DNA from: an uncultured SAR116 cluster alpha proteobacterium | GTDB taxonomy: Bacteria; Pseudomonadota; Alphaproteobacteria; Puniceispirillales; Puniceispirillaceae | Assembly (NCBI GenBank): GCA_902622515.1 | Contig: CACNQE010000001.1 | Location: forward strand, 124,001-188,000 | DNA: 64,000 nt | Direction: 5' to 3' | Part shown: piece after piece, positions 1 to 64,000 of the stretch | How the letters are laid out: each line of letters opens with the position of its first letter | Position numbering within the stretch: position 1 is the stretch's first letter | Position numbers and translations under genes: made by a program | Notes under the pieces: model-generated | The model's input: the letters and a program-made list of their open reading frames with translations, nothing else | The model's database searches: none | Told to the model about the DNA's origin: nothing

Positions 1-726
1 GAGTATGTGTTAAATTATTGTCAAAACTCATCAATGGATGTTCTTTTAATACAGGAGAGCAAGACATTGGACGAAAATTTCCCAAAAAATTCATTTGAAG
101 ACATTGGATGGCAAGTTGTTACGCACGGCCAGAAAACCTATAACGGCGTTGCCATTGCTTCAAAAAAAGATATTGAGGTAACTCAAATTGGCCTTCCTGG
201 TGATGATGCAGATGAGCAAGCAAGGTATATAGAAGCTCAAATTGAGGGGATAACACTAGCAAGCATTTACTTACCAAATGGTAATCCATTTCCTGGCCCA
301 AAATTTGAATATAAATTAGCATGGATGGACCGTCTCTATGATAGAGCCAAAAACTTATTTCACAAAGAAATTCCTGTTGTTTTAGGAGGAGATTTCAATG
401 TAATCCCGCAACCTATTGATTGTTATGAACCTTCATTATGGGAGGACGATGCTTTATACAGGAGAGAGTCCCGAACAAAATTTTATGCAATTTGCAACCT
501 AGGTTATTTAGATGCTCTTAGACAAATAAATCCTAAAGGAGCTCATTACACATTTTGGGACTATCAGCGCGGTGCATGGCAAAAAGATAACGGTATTAGA
601 ATTGACCATTTTTTGCTTTCACCTGAAGCCGCTAACAATCTCATTGACTGTCAAGTTGATAGAAATCCTAGAAGCTTAGTGAAACCATCTGACCATACTC
701 CGATTTGGTGTGATTTATCGTTATAA
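1..726 (+). CDS. xthA: Exodeoxyribonuclease III, 5'-truncated by window edge
   Basis: AP endonuclease / 3'-5' exonuclease of base-excision repair (endonuclease-exonuclease-phosphatase fold). The frame is open from base 1 (E-Y-V-L-N-Y-C), so the GTG at 7 is internal and the gene starts before the window; about 15-20 N-terminal residues are missing, including the first metal-binding Asn. Visible family motifs are LLIQESK (metal-binding Glu), the LGGDFNVIP block, and the C-terminal SDHTPIW with the catalytic Asp-His pair. About 241 residues are present of the usual 255-270. It ends convergent to the dehydratase gene on the other strand. Identification is firm; the start is not visible. Confidence 0.93.
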   Translation, partial: EYVLNYCQNSSMDVLLIQESKTLDENFPKNSFEDIGWQVVTHGQKTYNGVAIASKKDIEVTQIGLPGDDADEQARYIEAQIEGITLASIYLPNGNPFPGPKFEYKLAWMDRLYDRAKNLFHKEIPVVLGGDFNVIPQPIDCYEPSLWEDDALYRRESRTKFYAICNLGYLDALRQINPKGAHYTFWDYQRGAWQKDNGIRIDHFLLSPEAANNLIDCQVDRNPRSLVKPSDHTPIWCDLSL

Positions 727-778
727 ATAAGTAAATAAACTAGTCCTATTTTATTTAAGATTTGATATGTCTATAACA

Positions 779-798
779 ATCTTCTTTTAAAAGAAGAT
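779..798. terminator. Perfect 20-bp palindrome in convergent gap, possible bidirectional terminator
   Basis: ATCTTCTTTTAAAAGAAGAT reads the same on both strands. It lies about 53 bases after the xthA stop and is followed by T-rich sequence, in the gap between two convergent genes. As RNA it can fold an 8-bp stem with a short loop, but the stem is AT-rich and the T runs are interrupted, so termination strength is uncertain. The rest of the 727-945 gap is plain AT-rich sequence with nothing recognised. Confidence 0.35.
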
Positions 799-945
799 AA
801 CATATTTTTATTTTATTAAACTAATGTAACAATTTTATAATTTAGCTTATATATCATGAGAAATTACTTATTTATAAAAATTATCAATATTTTTAAACAA
901 ATAACCAAAATTGTTAATTAAACTTTATTTATTAAATTAATGATT

Positions 946-2802
946 TTATGAATTCGTAAATTTATTAACAGGCTTAAAATTTGAAAACTCTACTTGTCTT
1001 GGGTCACAAACAAATAAGTCACCATTCGGATGCATTCCTGCACCATATATAGCGGACACTGCTGACTTTCGCATTCTATTCAAAAGCCTTGTATCTGCTT
1101 GGCCTGCAAAAGGATGAATGCCTGCGTTAGGGTCTGTCTCACTTTTCCATTTTTCAAATCTTTCTTGGTACGTTTCGGTATTTTGAAGCTGCTTGCAGTT
1201 AATTTCGTTAACATTCAGGTTTACCTCTATCTCATCACCATTTTCAATTAGCGCGATTGGCCCACCAATTGCTGCCTCCGGACCAACATGACCAATTACA
1301 AGACCAACTGAACCGCCTGAAAACCGTCCGTCTGTCATCAAACCGACCACAATATTCTTATCTCGACAAATGGCTGTTATTCTTGAAGTTGAGTCGAGCA
1401 TCTCTGGCATTCCAGGGCCACCAACTGGACCCTCATACCTTACTACAATCATATCATTATTTTGTAATTTATCTGGCGTTGAGTCTAAAAATTTAAGGAG
1501 ATCGTTTTCTCCATTAAAAACTCTGGCAAACCCTTTAAATAAATTATTTTCAAGACCGCCTTCTACACCTGCCAATTTCAATACAGCACTACACTCTGGA
1601 GATAAATTTCCACCAAGCAGACGAAGACCACCAGTCTGTTTAAATGGATTTTTGACAGAATATATAACATCTCCGTCAGGTGAATTAGGCGACAAACTTT
1701 CTACTTGCTCAGCCAATGTCATACCAGTACAAGTTATAACATCACCTTTTAAAAGTCCTGCATCTAACAAGTCTTTTACAAAAACTTGAATTCCCCCTTT
1801 ATCATCAATATCCACCATTGAATATTTACCAAAAGGCCGCGCATTTACAATTACAGGGACAACATTTTGAGATAAATGATTAAACTCGTCTGCGCTTATG
1901 ATATCTGAATAAAAATCTTTATAGCCTGCAGCTCGGGCTATTTCAGGAGCATGCAACATTACATTTGTAGATCCACCCACAGACATAGCAACTATGATGG
2001 CATTTCGGATTGAGTCCCGATTTACGATGTCCCTGGGAGTAATATTATTTTTGATTAACTTTTCAAGATAAGACACTAATTCTATTGGAAATTTTTTAAT
2101 TCTTTTTTGATCTTGTGATGCAGGTGAAACCATATGTAATGGCTCCATCCCGACAACACCAAGAAAAGTTTGCATAGTATTATAGGTGAACATTCCACCA
2201 CAGCTTCCAAAACCAGGGCAAGATTCAAGAGAGATTCTTCTTTTTAAATCTTCATCGTCACTACCAGCTATCTGATAACTGCTTATAATATCAATTGCAT
2301 CACCAGTTATAGAGTCTTTGCCAGGCGTTATTGAACCATCAGACATTATTATTGCAGGTCGGTTGTGTTCAAGAACTGCTGACAATGTACCTACAGGCGG
2401 TTTATCGCATGCAACAACTGCTATTAATCCCTCAAGACCAGTTGCACTTAAATGCTCACATAATGAGTCATTAGTAACTTCTCTTCCAATGAGAGAATAA
2501 CGCATCTCTTTAGTGCCATTTCTTATTCCATCTGATGTAGCAACCGTAAATTCAGGCTGAACTAGCCTAAATCTCATTTTATCTTGTGCTAAGCCTATTC
2601 GGGCTTTAAGTGCTTCATGAATTGCTTGCACTTTGGTTAATACGCCTAAGTAGCATTGAGAGTCACCTTTATTACCGATTACTCCAACCGAAGGCTCGTG
2701 AATAAGCTCAACATTTGTGCCAAGTTCCCTAGCTATTCCATAAGTTTGAGAATTTCTTCCAGGGTTTGTATCTATTAGAACAGTACGTGTATTTTTAATC
2801 AT
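946..2802 (-). CDS. IlvD/Edd family dehydratase, substrate unassigned
   Basis: Iron-sulfur dehydratase of the dihydroxy-acid / sugar-acid / 6-phosphogluconate dehydratase superfamily (618 aa, normal length). Candidate cluster ligands are C50 (GDSQC), C132 (ACDKP) and C201 in CPGFGSCGGMFTYNTM; C195 is an extra Cys. The C-terminal domain has the family signature GLMTDGRFSGG. The N-terminus lacks the usual IlvD opening and the metal segment is ACDKPPVGT rather than NCDKITPG, so it diverges from biosynthetic IlvD and could be an aldonate (sugar-acid) dehydratase. ATG start with an AAAGG ribosome site 9 bases upstream. Family is confident; the branched-chain role is not. Confidence 0.85.
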   Translation of the reverse strand: MIKNTRTVLIDTNPGRNSQTYGIARELGTNVELIHEPSVGVIGNKGDSQCYLGVLTKVQAIHEALKARIGLAQDKMRFRLVQPEFTVATSDGIRNGTKEMRYSLIGREVTNDSLCEHLSATGLEGLIAVVACDKPPVGTLSAVLEHNRPAIIMSDGSITPGKDSITGDAIDIISSYQIAGSDDEDLKRRISLESCPGFGSCGGMFTYNTMQTFLGVVGMEPLHMVSPASQDQKRIKKFPIELVSYLEKLIKNNITPRDIVNRDSIRNAIIVAMSVGGSTNVMLHAPEIARAAGYKDFYSDIISADEFNHLSQNVVPVIVNARPFGKYSMVDIDDKGGIQVFVKDLLDAGLLKGDVITCTGMTLAEQVESLSPNSPDGDVIYSVKNPFKQTGGLRLLGGNLSPECSAVLKLAGVEGGLENNLFKGFARVFNGENDLLKFLDSTPDKLQNNDMIVVRYEGPVGGPGMPEMLDSTSRITAICRDKNIVVGLMTDGRFSGGSVGLVIGHVGPEAAIGGPIALIENGDEIEVNLNVNEINCKQLQNTETYQERFEKWKSETDPNAGIHPFAGQADTRLLNRMRKSAVSAIYGAGMHPNGDLFVCDPRQVEFSNFKPVNKFTNS

Positions 2803-2850
2803 TTTTTTTAACCTTTGGGAACGTTTTTTATATTCTTTACTATTTTAAAT

Positions 2851-5469
2851 TCAACAAAGCCGTTTCAACGCATTCTGTAACGCCTCAATTTTACTTTGCT
2901 CTGCCTCTAAACGCCTTTTATTTTCGTCAATTACCTGACGAGGCGCATTGCCAATAAAACCAGCATTTGATAATTTTTTAGATAGCTTTTCTACCTCCGC
3001 CTGAGATAAACTAATTTCTTTATTCAGACGCGCAGCCTCTACCTTAAAATCTAATATTCCAGTTAGGGGCAAACCAATATCAAAGCCATGAAGATTTGAA
3101 ACAGCGGTGTCTGCTGGAAATTCCTTTTTTAATTCAAAAAAATCATTAATTCTCGCTAATTTTACCAAAGAAGTTCTCATCGACTCAATCACATCCAGTT
3201 GTGACTTTGATGCAGCCCTTATCAGTAAGTCAGGCTTCGAGGATAAAGGAATATTCATCTCTGATCTTATTGCTCTTATTTCTGAAATAAGGTCAATAAC
3301 CATAAATATTTGCGTGTCGTTAGATCCTAAATTTGTTTCTATTGGGTTTGGTGAAGAAATTAATAAGCTACCAGAATCAAATATTTGCTTATTCAGCTCT
3401 TCGGTAATGAATGGCATAATAGGGTTTAACAGCCCAATAGCCTGATGCAAAACAAAGGGAGCAACTTTTCTTGTTTCAATTGCTGTATCAAGATCTGGTT
3501 TGATAAATTCTAAGTACCAATCACAATAAAAATTCCATATAAATTGATATAACTTATCAGCAGCTTCATTAAATCTGTAGGCAGCAATAGAATTATCAAA
3601 AGAAGAAATTAGGTTATCAAGCTCAAATAAAATCCATTTATTAACTGGCAAAGAGACTATATCAGGTTTTTCGGTTTTGCCGTTTAGTGAATGAAACTCG
3701 AGGAAACGAGCAGCATTCCAAATTTTTGTTGCAAAGTTGCGATAACCTTCAATTTTTGTTTCTGATAACTTTATATCACGTCCCTGTGCTGCCATTGCAG
3801 TTAAAGTAAACCGAAGTGCATCAGAACCAAATTTCTTAGTTAAATCCAAAGGATCTAGAACATTACCTTTTGATTTAGACATTTTCTGGCCTTTTTCATC
3901 ACGAACAAGGGCATGAATGTAAACATCTTTGAACGGAATCTCACCATTCATAAAATGCATGCTCATCATCATCATTCTCGCAACCCAAAAGAATATTATA
4001 TCAAAGCCAGTAACAAGCACGTCACTAGGGTAATATTTTTTTAGCTCGATTGAAGATTGAGGCCATCCTAAAGTAGAAAAAGGCCACAAAGCAGAGGAAA
4101 ACCAAGTATCAAGCACATCTTCGTCACGACTAAGAGGCACAGATTTTTTATAATGCTTATCTGCCGATTTTTGAGCTTCTTCCTCCGTTTCTTCTACAAA
4201 CGCTCTCCCATCAGGGCCATACCATACAGGTATACGGTGTCCCCACCACAATTGTCTAGAAACACACCAAGGTTGAATATTGCGCATCCACTCAAAATAT
4301 GTTTTTTCCCAATGATTTGGTATAAATCTAGTTTTTCCACTTTCAACTGCTTCAATCGCAGGTTTTGCAAGAGTTTTAGCATCTAAATACCACTGGTCCA
4401 TAAGCCAAGGTTCAACAATCACACCAGAACGGTCTCCATGAGGAACTGAGTGACGATTGGGTGATATTTCTCCTAATAACCCCAGAGAATCTAGCTCTTC
4501 TATAATTATCTCTCTTGCTTTAAACCTATCTAAACCTCTAAATCGCGCAGGTGCATTATCATTAATACAAGCATGAGCATCAAATATATTAATTAATTCT
4601 AAATTATGCCTTCTACCAACTTCAAAATCATTAAAATCATGAGCAGGTGTGATTTTAACAGCACCGGTTCCTTTTTCCATATCGGAATAGCTGTCTGCAA
4701 TAACAGGTATTTCTTTGTTGACTAGCGGGAGGATGACGGTTTTACCAATCAATTCGGTATATCTAGTATCCTCAGGATTTACAACCACCGCTGTATCCCC
4801 CAGCATTGTTTCTGGCCGTGTTGTTGCAACAGTAATAAATTTATCTGGATCAGATTTAAGTGGATACCTCAATGACCACATACTACCTGCAATTTCTTTT
4901 TGTTCAACTTCTAGGTCAGAAATCGCTGTTTGAAGCTTTGGGTCCCAATTTACCAACCTTTTATCCTTATAAATTAAATTTTGTTTATACAAAGAAACAA
5001 AAACTTTATTCACAGCTAAAGATAAACCTTCGTCAAGTGTAAACCGACTTCTCGGCCAATCAGGTGTTATACCCAAATGCCTCTGCTGATGAACTATGGT
5101 TCCCCCAGATTCAGACTTCCATTCCCAAACTTTATCAATAAATTTTTCACGGCCTAAATCATGTCTATTTACATTTTTATCTGCTAGCTTTCGTTCTACC
5201 ACCATCTGCGTGGCAATTCCGGCATGATCCATTCCCGGTTGCCATAATACGTCTTTACCCAGTTTTCGAAAATAACGTATCAATACATCTTGCAAGGTAA
5301 AAGTAAGCGCATGTCCCATATGAAGAGAGCCGGTAACATTTGGAGGAGGCATCATTATAGTGTAGGGCTCGATTTGTCCATTAGGATCGCACGAAAACGC
5401 CCCAGCCTTTTCTGAAGCTTCGTACCACTTATTTTCGATTAATTCAGGGTTATAGATTTTATCTAACAT
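2851..5469 (-). CDS. valS: Valine--tRNA ligase
   Basis: Class I aminoacyl-tRNA synthetase that charges tRNA-Val in the cytoplasm. The HIGH-type motif lies in PPNVTGSLHMGHA (residues about 42-54) and the KMSKS loop is at residues 529-533. The CP1 editing domain sits between them, with TTRPETMLGDTAV. The C-terminal ~65 residues form the Lys/Glu-rich coiled-coil arm typical of ValRS. At 872 aa it is at the short end of the bacterial range but complete. Only 49 bases separate it from the upstream tolC-like gene on the same strand. Confidence 0.97.
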   Translation of the reverse strand: MLDKIYNPELIENKWYEASEKAGAFSCDPNGQIEPYTIMMPPPNVTGSLHMGHALTFTLQDVLIRYFRKLGKDVLWQPGMDHAGIATQMVVERKLADKNVNRHDLGREKFIDKVWEWKSESGGTIVHQQRHLGITPDWPRSRFTLDEGLSLAVNKVFVSLYKQNLIYKDKRLVNWDPKLQTAISDLEVEQKEIAGSMWSLRYPLKSDPDKFITVATTRPETMLGDTAVVVNPEDTRYTELIGKTVILPLVNKEIPVIADSYSDMEKGTGAVKITPAHDFNDFEVGRRHNLELINIFDAHACINDNAPARFRGLDRFKAREIIIEELDSLGLLGEISPNRHSVPHGDRSGVIVEPWLMDQWYLDAKTLAKPAIEAVESGKTRFIPNHWEKTYFEWMRNIQPWCVSRQLWWGHRIPVWYGPDGRAFVEETEEEAQKSADKHYKKSVPLSRDEDVLDTWFSSALWPFSTLGWPQSSIELKKYYPSDVLVTGFDIIFFWVARMMMMSMHFMNGEIPFKDVYIHALVRDEKGQKMSKSKGNVLDPLDLTKKFGSDALRFTLTAMAAQGRDIKLSETKIEGYRNFATKIWNAARFLEFHSLNGKTEKPDIVSLPVNKWILFELDNLISSFDNSIAAYRFNEAADKLYQFIWNFYCDWYLEFIKPDLDTAIETRKVAPFVLHQAIGLLNPIMPFITEELNKQIFDSGSLLISSPNPIETNLGSNDTQIFMVIDLISEIRAIRSEMNIPLSSKPDLLIRAASKSQLDVIESMRTSLVKLARINDFFELKKEFPADTAVSNLHGFDIGLPLTGILDFKVEAARLNKEISLSQAEVEKLSKKLSNAGFIGNAPRQVIDENKRRLEAEQSKIEALQNALKRLC

Positions 5470-5518
5470 CTAAACATTCAACTTTAAGCTACGAAAAAAA
5501 TATTAAATATTATAAGTA

Positions 5519-6904
5519 TTAATTTCTAAATACAGACAAGAATGATTTTAATTCTGGTTCTGGATCTTCCAATTTATCAAGCGTAATAAACTTTTCTCCT
5601 ATTCCTAAATTTTCTGGTGTAAGGGTTCCCATGGCTTGCAATAACTTATAACCAGTCAACAACACGGCATGATTAGCTCGCATTTCTCTTAGAATTGCAT
5701 TTTTAAGATTATCTTCAGCATCTAATTGGTCGAGAATTGTTTTATTTCCAAATTCAACTTCAGCCTTGGTAGCTTCCACTACTAAACGATAAGCTTTCAC
5801 TTCCGAAGCTGCAGCTTTAAGCTGAATTTTTGCAGAAATGTAATTTCTAAACCCAGCGCGAGCTGCCAAACCTACAGCACGCTTGGCCTCATCAGTATTG
5901 ATTTGAGCAGCTATAAGGTTCGAAATCAATTTTTGTGATTGGGCTTTGCTTGTTGGTGTTACTAATATTGGCATTGTCATGGATATTGTAGCAGAAAGCT
6001 CGCTTCCATCAGTTGCAGAAACTCCGCCGGTATTTCGATTGTTTGCTGAAAAAGAAAGATCAACAGAAGGACCAAGAGACTTAATTAGAATTTCTTGTTG
6101 CAAAGCAGCTAGGTCTTTATTAGCAACTGCAAGAATTAAGGATGGATGGTATTTATACGCACCATCTTCACTTAGTTTAACTTTTTTTGGAATAATATTT
6201 GGCAGGTCTGGCTCAGAGAGATTTATAGGGGGAGCTCCTATTAAAGATTCATATTCTTCAACAACATTTTCATAAACAGCTTTAGCAGCAACTAATTCTG
6301 AACGTGAACTCAGTAATTTCGAATTCGACAAGGCTAAATTAGCTTTAGTTGACACACCTGCCTCTACCCTTAATTTTTCAGCCTCAGTCTGTCGAGTAAG
6401 CCTATCGAAGTTACTTTGAAATAATTCCACTTCTTCTTTCGATTGTATTACGTTAAGATACGTCTCAATAATGGACATCAGAACTGCTTGCTCGGTAACG
6501 AAATAACCTGCTTTAGCAATTTCTAAAGATAAAAAAGCAGCATCCTTTTTTACCTTTGTTTCTCCAAAATTATATAATTGTTTCGTGAAAGTTATCGCAC
6601 CTGCAAGCGTTGCATCATTGTAAGTATTATCAACTTGGTTGGGCCGTTCATAAAAGGTTTGGCTTTGAGAAAAAGACAGATTACCACTTAAATCCTCGTC
6701 ACTAGCTGCGATTATAAGTTCTTGACGAGCGGTAATGTAATCCTGCTTGGCGATAGCTAAAAGGTTAGCGTTTGCCATACCGTCAAGCAATGCGCTTTCA
6801 AAACCATTAGCTTTAACAAAACAAGAAAATCCCGCTATATTGTATATTACGACAACGAGGAAAATCATAAAATTACTGGGAGCAAACCTGCTTTTTAAAA
6901 ACAC
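5519..6904 (-). CDS. tolC: TolC family outer-membrane efflux protein
   Basis: Outer-membrane channel component of a tripartite efflux or type I secretion system. A hydrophobic N-terminal segment (residues ~10-32) looks like a signal peptide. It is followed by the duplicated helical-hairpin OEP pattern, with long Ala/Leu/Glu/Lys coiled-coil stretches, AGVSTKANLALSNSKLL in the first half and GNKTILDQLDAEDNL in the second. Length 461 aa is typical. The start is GTG, supported by AAAGGA about 7 bases upstream. It lies 48 bases after a PCMT-like gene and before valS. No inner-membrane pump or membrane-fusion gene is adjacent, so the substrate is unknown. Confidence 0.9.
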   Translation of the reverse strand: MFLKSRFAPSNFMIFLVVVIYNIAGFSCFVKANGFESALLDGMANANLLAIAKQDYITARQELIIAASDEDLSGNLSFSQSQTFYERPNQVDNTYNDATLAGAITFTKQLYNFGETKVKKDAAFLSLEIAKAGYFVTEQAVLMSIIETYLNVIQSKEEVELFQSNFDRLTRQTEAEKLRVEAGVSTKANLALSNSKLLSSRSELVAAKAVYENVVEEYESLIGAPPINLSEPDLPNIIPKKVKLSEDGAYKYHPSLILAVANKDLAALQQEILIKSLGPSVDLSFSANNRNTGGVSATDGSELSATISMTMPILVTPTSKAQSQKLISNLIAAQINTDEAKRAVGLAARAGFRNYISAKIQLKAAASEVKAYRLVVEATKAEVEFGNKTILDQLDAEDNLKNAILREMRANHAVLLTGYKLLQAMGTLTPENLGIGEKFITLDKLEDPEPELKSFLSVFRN

Positions 6905-6952
6905 ATCATATTCCTTTCTACACCACTGTTTTCCTCTTTAGTTGCAGGAATT

Positions 6953-7618
6953 TCAGAAAATAAATTCTGGTTTAGCTCTGAATTCTTCGAGTGTGGGTAC
7001 CTGCGCATTGAATAAACATTTTCTTGAAAATTTTGTTCCAGAACGCATCCAAATACTTGCCTCACCAGCTGTTTCGCTATTTGGCCTATAAATTGATACA
7101 AGTTTACCATTATTCGAAAGCTGATCTAAAATACTTTCAGGAATAAAACTAATTCCACCATCAATCAAAATAGCATTATATGGAGCCTCTTTACTAAAAC
7201 CATCTTGAAGTTTTTCTTTAAATAAAATTGCGTTTGTAATATCAAGCTCAGTCAAATTATTTTCTGCTTTTTGTATTAATGTTGCCCTAGATTCAATGCC
7301 AATCACGGATGTTACTATTTGAGAAATAATGGCAACGCTGTATCCTGTTCCAACACCGATAATCAAAACATTGTCAGATGCACTTAATTGTAAAGATTGT
7401 ATGAGTCTGGCTAAAACCATTGGCTCCATCAAATATCTACCGTTACTGAGTGGTAAATCTTCATCTAAATACGCAATGTCTTGCATCGATTTGTGAACAA
7501 ATATCTCTCGTGGTATGTTGGCAAAAGCAGATAAAACCATTTCGTCAATCACTTTATTTGGCCTAATCTGACTTTCGAGCATAATTTTTCTAGCTTTGTT
7601 AAATGATTGATTGTTCAT
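6953..7618 (-). CDS. Protein-L-isoaspartate O-methyltransferase family protein
   Basis: SAM-dependent methyltransferase of the PCMT family (221 aa). The SAM-binding glycine loop is VLIIGVGTGYSVAIIS, the acidic residue after beta-2 is in VIGIESR, and motif II is NAILIDGG. The N-terminal MLESQIRPN...PRE(I)FV pattern is characteristic of the alphaproteobacterial paralogue beside tolC. The canonical PCMT substrate segment (GxTISxP) is replaced by GRYLMEP, so repair of isoaspartate is uncertain. ATG start, no clear ribosome site. Likely co-transcribed with tolC downstream. Confidence 0.8.
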   Translation of the reverse strand: MNNQSFNKARKIMLESQIRPNKVIDEMVLSAFANIPREIFVHKSMQDIAYLDEDLPLSNGRYLMEPMVLARLIQSLQLSASDNVLIIGVGTGYSVAIISQIVTSVIGIESRATLIQKAENNLTELDITNAILFKEKLQDGFSKEAPYNAILIDGGISFIPESILDQLSNNGKLVSIYRPNSETAGEASIWMRSGTKFSRKCLFNAQVPTLEEFRAKPEFIF

Positions 7619-7773
7619 TTAGTAACTCATGAATGGCGTTTCAAACCTTATCTATAACCGCTTATAATGCCAACGCAAATACAATTCAATGCTGGTTTTT
7701 ATCCAGTGAGCATAAAAACTATATATTTTATTTTTTAGGCTAGTAAAAAAAGAGTTAGCAAAATAAAATAATA

Positions 7774-7796
7774 GGACTCTCCTTATGGAAGAGTCC
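7774..7796 (-). terminator. Intrinsic terminator of the flavin monooxygenase gene
   Basis: A GGACTCT/AGAGTCC stem (7 bp, extendable by CC/GG with a bulge) surrounds a short loop. On the minus strand the hairpin is followed by TATTATTTTATTTT. It sits 34 bases beyond the stop of the minus-strand gene ending at 7831. The T tract is interrupted, so strength is moderate. The rest of the 7619-7830 gap shows nothing else. Confidence 0.5.
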
Positions 7797-7830
7797 ATAT
7801 TTATAAAAATATTTTACGCACAATAATGGT

Positions 7831-8946
7831 TTATTCTGCTGCCGTCTTATTATTTCTTAGATCAGAACTAGCAGAGGTAACATCAGGCATTACTTTTTCC
7901 GCAGCTAAAATCATAGAACGTCTTGCTAATTCAGGAGATGCCCAATCTTTACCAGCATAGAGAAGGGTGCCAAACTCTCCCACCTCATCCTGAAATTCCA
8001 AAATCTCATCAGTGACTTTATCAGGTGTTCCCCATATAATGAGTTTATTACAAACGTCTTCCAGTGTGACTTCATCATCTGGCTGTTCGCGGTAAGTTTT
8101 GAAGAGCTCGACTCGATTATGTTTGCGCATTTTAGTCAACAGCTGGTTATAATAAAAGACATAAGGGCTATCTGGCCCTAATGCATATTCTTTAGCGGTA
8201 GCTAAATCGTCAGCAATAAAGACTGATTTTGCAACGCGCCAGTTTGCTGGATCGGCAGGCCTGCCAACTCGATGACAACCCTCTACGTACTTTGGCCAAT
8301 GCGTTTTAACCCATTGTGGCATCAAGAAATTAGCACTAATAGGCTCCCACCCCCTGGCAGCCGCCTCTGTTACACCTTTGGAAAAAGGTGCAACAGCGGT
8401 TACCACAATCGGTGGATGCGGTTTCTGCAATGGCTTGGCCATTATGCCCTGCCCTATATCCGTTAGAGATGTTCTTTCAGTAGTAACCTTCCAATACTTA
8501 CCTTCGATATTGTAGGGAGCCTCAGATTCCCAAATTTTAAGAACAATATCTATACCTTCTAAAAACATTTCATTTCGATTATTATCTAACGTACCGAAAA
8601 CCTCAGCGTCTGATGCTAAACCACCAGGAGAAATTCCAAAATTTAACCTTCCATCTAACATATGGTCTAACATTGCAACTTGACCAGCAACATGGGCAGG
8701 ATGTGAATTGGGTAAATTAACAGTACCTGTGCCTAACCGTATTTGCTTTGTATCGGCAGCTAGTGACGCAACAAACATTGCGCAAGACGTAATATTTTCC
8801 GCCGCGTCTGTTACATGCTCACCTACATAAGCCTCTGAAAAACCAAGCTCGTCTGCGAGCAAGAACGCTTCTCTATCTTCTTTTAGACTGACACGCCAAT
8901 CTTTATTGACTGGGTGTATAGGCATCGTAAAAAAACCAATTTCCAT
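7831..8946 (-). CDS. LLM-class flavin-dependent monooxygenase
   Basis: Luciferase-like (FMN-dependent, two-component) monooxygenase, 371 aa, TIM-barrel. Family features are the N-terminal MEIGFFTMPIHP strand, GLGFSE-like ELGFSEAYVGEHV, IRLGTGTVNLP, LDGRLNFGISPGG and the C-terminal WGTPDKVTDEI. The start is set at 8946: AAGGGG stands about 8 bases before this ATG, while the upstream ATG at 8988 adds a 14-residue tail with no family character. It is divergent from a LysR gene with a 23-bp palindrome between them, the usual layout of a regulator and its target. Substrate is not deducible. An FMN reductase partner was not seen nearby. Confidence 0.88.
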   Translation of the reverse strand: MEIGFFTMPIHPVNKDWRVSLKEDREAFLLADELGFSEAYVGEHVTDAAENITSCAMFVASLAADTKQIRLGTGTVNLPNSHPAHVAGQVAMLDHMLDGRLNFGISPGGLASDAEVFGTLDNNRNEMFLEGIDIVLKIWESEAPYNIEGKYWKVTTERTSLTDIGQGIMAKPLQKPHPPIVVTAVAPFSKGVTEAAARGWEPISANFLMPQWVKTHWPKYVEGCHRVGRPADPANWRVAKSVFIADDLATAKEYALGPDSPYVFYYNQLLTKMRKHNRVELFKTYREQPDDEVTLEDVCNKLIIWGTPDKVTDEILEFQDEVGEFGTLLYAGKDWASPELARRSMILAAEKVMPDVTSASSDLRNNKTAAE

Positions 8947-9050
8947 CTTATATGACCCCTTAAAATTAAGCTGGCACCAATTAACCAATACTCTTATACA
9001 ACTTATATATGTTTTTTTTTGCTCAAAATAAAATAATATTATTTTACATA

Positions 9051-9073
9051 TGGTATAATTTTTTATTATACCA
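9051..9073. promoter_or_regulatory. Perfect inverted repeat between divergent lysR and LLM genes (candidate operator)
   Basis: TGGTATAAT-TTTTT-ATTATACCA is a perfect 9-bp inverted repeat with a 5-base spacer and fits the LysR T-N11-A layout. Each arm contains TATAAT or its complement, so the site could also carry overlapping divergent -10 boxes (9054-9059 on +, 9065-9070 on -). It lies about 30 bases before the lysR start and 105 bases before the LLM start. Confidence 0.6.
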
Positions 9074-9101
9074 ATGACAAATACTCATTTTATTTCAACG
9101 G

Positions 9102-10040
9102 ATGATAAAGATGGCTTCACTTCGTCAACTAAATTCTCTAATTGCGGTTTATGAGGAAGGTTCTTTTACTGCAGCGTCAGAGCGAGAAAATGCAACTCAA
9201 TCCGGGATTTCTCAACACATAAGCGCAATAGAAAAAGAATTAGGAATTAACTTATTCACCAGAAATTCTAATGGAGTTATTCCTACCACCATATGTCACG
9301 GGTTTTATAAAAAATCTGTTGAAGCTATTCGAACATTAAAAACAGCTGAACAAGAGGCAATGAATGCAGGAAAAGGTCTTTCTGGGAGGGTTAATGCTGG
9401 TCTAATGCCCACATTTACCAGGGCTGCATTGGCTCCTGTTTTAAAATCAATTTCGACAACACATCCAAATATAGAAATAAGTATAGTTGAGTCATACAGT
9501 GGCAGCCTTACAGATATGGTAAAAGCAGGAGAACTAGATTTTGCATTAGTTCCTGTAATGACTGGAACTCAGGGAATAAAATACTCAAATTTAGTAAGAG
9601 ATCGAGAGGTTTTGGTCTCATCTCCATCGTTTGGAAACAAGCAAGGGGAAGAAATTTCTTTAAAAAATCTTGCTCCACTGAAAATAGTTTTACCTACAAA
9701 GGCAAATATCCGGCGAATTAAATTAGAGGATTATTTTACAGCTCATTCAATAGAGATTGCAAATATTATGGAAATGGACTCTATGATCGGAACCTTAGAA
9801 TTAGTAGGGTCAACAGACTGGGTAACTATTCTTCCATATTTAATATGCGTGCCTGATACTCATTCTAATTTAAGACATATAAACCCAATATGCGAACCAA
9901 ATATATACTCCGACTTTGTTATTATAGAACCAATAGGAAGATCATTATCGCCGCAAGCTACTTTCTTCTTAAAATTGTTAAAAGAAGAGATTAGTTCAAT
10001 AGCATGGCAAGAAATACAACCAAATAGGTATATGAATTAA
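9102..10040 (+). CDS. LysR family transcriptional regulator
   Basis: LysR-type regulator, 312 aa. The N-terminal winged helix-turn-helix is ASLRQLNSLIAVYEEGSFT followed by SGISQHISAIEKELGINLF. The C-terminal part is a periplasmic-binding-like effector domain with GRVNAGLMPTFTRAALAPVL and GELDFALVPV. The ATG at 9111 is an equally good start, since GGA lies 8 bases before it and MASLRQLN is a typical beginning. Divergent from the LLM monooxygenase; the intervening palindrome suggests it controls that gene and itself. It may also control the nearby molybdenum hydroxylase, whose operon converges on it. Effector unknown. Confidence 0.92.
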   Translation: MIKMASLRQLNSLIAVYEEGSFTAASERENATQSGISQHISAIEKELGINLFTRNSNGVIPTTICHGFYKKSVEAIRTLKTAEQEAMNAGKGLSGRVNAGLMPTFTRAALAPVLKSISTTHPNIEISIVESYSGSLTDMVKAGELDFALVPVMTGTQGIKYSNLVRDREVLVSSPSFGNKQGEEISLKNLAPLKIVLPTKANIRRIKLEDYFTAHSIEIANIMEMDSMIGTLELVGSTDWVTILPYLICVPDTHSNLRHINPICEPNIYSDFVIIEPIGRSLSPQATFFLKLLKEEISSIAWQEIQPNRYMN

Positions 10041-10080
10041 TTAAATAAAAATGATACCTTAATTTCGTTTCTTTTCAATG

Positions 10081-12459
10081 TCAGATTTTGCCTAATGCTC
10101 GTAAAACCCTTTCTGGCGTCATTGGCATTTGCCATATTCCACAATTAAGGGGTGAAAGCGCATTATTAACTGCATTCATGATAGCAGCAGGGGCGCCACC
10201 AGTGCCTGCTTCCCCTGCTCCCTTTGCACCTAAAACGGAGGTTTTAGTGAAAGTTTCAACATGAGCAACCGTTATTTCAGGCATTTCACTAGCCATAGGC
10301 ACCAGATAATCTGCCATGCTAGCATTTTGCATTTGCCCATCAGCATCATAAACACATTCTTCATACAGTGCACCTCCAATACCTTGAACAACTCCACCTC
10401 GAATTTGGTCATCAACAAGTTGAGGATTAATAACTCTACCACAATCTTCTACAGCCCAAAAATGCAGAATTTTTATTAAACCAGTATTTGTGTCAACTTC
10501 GACATGAGCAGCCATAGCACCGTTCGTAAACACAAATGGGAAATCCGTAACTCGGTAATGACGAGTAGCAATTAATTCGGGCTGAAGATCGTTTGGTAAC
10601 TCATTACCACGGTAATAAACAATTTTGGCTAAATCGCCCAAAGAGATTTTTTGTTCTCCTGAAGATTTCAAAACAACCTCTCCAGAAGCGATATCTAGCT
10701 CTTCAGCTTTTGCCTGTAATATAACAGCTGCTGTACTTAATACTTGTTCTTTTAGAGCATAAGCTGCCTGAAGCATCGCTTCTCCGCCGATCCCCGCTCC
10801 TCTTGATGCCCATGTACCGCCTCCATAAGGCACCGTAGCGGTATCTCCAGTTGTAACTTTAACACGCTCAATGGAAACGCCGAACACATCAGCTGCTATT
10901 TGCTGCAAAATAGCATTGGTTCCCTGCCCTTGTTCGGTGACAGATGATGAAACATGAAGAGCTCCTGCTGCATCAAGTCGTACAGTTGCCCCGTCCTGAG
11001 ATGCTATTGGTGCACCGCCAATTCCGTAAAACATTGGAGATGGGTTAGTAACCTCTACCAAAGAGACAAAACCGATTCCCCGATAAATTCCTTTTTTTCT
11101 ATGCTCTTCCTGGTCTGAAAGCAACTTATCATAATTCATTATTTCTAATAATTTATCTAGACATGCATGATGTGACAAATCATCAAAACGCATCCCAGTT
11201 GCAGATTTGGTGGGATAAGCATCATCTGGGATAAGATTTTTTTTCCTAATTTGAACTGGATCCATCCCAATAACTCGAGCGGCTTCCTCAAGCATGCAGT
11301 CTGAAATCGCCATTGCTATAGGATGACCAACTGCTCTATATTGACACATTAGCGTTTTATTCTGAAATACGACATTGCCAACTGCCTGATAATGCTCGAA
11401 CTGATAGGGAGCACCAGTCAAATTTAAAATTTGATTACACTCTATTGCGGATGTTCTGGGATACATAGAAAATGGCCCAATACCTGTAAAATCATTAAAT
11501 CCTATCCCAACAATGCTTCCATCTTTACGAACACCTATCTTAACATTAACAACATGGTCTCGAGCGTGAATGTCTGTAACAAAACTTTCAAGTCTATCGG
11601 CTGTGAATTTTACCGGTCTTTTTAATAACTTAGCAATTATTGCTGTTGCGATTTCATCACCATAAGTGTGTACTTTAATCCCAAAAGAACCACCTATATC
11701 ATGAGCTACAACACGAACATTTTCTTCTAACATACTGAGATGCTTGGCTAATATAAATTGTAACATATGTGGCGCTTGACCTGCATAGTACATTATTAGC
11801 TCATCATCTCCCGGAACATAGTCACAAACAGTAGCACGTGTTTCTAATGTGACCCCTGTATGTCTGCCGAATTTCATTTGTCTTTCAATAACGATTACGT
11901 CATCACCCGAAAGTGCCTTATCTAGGCTGCCAACCTCAACCTCACGCTTCCATGCTAAATTGCTGTCATATTCTCCATGAATAAGGGGAGATTCTGAAGA
12001 CAAGGCATCCAATGTATCAGTCACAGCTGGTAATGGTTCATAAGTAATATTTATTAATTCAAGGGCGTCCTCGCCTAAAGCCCTTGAGGAACAAACAACA
12101 ACAGCAACTGGTTCTCCTTGCCAACGCGCAACGTCCAAAGCCAATGGATATTGGGCCGGTGATCTTAAACCAGGTAAATGACTTAACACACCAACATAAG
12201 GTTTTACATGTTTTGCAATGTCGTTACCCGTATAAATAGCTATAACACCTTTTGCTTTTTCTGCCTCTTTAATATCAATTGAGATAATTCTCGCATGCGC
12301 GTGAGGAGATCTTAGAAAAACGGCATGTACCATTCTAGGTAGTTGGATATCATCTACGTAATGACCTTTTCCTCTCAACAGACGCGACGCATCTGATCTT
12401 GGAATAGACTTTCCAATATAGTCTGTTGGTTTATCAAAAACAGTTGCTGGACCAGTCAT
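10081..12459 (-). CDS. Molybdenum hydroxylase large subunit (xanthine dehydrogenase family)
   Basis: Molybdopterin-cytosine-dinucleotide-type large subunit, 792 aa, aldehyde oxidase/xanthine dehydrogenase family. Visible features are the a/b hammerhead domain (GKGHYVDDIQLP), VVAHDIGGSFGIK, EQGQGTNAILQQIAA, and the catalytic Glu in KGAGEAGTGG near residue 740. The active-site loop is CQYRAVGHP (about residues 372-380), not the AYxCSFR of form I CO dehydrogenase, so CO oxidation is unlikely. The start is set at 12459: it overlaps the small-subunit stop as TAATG and has AGAGAGG upstream, whereas the upstream in-frame ATG at 12489 lies inside the previous gene. Substrate probably an N-heterocycle or aldehyde (inference). 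Confidence 0.88.
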   Translation of the reverse strand: MTGPATVFDKPTDYIGKSIPRSDASRLLRGKGHYVDDIQLPRMVHAVFLRSPHAHARIISIDIKEAEKAKGVIAIYTGNDIAKHVKPYVGVLSHLPGLRSPAQYPLALDVARWQGEPVAVVVCSSRALGEDALELINITYEPLPAVTDTLDALSSESPLIHGEYDSNLAWKREVEVGSLDKALSGDDVIVIERQMKFGRHTGVTLETRATVCDYVPGDDELIMYYAGQAPHMLQFILAKHLSMLEENVRVVAHDIGGSFGIKVHTYGDEIATAIIAKLLKRPVKFTADRLESFVTDIHARDHVVNVKIGVRKDGSIVGIGFNDFTGIGPFSMYPRTSAIECNQILNLTGAPYQFEHYQAVGNVVFQNKTLMCQYRAVGHPIAMAISDCMLEEAARVIGMDPVQIRKKNLIPDDAYPTKSATGMRFDDLSHHACLDKLLEIMNYDKLLSDQEEHRKKGIYRGIGFVSLVEVTNPSPMFYGIGGAPIASQDGATVRLDAAGALHVSSSVTEQGQGTNAILQQIAADVFGVSIERVKVTTGDTATVPYGGGTWASRGAGIGGEAMLQAAYALKEQVLSTAAVILQAKAEELDIASGEVVLKSSGEQKISLGDLAKIVYYRGNELPNDLQPELIATRHYRVTDFPFVFTNGAMAAHVEVDTNTGLIKILHFWAVEDCGRVINPQLVDDQIRGGVVQGIGGALYEECVYDADGQMQNASMADYLVPMASEMPEITVAHVETFTKTSVLGAKGAGEAGTGGAPAAIMNAVNNALSPLNCGIWQMPMTPERVLRALGKI

Positions 12460-12935
12460 TAATTTTGCCTCTCTTCTATTGTAGTGCAAATAGCGTCAAC
12501 TATTGCTTGGTAACCAGTGCACCTGCAATAATTTCCTGATATGTGTTGTTTTACTAATTCTCTGTCAGCTGGATTACCTTGCTCAATATACTCGATGGAT
12601 GAAGCAAGCATTCCTGGGGTACAATAACCACATTGTAAGGCATTTCTTGTATGGAAGTTTTTGATGAGATCTGATGCATTTTTATCAGTTTCATATCCTT
12701 CTATAGTTGTAATTTCTGACCCATCAGCTTGTACCGCCAAGGTCAGACAACTTCGAATTGTTACTCCATCTAAAAACAGCGTGCATGCGCCACAAACTCC
12801 ATGCTCACAGCCCACATGCGTTCCAGTAAGACCGATTTTTGTTCTGATGAAATCTGCTAAATTCATTCTTACCGGCACATCTTCGATGTGCTTTTCACCG
12901 TTAATAGTAAGAGTTATCTGAGCTGTCTTCATCAT
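12459..12935 (-). CDS. Molybdenum hydroxylase [2Fe-2S] small subunit
   Basis: 158-aa iron-sulfur subunit of the same enzyme. The N-terminal plant-type ferredoxin cluster motif is GCEHGVCGACTL with a fourth Cys in IRSCLTL. The C-terminal helical cluster has CGYCTPGM and CRCTGYQ. These two [2Fe-2S] centres carry electrons between the Mo site and the FAD subunit. Start ATG overlaps the stop of the FAD-subunit gene as TAATG, and its own stop overlaps the large-subunit start the same way, so the three subunits are translationally coupled in the order FAD, FeS, Mo. Confidence 0.93.
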   Translation of the reverse strand: MMKTAQITLTINGEKHIEDVPVRMNLADFIRTKIGLTGTHVGCEHGVCGACTLFLDGVTIRSCLTLAVQADGSEITTIEGYETDKNASDLIKNFHTRNALQCGYCTPGMLASSIEYIEQGNPADRELVKQHISGNYCRCTGYQAIVDAICTTIEERQN

Positions 12936-13774
12936 TATTTTATCCCCTCTAATGCACGCTCAAGGACTACTTTTGCAAGATGCTTTTTGACCTCTGGACC
13001 TGCATTCATATCTCCCTCAAATTGTATATCTTCCGCTGCGTTCTGTGCGTTTTCTATTATACTCTGTGAAAAATCTGAATTGCCAGAAAGTACTTTTTCT
13101 ATGGATGCGATACGAAGCGCTTTTTCTGCGACCCCAAAAAAGGCAACTCTAACTGTTAAATCTTGATCTTGCGCTATACAAACACCTGCCATTGCGTAGT
13201 CACCATGACGTCTTGATATTTCATAAAAACCAAATTTTTGCTTTGGCAGTGCTTTTGGCAAAATAATTTTTGTGATCAACTCATTAGAGGAACAAGCAGT
13301 TTCGTAAATTCCTTTAAAAAATTTATTAGCAGGTTCTTCTCTAATACCTTTATTTGAAGAAACTTCTACTTTTCCATCTAACGCAAGTAAAACAGCTGGC
13401 AACTCGGCCGCAGGGTCTGACAAGCCAATTGAACCGCCAATTGTTCCTCGATTACGGATTGCTGGGTGAGCAATATGCGGAATTACCATGGTAATTAATG
13501 GACAAAATTTTTGAATAACATCACTATCCTGTAATTCACAATATCGAACCATAGCACCAATCTCTATTGCTTTCGGAGTGTCGGTGATTAGAGAGAGTTC
13601 AGAAACACCTGATATGTCAACGATAGTTTTAGGCGTTGCCATCCTGAAATTCATCATTGGCATTAGGCTTTGCCCTCCAGCTAAAAGTTGACACTCTAAT
13701 TCATCTTTTTCTAGCAATGACAAAATACCTGGAATAGAATTTGGTTTTTCATAACTAAAATCAGGCGCTTTCAT
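12935..13774 (-). CDS. Molybdenum hydroxylase FAD-binding medium subunit
   Basis: 279-aa FAD-binding (CoxM / XdhB-like) subunit. FAD-binding motifs are LLAGGQSLMPMMNFRMATP and NRGTIGGSIGLSDPAAELP. The C-terminal CO-dehydrogenase flavoprotein domain follows. ATG start with AGGAC about 7 bases upstream. First gene of the three-subunit operon; the 118-bp gap to the divergent osmC-like gene should hold both promoters. No molybdenum-cofactor maturation gene (XdhC/CoxI, MobA-like) lies beside it in this window. Confidence 0.92.
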   Translation of the reverse strand: MKAPDFSYEKPNSIPGILSLLEKDELECQLLAGGQSLMPMMNFRMATPKTIVDISGVSELSLITDTPKAIEIGAMVRYCELQDSDVIQKFCPLITMVIPHIAHPAIRNRGTIGGSIGLSDPAAELPAVLLALDGKVEVSSNKGIREEPANKFFKGIYETACSSNELITKIILPKALPKQKFGFYEISRRHGDYAMAGVCIAQDQDLTVRVAFFGVAEKALRIASIEKVLSGNSDFSQSIIENAQNAAEDIQFEGDMNAGPEVKKHLAKVVLERALEGIK

Positions 13775-13892
13775 TATAATTGTCCTATTTAAAATTTTCT
13801 TCTTTTAATCTTGCATTCTTTGCAGATGACCATAACAATTATTAACGATTATCCATTTCTTCAAATTAGACAACCCCAAAATAGGATTTCCA

Positions 13893-14357
13893 ATGACAAA
13901 TTTGACTCAAAAATCTGAAGTAATTATGTCAATGTCTGCAACTGGCGAAACACATGCTCGGACAAAAATTAATATTCGTGACGTAAGCTCTGTTATTGAC
14001 GAACCAGAAGTGAGAGGCGGCACGAATCAAGGCCTAACTCCAACAGAAACCTTAATGGCATCATTAATAGGGTGTACAAATGTTATTAGTAAGAGAATCG
14101 CCCACAAAATAGGTATCGAGTTGGGAGAAATGGATATTCAGCTCAGTGCCAAGTTTGACCGACGGGGCACAATGCTTGAAGAAGAAATTGATGTTCCTTT
14201 CTCACAGGTCATAATGGACATTGAAGTCGACACTAACGCAACTGAAGAACAAATTAATATGTTAAAAATAGATTTAGCAAAATTTTGCCCAATAGCTAAA
14301 GTACTTCGTGGAGGTGGTGTGAATATTATAGAAAATTGGATCATTAATCCTTTATAG
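13893..14357 (+). CDS. OsmC family protein
   Basis: 154-aa OsmC/Ohr-fold protein, usually thiol-dependent peroxide reductases. The two conserved cysteines are visible in SLIGCTNVISKRIAHK and LAKFCPIAKVLR, and PTETLMASL is a family signature. The sequence resembles the YhfA-like branch more than Ohr. AGGATTTCCA precedes the ATG. It leads a plus-strand operon with an AhpC/TSA-like protein (54-bp gap), a cyclase and a GST, and diverges from the molybdenum hydroxylase. Peroxide detoxification alongside a hydrogen-peroxide-generating oxidase is a plausible role (inference). Confidence 0.85.
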   Translation: MTNLTQKSEVIMSMSATGETHARTKINIRDVSSVIDEPEVRGGTNQGLTPTETLMASLIGCTNVISKRIAHKIGIELGEMDIQLSAKFDRRGTMLEEEIDVPFSQVIMDIEVDTNATEEQINMLKIDLAKFCPIAKVLRGGGVNIIENWIINPL

Positions 14358-14411
14358 TAGCAAATTATTATTTTAATTTTGAGCTAATACACATTTAAAC
14401 AAGGAATTTTT

Positions 14412-14936
14412 ATGACACATAAATTGATACCAGATACTGAAGCACCGGAATTATCATTACCTTTAGTGGGAGGCGGAAGATGGGTTTTGTCTGAACAAAA
14501 CCCTAAACACTTTACAATGGTAATTTTTTATCGTGGGCTTCATTGTCCAGTATGTAAAAATTATCTTGGTACATTAAATTCAATGATGGAAAAAGTTTCA
14601 GATTTAGGCTTTTCAGTAGTTGTTACTTCAATGGACTCAGAGGAACGCGCCGAACAATCTAAATGTGAATGGGGTCTTGATAAAATTAACGTAGCTTATG
14701 GATTAGACATTGAAACAGCAAAAAAATGGGGCTTGTATATTTCAACTTCAATAAAAGAGGCAGAAAATGACATCTTTTGTGAACCTGGATTAATGTGGAT
14801 ACGCGCAGATGGTACACTTTATCTAATCGATATTGGAAATATGCCTTGGGCAAGACCTGATTTAGAGACTTTAATGCCAAAGGCAAAATTCGCAGTTGAA
14901 AATGATTATCCTGCACGAGGCACAAGCAATCTTTAA
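14412..14936 (+). CDS. AhpC/TSA family (peroxiredoxin-like) protein
   Basis: 174-aa thioredoxin-fold protein of the AhpC/TSA type. The active-site segment is FYRGLHCPVCKNYLGTLN, with a CxxC pair where classical peroxiredoxins have a single peroxidatic Cys after T/S-x-x. This is the peroxiredoxin-like family that acts as a thiol oxidoreductase of unsettled substrate. Good AAGGA site before the ATG. Second gene of the osmC-cyclase-gst operon; 38-bp gap to the cyclase. Confidence 0.8.
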   Translation: MTHKLIPDTEAPELSLPLVGGGRWVLSEQNPKHFTMVIFYRGLHCPVCKNYLGTLNSMMEKVSDLGFSVVVTSMDSEERAEQSKCEWGLDKINVAYGLDIETAKKWGLYISTSIKEAENDIFCEPGLMWIRADGTLYLIDIGNMPWARPDLETLMPKAKFAVENDYPARGTSNL

Positions 14937-14974
14937 TTTCTAATTTATTTTTTAATTTAAAAAGGAGCAATTTA

Positions 14975-15931
14975 ATGGCAAAGTTCACCAGACAACATAT
15001 CTACGATACTGCAAAAGAACTCTCAAACTGGGGACGTTGGGGCGAAAACGACCAACTTGGTACACTAAATAATATTACACCAGAGGATATTGTTAACGCT
15101 GCAAAGCTTATAAAAAAGGGGAAAGTTTTTGCATTGGGACTTGATTTAAAAGAAAAAATTCAGTCTGGTCTTTTTGGTGGTAGGTGGAATATGATACACC
15201 AAATGCTTGCCACAGGCACAGATGCAGTTGCTGGAGTACAAGACTCTGATGGAAAAACCTTTTTAAGGTATGCTGATGATGCAATAAACCTTCCTTGTCA
15301 GGGATCCACCCAGTGGGATGCGCTTTGCCATATTTTTTTAGATGATAAAATGTATAATGGATATCCTGCTACAGATGTCACTATTCACGGTTCAAGCAAT
15401 CTTGGAATTGAACATGTCAGAGACAAAATGGCCGGCAGAGGAGTTCTTTTAGATATAGCTCGATTTAAAGGCGTCGATAGCTTAGAAGATGGCTATCCAA
15501 TAACCAACAAAGACCTTGATGATTGTGCAACTTCCCAAAATGTTCAGATAAAGAAGGGGGATTTTGTAATTGTAAGAACAGGGCATCAAGAACGTTGCCT
15601 TGCCAAGAAAGATTGGACTGGTTATGCAGGCGGAGATGCCCCAGGCCTGGCGTTTGAAACAGCCCATTGGATTAAAAATCATGATATTGCGGCGATATGC
15701 GCTGATACCTGGGGATGTGAAGTACGACCAAATGAAACAGATGAGGCAAACCAACCATGGCACTGGGTTGTGATACCAGCAATTGGTATATCAATGGGAG
15801 AAATTTTTTATCTCAAAGAACTCGCAGAAGATTGTGACCAAGACAAAGTATACGAATTTTTCTTTAATGCTCCACCTCTACATATCCCTGGAGCTGCTGG
15901 TTCACCAATAAATCCTCAAGCAATTAAATAA
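14975..15931 (+). CDS. Cyclase family protein (metal-dependent hydrolase fold)
   Basis: 318-aa member of the Cyclase superfamily that includes kynurenine formamidase and isatin hydrolase. The metal motif HxGTHxDxPxH appears as GSTQWDALCH, the variant of the TQWD subgroup: the first His pair is changed but Asp and the last His are kept. A second conserved block is HDIAAICADTWGCEV, and the end is GAAGSPINPQAI. AAGGAG precedes the ATG. Stop overlaps the GST start (TAATG), so the two are coupled. Hydrolysis of a cyclic amide, lactone or formamide produced by the neighbouring oxygenases is a reasonable guess; substrate unknown. Confidence 0.82.
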   Translation: MAKFTRQHIYDTAKELSNWGRWGENDQLGTLNNITPEDIVNAAKLIKKGKVFALGLDLKEKIQSGLFGGRWNMIHQMLATGTDAVAGVQDSDGKTFLRYADDAINLPCQGSTQWDALCHIFLDDKMYNGYPATDVTIHGSSNLGIEHVRDKMAGRGVLLDIARFKGVDSLEDGYPITNKDLDDCATSQNVQIKKGDFVIVRTGHQERCLAKKDWTGYAGGDAPGLAFETAHWIKNHDIAAICADTWGCEVRPNETDEANQPWHWVVIPAIGISMGEIFYLKELAEDCDQDKVYEFFFNAPPLHIPGAAGSPINPQAIK

Positions 15932-16566
15932 TGCTTAAACTATGGGGAAGAAAATCGTCTTCCAATGTCCAAAAAATATTATGGGCATTGGAAGAACTAG
16001 GGGAACCATATGAGCATGAAATCGTAGGCGGAATTTATGGTGGAAAAGATAAAAAGGAATACGCTTCAAAAACACCAACCAAATTAGTTCCTGTGCTAGA
16101 GGATGGCGATATTGCGCTCTGGGAAAGTCATTCTATTTTGCGTTATCTGGCAAAAAAATTTCCTGAATCAAGCATCGGAATAAAAGACATTCGTAAAGAA
16201 GCAGAGATAAATTGCTGGATAGATTTTAACAGTAGTGCATTTCAACCTGCTGTTATTGGTTTATTTTGGGAATTAGTTCGTACGCCATCAAAACAGCGTT
16301 CAAAAGAGAATGAAGAAAAACAATATAAAGCGTTAATATCCTCATCTATGATAGTAAGCAAACAATTAGAAAACAGAGATTTTTTACTTGGAAATTTCAC
16401 TATCGCAGATATTGCACTAGGAACTCTAATGTATAGAATGAGGGATGTTGCTCCTGATTTGGCGGCAAGGGAACCTCTAAGAAGCTGGTATGACAAATTG
16501 CAAACACGGCCAGGCTACACAAAATTTGTTACTACAAGTTATGAAGAATTGAGAGCAAGGGACTGA
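15931..16566 (+). CDS. Glutathione S-transferase family protein
   Basis: 211-aa soluble GST. The N-terminal thioredoxin-like domain has LWGRKSSSNVQKILWALEE with a Ser-rich active site and the cis-Pro in TPTKLVPVLED, then the glutathione-contact WESHSILRYLA. A helical C-terminal domain with NFTIADIALG follows. ATG overlaps the cyclase stop by one base. Beta/theta-type GSTs of this kind often occur in aromatic-degradation operons as isomerases or thiol-adduct removers. It is the last gene of the four-gene operon and converges on the FAD monooxygenase with a 12-bp gap. Confidence 0.87.
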   Translation: MLKLWGRKSSSNVQKILWALEELGEPYEHEIVGGIYGGKDKKEYASKTPTKLVPVLEDGDIALWESHSILRYLAKKFPESSIGIKDIRKEAEINCWIDFNSSAFQPAVIGLFWELVRTPSKQRSKENEEKQYKALISSSMIVSKQLENRDFLLGNFTIADIALGTLMYRMRDVAPDLAAREPLRSWYDKLQTRPGYTKFVTTSYEELRARD

Positions 16567-16578
16567 TAATTATTGATT

Positions 16579-17769
16579 TTACATTACAATTGTAGCCGTA
16601 GTACTTACTATCTCATGTAAATTAGGATTGCGACTTCCATCTTCATTACCTCCTTCAGGATCCACAAAAATTGTGGCGCCTAAATCGCGCGCCCTATAAT
16701 GAGCCCGGGCAGATGCTGCTACTCTGTCTTCAGAATAAGCGGCTAGTGCATCAGGGATATTTGGAAAGTTATCAAGCGACTTTGCAAGGCATAACGCATC
16801 ACACGCAGCTTTTGTAACGCCCATTCCAACATGCGGACGTGCAACACAAGCCGCATCCCCTACCAAACCAACATTGCCATACCCCATCATTGGCGAGTGA
16901 TGGTCATAAATTGGTGTAAAAAAAGGCATTTCTGATTTTTCTAATATCTCAGCAAAATTTGCAGGTAGGATTTGATGAGCAGTTTCGGTGAAACGCTTCA
17001 TCACATCATCTCGCACAAGAGGAGGTGGTATTGAAACAGAATAGTAATTTCCATTATTATCCGTCAACATATCTTTCAATTCATCTGCTTCAACACCAAT
17101 ATACCACACGAAATTATATCTCCGGCGCCCTTCTCTAAGGTCATTTCCAATGCCGGCTATTGGATAACCAATTATCTGGCTACCCGTGGGCACAAAAAAA
17201 CCAAATGTTTTAAATACATCTAAGCGCACTTCCTTTGACAAATCAGACTCATTGGCCAATGCCCTCCATACAACATAACCTGAAGAGATTGACTTGACAT
17301 CAGGTAACATCTGAGCCCGTATTTTAGAGCCAAAACCATCTGCGCCAATAACCAGATCAGCCTCTATTTCTGTTTTATCATCCAAAATCGCAATTGCTTT
17401 ATTTTGCTCTTGCCGATAACCAATAGCCGCTCTGCCTAAATGATGATGCTGGTCAGGATGAGAGGCACGTAAAAGACTGTGTATTCTATCCCAAGACGTC
17501 ACTATTTGGGGAAACGGCAACCTAAGCAATTCATTCCCATTTTTATCATATGCTGTTCTATCCTTCACATAAACACCCAAATCATCGGTAGTAATGTCAA
17601 TTGCTCTAAGTGCTTCTATTAACACATCATGTGTTACTATCCCCGCACCTCTACCTGATAATTCGATTTCAGTACGCTCAAAAACGTCTACCTGCCACCC
17701 AGACTTACGAAGAGCTGCTGCAGCAAATAAACCACCAATTGAACCACCACAAATAATAGCTTTTTTCAT
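16579..17769 (-). CDS. FAD-dependent (aromatic-ring type) monooxygenase
   Basis: 396-aa single-component flavoprotein hydroxylase of the p-hydroxybenzoate hydroxylase class. The dinucleotide fold is ICGGSIGGLFAAAALRKSGW, the DG motif is VIGADGFGSK, and the GD motif is GLVGDAACVARPHVGMG. IYDHHSPMMGYGNV before the GD motif recalls 2,6-dihydroxypyridine-3-monooxygenase relatives. The start is set at 17769, where AAGGA lies 6 bases upstream and the Rossmann fold begins at once; the ATG at 17796 adds nine residues without support. NAD(P)H and O2-dependent hydroxylation of an aromatic or N-heteroaromatic ring is expected. Confidence 0.86.
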   Translation of the reverse strand: MKKAIICGGSIGGLFAAAALRKSGWQVDVFERTEIELSGRGAGIVTHDVLIEALRAIDITTDDLGVYVKDRTAYDKNGNELLRLPFPQIVTSWDRIHSLLRASHPDQHHHLGRAAIGYRQEQNKAIAILDDKTEIEADLVIGADGFGSKIRAQMLPDVKSISSGYVVWRALANESDLSKEVRLDVFKTFGFFVPTGSQIIGYPIAGIGNDLREGRRRYNFVWYIGVEADELKDMLTDNNGNYYSVSIPPPLVRDDVMKRFTETAHQILPANFAEILEKSEMPFFTPIYDHHSPMMGYGNVGLVGDAACVARPHVGMGVTKAACDALCLAKSLDNFPNIPDALAAYSEDRVAASARAHYRARDLGATIFVDPEGGNEDGSRNPNLHEIVSTTATIVM

Positions 17770-17800
17770 AATATTCCTTAAAGCAAGGTTATTCATTAAA

Positions 17801-17884
17801 CTTGAACAAGCTTAATAAAGATAAAGATATAGACTGATACAACAGATAATCTATCTTGTTCATAATTAAAATTCAAATCTGAAT
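17801..17884. promoter_or_regulatory. Cluster of short inverted repeats upstream of the FAD monooxygenase
   Basis: TGAACAAG (17803-17810) is exactly inverted as CTTGTTCA (17855-17862), 44 bases apart. The first copy is itself near-palindromic (CTTG-AA-CAAG). Between and beside them are AGATA-ATC-TATCT and ATTCA-AATC-TGAAT (17871-17884). The cluster lies 32-115 bases before the monooxygenase start and 100 bases before tRNA-Cys. A looping-type operator is possible; no regulator gene is adjacent. Confidence 0.35.
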
Positions 17885-17983
17885 GTACCTCAAATCATAA
17901 AATTCCCATTTTTTTATAAATTAGAATTTTATTGAACTTTATTGACAGCAACAGCACCTTAGAGTAGCAGACTATATTCATAG

Positions 17984-18057
17984 GGCCCGGTGGCAGAGTG
18001 GTTATGCAGCGGTTTGCAAAACCGTGGACATCGGTTCAATTCCGGTCCGGGCCTCCA
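17984..18057 (+). tRNA. tRNA-Cys (GCA)
   Basis: 74-nt cloverleaf with acceptor GGCCCGG/CCGGGCC, discriminator T and an encoded CCA. The anticodon loop is TTGCAAA on a GCGGT/ACCGT stem, giving anticodon GCA. The T arm contains GGTTCAATTCC. A TTGACA at 17942-17947 lies upstream, but no convincing -10 was seen at normal spacing. Confidence 0.97.
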
Positions 18058-18269
18058 CATTTCACTTCATAATTTTATATTGAGTAATACATGGTTTAAT
18101 GCACAAAACTAACTAACCAAATATTGAGGAACAATTTTTTTAAAAAATAATTTAGATTTGCTTACAATATTATTATGAATAAATGCATTCGCATTTTAAA
18201 ATTGCGTAATTATTCTTATGATGGTTTTTACTTTTTTTAATTAAAAAGTTCTATCTTCCCGTCTATTTT
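18058..18269. other. Gene-free gap between tRNA-Cys and dam
   Basis: AT-rich spacer without an open frame of note. It holds a small hairpin AAATGC-ATTC-GCATTT (18181-18196) and an A/T hairpin ACTTTTT/AAAAAGT (18230-18249) just beyond the dam stop. Neither is followed by a clean T run. No direct repeat of the tRNA 3' end and no integrase were found. Confidence 0.4.
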
Positions 18270-19109
18270 TTATACAATTATGCTATTACTAATGAGTAAT
18301 TCTGAAATGGGATTTCGGCCTTCTGGATTTGAATTAATGGAACGTTTCGCTTTAATTTCAATAATAGTTAAACCCTTGCACAAATCAAAAACCAATGGAT
18401 GAGAGGCATTAGATGCCAAGAATTTAATATTTTTTCTGTCAAAGTAATGCAAAAACTCGGCTAATTCAGCCTGCTCTTCATCTCCAAAACCATCCTTATC
18501 ATAACTCGTAAAATTTGAGCTGGCGTTTAATGGTGGATAAGGTGGATCAAGATAAACAAAATCTTCTCCCTCAACTTTTGATAATATATCCCTAAAATGT
18601 TTCTGCGTTATTTTAGTATTCTGCATTTGGCTATGACATGCCAAAAGCTTTTTCTCCATTACGATATCTGGATTGTTATATCTACCAAAAGGTACGTTAA
18701 AATGACCTTGTGAATTTACCCTGTAAAGACCATTAAATCCTGTTCTGTTCAAAAAAATAAATCTGGCAGCACGTTCTATTTCGTCTAAATTCGATAATCC
18801 CCCCTCTTGCCGGTCAAGCGCTCGCATTTGATAATAAAATTCTTTATCATAATAATATTTAGATAGTCTTTCGATCAGAAGGTCTATTTTATCTCTAACA
18901 ACACAAAAACAATTTACAAGCTCTTCATTGATATCATTCAACCAACTATTCTGAGGCGCAACCCTAAAAAAAACAGCTGCTCCACCCATAAAGGGCTCTA
19001 TATATCTGCCTTTAAAACTTGGAATTCTAGGGTGAATCTCATATAATAATTGACGTTTACCACCTGCCCATTTCAGAAATGGAGTTATAGATTTTTTTCT
19101 AAGATCCAT
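18270..19109 (-). CDS. dam: Dam family site-specific DNA adenine methyltransferase
   Basis: 279-aa N6-adenine methyltransferase of the D12 class. The SAM-binding motif I is PFLKWAGGKRQLL, the catalytic DPPY is in DFVYLDPPYPPL, and FLNRTGFNGLYRVNSQGHFNVPFG matches the target-recognition region of Dam. Length equals the E. coli type. GATC is the expected target by family. No restriction endonuclease gene is adjacent, so it appears orphan; alphaproteobacteria normally use CcrM (GANTC), making a Dam here unusual. No clear ribosome site. It sits next to a tRNA gene, a common insertion point, so acquisition by transfer is possible. Confidence 0.9.
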   Translation of the reverse strand: MDLRKKSITPFLKWAGGKRQLLYEIHPRIPSFKGRYIEPFMGGAAVFFRVAPQNSWLNDINEELVNCFCVVRDKIDLLIERLSKYYYDKEFYYQMRALDRQEGGLSNLDEIERAARFIFLNRTGFNGLYRVNSQGHFNVPFGRYNNPDIVMEKKLLACHSQMQNTKITQKHFRDILSKVEGEDFVYLDPPYPPLNASSNFTSYDKDGFGDEEQAELAEFLHYFDRKNIKFLASNASHPLVFDLCKGLTIIEIKAKRSINSNPEGRNPISELLISNSIIV

Positions 19110-19306
19110 AACAAAACTATCTTAAGATTTTAATTTGTGTGCAATAGTTAAATTTTCATTGGGATGAAATAGGTGCTTTAATAACTAAATTAGTTACATT
19201 AGTATAAGTTGTAAAAAATCCAAAATTAATACTTTTTTATCACTTAGCAAAGCTAACTTCTTTCTATTGTCAATTCTATGGGCCTTGTTTTCTTTGGTAA
19301 AAATGG

Positions 19307-20230
19307 ATGCATTATATGACACGAAATCAAGCACATTTGCTATTATTGTTGGTTACTATTTTATGGGGATTTACTTTTGTAGCCCAGAAAACTGGCATGG
19401 AGACGCTTGGACCAATGAGTTTTACGGCAGCACGTTACCTAATTGGTTCAATAGGCATTTTACCACTTGCTTTATTTGAGCTAAAAAAATATTCGATTTT
19501 TCCATTATTAAAATTGGATAACATGCTCTTTCTGAAAGCTTCGGGACTGGGAGTTTTCATGTTTTGTGGTATCTCTCTTCAACAAATCGCGCTTCAATTT
19601 ACAAATATTGCAAATGCTGCTTTTCTTACTGCTTTATACGTTCCAGCTGTGCCATTAATTAGTTGGCTACTGCACCGTCATCCAATAAAGGGAAAAATTT
19701 GGTTGGCATTAATAATATCTTTGTTTGGCTCATGGATGCTATCAGGTTCTGGAACAATTCTCAGTCAACTTGGAGACCTTCTAATTATAATTAGTGTTTT
19801 TTTCTGGGCTGGACACATCATTCTTATAGCTAATGTTACCAGAAATATTAACATGCCATTTCAACTATCTTTAATTCAAAGTTTTATATGTTTTATCTTA
19901 TCATCATGTTTTGCTTTGGTATTAGAAAAACCAGTTTTCTATGATTTTTTTCCAGCAATTCCAGAGCTAATTATCGCAGGATTTTTTTCAGTAACTCTAG
20001 GATTTTCCTTTCAAATCGTCGGTCAACGTTATTCTGATCCCACCGCATCTGCCTTCATCTTATCTCTTGAGTCCGTGTTTGGTGCAATCGCAGGATGGTT
20101 AATTCTTTCACAAATATTAGGCTTTTCTGCTATATTAGGTTGTTTGCTAATTTTCTTAGCTGTAATTATTGCTGATGTTATTCCAGACCGTTGGATAGCT
20201 AATAAAATGAATAAGGCAAATAATAAATGA
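19307..20230 (+). CDS. EamA family transporter (DMT superfamily)
   Basis: 307-aa inner-membrane protein with about ten hydrophobic helices in two EamA repeats. The first opens LLLLLVTILWGFTFVAQK and has the family signature FTAARYLIGSIGILPL; the second has SLESVFGAIAGWLILSQ near the C-terminus. An ATG at 19316 is a reasonable alternative start, with GGA 8 bases upstream. Its TGA overlaps the selD start as ATGA, and mnmH follows, so it is part of the selenium operon. Import of a selenium compound or export of a by-product is conceivable but not shown by the sequence. Confidence 0.87.
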   Translation: MHYMTRNQAHLLLLLVTILWGFTFVAQKTGMETLGPMSFTAARYLIGSIGILPLALFELKKYSIFPLLKLDNMLFLKASGLGVFMFCGISLQQIALQFTNIANAAFLTALYVPAVPLISWLLHRHPIKGKIWLALIISLFGSWMLSGSGTILSQLGDLLIIISVFFWAGHIILIANVTRNINMPFQLSLIQSFICFILSSCFALVLEKPVFYDFFPAIPELIIAGFFSVTLGFSFQIVGQRYSDPTASAFILSLESVFGAIAGWLILSQILGFSAILGCLLIFLAVIIADVIPDRWIANKMNKANNK

Positions 20231-22515
20231 AAACGAATACGATACCTATACAAACCGAGCTTGTTTTAATCGGGGGCGGACATGCAAATATACAAGTTTT
20301 AAAATCTTTTGCTATGCGTCCAATTGATGGTTTGCGAGTCAGTCTTATAAGTGATGTTTTGAATGCGCCTTATTCTGGAATGCTCCCTGGGTTCATTTCA
20401 GGTAAATATATTTATGAAGATATGCATATAAATTTACTTAATTTATCTAACTCCGCCAACGCACGCTTTATTCATGCTAAAATAACCTCTATAAATACCG
20501 AACATCGAATAATTCATTGCGAAGGACGGCCAGATATAAATTATGATTTGATATCTATAAATACTGGAATTGCATCAGATTTTGAACAAATTGAAGGTGC
20601 AAAAGAGTATGCAATCGCAGTAAAGCCCATTTCTCATTTTCTAAATAATTTGCCCAAAATTGATATGAAAATTAGATCGCCCCAACATTCGCTTATAATA
20701 GTGGGGTCTGGTGCAGCTGCTATTGAATTAGCATTTGCCTTCAGGACAAGGTTCAACAAGAAAAAAATTTCACCAAGAATTATTATTGTAGGAGGCGCAG
20801 AGAGGTTTTTCCCAGAACTCTCATTAAAATGTCACTTATCTATTTTTAATAAATGTAAAAGAGCGCAGATTGAAGTTAAATTTGGTCAGCCCGTAACCAA
20901 AGTATCAAGCAAGTCAGTAACACTTGCCTCAGGGGTTAAAATAGCCTCCGATTTTACGCTTCTTGTAACTGGGGGAATTCCTCAAAATTGGTTAAAAAAT
21001 ACTTCTCTTGGTCTCACGGATGATTATTATATTGAGGTAAATAAAGCTTATCAGTCGATTTCAGATGAAAGAGTTTTTGCTGCAGGAGATGTCGCAAAAG
21101 TTAGGCTGCAACCCCGTCCTCGCTCTGGCGTTTTTGCTGTTCGAGCTGGCCCGTTTCTCTCAAAAAATTTACGTCTAAAATTAAATAATTCACCACTCCA
21201 AAATATTTCCCAGCAGTCCCGCCATTTGTCATTAATAATGACGGGAAACAACACAGTTATGGCAATATGGGGTAAATTCTTTATGTCAGCCAAGTGGCTT
21301 TGGCTCGTTAAAAAATGGATTGACAAAAGATTTATATCCAATTTTACCAATTTACCAAAAATGGCAGAAAATCATCATCGCTCAATTCTACTCTCTAAAA
21401 ACGAATTACTCCGAGAAAATGACCCACTGCTGGAAAAAATATTTTGCGCAGGTTGTGGATCAAAAGCAGCTGCAAATATATTAGACACCGTTTTACCAAA
21501 AGCGATTAAGATGGCTTCAAAACTAGGTGGAGACAAACGTTATCTTTCTATGCTTAATACATACAGTGATGCAGGCGAATTCCCATTAGAACTGAATTTA
21601 GATGGAAAACAAACAATTGTGCAAACGGTCGATTCTATCTCTCAAATGATAAGTGACCCCTTTATATTTGGAAGGATAGCTGCGTTACACGCATTAAGTG
21701 ACTTAGCTGTAAGCAATGCTATTCCATTAACAGCTCTAAGTATGATAAATATTCAACGTGCTAAAAGAAATCTGCAGGAGTCAGATCTAACAAATATGCT
21801 TTCAGGTGCTTTGTTAGAATTTAGTAAAGCGAAAATAAAACTAATTGGCGGACACACATCACAATCATTCGAAAATAGTCTTGGGTTTGCCCTAACTGGA
21901 ATTAAGAAGAACACTGCTCAATTTGAAAGCTCAAAACTTTTGGAACAAGAGAGGAAAACAACTTTTTCGATTATTCTTACAAAACCACTCGGGATTGGAA
22001 TAATACTGGCTGCTTCTATGAGAAATTTGGTGAGTGAACAAAATTATCAAGAATGTATAGATTGTATGCTAAAATCTAATCTAGAGCCAGCTCAGTTTTT
22101 GTGGAAAAATGGAGCTGTAGCAATGACTGATGTCACTGGTTTTGGGCTTGCTCGACATATCGAAAACATCACTATGGATTTACGAAATCATTTTGGTGTG
22201 GATATTGGCGCACAACTCATCCTTAGCAACATCCCGATAATAGATGGTGTACACCAAATTCTAGAAAAAACATCAATACGTGCGACTTTAAATGAATCAA
22301 ACAAAAAAGCCACACGAAATTTAAATAGAAGTAAATGCAAAAACATACCTCTAAGTGATATATTGTTTGATCCACAAACATCAGGAGGGATTTTGGCGAT
22401 TGTTCCAAAAACTAAGGCAACTGAATTATGTAAAGTTTTACGCAATGATATTGCCCCTTCTTCAAAATTAATTGGAACTATCAAATTTAATAAATCAGGA
22501 ATATTCATAAGATAG
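20227..22515 (+). CDS. selD: NADH-dehydrogenase-like / selenide, water dikinase fusion
   Basis: 762-aa fusion. Residues ~1-385 are an FAD/NAD(P) disulfide-oxidoreductase domain (LVLIGGGHANIQVLKSF, IIVGSGAAAIELAFAF, ERVFAAGDVAKV). Residues ~400-762 are SelD, which makes selenophosphate from selenide and ATP. The catalytic segment is CAGCGSK: C410 matches the essential Cys17 of E. coli SelD and K413 matches Lys20, while S412 replaces the dispensable Cys19. QTVDSISQMISDPFIFGRIA and GGHTSQ are ATP/metal segments. The oxidoreductase half probably supplies reduced selenium (known fusion type, role unproven). The start overlaps the EamA stop by 4 bases, and mnmH follows after 15 bases. Confidence 0.93.
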   Translation: MKTNTIPIQTELVLIGGGHANIQVLKSFAMRPIDGLRVSLISDVLNAPYSGMLPGFISGKYIYEDMHINLLNLSNSANARFIHAKITSINTEHRIIHCEGRPDINYDLISINTGIASDFEQIEGAKEYAIAVKPISHFLNNLPKIDMKIRSPQHSLIIVGSGAAAIELAFAFRTRFNKKKISPRIIIVGGAERFFPELSLKCHLSIFNKCKRAQIEVKFGQPVTKVSSKSVTLASGVKIASDFTLLVTGGIPQNWLKNTSLGLTDDYYIEVNKAYQSISDERVFAAGDVAKVRLQPRPRSGVFAVRAGPFLSKNLRLKLNNSPLQNISQQSRHLSLIMTGNNTVMAIWGKFFMSAKWLWLVKKWIDKRFISNFTNLPKMAENHHRSILLSKNELLRENDPLLEKIFCAGCGSKAAANILDTVLPKAIKMASKLGGDKRYLSMLNTYSDAGEFPLELNLDGKQTIVQTVDSISQMISDPFIFGRIAALHALSDLAVSNAIPLTALSMINIQRAKRNLQESDLTNMLSGALLEFSKAKIKLIGGHTSQSFENSLGFALTGIKKNTAQFESSKLLEQERKTTFSIILTKPLGIGIILAASMRNLVSEQNYQECIDCMLKSNLEPAQFLWKNGAVAMTDVTGFGLARHIENITMDLRNHFGVDIGAQLILSNIPIIDGVHQILEKTSIRATLNESNKKATRNLNRSKCKNIPLSDILFDPQTSGGILAIVPKTKATELCKVLRNDIAPSSKLIGTIKFNKSGIFIR

Positions 22516-22530
22516 GTATCTAAGGAAACA

Positions 22531-23601
22531 ATGGGCGCACCTATAAACAAAATTAATAGTTGGGTAGAAACTACAGCGGACATGATAATTGATGTGCGCT
22601 CGCCAAGTGAATTTGAAAATGATCATATTCCAGGGGCCATTAATATGCCTGTTCTTAATGATGATGAGAGAGCAGAAGTTGGAACAATGTATAAAAACAT
22701 CGGTGCGTTTCATGCAAGAAGATATGGAGGAGCTATTGTGGCAAAAAACATTTCACAGCACATTCTCAATTATCTTCAGGAAAAGCCTGCAGAATTTAGG
22801 CCTATGATTTATTGCTGGCGAGGGGGTCAACGCTCAAATTCTTTTGCCCGCGTCTGTTCAGATATAGGCTGGAAAACATATATTCTTGAAGGTGGATACA
22901 AATCATACAGAAAAGAAGTACTTATCGGGTTAGAAACAGTTGTACCAAGAATTAATCCTATTTTAATAAGTGGACCAACTGGAACCGGAAAAACTCGATT
23001 ACTACATCAAATATCTAAATCTGGCGGTCAGATCCTAGATTTAGAGGGTCTTGCTAATCATAGAGGTTCACTCCTAGGATTAAAACCAGGCGAAAAGCAA
23101 CCAAGTCAGAGATATTTTGAGAGTTTATTATTGTTTCAAATCCGACAATTAAAATTAGAAGAACCAATATTTGTCGAAGCAGAGAGTTCAAAAATTGGAG
23201 AAATCCAGATTCCAAAATATCTATTCAAGTTAATGAAAACTGCACCTATAATTGAAATTACTATGCCTCTAGAGAACCGCGCTAAATTTTTAATGAAAGA
23301 ATATCAGTATTTACAAACTCATTCACAAGCTCTTTATAATCTTTTTGATGCAATGTTTTATCGACATGGAGAAGAAAAAACGAGCAGTTGGCGTGAATTA
23401 GCCAAAAATCAAGACTGGTATGAATTAGCTTTAAGTTTAATCCAGTCTCACTATGACCCCGCTTATAAAAACTCATCAATGAGGAAACAAAGAGACGTTA
23501 ATCACACCATTATGATTGATAATGGTGTGAAAGATGAATTCAAAAAAGCAGCACAAATCGTCTTAGAGAGATATAAAAGAGAATTTACTGGGTATGAATA
23601 A
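22531..23601 (+). CDS. mnmH: tRNA 2-selenouridine synthase
   Basis: 356-aa SelU/YbbB enzyme that replaces sulfur by selenium at the wobble uridine of tRNAs, using selenophosphate. The N-terminal rhodanese domain has IDVRSPSEFENDHIPGAINMP and the active-site Cys95 in YCWRGGQRS. The C-terminal P-loop domain has SGPTGTGKT at 147-155. Position directly after selD fits the pathway. Convergent with the cupin gene, 12-bp gap. Together with SelD this explains selenium use without requiring selenocysteine; selA/selB are not in the window. Confidence 0.94.
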   Translation: MGAPINKINSWVETTADMIIDVRSPSEFENDHIPGAINMPVLNDDERAEVGTMYKNIGAFHARRYGGAIVAKNISQHILNYLQEKPAEFRPMIYCWRGGQRSNSFARVCSDIGWKTYILEGGYKSYRKEVLIGLETVVPRINPILISGPTGTGKTRLLHQISKSGGQILDLEGLANHRGSLLGLKPGEKQPSQRYFESLLLFQIRQLKLEEPIFVEAESSKIGEIQIPKYLFKLMKTAPIIEITMPLENRAKFLMKEYQYLQTHSQALYNLFDAMFYRHGEEKTSSWRELAKNQDWYELALSLIQSHYDPAYKNSSMRKQRDVNHTIMIDNGVKDEFKKAAQIVLERYKREFTGYE

Positions 23602-23613
23602 GAGAAACACTAC

Positions 23614-24441
23614 TTATATGTCGGTACCCTCGCCAGCAACATGTTTTTCAATATGCCTTGCTGCTTTTCTACCTCTCAAGTCCTTACCAGTTGTAAGCCA
23701 AGTACATACATTTGCATCTTTAGCCCAAATTGTTTTATAACTCCCCGGCACAAAAAATTCTGCAAATACAAACTCATCTGCATCTTTATTCTCAAAAGCA
23801 TGAACTTCATTCTCAAAAAAATATAGTATATCACCTTTTTCTACAATGTGTTCAGAATTTTCGAAGGTAACTGTTCCAGTCCCTTCCATTATGTATTGAA
23901 AATGTTCTGCATTTTCATGATGGTGAAGAGGAGCAGTCCCACCTTTTGGGTAAATAATCATCTCCCCTTTTACACATGAAAGACCTTGCCACAAACCTGG
24001 ACTAGCTAAATAAATTCTTTTACGAGAATCAAATTCAGATAATAAAACTGGCTCAACAGACCAATCAACAGAATGTGTTTTAAAGGGAATTGCCTCTCCT
24101 TCTCCTAGAAACCTGCTGACTTTTAAAACGGTGCAAAACAATATTTCTGCTTTTGAAAAACCAAAATTTTGAATAACAGTTTTATTATTACCTTTGAGAA
24201 CTAATAAAGACTGCTGGTCCAAATTTACTGAGTCGATTTTTATACCTTTAGTTAACGCATGGAACCAGCTTAAACTGTCGTTTTCTAAATTCAGTTCAAT
24301 CTCCGCTTCTGCGTCGAGAATGTATTTTTTAATTTCGAGCCGAGAGTCTCCAGTTTCATGTCTGTTTAGCAATAGCTTATGACTAACACCTTTGCTAACC
24401 ACATGTTCAGCTATAGTACTATCTTTTATTAACAGTGTCAT
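23614..24441 (-). CDS. Cupin domain-containing protein
   Basis: 275-aa protein with two cupin-like halves. The C-terminal half is a clear metal-binding cupin: PLHHHENAEHFQYIMEGTG gives the His/Glu ligand set, and GDILYFFENEVHAFEN gives the second motif with its His. The N-terminal half (residues 1-130) is beta-rich but lacks the His cluster. Ends RGRKAARHIEKHV. GGGAGC precedes the ATG. Isolated between mnmH and tRNA-Asn. A dioxygenase, isomerase or sensor role cannot be told apart from sequence. Confidence 0.72.
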   Translation of the reverse strand: MTLLIKDSTIAEHVVSKGVSHKLLLNRHETGDSRLEIKKYILDAEAEIELNLENDSLSWFHALTKGIKIDSVNLDQQSLLVLKGNNKTVIQNFGFSKAEILFCTVLKVSRFLGEGEAIPFKTHSVDWSVEPVLLSEFDSRKRIYLASPGLWQGLSCVKGEMIIYPKGGTAPLHHHENAEHFQYIMEGTGTVTFENSEHIVEKGDILYFFENEVHAFENKDADEFVFAEFFVPGSYKTIWAKDANVCTWLTTGKDLRGRKAARHIEKHVAGEGTDI

Positions 24442-24775
24442 TTATTGCTCCCAATTAATATGAAATTAGTCTTTCACAAATTCTAAAAAAAAAGAAGAAA
24501 AAATCATATGATATTGAATTTACTTACAGTAATTAATTTATTTTTTTAAATATTATCAGCCTCAATATGAATTAATTGACCAATAATTCGTCGTTTTAGA
24601 ATGAGCCCTGAGATTTAATAAAAGATTTGGTTTTGAAACTGTTTGACATTCAAGTGTGTCGGCATTATCAAATTCATTTAAAAATTTATGGATGATTATA
24701 AACTTTTTCAATATACTTATTGTGTTTTTGTTTTTGCCTTAAATGAATTCTATCAACTTAATAAATTGGTATTAT
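24442..24775. other. Gene-free region upstream of tRNA-Asn
   Basis: 334 bases, very AT-rich, holding the promoters of the cupin gene (minus) and of tRNA-Asn (plus). A possible tRNA promoter is TTGCCT (24735-24740) with TAATAA (24759-24764), 18 bases apart, ending 11 bases before the tRNA. No open frame with coding character and no repeats noticed. Confidence 0.35.
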
Positions 24776-24850
24776 TCCCCGGTAGCTCAGCGGTAGAGCA
24801 GTTGACTGTTAATCAATTGGCCGGCGGTTCGAATCCGTCCCGGGGAGCCA
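24776..24850 (+). tRNA. tRNA-Asn (GTT)
   Basis: 75-nt cloverleaf: acceptor TCCCCGG/CCGGGGA, discriminator G and encoded CCA. The D arm is GCTCAGCGGTAGAGC, the anticodon loop is CTGTTAA (anticodon GTT) and the T arm is GGCGGTTCGAATCCGTC. All stems pair. Confidence 0.97.
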
Positions 24851-25291
24851 TTTTCAAATGTTATGTGTTTTCGAGCTAAAATCAATTTATAGCAGTACTT
24901 TGCTGTTCAGAACTTATTATCGAGAATCATGAGTAGGCGAGCAAAACAGTTTTTAAAACAAAATTTTTTTCACCTAAGTTGCAAATGTATAATTTAAAAA
25001 TAAATTTGTTTGAAATAAAACTCATATTTTAAGAAGTTTAATCTTAGTTTTGTCTTTTAATTAATTGTTTATATTATATAAAGTTTATGTTTTTGACATA
25101 GAAAATTTACTTAAGACACTTACCAACTGATTTTTCAATATTTTCAAACTTTAATAACAGATAATATATTATGCTATTATTTGAAACTAAAACATCAAAA
25201 TTTGTTGAATTTGATAGATAAAGATATTAATTAGACCTTCAACCGGTGCTTTAAAAATTGGTTCTGGAAAAAAATCAACAGGAGAAAAATA
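24851..25291. other. Long AT-rich leader region of the aap operon
   Basis: 441 bases without a gene. It must hold the aapJ promoter; TTGACA occurs at 25093-25098 but with no good -10 at 16-18 bases. The last 15 bases carry AGGAG before the ATG. No sigma-54 -24/-12 element (TGGCAC-N5-TTGC) was seen despite the nitrogen-related function of the operon. Confidence 0.35.
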
Positions 25292-26311
25292 ATGAAATAT
25301 GTAACTTCGCTTGTAACAAGCGTTGCTCTTGCTGGAATTGCGTTTGCAACTTCAGTGAGCGCGTCAACTTTAGAAGAGGTTCAAAATCGTGGGGAACTAC
25401 GATGTGGCGTCAGTGGCGGTGTACCTGGATTTTCCGCACCTAATGATGCTGGCAAAATGGTAGGCATTGATGCTGCTGTATGCGATGCCGTTGCTGCTGC
25501 GGTATTAGGAGATGCGTCTAAAGTCACTTACATTCCTTTGAATGCCAAAGAGCGTTTTACAGCTCTATCATCTGGCGAAATAGATGTCCTTTCAAGAAAT
25601 ACAACACACACACTCACGAGAGAAGCTTCTTTGGGACTAAATTTCACCTATTACAATTATATTGATGGTCAAGGCTTTATGGTGATGAAAGATGCTGGTA
25701 TTAGTTCTGCTTTAGAACTTGACGGTGCTAGTATTTGCGTACAGGCGGGCACAACCACTGAACTTAATATGGCTGATTATTTTCGCAACAACAACATGGA
25801 CTACACACCTGTTGGGTACGAAACATCCACTCAAACCAGAGAAGGTTTCGAGGGCGGAGCATGTGATGTTCTAACATCCGATAAGTCTCAGCTTGCCGCA
25901 TTAAGCACAGAGATGGCAGACCCAAGCAGTATTCTTATCTTACCCGAGACCATTTCCAAAGAACCTCTTGGGCCAGTGGTAGCACAAGGTGATGACCAAT
26001 GGATGGATATTGTTGCATTTACACTTTATGCTTTAATAAATGCTGAAGAACTCGGGGTTACATCAGCAAATATTGATGATTTGGTAGCAAACCCAGGAAA
26101 TCCTTCAGTTGGCAGATTAGTCGGCGCTGAAGGTGATACAGGAGAAAAACTTGGTCTTGCAGCCGACTGGTCTTATCAAGTTATTAAACAAGTCGGTAAC
26201 TATGGCGAAATTTATGAAGCCACTGTTGAACCTATTGGTATTCCAAGAGCTGGATCTGTAAATGATTTATGGACTCGAGGCGGCATTCTTTATGCTCCCC
26301 CAATTCGATAA
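25292..26311 (+). CDS. aapJ: General L-amino acid ABC transporter, periplasmic binding protein
   Basis: 339-aa solute-binding protein. The N-terminal signal peptide has a hydrophobic core VTSVALAGIAFATSVS and a likely cut at VSA-S. The mature protein has the family start LEEVQNRGELRCGVSGGVPGFS and the AapJ/BztA blocks SRNTTHTLTREASLGLNF and GAICDVLTSDKSQL-like GGACDVLTSDKSQLAAL. It binds many L-amino acids in the periplasm and delivers them to AapQM. AGGAG lies 7 bases before the ATG. A strong hairpin follows the stop, so it is probably made in excess of the permease. Confidence 0.95.
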   Translation: MKYVTSLVTSVALAGIAFATSVSASTLEEVQNRGELRCGVSGGVPGFSAPNDAGKMVGIDAAVCDAVAAAVLGDASKVTYIPLNAKERFTALSSGEIDVLSRNTTHTLTREASLGLNFTYYNYIDGQGFMVMKDAGISSALELDGASICVQAGTTTELNMADYFRNNNMDYTPVGYETSTQTREGFEGGACDVLTSDKSQLAALSTEMADPSSILILPETISKEPLGPVVAQGDDQWMDIVAFTLYALINAEELGVTSANIDDLVANPGNPSVGRLVGAEGDTGEKLGLAADWSYQVIKQVGNYGEIYEATVEPIGIPRAGSVNDLWTRGGILYAPPIR

Positions 26312-26327
26312 GTAAAAAAATATATTG

Positions 26328-26356
26328 GTCGGAGGGTTTTACTCTCCGACTTTTTT
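26328..26356 (+). terminator. Hairpin with T tract between aapJ and aapQ (partial terminator)
   Basis: GTCGGAG (26328-26334) pairs with CTCCGAC (26344-26350) across a 9-base loop and is followed by TTTTTT (26351-26356). This is a classical intrinsic terminator, 17 bases after the aapJ stop and inside the operon. It should let binding protein outnumber permease, or protect the 3' end of the aapJ message. Confidence 0.85.
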
Positions 26357-26372
26357 AATTGAGAAAAAAAAC

Positions 26373-27551
26373 GTGAGCAAAACAAAAATACCATTTTACA
26401 GAAATCCAAAAATTAGGTCTCTTTTCGTACAAATTTTTGTTCTGTCTTTGGTTTCCTTTTTAATTTTTTCAATTTATCAAACGACCGTCTCAAATCTTAT
26501 CGAGCGCGGGATACAAACTAGTACAAGTTTCTTCGACGATGTAGCTCCATTTAAAATTGGCTTTAGCCCTTTCTTAGATTTTGATTTAGGCAAAACGACT
26601 TATATCGAAGTGTTTTACATTGGTATTTTAAATACAATTCTTATTGCTATTTTAGGAATTATTGCATCAACAATTTTAGGGTTCATTGTTGGGATAGTGA
26701 GACTATCTCCAAATTGGCTGGCATCAAAATGTGCTCTGGTTTATATAGAGGTTTTTAGAAATGTTCCTTTACTTCTCCAAATTATGTTTTGGAATTTTGC
26801 TGTTTTTTTAGCTACACTACCTCCACCAAAGAAATCAATAGAATTTGGATTTTTATATCTAAATAGTCGTGGACTCCACACACCTATTCCTTATGTTGAG
26901 GATGAATTACGGTTTAATTTTTGGATTTTTATTTTGTTAATGACTGCAGTGGGCTGCATTTTTCTGAGTAAATGGGCAAAGAAAAGTTTTGAGCACACTG
27001 GAGTCAAACGACCTGTTTTCTTCTATAATTTTTTAATTTTCACAATTCTCGCAACTCTTAGTTACCTTGCGTTAGGAGGGCCTCTTGAATTTGATATACC
27101 AGTATTAGGAAAATTTAATTTCAAAGGTGGAGGACAACTTCCTTTACCTCTTTTTTCATTGTGGTTTGCTCTGACAATTTATACATCTGCGTTTATTGCA
27201 GAAAATGTTCGTGCAGGTATTTCGTCTGTTTCGACGGGACAATTAGAAGCAGCCAATTCGATTGGACTTAATCGCACTCAAACTATTAATATGATAGTCA
27301 TTCCACAGGCAATGCGTGTAATAATCCCCCCCACAATAAGTCAGTTTTTGAATTTAACCAAAAATTCTTCTTTAGCAGTTGCTGTTGGTTATGAAGAGAT
27401 AGTTGCGGTTTGGGCAGGTATTTCTCTTAATCAAACTGGGCAAGCGGTAATAATTATTGCTATGACAATTATTGTCTATGAGTGTATGAGCCTCTTCACT
27501 TCATTCATGTTGAACATGTATAATCGAAAAGTACAAATTACGGAACGGTAA
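26373..27551 (+). CDS. aapQ: General L-amino acid ABC transporter permease
   Basis: 392-aa inner-membrane permease of the polar-amino-acid (HisM) family. The first helix is at residues ~15-33 and the conserved LNTILIAILGIIASTILGFI helix follows. The C-terminal EAA loop is GQLEAANSIGLNRTQTINMIVIPQAMR. Start set at the GTG at 26373: an in-frame TTG at 26325 lies within the preceding terminator hairpin and would add an unrelated 16 residues. Followed after 5 bases by aapM. Confidence 0.93.
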   Translation: MSKTKIPFYRNPKIRSLFVQIFVLSLVSFLIFSIYQTTVSNLIERGIQTSTSFFDDVAPFKIGFSPFLDFDLGKTTYIEVFYIGILNTILIAILGIIASTILGFIVGIVRLSPNWLASKCALVYIEVFRNVPLLLQIMFWNFAVFLATLPPPKKSIEFGFLYLNSRGLHTPIPYVEDELRFNFWIFILLMTAVGCIFLSKWAKKSFEHTGVKRPVFFYNFLIFTILATLSYLALGGPLEFDIPVLGKFNFKGGGQLPLPLFSLWFALTIYTSAFIAENVRAGISSVSTGQLEAANSIGLNRTQTINMIVIPQAMRVIIPPTISQFLNLTKNSSLAVAVGYEEIVAVWAGISLNQTGQAVIIIAMTIIVYECMSLFTSFMLNMYNRKVQITER

Positions 27552-27556
27552 ACATA

Positions 27557-28681
27557 ATGAACAAAAATGAAGTTTTTATAAAATTACCAGATAGGCCCCC
27601 ACCAAGTTCAACTGTTGGCATAATAGCTTGGACTCAGAAGAATTTGTTCAGTTCCACAACAAATGCGCTAACGACTATTTTATTTTTCTACTTAATTTAT
27701 CTTTACATACCACCATTTTTTGATTGGGCAATTTTTAACGCAAATTTTTCTGGTTCTGACCGTTCCATCTGCGATGCCAACAAAGCTGGTGCTTGCTGGA
27801 CTTTTATAAAAGTAAGGTTTGACCAATTATTATTTGGATTATATTTTGCTTCAAACCCAGATCAAATTTGGCGTCCTGTGGTCGCACTAAGCATTTTTGT
27901 CTTACTACTTATTCCTCTTGTTATTGAGAAAACTCCGCACAAAAAATGGCTTTTAATATTTTTGCTTACTATTTACCCAATCATTTTTATAACATTAGTT
28001 TATGGGGGTTATTTTGGCATTCCCATATCCAATACGACACAGTGGGGTGGTTTTCTCCTCACATTCGCTTTAGCTTTTGTTGGAATAGTTCTCGCTTTGC
28101 CAATAGGTATTATACTCGCATTAGGTAGACGGTCCGAAATGCCTATAATTAGGGCATTATCGGTAACTTATATAGAATTTTGGCGTGGCACTCCTTTGAT
28201 TACGATTCTATTCATGGCATCTGTTATGCTCCCCTTATTTTTTCCATCAGGGGTAGAATTTGATAAGGTTGTCAGAGCAATGATAGGAATTACATTATTT
28301 CAGTCAGCATATACTGCCGAGGCGGTAAGAGGAGGATTGCAAGCAATAGACAAAGGTCAAAGTGAGGCTTCGATGGCTTTAGGCATGGGTTACTGGCAAA
28401 GAAATGTTTTCATTATATTGCCCCAAGCATTAAAAATTTCTATACCCTCTATTGTAAACACTTTCATAGCTTTGTTTAAGGATACATCCCTTGTTTCCAT
28501 CATCGGATTATTAGATTTATTAAATATGTCTCAGACGGCTTCTCGTTCTCTTGACTGGAACGGATATGATATAGAGGGTTATTTATTTGCTGGATTTATT
28601 TTCTGGGCCTGTTGTTATGGAATGTCCAGTTACAGTCAAAAGTTAGAACGAAAGCTCGACACTGAAGGGAGAACAGAATGA
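27557..28681 (+). CDS. aapM: General L-amino acid ABC transporter permease
   Basis: 374-aa second permease subunit. Hydrophobic helices start near residue 35; the family block [30 protein letters not shown] is visible around residue 155. The EAA loop is [26 protein letters not shown]. It forms the transmembrane channel with AapQ. Its TGA overlaps the aapP ATG (ATGA), so the permease and ATPase are translationally coupled. Confidence 0.94.
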
Positions 28682-29457
28682 CTAGTGCATCTGCATCTAA
28701 AAAATCTACTAAAAATGAAATTTCTCCAATCATTACAATTAATAAACTTAATAAATGGTATGGTAAGTTTCATGTATTAAAAGATATAGACCTTGAAGTT
28801 AATAAAACCGAAAAAATTGTGATTTGCGGTCCATCTGGCTCAGGCAAATCTACGCTAATTAGATGCATCAATCGTTTAGAGGTTCACCAAGAGGGTAGTA
28901 TCGTAGTCGATGGTACTGAATTAACGGATGATGTTAAACAAATCAATGAAATAAGAAGTGATGTTGGAATGGTATTTCAGCACTTCAACTTATTTCCCCA
29001 CCTCACAGTTTTAGAAAATTGCACACTAGCCCCTATTTGGGTTCGCAAAAAATCAAAATTGGAAGCCGATGAAATGGCGATGGAGCTATTAACCAAAGTA
29101 AAAATTCCAGACCAAGCTAAGAAGTACCCAGGCCAGCTTTCTGGAGGTCAGCAACAGCGAGTAGCAATTGCACGAGCACTTTGCATGCAACCAAGGGTAA
29201 TGTTATTCGATGAACCAACGTCTGCACTTGACCCCGAAATGATTAAAGAAGTTTTAGAGACTATGATTGAGTTGGCTGAATCAGGAATGACAATGCTAGT
29301 AGTAACCCATGAAATGGGGTTTGCAAATAAAGTTGCAGATAGAGTGATTTTTATGGATGAAGGGCAAATTGTAGAGCAGAATGACCCTAAAAACTTTTTT
29401 AACAATCCTAAATCCGATAGAACAAAGTTATTTCTAAGCCAAATACTTAATCATTAA
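28678..29457 (+). CDS. aapP: General L-amino acid ABC transporter ATP-binding protein
   Basis: 259-aa ABC ATPase of the GlnQ/HisP type that powers AapQM. Walker A is GPSGSGKST, the Q-loop [13 protein letters not shown], the signature [15 protein letters not shown], Walker [14 protein letters not shown] and the switch His is in VTHEMGF. An extra Ser/Thr/Lys-rich tail of about 20 residues precedes the domain. Last gene of the operon. Confidence 0.96.
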
Positions 29458-29589
29458 AAATTTTTTGAGAAATTGTTAAATTGCCCAAAAATTGATGAGC
29501 TGGATAGAGCGATTACCTACTTTTTTTTAGAAAGTACTTAACTGTTCAATCATAAATTCCTTATTTTCTTATCGTTCTTTAAAAAAAAG

Positions 29590-29647
29590 CGATTTACACT
29601 GTTGCCAAGCAATTCCCTATCTTGCTAGGTTGAAAGGGTTAAAATCG
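29590..29647 (+). promoter_or_regulatory. Possible structured leader of the proXWV operon
   Basis: CGATTT (29590-29595) can pair with AAATCG (29642-29647). Inside lies a hairpin CCAAGCAA/TTGCTAGG (29605-29612 with 29622-29629, one A-A mismatch) whose loop CCCT (29615-29618) can pair with AGGG (29635-29638), a pseudoknot-like fold. It ends about 10 bases before the ribosome site AGGAGG. It may be chance in AT-rich DNA; I could not match it to a named riboswitch. Confidence 0.3.
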
Positions 29648-29667
29648 AAAAGTTCTAGGAGGAACAA

Positions 29668-30675
29668 ATGAATAAAATTTTAAAAGGTGCTGTGATTTCT
29701 ATCGCTAGCGTCTTTATAGCTGGTTCAGCATTCGCTGGTGGCCATGACTCCTGTGGTGATATCACCATCGCAGAAATGGATTGGGCTTCAGCAGAATTTA
29801 TGGCCAATGTTGACAAAATTATATTGGAAGAAGGTTACGGTTGTAATGTCGAACTTGTACCGGGCGCAACAATGACTACTTTTGCTTCAATGGACACAAA
29901 AGGTGTGCCAGATGTAGCACCAGAGCTTTGGGCTAACGCAGTTCAAACACCATTAGCAAAAGCAGAGTCAGAGGGTCGTCTTTTCATGCTAAACGGTGCG
30001 CCAATTACAGGTGCCGGTGAAGGCTGGATGATAAGTACCAAAGCTATGCAAGAAAATGGTTTAACAACCCTAGACGATGTATTAGCTAGGCCTGACTTAT
30101 TTCCACACCCTGAAGACTCATCAAAAGGTGGTATTGTGACATGTCCTTCAGGATGGGGATGCCAAATTGCAACAAATCAATTATTCAAAGCTTTTGATAT
30201 GGAAGCAAAAGGATGGATGTTAATTGATTCTGGCTCATCTGCTGGCTTAGATGGTTCTATTCAAAAAGCAATCACTCGAGGTGAGAACTGGTTTGGATAT
30301 TATTGGGGACCAACTGTGTTAGCTGCACAGGGAGGTCTATCCTTGCTTGACATGGGGCCTTTTGGTGGCAACGATAACTGGGATAACTGCTTAATGGACC
30401 CAGAGTGTCAAGATCCACAGCCATCTGGTTGGGTTGTATCAGAGGTAACATCTGTTGTAGCTGCCAACTTTATCGAAAATGGTCCAAAAGCTGGTAAAGC
30501 ATACATAGAGAAGAGAAGTTTTCCCTCAGATGTAATGATGGAAATGCTAGTTTGGATGGCAGAAAACCAGGCTAGTGGCGAAGATACTGCCTATGAGTTT
30601 TTGGAGAGACATCCAGATGTTTGGTCTCAATGGGTAACGCCTCAAGGTGCTGCGCTTGTAAAAAGAGCACTCTAG
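29668..30675 (+). CDS. proX: Glycine betaine/proline ABC transporter, substrate-binding protein
   Basis: 335-aa periplasmic binding protein of the OpuAC/ProX family. The signal peptide ends in GSAFA-GG. The mature start DITIAEMDWASAEFMANV and the VELVPGATMTTFASM block are typical, and several Trp residues (WGPTV, GWVVSEV, WSQWV) could form the aromatic cage for a quaternary amine. Perfect AGGAGG site before the ATG. Supplies the ProWV importer with betaine-like osmolytes or methylated amines. A hairpin follows the stop. Confidence 0.93.
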   Translation: MNKILKGAVISIASVFIAGSAFAGGHDSCGDITIAEMDWASAEFMANVDKIILEEGYGCNVELVPGATMTTFASMDTKGVPDVAPELWANAVQTPLAKAESEGRLFMLNGAPITGAGEGWMISTKAMQENGLTTLDDVLARPDLFPHPEDSSKGGIVTCPSGWGCQIATNQLFKAFDMEAKGWMLIDSGSSAGLDGSIQKAITRGENWFGYYWGPTVLAAQGGLSLLDMGPFGGNDNWDNCLMDPECQDPQPSGWVVSEVTSVVAANFIENGPKAGKAYIEKRSFPSDVMMEMLVWMAENQASGEDTAYEFLERHPDVWSQWVTPQGAALVKRAL

Positions 30676-30691
30676 TTAAATATAAAACTAA

Positions 30692-30717
30692 AAATGGGCC
30701 ATTATTATGGCCCATTT
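30692..30717 (+). terminator. Hairpin between proX and proW (partial terminator / mRNA stabiliser)
   Basis: AAATGGGCC (30692-30700) pairs perfectly with GGCCCATTT (30709-30717) across ATTATTAT. It is followed by CTTTATTA, a weak T run. It sits 16 bases after the proX stop, the same position as the aapJ-aapQ hairpin. Confidence 0.7.
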
Positions 30718-30736
30718 CTTTATTAGGGAGAAGAAA

Positions 30737-31621
30737 TTGAGCTTTTTCGTCGAATTTCCCAAAATGGGTAGAGCTGATTTAAGAGACTTTAAAAAAGGTA
30801 TTGATGAAAGCTTCAAAGATTTTACTCGAGAATACGGAGAAGCTATTGAACATTTTTTTGACCCACTTCTGTATTTTTTAGTTTGGCTGGAAAAGTTGTT
30901 TTTAAATACGCCTTGGCCAATAATTATGGTTGTAATCGCTGTTTTAGTTTATTTTGGTTCAAGAAGTTTAAAACTTACGATTGGAGCGGTACTGGCTTTC
31001 TTAGTCATTGGATATTTAGATATGTGGGAAGATACCATGGCAACCCTGGCTATTATCTCGGTAGCTACTATCGTTTGCATAAGTGTTGGAATTCCAATTG
31101 GTATTTTAATGGCCCGTTCAAATAGGGCACAAACATTAATTACCCCGATATTGGATGTTATGCAGACAATACCGAGTTTTGTATATTTAATTCCTGTGGT
31201 AATGCTTCTTGGCATTGGAAAAGTTCCAGGATTATTGGCTGTTTGCATATATGCTATTCCTCCAATTGTGCGTCTCACAAATTTAGGAATTAGATTAGTG
31301 GATAAAGACGTAATGGAAGCATCTGAAGCATTTGGAGCAAGCTACAGTCAAAAATTATTAGGTGTTCAAATTCCATTAGCTTTACCCAATATATTTGCAG
31401 GTGTAAATCAAACAATAATGATGGCCCTATCAATGGTAGTAATTGCATCAATGATTGGCGTTAAAGGTCTGGGGGTCCCCGTTTTAAGGGCGATATCTAA
31501 CCAGTATTTAGCTTTAGGCGTTATGAATGGTCTTGCTATTGTTGTTTTAGCAATTTTGTTTGATAGAGTTTCTCAAAAATTTGGAAAGCGTCTTCAGGCT
31601 CACACTGAAAGTATGAAATAA
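30737..31621 (+). CDS. proW: Glycine betaine/proline ABC transporter permease
   Basis: 294-aa permease. Residues ~50-100 hold the first helices, then AIISVATIVCISVGIPIGIL and the typical ProW motif QTIPSFVYLIPVVMLLGIGKVPG. The EAA loop is DKDVMEASEAFGASYSQKL. Start set at TTG 30737 with AGGGAG about 7 bases upstream; the ATG at 30707 lies inside the hairpin loop-stem and lacks a ribosome site. Stop overlaps proV as TAATG. Confidence 0.9.
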   Translation: MSFFVEFPKMGRADLRDFKKGIDESFKDFTREYGEAIEHFFDPLLYFLVWLEKLFLNTPWPIIMVVIAVLVYFGSRSLKLTIGAVLAFLVIGYLDMWEDTMATLAIISVATIVCISVGIPIGILMARSNRAQTLITPILDVMQTIPSFVYLIPVVMLLGIGKVPGLLAVCIYAIPPIVRLTNLGIRLVDKDVMEASEAFGASYSQKLLGVQIPLALPNIFAGVNQTIMMALSMVVIASMIGVKGLGVPVLRAISNQYLALGVMNGLAIVVLAILFDRVSQKFGKRLQAHTESMK

Positions 31622-32667
31622 TGTCAGATACGAAAGTAGCCATAAAAGATTTATATAAAATATTTGGCTCTAATCCTTCCTCCATGATTGATAAGGTTAA
31701 GAATGGCATATCAAAGTCTGATTTGTTAGAAAATTATGGTCATGTTTTAGGCCTAGATAACGTGAATATTGAAGTCAAAAAAAGTCAATTACAGGTAATA
31801 ATGGGGCTTTCTGGTTCTGGTAAATCCACTCTAATTAGGCACATTAATCGACTTATAGAGCCTACATCTGGTTCGATAGTGGTAGATGGTGAAGATATTT
31901 TGTCTATGAATCAGACTGAACTTCGAAATTTTAGAAGAAGTAAAGCTAGTATGGTATTCCAAAAATTTGGATTATTACCGCATAGAAAGATCGTAGAAAA
32001 TGTAAGTTATGGACTTACAATACAGGGTATAAATAAAAAAGAGGCTTACGAGAGATCTAATCAATGGATTGAAAGTGTAGGCTTAAATGGGTTTGAAAAC
32101 CATTATCCTGCTCAACTTTCAGGGGGTATGCAACAACGTGTTGGCTTAGCACGTGCATTAGCAACAGATGCTGACATTTTGCTTATGGACGAGGCTTTTT
32201 CAGCTCTAGACCCGCTAATTAGGTCTGATATGCAAGACGTATTATTGTCACTTCAAGAAAAATTACATAAAACAATTATATTTATCACACATGATTTAGA
32301 TGAAGCTCTAAAACTCGGAGACAATATCGCTATTTTAAGGGATGGTGCTGTAATTCAATCTGGGACTGCCGAGGACATAATTTTACACCCTGCAGATGAT
32401 TATGTGACGGATTTCATCAAGGATATTAATAAAGCAAGAGTTTTAAAGGTTAGTTCTGTAATGACGAATGAAAATTCAATCAAAGGACCAGAAATACAGG
32501 ATACTGTTATTATAGAAGATGCCTTGCAAACAGTATCTAAATCTGGTTCTAATGGCGCTATTGTTGTTAAAAATGGAAAAAAAATTGGAACGGTCTCTCT
32601 TACTGATATGATAATGGCAATTGCCCGTTCTACCAAAAACACTGATAGCGATACTGTCTATAGGTAG
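31621..32667 (+). CDS. proV: Glycine betaine/proline ABC transporter ATP-binding protein
   Basis: 348-aa ABC ATPase. Walker A GLSGSGKST, Q-loop VFQKFGLLPHRK, signature LSGGMQQRVGLARAL, Walker B ILLMDEAFSALDP (the DEAFSALDP form is typical of ProV/OpuAA) and switch His in ITHDLDEAL. An N-terminal extension with the family's IFGSNP start is present. The C-terminal ~75 residues form a CBS-like segment (GSNGAIVVKNGKKIGTVSLT), which in this family senses ionic strength. Coupled to proW by a one-base overlap. Confidence 0.94.
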   Translation: MSDTKVAIKDLYKIFGSNPSSMIDKVKNGISKSDLLENYGHVLGLDNVNIEVKKSQLQVIMGLSGSGKSTLIRHINRLIEPTSGSIVVDGEDILSMNQTELRNFRRSKASMVFQKFGLLPHRKIVENVSYGLTIQGINKKEAYERSNQWIESVGLNGFENHYPAQLSGGMQQRVGLARALATDADILLMDEAFSALDPLIRSDMQDVLLSLQEKLHKTIIFITHDLDEALKLGDNIAILRDGAVIQSGTAEDIILHPADDYVTDFIKDINKARVLKVSSVMTNENSIKGPEIQDTVIIEDALQTVSKSGSNGAIVVKNGKKIGTVSLTDMIMAIARSTKNTDSDTVYR

Positions 32668-32750
32668 TTTTTGTTAAGTTTAAAAATCACAAACCCCAAT
32701 ATAACTACAAAGTTTTTTTCTATTGCACTTTATGTCTGGGTTCGTAAAAA

Positions 32751-34070
32751 GTGAACGATCAGGCTGTAGTTATTCATCCTGAGGTAAGAAAATTACCCAC
32801 TAGTCGTAGCTCAGAAGCCCTATTAATAGAGGCTTGTGGTCTCGCTGAGGCAATTCAGCTTGAAGTGATTCATTCAGAGGTTGTAAAATTATTCGCTCCC
32901 AAAGCGAATACATATCTCGGAGCTGGCTTTATTGAATTATTGAAAAAAAAGCTAGATGCAGAAAGTATTCACCCAATCATCATTGTTGATTGCAATTTGA
33001 GTCCAGTTCAGCAAAGAAATTTAGAGGAAATTTTGAACTGCAAGGTAATTGATCGAACGGCTTTGATTCTGGAGATTTTTGGAGCTCGTGCTAATACACA
33101 TGCTGGAAGGCTACAGGTAGAATTAGCCTCCCTCACCTTTCAGCGCTCACGCTTGGTTAGAAGTTGGACACATCTTGAGAGACAAAGAGGTGGTAGCGGT
33201 TTTCTGGGTGGACCTGGTGAAAGACAAATCGAACTTGACCGAAGAATGCTATTAGAACGCGTATTGAAAATTAAAGAGGAGTTACAAGAAGTTGAGAGAA
33301 CAAGAGACATTCAGCGTTCTAATCGAAGCCGTACTGAAACACCCACGATTGCACTGGTTGGGTATACAAATGCAGGAAAGTCTACCTTATTCAATTCACT
33401 AACCTCTGCAAAAGTTATGGCGAAAGATATGTTATTTGCAACACTTGATCCAACAATAAGAATTGCAGCAATTCCATCAGGTCAAAAGATTATTCTTGCA
33501 GATACAGTTGGCTTTATTAGTGAACTACCAACAGAGCTGATTGAGGCCTTCAAAAGTACACTTGAAGAAGTAACGCAAGCTAATTTTTTGTTGCATGTTC
33601 ATGACGCCTCCTCACAATTTCTTGAAGAAGAAGAAGAGGATGTAAATAAAATACTGTCTGAACTTGGTATATATAGCGATATCTTATCAAAAAAGGTTAT
33701 TCATGTTTTAAATAAATCTGATTTAATTTCTGCGGATAGAAGAGAAGAATTAGAGCATATGTATCCAAATTCTGCCTTTATTTCTGCAATTTCAAATAAA
33801 AATTTTGAAAACTTATTTGAATTAATTGAAGATAAAATTAACTATGATACAGCAATTTATACCTTCAAATTATCTTCTGTTTTTGGTGATGCACGGGCTT
33901 ATCTTTATGAAAATGGCATAGTACAGGAATCTTCCTTTGACGAAACCGGTTTTGAAAGTTTAACAGTAAGACTATCTTCTTCAAATTACAAACGCTTCAA
34001 TTCTCGCTGGCCTAGGTTAGCCAAAAAAAAATCGTTAAAACAGGTCCAGAAGCTTTTTTTTAGCGAATAA
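32751..34070 (+). CDS. hflX: GTPase HflX
   Basis: 439-aa ribosome-associated GTPase that splits or rescues stalled ribosomes. The N-terminal HflX domain has ANTHAGRLQVELASL and GGSGFLGGPGERQIELDRR. The G1 loop is GYTNAGKST at 204-212, G3 is in LADTVGFI, and G4 is NKSD. Start is GTG at 32751. In most alphaproteobacteria hflX follows hfq; here it stands about 13 kb from hfq, after the betaine operon. Confidence 0.94.
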   Translation: MNDQAVVIHPEVRKLPTSRSSEALLIEACGLAEAIQLEVIHSEVVKLFAPKANTYLGAGFIELLKKKLDAESIHPIIIVDCNLSPVQQRNLEEILNCKVIDRTALILEIFGARANTHAGRLQVELASLTFQRSRLVRSWTHLERQRGGSGFLGGPGERQIELDRRMLLERVLKIKEELQEVERTRDIQRSNRSRTETPTIALVGYTNAGKSTLFNSLTSAKVMAKDMLFATLDPTIRIAAIPSGQKIILADTVGFISELPTELIEAFKSTLEEVTQANFLLHVHDASSQFLEEEEEDVNKILSELGIYSDILSKKVIHVLNKSDLISADRREELEHMYPNSAFISAISNKNFENLFELIEDKINYDTAIYTFKLSSVFGDARAYLYENGIVQESSFDETGFESLTVRLSSSNYKRFNSRWPRLAKKKSLKQVQKLFFSE

Positions 34071-34120
34071 ATAAAAGATATTTTATTATTTCAGATAAAT
34101 TAATTTAGGGTATTTCGTGT

Positions 34121-35545
34121 ATGAAAACGATAATGTGGTTTCGTCAAGATTTAAGGCTATCTGATAATCCCGCACTTATGGAAGCTATCAGTTGTGGTGA
34201 AATTATTCCAATTTATATTTTAGATGACATCAACTCCCACTCAGAGAAAATTGGGGATGCAAGCCGTGTTTGGTTACACTATTCATTACTTGAATTGAAT
34301 AAGTCGTTAAATGGCAATTTAAGATTTTTCAAAGGAGCAGCAAAAGAGATTATATCCGAATTAATAGGAGTAACAGATTCTAAAAAGATAGTTTGGAATA
34401 GGTGCTATGAGCCTTGGCGCATCAAACGTGATACATATATTAAGAAAGACCTTAAAGAATTGGGGATAGAGGTTAAAAGCTGTAACGGTTCTCTTTTATG
34501 GGAGCCACAGGAGATTTGCAAATCAGACGGCACGCACTATCGTGTTTTTACACCCTTTTATCGGAGAGGGTGTCTTAACGCTGTACCACCGCGTATACCG
34601 AAAAATGCACCTTTAAATATAAAGTTTGCAGAAATCCTAAATTTAAAAAGAGATTGTTCTTTAGAAGAGCTTGAACTATTGCCCAAACATGATTGGTATA
34701 TTTCAATGGTCAAGAACTGGAAAATTGGAGAACAAGGCGGGTTGGATGATCTTGACGACTTTCTAGAGAATGGCATTGTTAATTATAAAGTGGGTAGAAA
34801 CATTCCAGCCAAAAAATCAGTTTCACGATTGTCTCCTAGACTACATTTTGGAGAATTATCTCCAAACCAGGTATGGTATGCAGCACAGCAGATTATCGAG
34901 CCTGGTGATTCTAATTTAGATAGCTTTTTATCTGAGCTTGGTTGGCGCGAATTCGCCTATCATTTACACTTTCACTACCCTTCACTGGCAAATGAAAACT
35001 TAAACCCAAAATTTAATTCTTTTGCATGGAAAACAGAAACCAATAACATTGAGGCATGGCAAACAGGAATGACTGGCTATCCAATTGTTGATGCTGGTAT
35101 GAGAGAACTATACCAGACAGGCTATATGCATAACAGATTGAGGATGATTGTTGGCTCGTTTCTGGTTAAGAACCTACTGCAACATTGGCATCATGGAAGA
35201 GACTGGTTTCACAATTGTTTAGTCGATGCTGACTTATGTGTTAATTCAGCAAGCTGGCAGTGGATTGCAGGATGTGGGGCAGACGCCGCACCTTATTTTA
35301 GAATCTTTAATCCAGTTACACAGGGCGAGAAGTTCGACCCTGAAGGTGAGTATACAAAAAAATGGGTTCCAGAGTTAATCAATATACCCAAAAAATTTCT
35401 GTTCTGTCCCTGGCAGGCTCCCGCTGAGATACTTGAAAAAAGTGGAATACAACTTGGCACAACGTACCCAATGCCCATTGTTGATTTAAAAGTTTCAAGA
35501 AATTTAGCACTTGAAGCGTTTTCAAAATTGCCGAAATCTGCCTGA
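34121..35545 (+). CDS. phrB: Deoxyribodipyrimidine photolyase (class I)
   Basis: 474-aa light-driven DNA repair enzyme for cyclobutane pyrimidine dimers. The N-terminal antenna domain starts IMWFRQDLRLSDNPAL. The FAD-binding C-terminal domain has LSELGWREFAYHLHFHYP, TGYPIVDAGMRELYQTGYMHNR and NSASWQWIAGCGADAAPYFR, including the Trp/His residues of the electron-transfer and flavin pocket. Its TGA overlaps the ATG of the next photolyase-like gene (TGATG), so the two are translated together. Confidence 0.95.
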   Translation: MKTIMWFRQDLRLSDNPALMEAISCGEIIPIYILDDINSHSEKIGDASRVWLHYSLLELNKSLNGNLRFFKGAAKEIISELIGVTDSKKIVWNRCYEPWRIKRDTYIKKDLKELGIEVKSCNGSLLWEPQEICKSDGTHYRVFTPFYRRGCLNAVPPRIPKNAPLNIKFAEILNLKRDCSLEELELLPKHDWYISMVKNWKIGEQGGLDDLDDFLENGIVNYKVGRNIPAKKSVSRLSPRLHFGELSPNQVWYAAQQIIEPGDSNLDSFLSELGWREFAYHLHFHYPSLANENLNPKFNSFAWKTETNNIEAWQTGMTGYPIVDAGMRELYQTGYMHNRLRMIVGSFLVKNLLQHWHHGRDWFHNCLVDADLCVNSASWQWIAGCGADAAPYFRIFNPVTQGEKFDPEGEYTKKWVPELINIPKKFLFCPWQAPAEILEKSGIQLGTTYPMPIVDLKVSRNLALEAFSKLPKSA

Positions 35546-37071
35546 TGAAAACCATTAGATTAATACTAGGAGACCAGTTAAATTTCGGGATCTCTTCTTT
35601 ATCAGACATTAATCCTAACCAGGATTTAATTTTAATGGCTGAACTTAATGAAGAGGCAACTTACGTAAAACATCATAAAAAGAAAATTGCATTTATCTTT
35701 TCTGCAATGCGCCATTTTGCCGAAAAATGTAGACAAAAAGGATGGAATGTCTGCTACATAAAATATGATAACCCTGATAATAAAGGTAACTTTATAAAAC
35801 AAATACAATATGCTATCACTAAATTTTCATGTGATAATTTATGTATGACTGAGGCCGGAGAATATAGGTTACGTCAGGAATTTGAGCAACTACATAAAAA
35901 AATTCTAATCCCATTCGAGATACGAAAGGATACAAGATTTTTCGCAACAGAAGAAACATTCAAAAAATGGGCTAATGGCAGAACACAATTACGAATGGAA
36001 TATTTTTACCGTGAATTAAGGCGTGAATACAAAATTCTTATGAATGAAGATGGAACCCCTGTTGGAGGAAAATGGAATTATGATGCGGAAAACCGTGTAT
36101 CACCTGACCCCACTAAATACATACCTAACTTTACCCAAATGGAGCCTGACTCAGTAACAAAAGATGTTATTGAATTGGTAAATAAATCATTTTCTGATCA
36201 TTTTGGTAGTTTAGAAACATTTCACTTTGCTGTTACCCGGGAAGAAGCATTAATTATTCTTGAGAAATTTATTAATGAACGTTTACAGGATTTTGGCCCT
36301 TTCCAAGATGCCATGCTAACAGATGAGCCTTGGATGTATCACTCTCACATCGGGTTGTATTTAAATATTGGCTTATTAAACCCAAAAGAGGTTGTTTCAC
36401 TTGCAGAGCAGGCATTTTTTGAAAAGAATCTTCCTTTAAATTCAGTTGAAGGGTTTATCCGACAGATATTAGGATGGCGAGAATATGTGCGTGGTTTATA
36501 TTGGTACAAAATGCCTGAATATTCACAAATGAATTATTTAAATCTTAACAGAACTCTTCCTGAATTTTACTGGAGTGCGGATACCAAATTATTCTGTTTA
36601 TCTCAATCAGTTGCTCAAACATTTGAACATGCTTATGCGCATCATATACAGCGGTTAATGGTATTAGGAAACTATGCTCTGCTTACCGGTGTGTCCCCAA
36701 CTGAATTAAATTACTGGTTTTTGAGTGTTTATGCTGATGCTTACGAATGGGTTGAACTTCCTAATGTTAGCGGAATGGTGTTATTTGCTGATGGTGGTAT
36801 TTTAGCAAGCAAACCATACGTTTCTGGTGGTGCTTATATAGATAGAATGTCAAATTATTGTAGCTCTTGCCAATTTAATGTAAAGAAAAGAACAGGCGAA
36901 GATGCATGTCCTTTTAATTATTTATACTGGAATTTTTTAATTACACATGAGGATAGATTCAAAAAGAATCCTCGGATGAGCATGATGTATCGGACCTTAT
37001 CAAAAATGACAGATGAAAATAAAATGCAAATCAAGAAGGATGCAAGGATTTGGCTAAATTCTGAGGGTTAA
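35545..37071 (+). CDS. Fe-S bacterial cryptochrome/photolyase (PhrB/CryB type)
   Basis: 508-aa member of the iron-sulfur bacterial cryptochrome and (6-4) photolyase family. It begins IRLILGDQLNFGISSL, the family start. Four cysteines at 351 (LFC), 439 and 442 (YCSSC) and 455 (DACPF) match the [4Fe-4S] ligand spacing of the characterised Agrobacterium PhrB. IRQILGWREYVRGLYW and VELPNVSGMVLFADGG are flavin-domain blocks. Probably repairs (6-4) photoproducts or acts as a blue-light sensor; the coupling to a class I photolyase favours repair. One-base overlap with phrB. Confidence 0.93.
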   Translation: MKTIRLILGDQLNFGISSLSDINPNQDLILMAELNEEATYVKHHKKKIAFIFSAMRHFAEKCRQKGWNVCYIKYDNPDNKGNFIKQIQYAITKFSCDNLCMTEAGEYRLRQEFEQLHKKILIPFEIRKDTRFFATEETFKKWANGRTQLRMEYFYRELRREYKILMNEDGTPVGGKWNYDAENRVSPDPTKYIPNFTQMEPDSVTKDVIELVNKSFSDHFGSLETFHFAVTREEALIILEKFINERLQDFGPFQDAMLTDEPWMYHSHIGLYLNIGLLNPKEVVSLAEQAFFEKNLPLNSVEGFIRQILGWREYVRGLYWYKMPEYSQMNYLNLNRTLPEFYWSADTKLFCLSQSVAQTFEHAYAHHIQRLMVLGNYALLTGVSPTELNYWFLSVYADAYEWVELPNVSGMVLFADGGILASKPYVSGGAYIDRMSNYCSSCQFNVKKRTGEDACPFNYLYWNFLITHEDRFKKNPRMSMMYRTLSKMTDENKMQIKKDARIWLNSEG

Positions 37072-37107
37072 TTCCTAATATCTAAAAAAAATACACAACA
37101 CAAATAT

Positions 37108-37761
37108 TTAAAATACCATATCTTGGCCAGTTTTTTTCCATATTGGTATTTTTTTCATAGTCTGCATAAATAGTTTAGATTCCAAAAATTCAGATAACCT
37201 TTTATGCAGATTAGGAAGGTTACAGCTATCAAACCATGCTGGGTCTGCAATTCTAAACTGGCGAACAAAAGGTAGCGAGATATAGTCGAAAATACCTATA
37301 TCACTTCCTGATAAATGCGCTGACTTTGAAAGCTTATTTTCAAGTTTCTCTATCCATAACATAGCCAAGTTTCGGTGCATAATCTTATCTTGTGGCTCAT
37401 AACGAGAAGAATATTTATACCTATCTAAATGGTTCTTAAATTCATTATCCAAACTATTCAAGAAATGCTGGCTTGCAGCTTTATCCTCCAACCATGCCCT
37501 CTTCAAATTGTAAGGATCATTGCAAGATAATGCCCATAAAATAATATCCATTGATTGCTCGATAACCTGATTTGGTAATACAAGAACAGGCACTGTAGCT
37601 TTAGGTGAAATAGCAATCAAACAATCCGGCTTATCACGCAACTCAACCTCACGCAAAAGCACATTAATATTACATTTTTTTATAATAAGACGCGCTCGCA
37701 TTGCAAAAGGACATCGTCTAAAAGAATATAAAATAGGTTTTTTTTGTTCCAAGTTACTCAT
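37108..37761 (-). CDS. Glutathione S-transferase N-terminal domain protein
   Basis: 217-aa GST/glutaredoxin-like protein. The N-terminal thioredoxin fold has LYSFRRCPFAMRARLII with an active-site Cys in CPFAMR, cis-Pro in ATVPVLVLP, and VIEQSMDIILWAL for glutathione contact. The helical C-terminal half is less typical. The start overlaps the 3' end of the HugZ-like gene by 8 bases, so the two are co-translated. Function unknown; a redox role toward its neighbour is possible. Confidence 0.8.
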   Translation of the reverse strand: MSNLEQKKPILYSFRRCPFAMRARLIIKKCNINVLLREVELRDKPDCLIAISPKATVPVLVLPNQVIEQSMDIILWALSCNDPYNLKRAWLEDKAASQHFLNSLDNEFKNHLDRYKYSSRYEPQDKIMHRNLAMLWIEKLENKLSKSAHLSGSDIGIFDYISLPFVRQFRIADPAWFDSCNLPNLHKRLSEFLESKLFMQTMKKIPIWKKTGQDMVF

Positions 37762-38266
37762 TTGATAACGGTTTTTCAGATAGTTTTAAATCAACTCCCG
37801 ATACATCATAAGCCGACCCAAATCCTGTGACAATTACGCCAACTAAGGGCTTTATAGCAAACAAGTGAAAATCTGAAAACTCTCTAATTACATTCATTAC
37901 ATTGCCATGACGTTCTGCAATTTTTTTACATATAATTTCGAATTCCCTTTCATCTCTGTGTATCTCTATTGTTTCCGCTGTAAACTTAAGGCGAATACGG
38001 GCCCAAATATTTTGCGCGAATACTTCATCTTCAACTACACTATATAAAATTGGGTTTTTACTTAAAATTGATCGAACATGTCCACCAAGTTCGCTCACGT
38101 AAATATAAAATATACCCTTTTCTCTTATAAAGGGCGCCACACCCCATTCAATGTCTGCTGATTTAGTGTTACCAGTGGAAATATGAAGTGTTTTTGCTTG
38201 TTCGAGCAGTTTATCCCTCTTGGAAACTGCCAGATGATATGCTTTTTCTTGATTTTCTAGAGCCAA
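37754..38266 (-). CDS. HugZ-like pyridoxamine 5'-phosphate oxidase-fold protein
   Basis: 170-aa split-barrel protein of the flavin-nucleotide/heme utilisation (HugZ-type) group. PFIREKGIFYIYVSELGGHVRSI matches the barrel start of the family and the end VTGFGSAYDVSG matches the HugZ signature GFGxAY. Heme-degrading members use His residues near the C-terminus that are not evident here, so heme oxygenase activity is uncertain. First of a two-gene minus-strand unit with the GST-like gene. Confidence 0.72.
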   Translation of the reverse strand: MALENQEKAYHLAVSKRDKLLEQAKTLHISTGNTKSADIEWGVAPFIREKGIFYIYVSELGGHVRSILSKNPILYSVVEDEVFAQNIWARIRLKFTAETIEIHRDEREFEIICKKIAERHGNVMNVIREFSDFHLFAIKPLVGVIVTGFGSAYDVSGVDLKLSEKPLSNE

Positions 38267-38355
38267 ATCTCAAATACCTTCATAAATACAAATGGGCTTG
38301 GTCATTAAAATTGTATATTTGTTTTAGCATTAAAACTAACATAGTCTAAAAAGTA

Positions 38356-38361
38356 TATAAT
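38356..38361 (+). promoter_or_regulatory. Candidate -10 element of the FrnE-like gene
   Basis: A perfect TATAAT lies 18 bases before the start codon, in the 113-bp gap between divergent genes, with AGGAAA between it and the ATG. The -35 region at the right spacing is poor. Confidence 0.35.
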
Positions 38362-38379
38362 ATAACTGTAGGAAACTTT

Positions 38380-39003
38380 ATGAAACGCAAAAAACTTAGA
38401 ATTGAAATTTTCGCGGATATAATTTGCCCATGGTGTTATATTGGAAAAAAGCGCTTAGAAAAAGCGCTTCAAGATCGTCCACAAATTGAGGTCGAATTAA
38501 CATGGAGAGGATTTTTATTAAATCCTTCAATACCTCAATCTGGAATTGATAGAAAGCAATACCTCTTATCAAAATTTGGACATGCCGCCTCCTCTGTATA
38601 TAGCAGAATAGAGCAAGCTGGAAAACAGACTGGCATTAATTTCAATTTTGATGCTATCAAAAGAACACCAGATTCTAGGTCTATTCACGAGCTTATAATT
38701 GCAACCGATTTTAACGGCTACCAACTTAGCGAATTATTTTATAAAGCTTATTTTATTGATGGGAAAGACATTAGTGACAAAAACATACAAAATGATATCC
38801 TTAAAGCATTTGACGCTAAATTGCACCCCACACAAGAAAAAATTATGGATGCTAAAGAAACACTCAAATCTGATTTAATTGAAGCAAAAGAAATAGGAAT
38901 TGATGGCGTTCCATTTTTTATTTTTAATAGTCAATTATCTCTTGCTGGCGCTCACCCTGAGCATATATTACTTACAACGATAGATGCTGCATTATCGGGC
39001 TAA
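38380..39003 (+). CDS. DsbA family oxidoreductase, FrnE-like
   Basis: 207-aa thioredoxin-fold protein. The active site is ADIICPWCYIGKKRLEKAL (CPWC), the FrnE / 2-hydroxychromene-2-carboxylate isomerase-like subgroup, with a large helical insert and the cis-Pro segment GIDGVPFFIFN. No signal peptide, so it acts in the cytoplasm. Disulfide exchange under oxidative stress is the usual proposal. AGGAAA precedes the ATG. The 3' end overlaps the convergent mfd gene by 4 bases. Confidence 0.9.
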   Translation: MKRKKLRIEIFADIICPWCYIGKKRLEKALQDRPQIEVELTWRGFLLNPSIPQSGIDRKQYLLSKFGHAASSVYSRIEQAGKQTGINFNFDAIKRTPDSRSIHELIIATDFNGYQLSELFYKAYFIDGKDISDKNIQNDILKAFDAKLHPTQEKIMDAKETLKSDLIEAKEIGIDGVPFFIFNSQLSLAGAHPEHILLTTIDAALSG

Positions 39004-42000
39004 TCTAATAACTCTTTTATCTCTAATAATTTTGCTTTTAAATGATATGCACGCTTTGAAATATTAGATAGATCTTGTTTGATTACTAACTTATGATCCG
39101 GACGTAATTGAATATTATTTTTTTCTAATCCTATCCAAGTTATAAGTTTCTCCGGTTTAGGAAATTGGTTATTCCGGAATTGAATCGAAAACCCTTTACT
39201 TCCAGCATCAATTTTTTCTATGTTAATGAATTTAGATATTTGTTTAAGTTCAACAATTTGTAATAAGTTTTTAACTTTTTCTGGTATTGGACCAAATCTA
39301 TCGATAAGTTCCACTTTAATATCTTGAAGAGTTTCTTGGTCATATATGGATGCTATTTTTCGATATAATGACAATCTAACTGTTAAGTCTTCTATATAAC
39401 TCTCAGGTATCAAGACATCTGTTCCAATACTTATTACAGGGGACCAACTTTCTTCCTGTAGTTCTTCCAACGCATTCAAATTGTCAGAACTCGATTTCGA
39501 TAATGCAACCGCCTGTCTGAGCATATCCTGATATAATTCAACACCCACCTCTTTAACATGTCCTGACTGCTCATCACCAAGGAGATTTCCAGCACCCCGT
39601 ATATCCATATCATAGGAAGCCAATGAAAATCCTGCGCCAAGTTTATCGAGTGTTTGCATAACTTCTAATCTACGTTTTGCCTGATTGGTAAGTTTCATTG
39701 TTGGGTCTGTAGTTAAATAGGCGTAGGCTCTTTGTTTCCCTCGCCCTACTCTTCCTCGTAATTGATATAATTGCGAAAGTCCAAACATATCAGCTCTGTG
39801 AATAATCATTGTATTAGCCGTCGATATATCGATTCCAGACTCTACTATGTGGGTTGACAATAAAATATCAGCCTTTGAGTCTGCAAAGTCGGTCATCACT
39901 TTATCTAATTCAAGTGGATTCATTTTTCCATGCGCTGATAAAATAGAGGCTTCAGGCACCAGATTTGTAATCCGATCATAAAGCTTTTGCATATCCTTAA
40001 TTCGAGCGCATACAAAAAAAACCTGACCACCTCTAGTTTTCTCACGCATTATCGCTTCCCTAAGGATAATAGAATCCCATGGGCCAACAAACGTTCTTAT
40101 AGCAAGCCTATCTACTGGTGGAGTAGCGATTAGAGACATTTCTCTAACACCAGATAATGCCATTTGTAGTGTGCGAGGGATGGGAGTTGCAGAAAGCGCC
40201 AGAACATGGATATTACCTCGCATTTTTTTAAGTTGCTCTTTTTGCGCAACACCAAAATGCTGTTCTTCATCTATAATAAGAAGACCCAGATTATTAAAAC
40301 TCATTGTTTTTGATAACAATGAATGAGTTCCTATAATCAATTGGCAAGTGCCATCAGCTACATTTTCTTTTATCTCTGCCGCTTTTTTTCTTGGAGTCAT
40401 TCTTGAAATTACGTCTATTTGGATGGGAAACTCCTTAAAACGCTCTCTAAATAATTTATCATGCTGCCTTGCTAACAGTGTGGTAGGTGTAATGATTGCT
40501 ACCTGATAGCCACACATACAGGCGATAAATGCTGCTCTTAAAGCTACTTCAGTCTTTCCGAACCCAACATCTCCGCAAATTAGCCTATCAGTAGGCTTTC
40601 CTGAAGCAAGGTCATCAATTACATCATTAATAGCATCAAGTTGATCATCCGTTTCAGCAAATTGGAAACGAGCACAAAATTCATCAAATATACCAGCGGG
40701 TGCTTCCAATTTCTCTGCTTTACTAATTTGTCTTTTTGCAGCAATCTTAATCAATTCATCAGCCATTTCCTTAATTCTGCCTTTAATTCTGGCTTTTTTT
40801 GCTTGCCAAGCAGCACCCCCCAACCTGTCAAGAGCAGCATCACTTGCCTGTTGTCCATATTTTGAGAGTAAGTCAATATTCTCAACTGGTATGTATAATC
40901 TATCTCCTCCAGCATAAATTAAGCGCAAACAATCGTGTTCTCCTCCTCCACTTTCCACGGTCTCAAGCCCATCATATCGACCAATCCCATGTTCTATATG
41001 AACAACCAAGTCGTCTGTCTGTAAGGAAGAAACTTCACGTAAAAATTCATCAGAGCGCTTTCTTCTACCTGCGGGTCTATTTTGACGGCTTCCAAATATA
41101 TCCTGTTCCGTCAATACCCAGATTTTAGGTAACATAAATCCATTTGAAATTGGCCATACAGCAGAATAAACCTGCCCTACAACTGGAACAACACCTGTAC
41201 CCATTGGGATAATTGAAATCGACAAATTTGGGGATATAAGTTCTATCATTTTGGAGACAGCCCCTTTACTTGCAGCAACCAAAATTACATACCGATTTTT
41301 AATTTCCTTCTTTATCATTTGTGCTGCTGATTGAGAGGGGCTAAAATAGTTGTCTTGTGTAGCACTAAATACAGGACTTATTTCTCCACTTAACGTAAAA
41401 TTATTATCATTTTCACTTATTTTTTTAGGTGAGGAAAAAGGCGATAATATTATAGAGGATTTTTTTTCAAACAGAGCTTTAAGTTCTTTTTGGGTAAGAT
41501 ACATTTGTTCTGGTGGAACAGGTCTATATTCAATTGAATCTTTATCCATTGCAGAAAGCCTAGATTGATAAAAATCTTCAATTAAATCGCATCTATTCAA
41601 TGCATTAATTTCAAAATCGAAGGTTGCAACTATAACTCCATCTGGGATCCATTCTGTTATTACTTTAAGTTCGGAATGGAGCAAACTCATCCAATGCTCT
41701 ATCCCTACAGGCGTTTTTCCGGCTGATACTTCTTCATATATTTGGTCTCTCGCAGCATGGGCGCCGAATAATTTAATATAATTTTTTCTAAAATTTGTTA
41801 TACATTCATGTGAGAGACGGTACTCTGCAACAGGATTTAACTGAATCTGTTCAACCTCACTCAACCCTAATTGTGATGATTGGTCAAAATAACGTATTTT
41901 TTCAATCTCTTCTCCAAAAAAATCTAGCCTATAGGGGTAAAATGAAGGATTAGAAAAAATATCAACAATGTCCCCTCTGATAGCGTATTCACCATATTCT

Positions 42001-42440
42001 CGAACGGTGTTTGTTCTATTAAATCCAGAATCTTCTAAAAAGGAAGTAATTTGACCCAAATTATATTCATGTCCTTTCTTAAGCAAAAGACTAGCATTTG
42101 AAAAGAATGATTTTGGTGGTATTTTTTGTAAAAAACTATTAATAGTCAATAAGATAACAACTTTTTTTTCACTTAAATTCCTGGATGCGAGTTTGCTAAG
42201 GGTTGAAATCCGCTCACCTGTTATATCACCATGTGGAGAAAGCCTATCATAAGGAACACAGTCCCAAGCGGGCAAACTATATACCTCTGCATTAGGTTCA
42301 AATAAAAGTAATCCGCTGGCTACCTGCTTTAATTCAACATCATTACGCGACAGATAAATAATAGGTTTACCGATTACAGAGTATTTTGCCAGGTAGTAAC
42401 TTTGTGCGCCTTCGACACACCCAAAAATATTCTGCTGCAT
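39000..42440 (-). CDS. mfd: Transcription-repair coupling factor Mfd
   Basis: 1146-aa DNA translocase that removes stalled RNA polymerase and recruits UvrA. The N-terminal UvrB-like domains (LPAWDCVPYDRLSPH) are followed by the RNAP-interaction domain (DLVVHIEHGIGRYDGL), helicase motif I GDVGFGKTEVALRAAF, DEEQHFGV, the RecG-like motif RGRVGRGKQRAYAYLT and the C-terminal TRCF domain. Full length. Part of the alphaproteobacterial mfd-sdhE / recG neighbourhood. Confidence 0.97.
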   Translation of the reverse strand: MQQNIFGCVEGAQSYYLAKYSVIGKPIIYLSRNDVELKQVASGLLLFEPNAEVYSLPAWDCVPYDRLSPHGDITGERISTLSKLASRNLSEKKVVILLTINSFLQKIPPKSFFSNASLLLKKGHEYNLGQITSFLEDSGFNRTNTVREYGEYAIRGDIVDIFSNPSFYPYRLDFFGEEIEKIRYFDQSSQLGLSEVEQIQLNPVAEYRLSHECITNFRKNYIKLFGAHAARDQIYEEVSAGKTPVGIEHWMSLLHSELKVITEWIPDGVIVATFDFEINALNRCDLIEDFYQSRLSAMDKDSIEYRPVPPEQMYLTQKELKALFEKKSSIILSPFSSPKKISENDNNFTLSGEISPVFSATQDNYFSPSQSAAQMIKKEIKNRYVILVAASKGAVSKMIELISPNLSISIIPMGTGVVPVVGQVYSAVWPISNGFMLPKIWVLTEQDIFGSRQNRPAGRRKRSDEFLREVSSLQTDDLVVHIEHGIGRYDGLETVESGGGEHDCLRLIYAGGDRLYIPVENIDLLSKYGQQASDAALDRLGGAAWQAKKARIKGRIKEMADELIKIAAKRQISKAEKLEAPAGIFDEFCARFQFAETDDQLDAINDVIDDLASGKPTDRLICGDVGFGKTEVALRAAFIACMCGYQVAIITPTTLLARQHDKLFRERFKEFPIQIDVISRMTPRKKAAEIKENVADGTCQLIIGTHSLLSKTMSFNNLGLLIIDEEQHFGVAQKEQLKKMRGNIHVLALSATPIPRTLQMALSGVREMSLIATPPVDRLAIRTFVGPWDSIILREAIMREKTRGGQVFFVCARIKDMQKLYDRITNLVPEASILSAHGKMNPLELDKVMTDFADSKADILLSTHIVESGIDISTANTMIIHRADMFGLSQLYQLRGRVGRGKQRAYAYLTTDPTMKLTNQAKRRLEVMQTLDKLGAGFSLASYDMDIRGAGNLLGDEQSGHVKEVGVELYQDMLRQAVALSKSSSDNLNALEELQEESWSPVISIGTDVLIPESYIEDLTVRLSLYRKIASIYDQETLQDIKVELIDRFGPIPEKVKNLLQIVELKQISKFINIEKIDAGSKGFSIQFRNNQFPKPEKLITWIGLEKNNIQLRPDHKLVIKQDLSNISKRAYHLKAKLLEIKELLD

Positions 42441-42458
42441 TTGTATTTATAATTTCTA

Positions 42459-42719
42459 TTATAGTTTTGTACTAAAATTTTTAATAAGTGAGAAAACCGT
42501 TCCATTTAAATTAACAGGAATTTGTAAATCCCCTCTAACCCATGCAAGAATATTCTGGTCTCCCTGTGCTAATAATGCCTCGTAATCGTCTAGTTGCTCG
42601 TCTTTCAATTTCATCAAATATCTATTCGCGAATTGTCCTAATAACAAATCAGTTTCCCGCATGCCAGTATAGCTTGACTGATAAATTAGTCTCCGTATTC
42701 GTTCCTCTCTAGTTTCCAT
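42459..42719 (-). CDS. sdhE: FAD assembly factor SdhE
   Basis: 86-aa YgfY/SDHAF2 family protein (DUF339) that promotes covalent flavinylation of succinate dehydrogenase. The diagnostic segment is YTGMRETDLLLGQFANRYL, where the usual RGxxE reads TGMRE; most of the motif including Glu is kept. The C-terminal DYEALLAQGDQNILAWVRG is typical. 18 bases before mfd and divergent from recG. Confidence 0.9.
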   Translation of the reverse strand: METREERIRRLIYQSSYTGMRETDLLLGQFANRYLMKLKDEQLDDYEALLAQGDQNILAWVRGDLQIPVNLNGTVFSLIKNFSTKL

Positions 42720-42836
42720 TATTTTAAACTATCATCATATAATATAAACTTCACACTTATAGTAACATAGTGCCAATTGGACATGTACCAATTTTTGTGA
42801 GATCATTATTTTAAAATTACAAATTTGAATAGGCAA

Positions 42837-44945
42837 ATGACAATACTTAAATTTTATCGACCCGAAATTTTATTTCCCTGTTTTGCACAATTAATAAGCT
42901 TATCTGGTATAGGCCCCAGAACCGCCGCTATTATGGAAAAACGAATAGGGAAATACGTTATAGATTTGGCATTTTATTTTCCTATATCTATAATAAATCG
43001 GTGCGCATCTCCAGACATAAGTGAGATAATTGAGGGGCAAATCGCTACCCTTTCTCTGAATATTTTATCAGTAAATATTCCACCTGGGCGCCAAACACGC
43101 CCCGCTAGAATAATTGCTGAAAATGAAACTGGGAAAATTGAAATTGTTTATTTTAGAGCAAAATCCGAATATTTGAAATCCCTTTATAAAGTCGGTGAAC
43201 GCATTACTATTAGTGGAAAAGTTGACATTTTTAACCAAAAAAAACAAATCACACACCCAGATTATGTAGTTTCTTTTGACAAAAAAGATACAATCCCAGA
43301 AATAGAACCCATCTATCCCTTATCCGCTGGCCTTAAACAGAATATACTAAGGAAATCATCTTTAAGTATACTCTCAAAAATACCTCAGCTTCCAGAATGG
43401 ATTGACGAAAGGCTTATAAACTCAAAAAATTGGCCAGATTTCAAAACTGCCTTAACTAAAAGTCATATACCAGAATCTGAAGCTGATTTAGATTTGAGTA
43501 GCAAACACAGATCTAGACTAGCATTTGACGAATTATTTGCAAATCAACTTGCTCTTTGTCTAATAAGAAAACAACAAACAAATACTGTGCTAATAAATCC
43601 CATCGTTGGCGATGAAAATGTTATTAATAAATTTATATCCTCACTACCCTTTCAAATTACAACAGCACAAAAACGTGTGATTGAAGAAATTTCAGAGGAT
43701 CAGAAAAGTTCCTCTCGAATGCTAAGGCTACTCCAAGGTGATGTTGGTTCTGGTAAAACACTTGTAGCACTAATTGCGCTCTTGCGTGCTGTTACATCAG
43801 GAAAACAGGCAGCCTTGCTCGCACCTACTGAACTATTAAGCAAACAGCATTTTCAAAATATATCCCACCTATTGAAATGTCTTGATATTCAACCTGCTCT
43901 GCTAATTGGCAGCATGTCTCAAAAACAAAAAAGAGAAGTTCATGAAGGTCTTAAATCAGGTAAAATATTACTTGTAATCGGGACACATGCTCTGCTTACC
44001 CAGGAAATAGAATTTATTAATTTAGGGCTAGCTGTGGTTGATGAGCAGCATCGTTTTGGAGTAAAACAACGTCTTGTACTTGGTGAAAAAAATAGCGGCT
44101 GCGACGTGTTAATTATGACAGCCACACCAATTCCGCGCACGTTAGCAATGACAGCCTATGGGGACCTAAAAATATCTCAACTTGTTGAGAAACCAACTGG
44201 CAGAAGAGATATAAAGACAGCTTCGCTGCAATTAGACAAGATTGATGACGTCGTAAACAGACTATCGAAAGCAATCCAAAATGGAAATCGAGCTTACTGG
44301 ATATGCCCATTGGTTGAAGAAAGCGATAAAATAGATATATCAGCGGCCGAAGAAAGAAATAAATTTTTGGAAAAAGTACTACCCGAAGCAAATCCTGTAT
44401 TAGCCCATGGTAAAATGAAAGCAAAAGAACGCGATGCGGCAATGCAAAAGTTTGAAACTGGTGAAAGCCAGCTATTGGTTGCTACGACGGTCGTCGAGGT
44501 AGGTGTTGATATTCCAGAGGCATCGATAATTATAATTGAACATGCGGAAAGGTTTGGATTAGCTCAGCTTCATCAATTGAGAGGACGTGTTGGGAGGAGT
44601 AATATTCAATCTTCATGTTTATTACTTTATCAGTCTCCTCTTTCTATTACTGCTAAATCACGTCTAGATATTATGAAAAAAACAAATGATGGTTTCTTGA
44701 TCGCGGATGAAGATTTACGACTTCGAGGACCCGGAGAGATATTAGGGCAAAGACAATCTGGTGCTCCGGAATTCAAGCTTGCAAATCTTTCCGTTCATTC
44801 TGACTTACTTGAAATTGCTAGAAAGCAAGCTTTGTCGTTAATCAATGAGGATCCAATGCTTAAATCCAAAAAAGGCATTGCGTGCCGTAATCTGATCGGA
44901 CTATTTGAACAAGACAGGGCTATTCGTTATCTATATTCTGGCTAA
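42837..44945 (+). CDS. recG: ATP-dependent DNA helicase RecG
   Basis: 702-aa fork-reversal helicase. The N-terminal wedge/OB domain (LSGIGPRTAAIMEKRIG, ERITISGKVDIF) is followed by motif I GDVGSGKTLVALIALL, DEQH box VVDEQHRFGVKQR, TATPIPRTLAMT and the shared RecG/Mfd block LHQLRGRVGRS. Start chosen as ATG 42837; a TTG at 42825 is in frame but has no ribosome site. Divergent from sdhE-mfd. Confidence 0.96.
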   Translation: MTILKFYRPEILFPCFAQLISLSGIGPRTAAIMEKRIGKYVIDLAFYFPISIINRCASPDISEIIEGQIATLSLNILSVNIPPGRQTRPARIIAENETGKIEIVYFRAKSEYLKSLYKVGERITISGKVDIFNQKKQITHPDYVVSFDKKDTIPEIEPIYPLSAGLKQNILRKSSLSILSKIPQLPEWIDERLINSKNWPDFKTALTKSHIPESEADLDLSSKHRSRLAFDELFANQLALCLIRKQQTNTVLINPIVGDENVINKFISSLPFQITTAQKRVIEEISEDQKSSSRMLRLLQGDVGSGKTLVALIALLRAVTSGKQAALLAPTELLSKQHFQNISHLLKCLDIQPALLIGSMSQKQKREVHEGLKSGKILLVIGTHALLTQEIEFINLGLAVVDEQHRFGVKQRLVLGEKNSGCDVLIMTATPIPRTLAMTAYGDLKISQLVEKPTGRRDIKTASLQLDKIDDVVNRLSKAIQNGNRAYWICPLVEESDKIDISAAEERNKFLEKVLPEANPVLAHGKMKAKERDAAMQKFETGESQLLVATTVVEVGVDIPEASIIIIEHAERFGLAQLHQLRGRVGRSNIQSSCLLLYQSPLSITAKSRLDIMKKTNDGFLIADEDLRLRGPGEILGQRQSGAPEFKLANLSVHSDLLEIARKQALSLINEDPMLKSKKGIACRNLIGLFEQDRAIRYLYSG

Positions 44946-44974
44946 ATAAATAGAAAATTATTCTTGCTTATTTT

Positions 44975-45691
44975 TTATTTACTTTTGTTTCTTATCTGTT
45001 TTTTCTGATTTCTCTTTTTGCTAATAGAAGGTGTTACAATACCCGCAGAAACCACCAATTTTATAGCATCTTCAACCGCCATATCCAAATATACTAATTC
45101 ATCTTTTGGACACAATAGTAGAAAACCAGAGGTAGGATTTGGTGTCGTTGGCACAAATACATTTACTATTTCTTTTTCAATTTTTTCTTTAATTTCTCCT
45201 CTTGCAACGCCAGTGACAAAACCGATTACATAAGTCCCTTTCCTTGGATATTCTAGAACAACAGCTTCTCTAAATGCGTCCGATTGACTAGCTACAACAG
45301 TCTCTAAAATTTGTTTTGAGCTTCCATAAATAGTGCGCACAACTGGCATACTATTCATTACACGTTCACCCAGGTGGACAATCCATCTACCTAAAAACCC
45401 TGTCGTTAATGCGCCTATAAATGTAATAAACACAAACCCAATGATTATTCCATAACCTGGCACAATTCCAAATCCCGGAACCCAACTTGTGATAAAAACC
45501 ACGAGTTCTTTTGGCAGAAGATTTACAACCTGAGTATCAATTAAATCTATTGCTATCCAGGTAATATAGGTTGTCAAGAATACAGGAGCAGAGAGTAAAA
45601 TTCCTGCTAGAAACCACCTTCTTATATTTCCCAGAAATGTTTTATTATGGATCGCATTTTCAGTTTGAACTTCAGAAGGGCTATCTGCCAT
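44975..45691 (-). CDS. DUF502 family membrane protein
   Basis: 238-aa protein with two transmembrane helices (residues ~28-50 and ~75-97), followed by a cytoplasmic/periplasmic beta-rich domain. The GRWIVHLGERVMNSMPVVRTIYG and VNVFVPTTPNPTSGFLL blocks are the DUF502 signatures. The tail is Lys/Gln-rich. TGGAGTG precedes the ATG. Conserved next to recG in alphaproteobacteria; function unknown. Confidence 0.88.
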   Translation of the reverse strand: MADSPSEVQTENAIHNKTFLGNIRRWFLAGILLSAPVFLTTYITWIAIDLIDTQVVNLLPKELVVFITSWVPGFGIVPGYGIIIGFVFITFIGALTTGFLGRWIVHLGERVMNSMPVVRTIYGSSKQILETVVASQSDAFREAVVLEYPRKGTYVIGFVTGVARGEIKEKIEKEIVNVFVPTTPNPTSGFLLLCPKDELVYLDMAVEDAIKLVVSAGIVTPSISKKRNQKKQIRNKSK

Positions 45692-45808
45692 AAAATCACT
45701 CCAGTAACTATATTTTTTTTCATTATAGGAATTTTTACATTTAAAAAATAGATTATTTTATCTTTTTATTTAAGCTAAAAACATCCCCTTTAAAAATAGA
45801 GCAAAAAA

Positions 45809-46648
45809 ATGAATGAGTATACCGATAACCCAGAAAATCTAGATAAGATAAGTAAAAATATGCGCGAACTTGTTTTGATTATGAAAAAGCTTCGCAACAA
45901 AGAAAGTGGGTGTGAATGGGACCTCAAGCAAACCTATAATTCTATTGCGCCATACACCATAGAAGAGGCGTACGAAGTCGCAGAGGCTATCTATGAAAAT
46001 GACATGGATAAATTGTGTGATGAGCTTGGCGATTTATTATTGCAGGTCGTATTTCACTCACAAATTGCTTACGAGCTTGGGGACTTCAAGTTAGAAGATG
46101 TAATAGCTGCCGTTTGCAATAAGATGATAAGAAGACATCCACATATTTTTGGCAATAAAAAAGAAAAAGATATAACAACTATCAGAAAAACATGGGAAGA
46201 AATTAAACAGCAAGAGAGAGAGGAAAAGTCTCAAGACGGTGATTTTTTTAGTATGCTAGATGGAATCAGCAACAATCTCCCAGCCTTAATGAGAGCACTA
46301 AAATTACAACAACGCGTTTCAAAAGTTGGCTTTGACTGGCCTGATTTATACCCTGCAATAGATAAAATGTATGAGGAAATAAACGAATTAAAAGAAGAGA
46401 TGGAGCAAGAAGCACCTGATCAAAGCAGAATTCAGGATGAAATAGGCGATATTTTCTTCATAGCCACTAACATAGCTCGTCTTGCTGGATGTGAGCCTGA
46501 AACATCATTAATTCTTTCAAATAGAAAGTTTGAGAAACGATTTAGACAAATGGAAAAAGAAATCAAGAAAAATAACCAATCTATAGAAGATCTTAATTTA
46601 GATGAATTAGAAACTCTTTGGGAAAAGGCTAAAAAAGTGGTCGGATAG
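45809..46648 (+). CDS. mazG: Nucleoside triphosphate pyrophosphohydrolase MazG
   Basis: 279-aa all-helical NTP pyrophosphohydrolase that cleaves NTPs to NMPs. The first MazG domain has CEWDLKQTYNSIAPYTIEEAYEVAEAI and DELGDLLLQVVFH, giving the EExxE...ExxD magnesium site. A second domain repeats the pattern (EEINELKEEMEQE, DEIGDIFFIATNIARL). Length and two-domain layout match the long MazG. Convergent with the IMPase gene. Confidence 0.95.
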   Translation: MNEYTDNPENLDKISKNMRELVLIMKKLRNKESGCEWDLKQTYNSIAPYTIEEAYEVAEAIYENDMDKLCDELGDLLLQVVFHSQIAYELGDFKLEDVIAAVCNKMIRRHPHIFGNKKEKDITTIRKTWEEIKQQEREEKSQDGDFFSMLDGISNNLPALMRALKLQQRVSKVGFDWPDLYPAIDKMYEEINELKEEMEQEAPDQSRIQDEIGDIFFIATNIARLAGCEPETSLILSNRKFEKRFRQMEKEIKKNNQSIEDLNLDELETLWEKAKKVVG

Positions 46649-46650
46649 AA

Positions 46651-46668
46651 AGATTAAACCAATAATCT
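46651..46668. terminator. Small inverted repeat between convergent mazG and IMPase genes
   Basis: AGATTA-AACCAA-TAATCT is a perfect 6-bp repeat filling the 24-base convergent gap. AT-rich stem and no T tract, so only a weak candidate. Confidence 0.28.
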
Positions 46669-46672
46669 ATAT

Positions 46673-47518
46673 TTAGTTATTTAGGAGATATCTAGCTATT
46701 TTATCCCAGTCATTAATATCTCGAGAAAATAGGATAGGTAATTTATTGGTATAATCCAATTCAATGAAAGAGTTATTAATAAAATTAATTTGTGCAGTTT
46801 TTCCTCCTAATGCTCGATTAAACATATCAACAGGGGCGTGGTCCCAGGGCGAAGTAATAGAATGAAATATAAAATCAATCTTTAAAGTCATAAGTAAAGT
46901 TGCATCAATTCCTACACTTCCTGTAAAAACCCTTTTACCAAACGCTCCAAAACTTGATCTAATTTTCTCTTTTTGATCTGAACTCAAATACCTCAAAGAT
47001 GCACTGTATCTTAAATCCTTCACGGAAGAATCCTTTGTTACATAACCATCTCGATAAAGGATTTTATATTTAGCATTTGCATGTTTAACCTGCACACCAA
47101 AGTTGTCTGCATAATAGCATGTAGCTTTTTTTGGGATGTAAACCCATGATGCTACAGCTATTCCATAGTGAAGTAGTGCAATCATAGAACAAAATTGTTC
47201 GTTCCCATCAATAAAATTTTTGGTTCCATCAACTGGGTCTACAGTCCAAACAAACTCATCCCTTAAAACAGAAAAATAATTCTGTTTTTTTGATGAGGCT
47301 TCTTCACCAACTACTTTCGATTGATCTATTAATCTAACAAGTGCCTCTGTAAGAAAATCTTCAGATTTTCTATCTGCAACTGTAACAAAGTCATTTGGAG
47401 ATGATTTTGTTTCTATTTGCTCTTTCTTAAGGTTTTTAAAAAATGGTAAAATAATGCTATTTGAAGCCTCTTCTAATAGGTTTGTTACGGTGTCCCGCAT
47501 ACCCTCATCGAACAACAT
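46673..47518 (-). CDS. Inositol monophosphatase family protein
   Basis: 281-aa lithium-sensitive-type phosphatase. Metal-binding motifs are GEEAS (E72), WTVDPVDGTKNFIDG (D94, D97) and the C-terminal SPWDHAPVD, the WDxA box. Could be histidinol-phosphatase (HisN), CysQ or SuhB-like; the sequence does not decide. It lies 17 bases after hfq, where hflX is normally found in relatives. Confidence 0.85.
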   Translation of the reverse strand: MLFDEGMRDTVTNLLEEASNSIILPFFKNLKKEQIETKSSPNDFVTVADRKSEDFLTEALVRLIDQSKVVGEEASSKKQNYFSVLRDEFVWTVDPVDGTKNFIDGNEQFCSMIALLHYGIAVASWVYIPKKATCYYADNFGVQVKHANAKYKILYRDGYVTKDSSVKDLRYSASLRYLSSDQKEKIRSSFGAFGKRVFTGSVGIDATLLMTLKIDFIFHSITSPWDHAPVDMFNRALGGKTAQINFINNSFIELDYTNKLPILFSRDINDWDKIARYLLNN

Positions 47519-47535
47519 TATAAATTAATATCCAA

Positions 47536-47778
47536 TCAATTCTCATCGTCTAAGAGTTGCTCTCTTAAATCAATTATGGTCGCAGGCATAATCGTTGAGA
47601 CGGCGTGTTTATAAATTAACTGTATATGGCCATCACGCTTCAATAAAATTGAATAATTATCAAACCAAGTGATCAAACCTTGCAACTTAACACCATTTAT
47701 TAAAAAAACGGTAACGGATATATTTTGCCGCCTAGCTGTATTTAAGAATACGTCCTGCAGATTTTGAGTTTTGTCCAT
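47536..47778 (-). CDS. hfq: RNA chaperone Hfq
   Basis: 80-aa Sm-like hexameric protein that pairs small RNAs with mRNAs. Sm1 is [28 protein letters not shown] broken across the usual loop, and Sm2 is [10 protein letters not shown], matching the conserved (Y/F)KHA. The C-terminal tail is short and acidic, as in alphaproteobacteria. 13 bases downstream of dat. Confidence 0.97.
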
Positions 47779-47791
47779 AGATTTTACCTCA

Positions 47792-48628
47792 CTAAAGTGC
47801 CCTTTCTAAATACGCACTTCTCAGAGCCGCCGATATAGGTCCAACTTTGCCATCTGCGATTAGATGATTATTGAGTTGAGTTATAGGAGTAACTATTGCA
47901 GTGGCACTAGTAACGAACAATTCTTTTGCATTTATTGCTTCATCAACTGTAAATGGTTTTTCAACTACCTTATACCTATGCTTATCTGCGAGTTCGGTAA
48001 GTGCTAACTTTGTTATACCATTTAAAATGACATTGCTGGCATTTCTAGTAATAATCTGATTATTTCCATCTACCATCCAAAGATTAGAGGAAGCCCCTTC
48101 TGAAATAGTACCGTCTTCCATGACCATTATAGCTTCATATGCGTCATTCTCTATTGCTTTTTGTTTAGCAATGCAATTTGGCAACAGATTAATTGTTTTT
48201 ATGTCTCTTCTATCCCATCTTTCGTCAACTGTGGTAATCGCTTTCTTTCCTTCTACATCTGTTTTGATTATCATCGATTTAGCCGTTACTACCAGAGCAG
48301 GCGCAACATTTTTTGGAAACTGATGAGCGCGTTCTGCAACACCTCGTGTTACTTGCATATATATGAGGCCATCATTGATCAAATTTAATCTAATTAATCT
48401 TTTTAAAATCTGTTTTATTGTAGTTTCTGTTATATCAAAAACTAAACTAATTTCATCAAGAGATCTCCTTAACCTTTTGTAATGTCCACCAAAATCAACT
48501 AATTTTTTATCCAAAACTAAAACAACTTCATAAACACCATCACCAAATTGATAACCTCTGTCTTCAATATGAACAGATGCTTGGTTATGAGGAAGATAAC
48601 GACCGTTTACATATGCAATTCTAGACAT
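47792..48628 (-). CDS. dat: D-amino-acid aminotransferase (class IV PLP enzyme)
   Basis: 278-aa fold-type IV aminotransferase. Start [32 protein letters not shown] is typical of D-alanine aminotransferase. The PLP lysine is K144 in [11 protein letters not shown] and the phosphate-binding Glu lies in [10 protein letters not shown]. Likely supplies D-amino acids for the cell wall. Branched-chain aminotransferase is excluded by length. It sits between trkA and hfq, as usual in alphaproteobacteria. Confidence 0.9.
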
Positions 48629-48694
48629 TTATATCCTATTTTCATTACTCTATATTAATTTGAATAACATTACTCAAATAACTATAAATCAAAT

Positions 48695-50065
48695 TTATTT
48701 TGCTGATATTATATTTTCCGCTTGTCTTGATTTACCCTGCTTTGCAAATAAAATTACATGATCTCCAGCCTCGATTATAGTATCGCCTCTAGCGGGAATA
48801 ACACGATCACGTCTTAAAACTGCACCAATATTAACACCTTTAGGAATGCGGGATTTTCTTAATGGAAGTCCAACAAGATCTGAGCCCGAAACAGCCTCTG
48901 CCTCTAAGACTTCTCCTAATCCCTCGACTATGGAGTGAACGTCTATAATTCTTCCTCTTCTTATGTGCTCTAGAACCGAAGAAACCGTGATCTGGGGAGG
49001 ATTGATAACTACGTCAACTCCCAGTGTACTGATAAGAGGCACAAAACCTTGCATATTTACAAGCACTACCGCATATTTTGCCCCAATTCTTTTTGCTAAT
49101 AAAGCTGATAAAATATTTACCTCATCATCATTAGATACAGCAACAAAGGTTTCTGAGGAGCTGACACTTGCTTCTTTGAGTATATCAGCATCTAATACAT
49201 CGCCACAGATGACACTTGTATTTGATAATTTCGCAGCAATATTTCTTGCCTGATCCTTATTTAGTTCAATAATCTTAGACTTGATATCACTTTGCCCAGA
49301 TTCAATGTCTTGGGCTAATATCTGACCAATATTTCCACCGCCTGCAATAACCACAGATGAAGTTCGATGTTCATGATGTCCAAACGCAGCCATAGCACGC
49401 TCTAAATGCTCAGTATCGCAAACAAAATAAACTCTATCACCTGTTTTTAATTCATCTGTTCCGTCACGGGAAATCGTTACTAAGTTTTCTCGAAGAATTG
49501 CAACTATTGTTATGGAAAGATCAGGAAACAAATCTGTAAGATGACGTAAGGGCGTGTCTATGATAGGACAATTATTATCGCATAAAACACCAACTAGCTG
49601 AATTTTACCACCACCCAACTCCTTAACGTCGAATGCTCCAGGAAGCCTCAACTGCCTGCCAACAGCGGATGCGACCTCCCGTTCTGGAGATATTATGAAA
49701 TCGATAGGCATATTATCTTCAGTAAAAACCTTACTTTGGAGATCTGAACCTAAATAAGCGTTTGAACGAATTCTTGCGATCTTAGTTGGAGTTTTGAAAA
49801 CACTGTGTGCCATTTGGCAGGCAACCATATTTACTTCATCAGACTCAGTTACAGCGATAATTAATTCAGCTTGCTCAAGTCCAGCTCTCTCAAGGACATC
49901 TGGGTGAGATGCAAGACCGACAATTGCCGATAAGTCTGCATGTTCTGCAATACGCTGAGCTCTCTCCTCATCATGATCAATAACTGTGACATCATTCTGC
50001 TCAGCTGCAAGATGGGTTGCTATGGCGCTTCCCACTATACCCGCGCCACAAATTACTATTCGCAT
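48695..50065 (-). CDS. trkA: Trk potassium uptake system NAD-binding protein TrkA
   Basis: 456-aa peripheral regulator of the TrkH potassium channel. Two tandem RCK units: the first begins RIVICGAGIVGSAIATHLA, the second VVIAGGGNIGQILAQDIE; each is followed by a TrkA-C domain (ENLVTISRDGTDELKTGD and RDRVIPARGDTIIEAGD). AAGGA precedes the ATG. Downstream of ntrX with a 66-bp gap; TrkH is not in this window. Confidence 0.96.
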   Translation of the reverse strand: MRIVICGAGIVGSAIATHLAAEQNDVTVIDHDEERAQRIAEHADLSAIVGLASHPDVLERAGLEQAELIIAVTESDEVNMVACQMAHSVFKTPTKIARIRSNAYLGSDLQSKVFTEDNMPIDFIISPEREVASAVGRQLRLPGAFDVKELGGGKIQLVGVLCDNNCPIIDTPLRHLTDLFPDLSITIVAILRENLVTISRDGTDELKTGDRVYFVCDTEHLERAMAAFGHHEHRTSSVVIAGGGNIGQILAQDIESGQSDIKSKIIELNKDQARNIAAKLSNTSVICGDVLDADILKEASVSSSETFVAVSNDDEVNILSALLAKRIGAKYAVVLVNMQGFVPLISTLGVDVVINPPQITVSSVLEHIRRGRIIDVHSIVEGLGEVLEAEAVSGSDLVGLPLRKSRIPKGVNIGAVLRRDRVIPARGDTIIEAGDHVILFAKQGKSRQAENIISAK

Positions 50066-50131
50066 TTGTATTAATTCCTTAACTATAATGATTTTTGTTA
50101 TATCTGCTAAAATTATAAAAGATCAAGGAGA

Positions 50132-51511
50132 TTAGTTTTCTGGAATCCCTACTGATTTTAATTTTCTATAAAGTGCAGACCTTTCCATTTCAATAAATTT
50201 CGCCATTTGGGTAATATTTCCATCAAATCTTTTCATTTGCGATATTAAATACGCACGTTCAAACTTTTCTCTAGCTTCTCTTAGAGAATATGACATGAAT
50301 ACTTCGTTTAGCATTTGACCTTCATCACTAGTATTATTGTTTGTATTAAATTCAGGGAGAGCAGATACACCGAGAGGGTCTTTATTTTCATCAGAAGATA
50401 AAATCATGATAGTTTCAATCACATTTTTGAGCTGCCTGACTGATCCTGGCCATGGTAGAGCTCGCAATGCATTTAGCAGATCTTCTCCTAATTTTACTGG
50501 GTTTTTTCCGAGTAATTCTGACTGCTGCTGAACAAAATGCTTTGCCAATAACGAAATGTCTCCCCTTCTTTGTGAAAGTTCTGGGACATATATATTCACC
50601 ACTGCGAGCCTATAGTATAAATCTTCTCTTAACTTACCTTTTTCTATCATTTCCTGAGGATTTTCGTTTGTAGCAGAAATTATTCGAACGTCAGATATTA
50701 TTTCTGACATTCCTCCTATTCTTCTAAATCTTTGTTCGGTAACGGCACGCAGAATACGGGCTTGCATATTAGCTGATAGGTCACTAATTTCATCAAAATA
50801 GAGGGTTCCTAAATGGGCCTGCTCGAGTAAACCAACTATTCTTCTCCCATACTGGAAGTTTTCAGAACCAAAAAGTTCTGCATCTGCTTTTTCTCCAGTT
50901 AATCTACTACAAGAAACTACAACAAATGGGTGTTCGGACCGAGATGACCGATTATGAATTAATCGTGCAACAGTCTCTTTACCTGAACCCGGTCTTCCCT
51001 GAATTAAAACTCTGCTTGATGTTGGTGCTATTTTTTCAATATCATTTTTAAGTTGCTTAATTTTAGGGGCATTACCAATAAAGTCCGGTTCTTTATATAC
51101 TGCAGTTCTAGCTCTAAGTAATTGATTTTCAATTTCTAAACGTTTTGCTTGCAAAGCTCTCCTTACAGTCAAAATCAACCTTTCAGCTTTAAAAGGTTTT
51201 TCTATAAAATCATAAGCACCATTTCGAATTGCTTCAACGGCTGTGGATATTGTTCCATGCCCAGAAATCATCAATATAGGCATATCCGGATAGATTTCTT
51301 TACACCAGCTAAGTAATCCAAGACCATCCATGTCAGAATCACGCATCCATATATCTAAAATTGCGCAAGATGGTAATCTCTTTGATACAATATCGCGAGC
51401 CTGCTCTGCGTTAGCTGCCTGAACAGTTGAAAATCCCTCATCCTCAAGTGTAAGACTCAACAACGAACGAATATCCGATTCATCATCAACAATTAAAATT
51501 TCTTCACTCAC
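50132..51511 (-). CDS. ntrX: NtrC-family response regulator NtrX
   Basis: 459-aa regulator of the NtrY-NtrX pair. The receiver domain has the acidic pair VDDES, phosphorylation site D53 and K105 in EKPF. The AAA+ domain has Walker A GRPGSGKE (172-179) and Walker B TLYFDEI (236-242). The GAFTGA loop that contacts sigma-54 is replaced by NFQYGRRIVG. The C-terminal Fis-type helix-turn-helix is GNITQMAKFIEMERSALYRK. NtrX of this group is known to work without sigma-54. Start overlaps the ntrY stop by 4 bases. Confidence 0.94.
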   Translation of the reverse strand: MSEEILIVDDESDIRSLLSLTLEDEGFSTVQAANAEQARDIVSKRLPSCAILDIWMRDSDMDGLGLLSWCKEIYPDMPILMISGHGTISTAVEAIRNGAYDFIEKPFKAERLILTVRRALQAKRLEIENQLLRARTAVYKEPDFIGNAPKIKQLKNDIEKIAPTSSRVLIQGRPGSGKETVARLIHNRSSRSEHPFVVVSCSRLTGEKADAELFGSENFQYGRRIVGLLEQAHLGTLYFDEISDLSANMQARILRAVTEQRFRRIGGMSEIISDVRIISATNENPQEMIEKGKLREDLYYRLAVVNIYVPELSQRRGDISLLAKHFVQQQSELLGKNPVKLGEDLLNALRALPWPGSVRQLKNVIETIMILSSDENKDPLGVSALPEFNTNNNTSDEGQMLNEVFMSYSLREAREKFERAYLISQMKRFDGNITQMAKFIEMERSALYRKLKSVGIPEN

Positions 51512-53709
51512 TTTTCATTACCCTTTGATGATTTTTCTCCTGAGAGAGGGATTGAGATTTCAATTTGGGCACCTCCCTCTGAATGATTTTGTAATTTAAT
51601 CTGACCAGAATGTTCCTGAATAATTTTTTGCACTATTGCTAAGCCGAGTCCAGTACCTGCATCACGACCACTAACGTATGGCTCAAATAACTTAGACAGA
51701 TTTTTTGTTCGAAATCCTGGTCCATTATCCCTAATATCTATATAAACCGATGTCCAATCATTTCTTAAACTCACCCAGATAGTCGCTCTCTCGACTTTAC
51801 TTTCCTTGAGTATATCAATTGAATTTTGGAACAGATTCGCAAACACTTGTCTAATGAGCCCAGAATCAGCATCTACGAAAACTGGTTCTGGTGGTTTTGA
51901 TAACAGTATCTTAATATGGTTATCTTCATCTTGATACAAATGAATTTGTTCCTCAACAAGCGCTGTTAGCTCTTGTTTTGCAAGAACTGCTGATGGCATT
52001 CGCGCAAAACTAGAAAATTCATCTACCAACCTTCCAATATCGCCAACTTGCCTACTGATAATAGTCAAAAATTGGTCAAATTGTTCTGCTTTTTTAGGGT
52101 CCTCTGGCCTATATTTTTTCAATAACCTATCTGCTGCAAGCTCAATTGGTGTGAGTGGATTTTTTATTTCATGAGCAATTCGTCTTGCTATATCTGACCA
52201 AGCTGCTTTGCGCTGAGCAGACAATAAATCAGTTACATCATCAAAAGTAACAACATATCCTACTATTCTTTTTTCAATTTCTTCAGAGGTTATGCCAGCT
52301 TGAAGGAAAAGCTGTTGCTCATTCCGAACAATCATTAACTCAGCATTATGTTTGCGTTTTTTGCCTTGCTTGATTACGTCAAATAATTCTGAAAATTCTG
52401 GTAAAATATCAGTTAGCTGACTCCCGATGAGTTGTTGTTTTGTATAACCAAGCAACGAACAAGCAGCTGTATTTGGAAGAGTAATAATACCTTTATTAGT
52501 TAATCCAATTACACCAGAAGAAACACCTGATAAAACTGCCTCTGTAAATTCACGTCTTTGGTCAAGTTGCTTGTTTGCGTGTACAAGTTGCCTTTGAGTC
52601 GAAGATAAATCGTCCATCATTCTATTGAAACTAATCCCTAATAGAGAAATCTCATCTAAATCTGTCTTTATATCAACCCTTGAATTTAAATCACCTGCTC
52701 TCACTGAGTCTGCAACTAAGATTATTCCTCTAAGAGGCTTAGTTATTGCGCTGGACAAACTAAGACCAATCCATAGTGCTGAAAGTAAGAGAAATAATGA
52801 TATAACAGCAAAAATTGCTGCCATGGAAATCTGAAGGTCAAATTGTCGAATAGATAGCGATTGATAATCAGAGACTGCTAATCGCGTTTTATCGACCGCT
52901 TCAAGTACATCAGAATCGATAAAACGCCCGACAAGTAGGTAGGCATCTACGAAATTGTTAAGTTTAACAAGAGCCTGTATCTTCGTGTTATCATCTGTCC
53001 TTGTTATAACAACTTCGTCATTTCTAACACGGTCCAACCAATCGCTATCCAATTCGGAAAAGATAATAGAAAATGCAAACCTTGACTTTGCAATTATTTG
53101 TCCAGTTCCATCTAATATTACAGCTTCAGAGAGATTTCTGATTCCAACTTGGTCAGTTATAAATCTATTAAAAATTTGCTTATTCTGGGCTAATTTTAAC
53201 CCATCTCTGTTTACGTCATTTGCCATTGCGAGAACTTGTCCTCTAATAGAACGTGTATGTTCTTCTAGATAAGCATCTGCAATTGTTACAGAGTCATTTA
53301 CTGCGGTAGAGATGCGCTCTGAAAACCAACCTCGTAGTGAATAATCGACAACCGAAACTGCAAAGCTTGCGACTATTATTGATGGAAATACTGTTAGCAA
53401 ACCAAACAAAACGGCAAGCCTCATTTGTAATTGAGAACCAGCCTTCTTTTGCTTTTTTTCAACAAAAAGCCTAATTATTTGCCTTATTATAACAAAAAGT
53501 AACCCTATTAAACAAAGGCTGACACCCAAAAAAATAAATATTAAAAGATCAGATTGTTTAGGCAATGTCTCTACGGTAGAAAGAGCAAGAAAGCTTAATA
53601 TACTTATTAAAACACTGATTAAAACAACACCAGAAATTAACTTCAATAACTTTATAAAACTTATCTCATTAGTATCTTGGATAAATGATTTTGTGTTGCG
53701 AATTCGCAT
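51508..53709 (-). CDS. ntrY: Nitrogen regulation sensor histidine kinase NtrY
   Basis: 733-aa membrane kinase. Three hydrophobic segments (about 23-46, 54-80, 97-122) and one more at about 293-320 flank a periplasmic domain. HAMP (about 320-370), PAS (about 390-490), HisKA with H513 in RIAHEIKNPLTP, and HATPase with GTGLGLAIVQKI follow. Phosphorylates NtrX; in relatives it senses redox/oxygen or nitrogen. The ntrC gene lies 9 bases upstream. Confidence 0.95.
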   Translation of the reverse strand: MRIRNTKSFIQDTNEISFIKLLKLISGVVLISVLISILSFLALSTVETLPKQSDLLIFIFLGVSLCLIGLLFVIIRQIIRLFVEKKQKKAGSQLQMRLAVLFGLLTVFPSIIVASFAVSVVDYSLRGWFSERISTAVNDSVTIADAYLEEHTRSIRGQVLAMANDVNRDGLKLAQNKQIFNRFITDQVGIRNLSEAVILDGTGQIIAKSRFAFSIIFSELDSDWLDRVRNDEVVITRTDDNTKIQALVKLNNFVDAYLLVGRFIDSDVLEAVDKTRLAVSDYQSLSIRQFDLQISMAAIFAVISLFLLLSALWIGLSLSSAITKPLRGIILVADSVRAGDLNSRVDIKTDLDEISLLGISFNRMMDDLSSTQRQLVHANKQLDQRREFTEAVLSGVSSGVIGLTNKGIITLPNTAACSLLGYTKQQLIGSQLTDILPEFSELFDVIKQGKKRKHNAELMIVRNEQQLFLQAGITSEEIEKRIVGYVVTFDDVTDLLSAQRKAAWSDIARRIAHEIKNPLTPIELAADRLLKKYRPEDPKKAEQFDQFLTIISRQVGDIGRLVDEFSSFARMPSAVLAKQELTALVEEQIHLYQDEDNHIKILLSKPPEPVFVDADSGLIRQVFANLFQNSIDILKESKVERATIWVSLRNDWTSVYIDIRDNGPGFRTKNLSKLFEPYVSGRDAGTGLGLAIVQKIIQEHSGQIKLQNHSEGGAQIEISIPLSGEKSSKGNEK

Positions 53710-53718
53710 TGCTATGGC

Positions 53719-55134
53719 CTATTTATATCCATCACGAGAAAGAGGTAGGTTCAATTGTTTTATCTTTTTCCTTAATGTATTTCTGTTTATACCTAGTATT
53801 TCCGATGCCTTTATCTGATTTCCTGATGTTCGTCTCATTGTAGCATAGATAAGAGGTTTCTCTACTTCTCTTAAAATCTTGTCAAATAAACCTGAGGACG
53901 GCAAATCATCTCCAATAGAATTAAAATATTTTTCAATATGATATTTTGCTGATTGACCAAGAGAAGTTTTTTTATCTTCAGATGAATCATTTTGCAATTT
54001 TCCCAATTCAGTTAAAACTTCAGAAACCGTAATTTCATTTGAGTCTGCGTTTACAAAAAGGCGCCTAATGACGAATATTAATTCTCGCAAATTTCCTGGC
54101 CAATTCCAGTCTTGCAGATGGTCAACTGCCTCAGTCTGTAATGTTTTATTAATACCAAACTCATCGCTCAAACGGTTGCATATTAGATTAGCAAGCAATT
54201 TTACATCTTCAAGTCTATCTCTCAATGGAGGTACTGTTAAATAAGCAGATGATAGAAAAAAATATAAATCATCTCTAAACAAGCCCTCTGATACATGTTT
54301 CCTAAGATCGACACAGGTGCCAATAATAATTCGGTTTGGACGATATGGGCTTTTTTCTAGTTTATCTAAATAACTCATCATTGCTCTTTGTGCATCAATG
54401 GATAAGAGCTCAATATTATTTATAAATAAATTTTTCTTAGACGCTGATTTTAATATACTTTCTTCTCCAAATAATAGATTGAAATGATTATTAGAATTCG
54501 TATATGACATATTAATTGAAACAAATTCTGTATTTGTATGATCGCCAATTTGACATAAAGTGTGGGCGATTTCTTCTTTTTCTGCACCAGCCTCTGCATG
54601 AATCAAAACTGGAACATTTGAAGTAGAATATTTTGTTAACAATTTAAAGGTATTCTGCATTATCGCTGATTGTCCTGCTAATGGAATGGCAATGGTTTCA
54701 GGGATAGAAACTTCAATTGTTTTAGAATTGTTCGGTGATATAGCTCCTATACCTCCTTGAGTGGAATAGAGCTTTGCCGCACGATTACATACCTCAATTA
54801 ACTTTCCCAACTCAAATGGCTTCGGAAAATACTCAACCACATCGTATTTTTTTGTTTTGATTGCTGTTAATAAATTAGTCCTCGCGCTCATTACGATAAT
54901 TTGAAGGTCTGGCCGTTTTTCTTTAATTCTTGGGAGAACATCGAGCACATCCCCGTCTGGAAATCCAACATCTGTTATGAGTATATTGCCTCTCTCGGAC
55001 ATAGCATAATCCCAAAGGCCAGCTAATGTAGTAACTGCAGAGACCCTATACCCTTGTCTTGTCAATGCATGTACAAGAAAAGTTCTCACAGACTTATCAT
55101 CATCTGCCACTATAAATTGTGCTATCAAACCCAT
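53719..55134 (-). CDS. ntrC: NtrC-like response regulator with degenerate AAA+ domain
   Basis: 471-aa NtrC by position and architecture. The receiver looks functional (D11-D13, D55, S83, K105) and the C-terminal Fis-type helix-turn-helix is intact (IKASEILGINRNTLRKKIKQ). The central domain is damaged: Walker A reads AEAGAEKE (180-187) instead of GESGTGKE, the GAFTGA loop is absent with about 12 residues missing after LFG (221-223), and the Walker B DE is NN (NLFINNI, 235-241). The arginine-finger segment (FRDDLYF) and WPGNLRE remain. ATP hydrolysis and sigma-54 activation should be lost, while phosphorylation and DNA binding may persist. One-base overlap with ntrB; no frameshift. Confidence 0.92.
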   Translation of the reverse strand: MGLIAQFIVADDDKSVRTFLVHALTRQGYRVSAVTTLAGLWDYAMSERGNILITDVGFPDGDVLDVLPRIKEKRPDLQIIVMSARTNLLTAIKTKKYDVVEYFPKPFELGKLIEVCNRAAKLYSTQGGIGAISPNNSKTIEVSIPETIAIPLAGQSAIMQNTFKLLTKYSTSNVPVLIHAEAGAEKEEIAHTLCQIGDHTNTEFVSINMSYTNSNNHFNLLFGEESILKSASKKNLFINNIELLSIDAQRAMMSYLDKLEKSPYRPNRIIIGTCVDLRKHVSEGLFRDDLYFFLSSAYLTVPPLRDRLEDVKLLANLICNRLSDEFGINKTLQTEAVDHLQDWNWPGNLRELIFVIRRLFVNADSNEITVSEVLTELGKLQNDSSEDKKTSLGQSAKYHIEKYFNSIGDDLPSSGLFDKILREVEKPLIYATMRRTSGNQIKASEILGINRNTLRKKIKQLNLPLSRDGYK

Positions 55135-56267
55135 TAAGACCTATCCCTATTGCGGTTAATCGACTTCAAGTTTTTAATTTTTGTGCTAATGGGAAGATTG
55201 ATTTTAAAATGTGTTTCACCCACGCATGAGCTTACATCAATAGCCCCACCATGCTCTGAAACGACTGAAGCCACAAGGGCTAAACCTAGTCCAGAACCAC
55301 CTGATTTATTAGATACAAAGGGCTCAAATGCATAACCCAATAACTCGGGTGAAATTCCGCTGCCAGTATCAATAACATCTATTTGAAGAGGCAAATGATT
55401 TAATCCATATTGGTCAGAAGTAGAATGTGGAGAAGATAATGCGTAAGAGGTTTTAATAATCAAATTATCATTTTTCTGAGTAGCTTCAGACGCATTTTTA
55501 AATAGATTAAGAAAAAGTTGGATAAAAAGATCTCTATCTGCATCAATCATTGGTAATGACGGGTCAAAATCTCTCTGAATAATCAGATGTTTTCCATAGG
55601 ACGCTTCGATGACCATCAAACAATGGTCTAAAATTTCATGTATATTAATTTCTTCTAATTGAAGGGGTTTATCTGCAGAGAGCTTTTCAATTCTCTCCAG
55701 TAATTTTATGATTCGATCAGTTTCCGTCACAATAAGATGACTTAATTCTTGATTTTCTTTTCCAAGTTCTAACTCCAAAAGTTGAGCAGCTCCTTTAATG
55801 CCAGCTAATGGATTCCTGATCTCATGTGCTAAAAGTGCTGTTACTTTTGACATAGATAAAGCTGCACCCTTAAATAAGTTTCGAGATTTTGCAACCTGCT
55901 CAAGCGTATTTTTTTGCAATGAAATAACAATAAATTCGTCATTTGCATCGAATAGGCCAACTTGGATATTAACAATCGTTTCTTTCAATCTAGGTGCAGT
56001 TATGCCTACGGAATGCTCACTTAGCGAACTTTTCGTCAGCCTTGCTCTCGAAATCATTTTAATTAAAACCGAGTTTGAGCTGAAATATTCTTCTGCAGAA
56101 CCTCCATTTAAAATCGCAAGACTTGAATTAAAAAAAATCTCAGCTGCATGATTGATCCATACAAAAAAATTATTTTTATCAATTATAATTATTGGGTACG
56201 GTAATGAATCTAATACAGCATAGCCCGCTGGAAGAGACACCAAATCATCTAATATATCTGACTGCAC
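55134..56267 (-). CDS. ntrB: Nitrogen regulation histidine kinase NtrB
   Basis: 377-aa cytoplasmic kinase/phosphatase for NtrC, normally controlled by PII. N-terminal PAS (residues ~20-120), HisKA with H148 in LLAHEIRNPLAGIKGAAQLL, then HATPase with N-box LFKNASEA, DTGSGI and GGSGLGLALV. All catalytic motifs are intact, unlike its partner's ATPase domain. Starts with GTG overlapping the dusB stop as TAGTG; stops inside the ntrC start as TAATG. Confidence 0.95.
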   Translation of the reverse strand: MQSDILDDLVSLPAGYAVLDSLPYPIIIIDKNNFFVWINHAAEIFFNSSLAILNGGSAEEYFSSNSVLIKMISRARLTKSSLSEHSVGITAPRLKETIVNIQVGLFDANDEFIVISLQKNTLEQVAKSRNLFKGAALSMSKVTALLAHEIRNPLAGIKGAAQLLELELGKENQELSHLIVTETDRIIKLLERIEKLSADKPLQLEEINIHEILDHCLMVIEASYGKHLIIQRDFDPSLPMIDADRDLFIQLFLNLFKNASEATQKNDNLIIKTSYALSSPHSTSDQYGLNHLPLQIDVIDTGSGISPELLGYAFEPFVSNKSGGSGLGLALVASVVSEHGGAIDVSSCVGETHFKINLPISTKIKNLKSINRNRDRS

Positions 56268-57247
56268 TAAGCCGCCTCACATTGCTTTTCAAAAAATCTA
56301 TCAACAGCCTTAAACACTATACTTGAATTATGAGTATTGTTGGCGACATCGCGTAAAGCAGCGGAGCCAGGCAAACCATAAGCATACCAAGCAATATGTT
56401 TACGAGCAAGGCGCATACCATTCGAACCGTAGCAGACAAGCATATCTTCTAAATGAGCTAGCATTATATCTCTTCTTTGATTGATAGTTGGTGTATTTCT
56501 TATTCTTTTCTTGGACAATAAATCTCCCGCTTGACCTATTATCCATGGTCTTCCCTGAGACCCTCTTCCAATCATAACACCATGTGCGCGTGAAAGTTTC
56601 ATTGCTGTTTCTACATCATTCAAGTTATTTATATCCCCGTTCACTAGAACGGGAATTGAAACCTTCTCTACTGTTTTTTTTATTTCATACCAATCAGCTT
56701 TACCCTTATACATCTGGTTACGCGTTCTACCATGCACAACTAGCATTTTAATGCCTACATCCTCAGCAATCATGCCAATTTCAGGCGCGTTCTTATTCTT
56801 ATCGTTCCATCCCAATCGCATCTTCAATGTAACAGGAACACCTACTGAATTTACAACAGCAGAACAAATGTTTGCAGTTTGTTCAGGATATTGCATAAGC
56901 GCAGACCCAGAATACCTCCCTGTAACTTTTTTTGCAGGACAACCAAGATTAATATCAATTAATGATGCCCCAAGTTGTTCTGAAATTTTTGCAGCCTCTG
57001 CCATAATTTCTGGCTCCCATCCGGCCAGTTGAATTGAAAGAGGCGCCTCTTCTTTTGCAGAGAATTTAAGCTTTCTAATTTCTTTTTTTAATGAATTTAA
57101 AACAGCATGACTTGCAATCATTTCTGAAACTACAAGACCCCCACCTAATGATCGCACAATTCTCCGAAATGGCTGGTCTGTAATTCCAGACATCGGTGCT
57201 AATACCGCAGCATGTGGAAGTTTTATTGATCCAATGTTAAGTTGCAT
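56267..57247 (-). CDS. dusB: tRNA-dihydrouridine synthase DusB (NifR3)
   Basis: 326-aa FMN enzyme reducing uridines in tRNA D-loops. TIM-barrel start APMSGITDQPFRRIVRSLGG, catalytic Cys in INLGCPAKKVTGRYSGSALM, then KMRLGW, VHGRTRNQMYKGKADW and GVMIGRGSQGRPW. As nifR3 it classically begins the ntrBC operon in alphaproteobacteria, and here overlaps ntrB by one base. Divergent from ispDF with a 119-bp gap. Confidence 0.96.
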   Translation of the reverse strand: MQLNIGSIKLPHAAVLAPMSGITDQPFRRIVRSLGGGLVVSEMIASHAVLNSLKKEIRKLKFSAKEEAPLSIQLAGWEPEIMAEAAKISEQLGASLIDINLGCPAKKVTGRYSGSALMQYPEQTANICSAVVNSVGVPVTLKMRLGWNDKNKNAPEIGMIAEDVGIKMLVVHGRTRNQMYKGKADWYEIKKTVEKVSIPVLVNGDINNLNDVETAMKLSRAHGVMIGRGSQGRPWIIGQAGDLLSKKRIRNTPTINQRRDIMLAHLEDMLVCYGSNGMRLARKHIAWYAYGLPGSAALRDVANNTHNSSIVFKAVDRFFEKQCEAA

Positions 57248-57366
57248 AACAAATACTCAGCATTTATATATTGCATAAATAATAGGCAATAATTTCTACA
57301 TAATCTACTAAAGAAGTTTAAATTAGCAAAATAGACAAATATTTAACACTATGCTTTAAACAAAAT

Positions 57367-58593
57367 ATGAACAAAAAAACCATTATAGAATTTGACCTTA
57401 TTCTTCTTGCCGCTGGAAAAGGCGAACGTATGGGTTTTAAAAAACAATTTGCGACTATTGGAAATCTTCCAATTTGGAGAATTGCTTTGGACCAAATAAG
57501 AACTCATTCATCTTGTAAAACTGTTATTATTGTATTTCCAAAAAACGCTTATATTGACAAAACTTTTTTTGATGAAAATCCTGACACTAAGTGGATTCAC
57601 GGAGGTGATACGAGATATATTTCAGTTTGGAATGCCCTAAATTTCTATGAGACACAAAGTTCACAAAAACCCTATTTAGCAATCCATGATGCCGCAAGAC
57701 CTATCTTGCCACATTCCGTCTTGGATGAAATGATACTCAAACTTGAACAAGGTGAAAAAGCTGTCATACCAGTCCTAAATGCCAGCGATACGATTAAAAC
57801 ATACTCTTTCCCTTATATAATTAGTACATTAAAAAGAGAAGAATTAGTATTTGCGCAAACCCCACAAATATTTAAAACTGAGATAATTCAAAGTAGTTAT
57901 AAAAATTTTTTCTCAAACAAACGGAGTGATAAGCTAGCTGAATTAGCTTTCAATCCAAGCGATGACTCGGGTCTTGTTGAATTAAATGGGACCAAGGTTG
58001 CTGTAGTACCTGGAAGCCAAAAATTGCAAAAACTTACTATAAAAGAGGATTATGATTATTTGAAACATATCCTTGAAGAACGTTTTGAGACAAGAGTTGC
58101 AACTGGCTATGATGTGCATAAATTTCGTCCTTGGGGTGATAATGAAACAAGACGTAAAATTATGATATGTGGAGTTGAAATTGAACATGATGCAGCAATA
58201 GAGGCGCACTCGGACGGTGATGTAGGTATTCATGCACTTTGTGATGCTATTTTTGGGTGTTTAGCAGATGGTGACATCGGGAGCCATTTTCCACCCAATG
58301 ATGAAAAATGGAAAAATGTTAATTCAGAAATTTTTTTAGAGTATGCTATACAAAAAGTGATTGATGCTGGTGCGAAAATAAATTTTCTTGATATAACTGT
58401 AATTTGTGAATTACCAAAAATTGGACCAGAACGTATTAAAATGAAAAAACGTTTAGCTAGTATCTGTAATCTTCCAATTGAACGAATATCCATTAAAGCT
58501 ACCACCTCAGAAACACTCGGATTTGCGGGCAGAAAGGAAGGATTGAGCGCAATAGCAACAGTAACATTAATTCTGCCAATAAATACCGATTAA
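57367..58593 (+). CDS. ispDF: Bifunctional IspD/IspF (isoprenoid biosynthesis)
   Basis: 408-aa fusion acting at two steps of the MEP pathway. Residues ~1-235 are the cytidylyltransferase (LLAAGKGERMGFKKQF, HDAARPILP). Residues ~242-408 are the MECDP synthase with zinc ligands in GYDVHKFRPW, AHSDGDVGIHALCDAIFG and DIGSHFPP; TTSETLGFAGRKEGL closes the active site. The fusion is usual in alphaproteobacteria. Followed by pgpA after 12 bases. Confidence 0.96.
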   Translation: MNKKTIIEFDLILLAAGKGERMGFKKQFATIGNLPIWRIALDQIRTHSSCKTVIIVFPKNAYIDKTFFDENPDTKWIHGGDTRYISVWNALNFYETQSSQKPYLAIHDAARPILPHSVLDEMILKLEQGEKAVIPVLNASDTIKTYSFPYIISTLKREELVFAQTPQIFKTEIIQSSYKNFFSNKRSDKLAELAFNPSDDSGLVELNGTKVAVVPGSQKLQKLTIKEDYDYLKHILEERFETRVATGYDVHKFRPWGDNETRRKIMICGVEIEHDAAIEAHSDGDVGIHALCDAIFGCLADGDIGSHFPPNDEKWKNVNSEIFLEYAIQKVIDAGAKINFLDITVICELPKIGPERIKMKKRLASICNLPIERISIKATTSETLGFAGRKEGLSAIATVTLILPINTD

Positions 58594-58605
58594 GGATAGG
58601 CAAAA

Positions 58606-59061
58606 ATGAGTAACCCATTGCACTTTTTTCTGTGCCAACTTGCAACATTAGGACCTATTGGTAGAAGTTTACCAGCACCTGGCACTGCTGGGTCTTTAGT
58701 GGCTATTATATTAGGATATTATTTGCTTCCAATTGGTTGGTTACCCTTCTTAGTTTTAACAGTATTAGTTACTGTTACTGGTGTATTTGCAGCAGATATT
58801 TACTCAAAAGATACAAATACTCATGACTCAGGAAAAATTATTATAGATGAAGTATCTGGACAATGGATAACCTTGCTATTTATCCCTTATGACAATTTAT
58901 ATTTTATTGCAGCCTTTCTTTTATTTAGGCTATTCGATATTATCAAATGTTGGCCTGTTAGCTGGGCTGAGAGGTTAACTGGTGGGATAGGAGTGATGGC
59001 CGATGATTTAGTTGCAGGTTTGATGGCTGGAATAATTCTTTTTGGTTTTAGTAATTGGTAG
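58606..59061 (+). CDS. pgpA: Phosphatidylglycerophosphatase A
   Basis: 151-aa membrane enzyme that dephosphorylates phosphatidylglycerophosphate. Motifs GRSLPAPGTAGSLVAI, KDTNTHDSGKIIIDEVSGQW (metal-binding DE) and GIGVMADDLVAGLMAG match the family. About four hydrophobic helices. Second gene of the ispDF-pgpA-cinA operon. Confidence 0.94.
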   Translation: MSNPLHFFLCQLATLGPIGRSLPAPGTAGSLVAIILGYYLLPIGWLPFLVLTVLVTVTGVFAADIYSKDTNTHDSGKIIIDEVSGQWITLLFIPYDNLYFIAAFLLFRLFDIIKCWPVSWAERLTGGIGVMADDLVAGLMAGIILFGFSNW

Positions 59062-59071
59062 GAAATTAAAA

Positions 59072-59557
59072 GTGGAAAAGATATCGTTTTATGCAAAAGA
59101 CCTCATATTGAGTCTTAAACAAAAAGGGGAACGCGTCTGTTGCGCAGAATCTTGCACCGGTGGGATGATAACAGCAGCTCTAACTGAGATTCCTGGCTCA
59201 TCTTCTGTTCTTTCAAGAGGATTTATAACCTACAGCAATCAGTCAAAAATAGATATGCTAGGCGTTAGGCTAAAAACACTAGAATTGCATGGAGCAGTGT
59301 CTGGACAAACGGTTTCCGAAATGGCAAGTGGCGCCATTACCGCAAGCAATGGAGAAGCAGACTACGCCATCGCTGTTTCTGGTGTTGCTGGGCCAGATGG
59401 AGGCAATAAAGAAAAACCAGTAGGACTAGTTTATATTTGTATTCTAAAAAAAGGCGAAGTTGGCGAAATAAAAAAATACATGTTCAGTGGGGATAGACAT
59501 TCAGTTCGTTATCAAACGGTTGTGAAAGCGTTAGACAGCCTTGCTCAATTAGTATGA
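59072..59557 (+). CDS. pncC: Nicotinamide-nucleotide amidohydrolase (PncC, CinA C-terminal type)
   Basis: 161-aa stand-alone CinA C-terminal domain that deamidates NMN in pyridine-nucleotide recycling. Signatures are VCCAESCTGGMITAALTEIPGSS and AIAVSGVAGPDGGNKEKPVG with the catalytic Ser/Thr region. Start GTG at 59072 with TAGGA about 9 bases before it, 10 bases after the pgpA stop; an in-frame TTG at 59042 lies inside pgpA. Overlaps the convergent ratA by 13 bases. Confidence 0.93.
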   Translation: MEKISFYAKDLILSLKQKGERVCCAESCTGGMITAALTEIPGSSSVLSRGFITYSNQSKIDMLGVRLKTLELHGAVSGQTVSEMASGAITASNGEADYAIAVSGVAGPDGGNKEKPVGLVYICILKKGEVGEIKKYMFSGDRHSVRYQTVVKALDSLAQLV

Positions 59558-59994
59558 TTTAAATTTTTGTAAAGTGCGTCCGCTCTATTTTCAAATGCTT
59601 TGACCATTCGCCTAACAGCCTCTGTAAATAAGCTTTCCATTACAGTTTGTAGTAATCTGTTTTTAAATTCAAAATCCACATAAAAATCTATCTCACATCC
59701 GTTGTTATGCGGCGAAAACTTCCAATGATTTTGAAGATATTTAAATGGGCCATCTGCATAACTAGTATCTATGATAAGTGTCTCCTTATCAATTATTACC
59801 TTAGATGTGAATTGTTCTTTAAATATCTGAAAACCAATAATTAATTCTGCAACGATTTCTTTTTCAGTTTCTGACCTTATTCTAGAAGCAAGACACCAAG
59901 GAAGAAATTCTGGATATCGCCTTACATCGGCAACTAAATCAAATAAATCTTCTGGCTTATGGTTTATTATTTTTTTTTCCGAGTGAATTGTCAT
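59545..59994 (-). CDS. START-like Coq10/RatA family protein
   Basis: 149-aa SRPBCC (polyketide-cyclase / Coq10) domain. LFDLVADVRRYPEFLPWC and the end VRRMVKAFENRADALY are the family marks. Members bind ubiquinone or lipids, and the bacterial RatA name reflects a reported ribosome role that is debated. The start overlaps the lipA stop (TAATG). Confidence 0.88.
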   Translation of the reverse strand: MTIHSEKKIINHKPEDLFDLVADVRRYPEFLPWCLASRIRSETEKEIVAELIIGFQIFKEQFTSKVIIDKETLIIDTSYADGPFKYLQNHWKFSPHNNGCEIDFYVDFEFKNRLLQTVMESLFTEAVRRMVKAFENRADALYKNLNHTN

Positions 59995-60941
59995 TATGTG
60001 AGCATTTTTTCTCGTGCTTGTTTTAAAGCTGCGAAATCGGCATCAGCGTGATACGAAGAGCGTGTTAATGGTGTAGATGCCATCATCAAAAAACCTTTTT
60101 GCTTACCCAATCCTGCAAAATAAGAAAATGCATCTGGTGTTACGAATCTATCAACAGGTGCATGTTTTGGAGTTGGTTGGAGATATTGACCAATCGTCAT
60201 AAAATCAACCTGAGCCTCTCTTAAATCATCCATTATAGAGGCCACTTCATCATCTGTTTCGCCAAGTCCAACCATTATTCCGGATTTAGTAAAAATCATT
60301 GAATCCATTTTTTTTACTTGAGCCAATAATGAAAGAGAATGCTCGAAACGAGCACCAGGTCTAATGCTACGATATAACCTTGGCACAGTCTCCATATTAT
60401 GATTAAACACATCTGGCTTTGCGCTAACCACAATCTCTAAGGCACCAGGTTTTCGAAGAAAATCAGGTGTGAGAATTTCAATAGTGGTAATTGGAGATAT
60501 TCTGCGTATGGCTGTTATTGTTTGGGCAAAATGATGAGCGCCTCCATCTTCTAAATCATCTCTGTCAACTGAAGTAATAACCACATGATTTAGCCTTAAT
60601 TTTGCCACTGCCTGAGCAACATTATCTGGTTCATATGGATCTATAGATTCTGGCCTCCCGGTCGCAATATTACAAAAAGCACAAGCTCGTGTACAAATTG
60701 AACCAAGAATCATCATCGTTGCATGTTTTTTAGACCAACATTCGCCAATATTTGGACATGCTGCCTCTTCACAAACAGTAACCAGATTTAAATCACGCAT
60801 TAGATTACGCGTTTCCAAAAATTTATCACTATTGGGGGCTTTCACTCTTAACCATTCTGGACGTTTTGGTTGAGGGATAGGTTTATTTTTTTGTTTTTCT
60901 GGGTGGCGTTTGCCCCCAATCGTTCTATTAGGAGTTGGCAA
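59994..60941 (-). CDS. lipA: Lipoyl synthase
   Basis: 315-aa radical SAM enzyme inserting two sulfurs into octanoyl-lysine on E2 subunits. The auxiliary cluster motif is [12 protein letters not shown], the radical SAM motif CTRACAFC, and the C-terminal Ser ligand is in [10 protein letters not shown]. Start proposed at TTG 60941, where AGGAAG sits 5 bases upstream; another TTG at 60974 extends the frame without a ribosome site. Adjacent to lpdA and pdhC whose E2 it serves. Confidence 0.95.
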
Positions 60942-61004
60942 TATTACTTCCTTTACATCCTTAAAGCAGTTCAATTTATATTAAAGTCATGTAATTTATT
61001 TATT

Positions 61005-62417
61005 CTAGAAATGGATCGCTCTATCAAAGGCGTCAAGAACGGACTCATGCATTGCCTCAGAAATTGTAGGATGCGGGAAGACTGTGTGCATTAATTCAGC
61101 TTCTGTTGTTTCGAGAGTTCTTGCGATTGCATAACCTTGTATCATTTCGGTTACTTCTGCTCCTATCAAATGCGCACCTAATAGCGCTCCTGTTTTTGAA
61201 CAGAATATTGTTTTAATCAGCCCTTCATCTTCTCCCATAGCTATAGCCTTACCATTTGCAAGAAGTGGAAAGCGCCCTACTTTTATATCATATCCCTCTG
61301 CTTTTGCTTTTTCTTCTGTATATCCAACAGAAGCTATTTGCGGCCTGCAATAGGTGCATCCTGGAATCGCGTCTTCAGACAGTTGATGTATTGATGTCTT
61401 TTTGTTTATGGCTTCAACACAAACAATAGCCTCGTGACTTGCTTTATGGGCGAGCCAAGGTGGGCCAGTAACATCTCCAATAGCATAAACACCTTTAATA
61501 TTAGTGGCACCAAAACCATCCGTTACAATATGGCCTTTTTCTATTTTAACACCAATAGCTTCCAATCCAAGATTTTCTGTATTTCCAATGATGCCAATTG
61601 CCATAATAATTTTTTCAGTGGATATTTTTTGCTTTTTTCCACCAATTATAATAGTTGAAGTAACTCCATTTTTTGATTTAGAAATTGATTCAAGTTTTGC
61701 TGATGTGTAAATTTTAATACCACGTTTCTCAAAAGACTTATGTGCTATGTCTGAAATCTCTTTATCTTCAACATTTAAAATTCTATCCATAGCCTCAACA
61801 ACTATTACATCCACTCCCATATCATTATAAAAACTGGCAAATTCTATTCCAATTGCACCAGAACCAACGACCAATAATGATTTTGGTATTTTTTTTGGTA
61901 TCATTGCATCACGATAAGTTACGATTTTATCACCATCTGCCTCCATACCTGAAATTTCCCGTGGACGAGCACCTGTTGCAAGAAGAATATTTGGAGACTC
62001 TAAAAGATAATTAGTTTTTCCTTCCACAGCAATTTGCCAACCATCAGCTATTTTATTTTGAATTTTTGCAACGCCATCTATAACGGTGATCTTATTTTTC
62101 TTCATAAGATGAGATACACCGATAGACAAGCGCTCTGCTACCTTACGTGAACGTGCAATTACATTCTTTAGATTTATATTTATGCTACCTTCTATCTCAA
62201 TACCAAATTCACTCAAATTTGAGACATTATGCTTGAGTTCTGCTGCACGAAGGAGTGCTTTAGTAGGAATACATCCCCAATTTAAGCAGATACCACCAAG
62301 ATTTTCTTTCTCAACAACTGCCACCTTCTGACCAAGTTGGCTTGCTCTAATGGCACCAACATATCCGCCCGGACCACCACCAACAATGATTAAATCAAAC
62401 TTTTGAGAATCAGTCAT
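61005..62417 (-). CDS. lpdA: Dihydrolipoyl dehydrogenase (E3)
   Basis: 470-aa flavoprotein that reoxidises lipoyl groups in the pyruvate dehydrogenase complex. FAD fold IIVGGGPGGYVGAIRASQLG, redox disulfide C44/C49 in GGICLNWGCIPTK, NAD fold VVGSGAIGIEFASFY, and the C-terminal His-Glu base in HTVFPHPTISEAMHE. 19 bases after pdhC. Confidence 0.97.
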   Translation of the reverse strand: MTDSQKFDLIIVGGGPGGYVGAIRASQLGQKVAVVEKENLGGICLNWGCIPTKALLRAAELKHNVSNLSEFGIEIEGSININLKNVIARSRKVAERLSIGVSHLMKKNKITVIDGVAKIQNKIADGWQIAVEGKTNYLLESPNILLATGARPREISGMEADGDKIVTYRDAMIPKKIPKSLLVVGSGAIGIEFASFYNDMGVDVIVVEAMDRILNVEDKEISDIAHKSFEKRGIKIYTSAKLESISKSKNGVTSTIIIGGKKQKISTEKIIMAIGIIGNTENLGLEAIGVKIEKGHIVTDGFGATNIKGVYAIGDVTGPPWLAHKASHEAIVCVEAINKKTSIHQLSEDAIPGCTYCRPQIASVGYTEEKAKAEGYDIKVGRFPLLANGKAIAMGEDEGLIKTIFCSKTGALLGAHLIGAEVTEMIQGYAIARTLETTEAELMHTVFPHPTISEAMHESVLDAFDRAIHF

Positions 62418-62436
62418 AACCGCCCTTTATAAAAAA

Positions 62437-63747
62437 TTAAATTAGCATTGTAACAGGGTTCTCGATAAACCCTTTAAAAAGCTGTAGCCATTCTGCCCCT
62501 AATGCTCCATCAACAATTCTATGATCAGCGGAGAGTGTTACATTCATGATTGTTGCAACGGCAAGCTCGCCATCTTTAACAACTGCACGTTTTTCTCCTG
62601 CGCCAACAGCTAAAATAGCGCTTTGGGGTGGATTAATTACAGCTGCAAATTCTTTAATACCAAACATTCCTAAATTTGAAATTGTAAAACTGCCACCAGT
62701 ATATTCCTCTGGTTTTAATTTTCCTTCTCTTGCCCTAGCCGCAAGATCCTTTGTTGTAACGGAAAGATCAGATAAACCCATCTTTTCAACGGACCGAATA
62801 ACTGGTGTAATTAAACCACCTTTTATAGCAACTGCCATACATATATCTGCAGTATCAAAATAACGGCATCCATCTTCTTCAAACCAGCCATTTACTTCTG
62901 GCAATTTCTTCAAAGCCATCGCACTTGCCATAATGATCATATCGTTTACCGAAATTTTTATTCCCTCTGGTACCATTTTATTGAGCTGGGCTCTATTGTC
63001 TAATAATCTATCTATATTACATTCGACTGTAAGATAAAAATGTGGAGCCGTTTGCTTAGATAGTTGTAATCTACTAGCAATTGTGCGCCTCATTGCAGAA
63101 TGGGGTATAATCACTCCTTCAGCAGATGTTATTCGCCCTTCATTAAATGCAGAAGTTGCTTTTGTTTCTGATTTGCTAAATGCCAAAATATCACGCTTTA
63201 TGATTCTACCATATGGGCCAGATCCCTTAATTGTCACAAGGTCAATGTCATGTTGTTTTGCAATCCTTCGAGCCAATGGGGTTACAAATACTCGCTTGCC
63301 TGGTTTTTTTATATTTTGACTATCCGCATCACCGAATTTGTTTGCAGCAATGCTGTCTTGTGTTTTGGCTGTGGACGGTTTATTTAGGGAGACCTTATCA
63401 GTTTTTTTGAAATCTTTTTTAGCATCATCTTTTAGCGCATTTACATCAGACCTCATACTGTGGGATGCATTATTAATATTTTCGGATATTTTATCTATAC
63501 TTTCCTCATCCTCCGATAAAACGGCAATTACCGAATTTACCTCTACACCCTCTGTTCCTTCACTAACGACTATCTTAGCAACAATACCATCCTCGATTGC
63601 CTCTACTTCCATTGTTGCCTTATCTGTCTCAATTTCTGCAATTACGTCTCCAGAACGAACCTTATCGCCTTGCTTTACAAGCCATTTTGATAATATACCC
63701 TCTGTCATAGTAGGCGACAGTGCCGGCATTAAAATATCAATTGCCAT
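62437..63747 (-). CDS. pdhC: Pyruvate dehydrogenase E2, dihydrolipoamide acetyltransferase
   Basis: 436-aa E2. One lipoyl domain with lipoyl-lysine K43 in EIETDKATMEVEAI, a linker rich in Asp/Lys/Ser (about 85-140), an E3/E1-binding domain with RVFVTPLARRIAKQHDIDL, and the acetyltransferase core ending in the catalytic SADHRIVDGALGAEWL. Start set at ATG 63747 (AGGAT upstream), which overlaps pdhB by 11 bases; the ATG at 63819 is inside pdhB. Confidence 0.96.
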   Translation of the reverse strand: MAIDILMPALSPTMTEGILSKWLVKQGDKVRSGDVIAEIETDKATMEVEAIEDGIVAKIVVSEGTEGVEVNSVIAVLSEDEESIDKISENINNASHSMRSDVNALKDDAKKDFKKTDKVSLNKPSTAKTQDSIAANKFGDADSQNIKKPGKRVFVTPLARRIAKQHDIDLVTIKGSGPYGRIIKRDILAFSKSETKATSAFNEGRITSAEGVIIPHSAMRRTIASRLQLSKQTAPHFYLTVECNIDRLLDNRAQLNKMVPEGIKISVNDMIIMASAMALKKLPEVNGWFEEDGCRYFDTADICMAVAIKGGLITPVIRSVEKMGLSDLSVTTKDLAARAREGKLKPEEYTGGSFTISNLGMFGIKEFAAVINPPQSAILAVGAGEKRAVVKDGELAVATIMNVTLSADHRIVDGALGAEWLQLFKGFIENPVTMLI

Positions 63748-64000
63748 TTTTAAGATCCTCTTCTGCGTAGCAAATTTGCAAGGCGGACCGAACAATATCA
63801 TCACTCTGCGGTAAAGCAAGCGCTTCTAAATTTGCTGCATAAGGCATTGGAACGTCTTTACCAGTAACTCTCATTATGGGCGCATCTAAATAATCAAATG
63901 CTTTTTCGTTTATCTGCATTCCAAGCTCAGCCCCGATTCCTGCAAAAGGAAACCCCTCTTCACAGGAAACTAGCCTGTTTGTTTTCTTTACTGATTGCAC
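63737..64000 (-). CDS. pdhB: Pyruvate dehydrogenase E1 beta subunit, 5' part outside window
   Basis: C-terminal 87 residues of the E1 beta subunit; the frame runs off the window edge, so the start is not seen. SVKKTNRLVSCEEGFPFAGIGAELG and DVPMPYAANLEALALP are the transketolase C-terminal domain of PdhB. First visible gene of the pdhB-pdhC-lpdA-lipA-ratA unit. Confidence 0.93.
   Translation of the reverse strand: MQSVKKTNRLVSCEEGFPFAGIGAELGMQINEKAFDYLDAPIMRVTGKDVPMPYAANLEALALPQSDDIVRSALQICYAEEDLKNGN

Follow-up and report, generated by a model that had tools for sequence, protein, structure and literature searches.

Genes and features at the locus

The window, a 64,000-nucleotide (64 kb) stretch of alphaproteobacterial DNA, carries a dusB-ntrB-ntrC-ntrY-ntrX gene cluster, assigned by Pfam and NCBIfam profiles and by inspection (Table 1). 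The open-frame check places ntrC on the minus strand, a detail absent from the initial annotation. The best NCBIfam match of the product is TIGR01818, the NtrC equivalog model, at 287.6 bits against a curated cut-off of 558.6, and the protein displays the receiver pocket, Fis-type helix-turn-helix (HTH), NtrC-like operators, synteny and tree placement of an NtrC orthologue. Its named sequence matches (74–94% identity) belong to uncultured SAR116 cluster alphaproteobacteria or to an alphaproteobacterial MAG, and we take it as the true NtrC of an alphaproteobacterium of the SAR116 cluster (Puniceispirillaceae-type). As initially claimed, D55, K105 and the HTH are kept in an unbroken frame; the residue check found D12, D13, D55, S83, Y102 and K105 of the receiver all intact, together with HTH residues 439–461.

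Table 1. Positions in the window of ntrC, its parts and its neighbours; omega values are indications (see Selection on ntrC).
Feature	Position	Strand	Basis
ntrC, motor-dead NtrC orthologue, 471 aa	53719–55134	minus	unbroken frame
Receiver domain, residues 8–118	54781–55113	minus	Pfam PF00072, residue check, omega 0.023
AAA+ core, residues 153–304, predicted fold, catalytic motifs degenerate	54223–54678	minus	PF14532/PF00158, AlphaFold, omega 0.102
Degenerate Walker A AEAGAEKE, residues 180–187, K186 kept (relatives GESGTGKE)	54574–54597	minus	alignment
Loop 1 remnant without GAFTGA, 12 residues fewer than in E. coli	54436–54477	minus	alignment
Degenerate Walker B FINNI, residues 237–241 (relatives FLDEI)	54412–54426	minus	alignment
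Trimmed pre-sensor-I loop (loop 2), KLEKSPYRPNRI	54328–54363	minus	alignment
Finger motif FRDDLYFFLS, with the first R but not the second	54250–54279	minus	alignment
AAA+ lid, residues 305–380, sensor II WPGNLREL kept	53995–54222	minus	PF25601, alignment
Fis-type HTH region, residues 413–471	53722–53898	minus	PF02954, omega 0.044
ntrB, cognate kinase	55134–56267	minus	visual inspection (H-box, ATP-binding boxes)
ntrY kinase	51508–53709	minus	PF19312, HAMP, PAS, HisKA, HATPase
ntrX, without GAFTGA; Walker A GRPGSGKE, Walker B YFDEI, finger REDLYYRL intact	50132–51511	minus	profiles, alignment
dusB-like gene preceding ntrB, the usual gene order at ntrBC	56267–57247	minus	sequence inspection

State of the AAA+ motor

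Alignment with E. coli NtrC agreed with the motor losses listed in the initial annotation. Walker A changes from GESGTGKE to AEAGAEKE, and Walker B from FLDEI to FINNI, the acidic pair being replaced by N239 and N240. Between LFG and the strand preceding Walker B there are 22 residues in E. coli and 10 in the window protein, which leaves the latter 12 residues short and without GAFTGA. The list was nonetheless incomplete: it had missed that loop 2 is about 7 residues shorter than in E. coli, that the second arginine of the finger is lost (FREDLFHRLN to FRDDLYFFLS), and that K186 and G183 of Walker A are retained, two residues that are invariant in 13/13 motor-dead sequences of the family tested. 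Sensor II, WPGNxREL, is also retained. When compared to a sigma-54-dependent bEBP, the window protein is without an intact GAFTGA loop, Walker A, Walker B or arginine finger; when compared to an R. capsulatus-type NtrC, it shares the absence of GAFTGA but not the intact ATP site, K186 and G183 being all that is left of Walker A. From these motifs, ATP hydrolysis is probably absent. The same motor-dead state was seen on alignment with the orthologues of close relatives, in all nine full-length NtrC copies of the window's genus, g1 (the other eight are 72–94% identical to the window copy), and is thus neither chance nor an assembly error.

The structure was predicted with AlphaFold2 from an alignment of the loci proteins only, the E. 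coli row being excluded. Mean pLDDT was 86.6, with AAA+ block means of about 84–95; the predicted AAA+ domain matched NtrC1 and bEBP AAA+ domains with a target-normalised TM of about 0.8, and the best whole-chain fold match was Brucella NtrX (PDB 5m7n-p). The AAA+ domain is predicted to be still folded and, with a confident fold and lost catalytic motifs, would resemble a folded scaffold without the catalytic parts. A folded but dead subunit might borrow activity in trans from the ATP-site-intact NtrX within a mixed oligomer, and in this respect NtrC does keep its first finger arginine, while NtrX keeps its Walker A, Walker B and finger residues in all nine genomes. We regard such an oligomer as very unlikely, as NtrC shares only about 25% identity with NtrX and both loops are lost in the motor-dead NtrC.

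Selection on ntrC

Omega was calculated as pooled Nei-Gojobori dN/dS for pairs within the window's genus, with the adjoining NtrX, whose ATPase motifs are intact, as internal control for selection. The receiver and HTH of NtrC appear to be under strong purifying selection, with omega at 0.023 for the receiver, 0.102 for the AAA+ domain, 0.128 for the lid and 0.044 for the HTH; these are indications and not a formal test, the pairs sharing branches, some being close and one lying near synonymous saturation. For the same genome pairs, the NtrX values were 0.031, 0.050, 0.070 and 0.070 in that order, and the AAA+ omega of the ATPase-intact NtrC of genus g6 was 0.02–0.04 in comparable pairs. These indications suggest that the AAA+ domain of the window-genus NtrC is relaxed two- to four-fold yet clearly constrained, while the receiver and HTH seem constrained like those of an ordinary regulator.

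The AAA+ omega, about twice that of NtrX, is what might be expected of a gene decaying towards a pseudogene, a reading to which we give next to no credence: the frames are open in all full-length g1 copies, omega is 0.02–0.13 in every structured domain and so far below 1, the operators are conserved, and the motor-dead form persists across five genera. Nine intact copies and low omega rule out a pseudogene or an assembly artefact.

Stepwise loss of the motor across the order and class

A match to the window NtrC was obtained in 61/61 family genomes searched, and the full-length copies form two groups. The motor-dead genera are g1, g2, g7, g8 and g11; the first Walker B acid is replaced by N in 13/13 of their representatives, with the finger arginine lost and loop 1 gone. 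Walker A reads AEAGAEKE or AEAGSVKE in the window's genus, and GSGK is kept by several g2 and g7 members. In genera g5 and g6 the ATPase motifs are intact and GAFTGA is absent. Sampled copies from g9 and g4 (L239, L240) carry GAFVGA in place of GAFTGA with a fully intact ATPase, apparently an intermediate that differs from the full motif by its threonine alone. The sister family f123 has a fully intact NtrC (GAFTGA, GESGTGKE or GESGSGKE, FLDEI). The NtrX of the window's genus lacks GAFTGA while keeping all ATPase motifs in the nine genomes.

Elsewhere in the same order, copies from families f124 and f125 (L230–L238) mostly have a GESGTGKx Walker A, with Walker B reading YLDNI, FIKDI, YVKNI and similar; GAFTGA is absent, loop 1 being deleted or scrambled, and in f124 the finger arginine is lost as well. 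This dismantling is apparently separate from that in the window's family. A BLAST survey of the class yielded 67 best matches, 61 of them intact, four lacking GAFTGA only by a three-motif test, and two (L168, L179) also lacking Walker B. These two NtrC-like proteins, from other alphaproteobacterial families, have no GAFTGA and a degenerate Walker B, LPDVAE in L168/L242 (genome G131) and LNGISN in L179/L241 (genome G162; L179 is partial), and look like further independent cases of motor loss.

For an NtrC tree, the columns of the motor motifs were left out of the alignment; the tree is a quick one, with no bootstrap, some long branches and uneven composition. The window protein falls in a clade with its own family and f123 (SH-aLRT 99), within which the family's motor-dead clade (SH-aLRT 100) stands beside the family's ATPase-intact clade. 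The ATPase state requires at least five changes on this tree. The distribution fits an order of loss in which GAFTGA would have gone first, then Walker B and the finger, and the Walker A lysine last.

The late survival of this lysine bears on another explanation, namely that the protein is an ATP-binding, non-hydrolysing switch like R. capsulatus NtrC, in which nucleotide held through K186 stabilises the active oligomer at sigma-70 promoters. The invariance of K186, which G183 shares, could mean that some nucleotide binding persists or that the lysine is needed structurally; the GSGK of g2 and g7 and the GESGTGK of most f124/f125 copies despite a lost Walker B point the same way, and R. capsulatus NtrC itself reportedly needs ATP binding but not hydrolysis, according to the account of Bowman and Kranz 1998 given in PMC10274813. 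In the window's genus, however, two of the three Walker A glycines and both Walker B acids are gone, which makes coordination of Mg-ATP unlikely. We consider this explanation improbable, though a more serious contender than the others, and nucleotide binding through K186 is the main uncertainty in the mechanism proposed below.

Putative NtrC operators and promoters at the PII genes

The window's genome encodes GlnD-type proteins; in it, glnA comes after glnB, and amtB after glnK. Putative operators were sought by consensus match to TGCA-N9-TGCA, the geometry of the enterobacterial NtrC site. A perfect box was found upstream of glnBA in 9/9 genomes of the genus and upstream of glnK-amtB in 7/7, while most of the intergenic DNA around these boxes has diverged among the genus genomes. 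Conservation around the glnK box extends over a longer block that holds additional TGC half-sites, which suggests cooperative binding. Genome-wide there are 51 such sites, a count that is no evidence by itself since the reversed-pattern control (2 sites) is an unfair background for a palindrome; we relied instead on the intergenic position and conservation of the boxes. Among 48 loci inspected, five lie between genes, two of these being the PII promoters of glnB and glnK, and the crude chance of both PII promoters having a box within 300 bp is 5e-5. Within the 64 kb window, the two matches found are at chance level. A third, divergent P-II-like protein of the window's genome (C2:9979-10257, L043), matched at a low score of 36 bits, has no NtrC box in the 350 bp upstream.

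At glnBA the box stands 35–36 bp above TTGCA[A/T/C]-N17-TA in 9/9 genus genomes, a layout like that of a sigma-70 promoter whose activator is centred near -80. The GG-N10-GC pair of a sigma-54 promoter, with the GG of the -24 element, is absent in 8/9. The single genus member with this spacing at glnB (G036, L051; GGTCAGATAGTTGCA) possibly retains a relic of a sigma-54 promoter; read as a sigma-54 site, it would speak against our main reading. We speculate that the conserved TTGCA was once the -12 element of a sigma-54 promoter and now serves as a -35. No clear -35/-10 was defined at glnK. A perfect glnK box is absent in the other motor-dead genera, so the regulon differs there. In the window's genome the glnK operator (C1:333639-333655, L083) is flanked on one side by glnK-amtB and on the other, at 41 bp, by a divergent LysR-type gene, both of which may be controlled.

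These positions help to separate the two roles offered in the initial annotation, a plain phospho-switch at sigma-70 promoters or a repressor. That the protein represses, or serves as an architectural, Fis-like DNA-binding protein, would suit its Fis-type HTH and the glnK box 41 bp upstream of the LysR-type gene, and Caulobacter NtrC both activates and represses, its own operon included (PMC10274813). This role seems unlikely to us, because the invariable place of the glnBA box upstream of the predicted promoter is activator-like and because the Caulobacter orthologue activates glnBA and glnK (PMC10274813). The phospho-switch appears the better fit of the two, given operators at glnBA and glnK without -24/-12 elements and a sigma-70-like promoter at fixed glnBA spacing.

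Sigma-54 is retained

The window's genome contains rpoN and two receiver-less activators with Walker motifs and GSFTGA. A genome search with PF00158 returned NtrC, NtrX, these two activators and unrelated AAA proteins only, with no second intact NtrC. The outcome initially named as contrary, a second intact NtrC beside rpoN with the present copy evolving neutrally, was thus found in one part, rpoN, the copy not being neutral. There are 16 sigma-54-type promoter sites (TGGCAY-N5-TTGCW) in the genome, several of them directly upstream of flagellar-like genes (FlgB-like, FlgG-like and FliS-like, named by inspection).

Beyond the window's genome, every g2, g7 and g11 genome tested has rpoN, which together with its presence here rules out loss of sigma-54 as the cause of motor loss. 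The gene was not found in some g1 assemblies, which are incomplete, nor in 4/4 g8 genomes (G043–G046; two at 91% and 98% completeness), making g8 a candidate for a lineage that lost sigma-54 altogether. With rpoN, the GSFTGA activators and sigma-54-type promoters kept, NtrC has been uncoupled from sigma-54 and not orphaned by its loss.

Proposed mechanism

We favour, at a probability of roughly 0.6, a motor-less, phosphorylation-controlled NtrC that was converted from an ATP-driven sigma-54 activator and acts at housekeeping promoters. NtrB would phosphorylate D55, and the receiver would work through the folded, non-hydrolysing AAA+ domain as an assembly scaffold. Phosphorylation would help dimers or oligomers to bind cooperatively, via the HTH, to the TGCA-N9-TGCA operators in front of glnBA and glnK-amtB, and the bound protein would activate sigma-70 (housekeeping) RNA polymerase by contact from about -80, without remodelling. 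Motor-motif loss, purifying selection, the kept receiver, HTH, NtrB and GlnD, the conserved operators and rpoN can all be read from the sequence; from the same data, direct binding at the glnB and glnK boxes, sigma-70 dependence of the targets, and activation rather than repression are probable.

More broadly, we see even odds that these orthologues form a natural series from a full sigma-54 motor to a motor-less phospho-switch on the same core nitrogen genes, with several independent alphaproteobacterial origins and sigma-54 kept for flagella, and that ATP hydrolysis, perhaps even ATP, is dispensable for NtrC control with a sigma-70 promoter.

Comparison with known systems

NtrC is the textbook ATP-driven transcription activator, and its uncoupling from sigma-54 while sigma-54 stays would make the label "sigma-54-dependent regulator" wrong for such proteins in a common ocean lineage. 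GAFTGA-less NtrC and sigma-70-acting bEBP paralogues are already known (PMC3162934, PMC10274813). The literature searched, whose silence does not prove absence, yielded no SAR116 NtrC and no NtrC orthologue lacking both Walker motifs; new relative to that literature are an NtrC that has had its Walker A, Walker B, finger and two loops dismantled while protein and operators stay conserved, and a series of stepwise losses that recurs.

HupR of R. capsulatus and TyrR and DhaR of E. coli are paralogues among the sigma-54 activators; they have no GAFTGA any more and work with sigma-70 (PMC3162934), but they are not the nitrogen regulator NtrC. Alphaproteobacterial NtrX is another orthologue group, of which the window's own member shares the absence of GAFTGA and keeps its ATPase motifs. 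Vibrio cholerae VpsR is NtrC-type, lacks GAFTGA and acts at sigma-70 promoters, reportedly with no need for ATP (PMC10274813), and its solved structure (7v2b) is among the fold matches of the window NtrC; it is no NtrC orthologue, binds c-di-GMP and reportedly does not require phosphorylation.

Rhodobacter capsulatus NtrC is an NtrC orthologue with GAFTGA deleted, as in Rhodobacterales, and it activates sigma-70 polymerase in a phosphorylation-dependent manner, as related in PMC10274813 from Cullen 1996 and Bowman and Kranz 1998. Similar copies in our class survey, L171 and L175, keep GESGTGKS, DE and the finger arginine, whereas the window NtrC has lost all but the lysine; ATP binding is reported as essential in R. 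capsulatus, again through that second-hand account, while the ATP site here is degenerate. The initial annotation was right that more of the motor is lost than in that case, and it did not name the VpsR precedent. Caulobacter crescentus NtrC, also without GAFTGA, is linked to sigma-70 promoters and has glnBA and glnK as direct targets, both activated, with the phosphorylation site D56 needed at glnBA (PMC10274813). Either K178A in Walker A or D235A in Walker B abolishes its function (PMC10274813); an ATP site can therefore be important even where the promoter is of the sigma-70 type, and loss of the motor is no trivial next step; the acid matching D235 is N in the window protein, and we judge this requirement for both Walker residues to be the chief counter-evidence to a motor-less reading. 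The ATP need of GAFTGA-less NtrC is thus unsettled, R. capsulatus reportedly requiring binding only, in that same summary, and Caulobacter both Walker residues. The SAR116 lineage offers natural orthologues for each stage (GAFTGA present; GAFVGA in its place; GAFTGA lost but ATPase kept; Walker B lost but Walker A kept; everything lost), so that what each part of the motor contributes at a sigma-70 promoter is directly testable.
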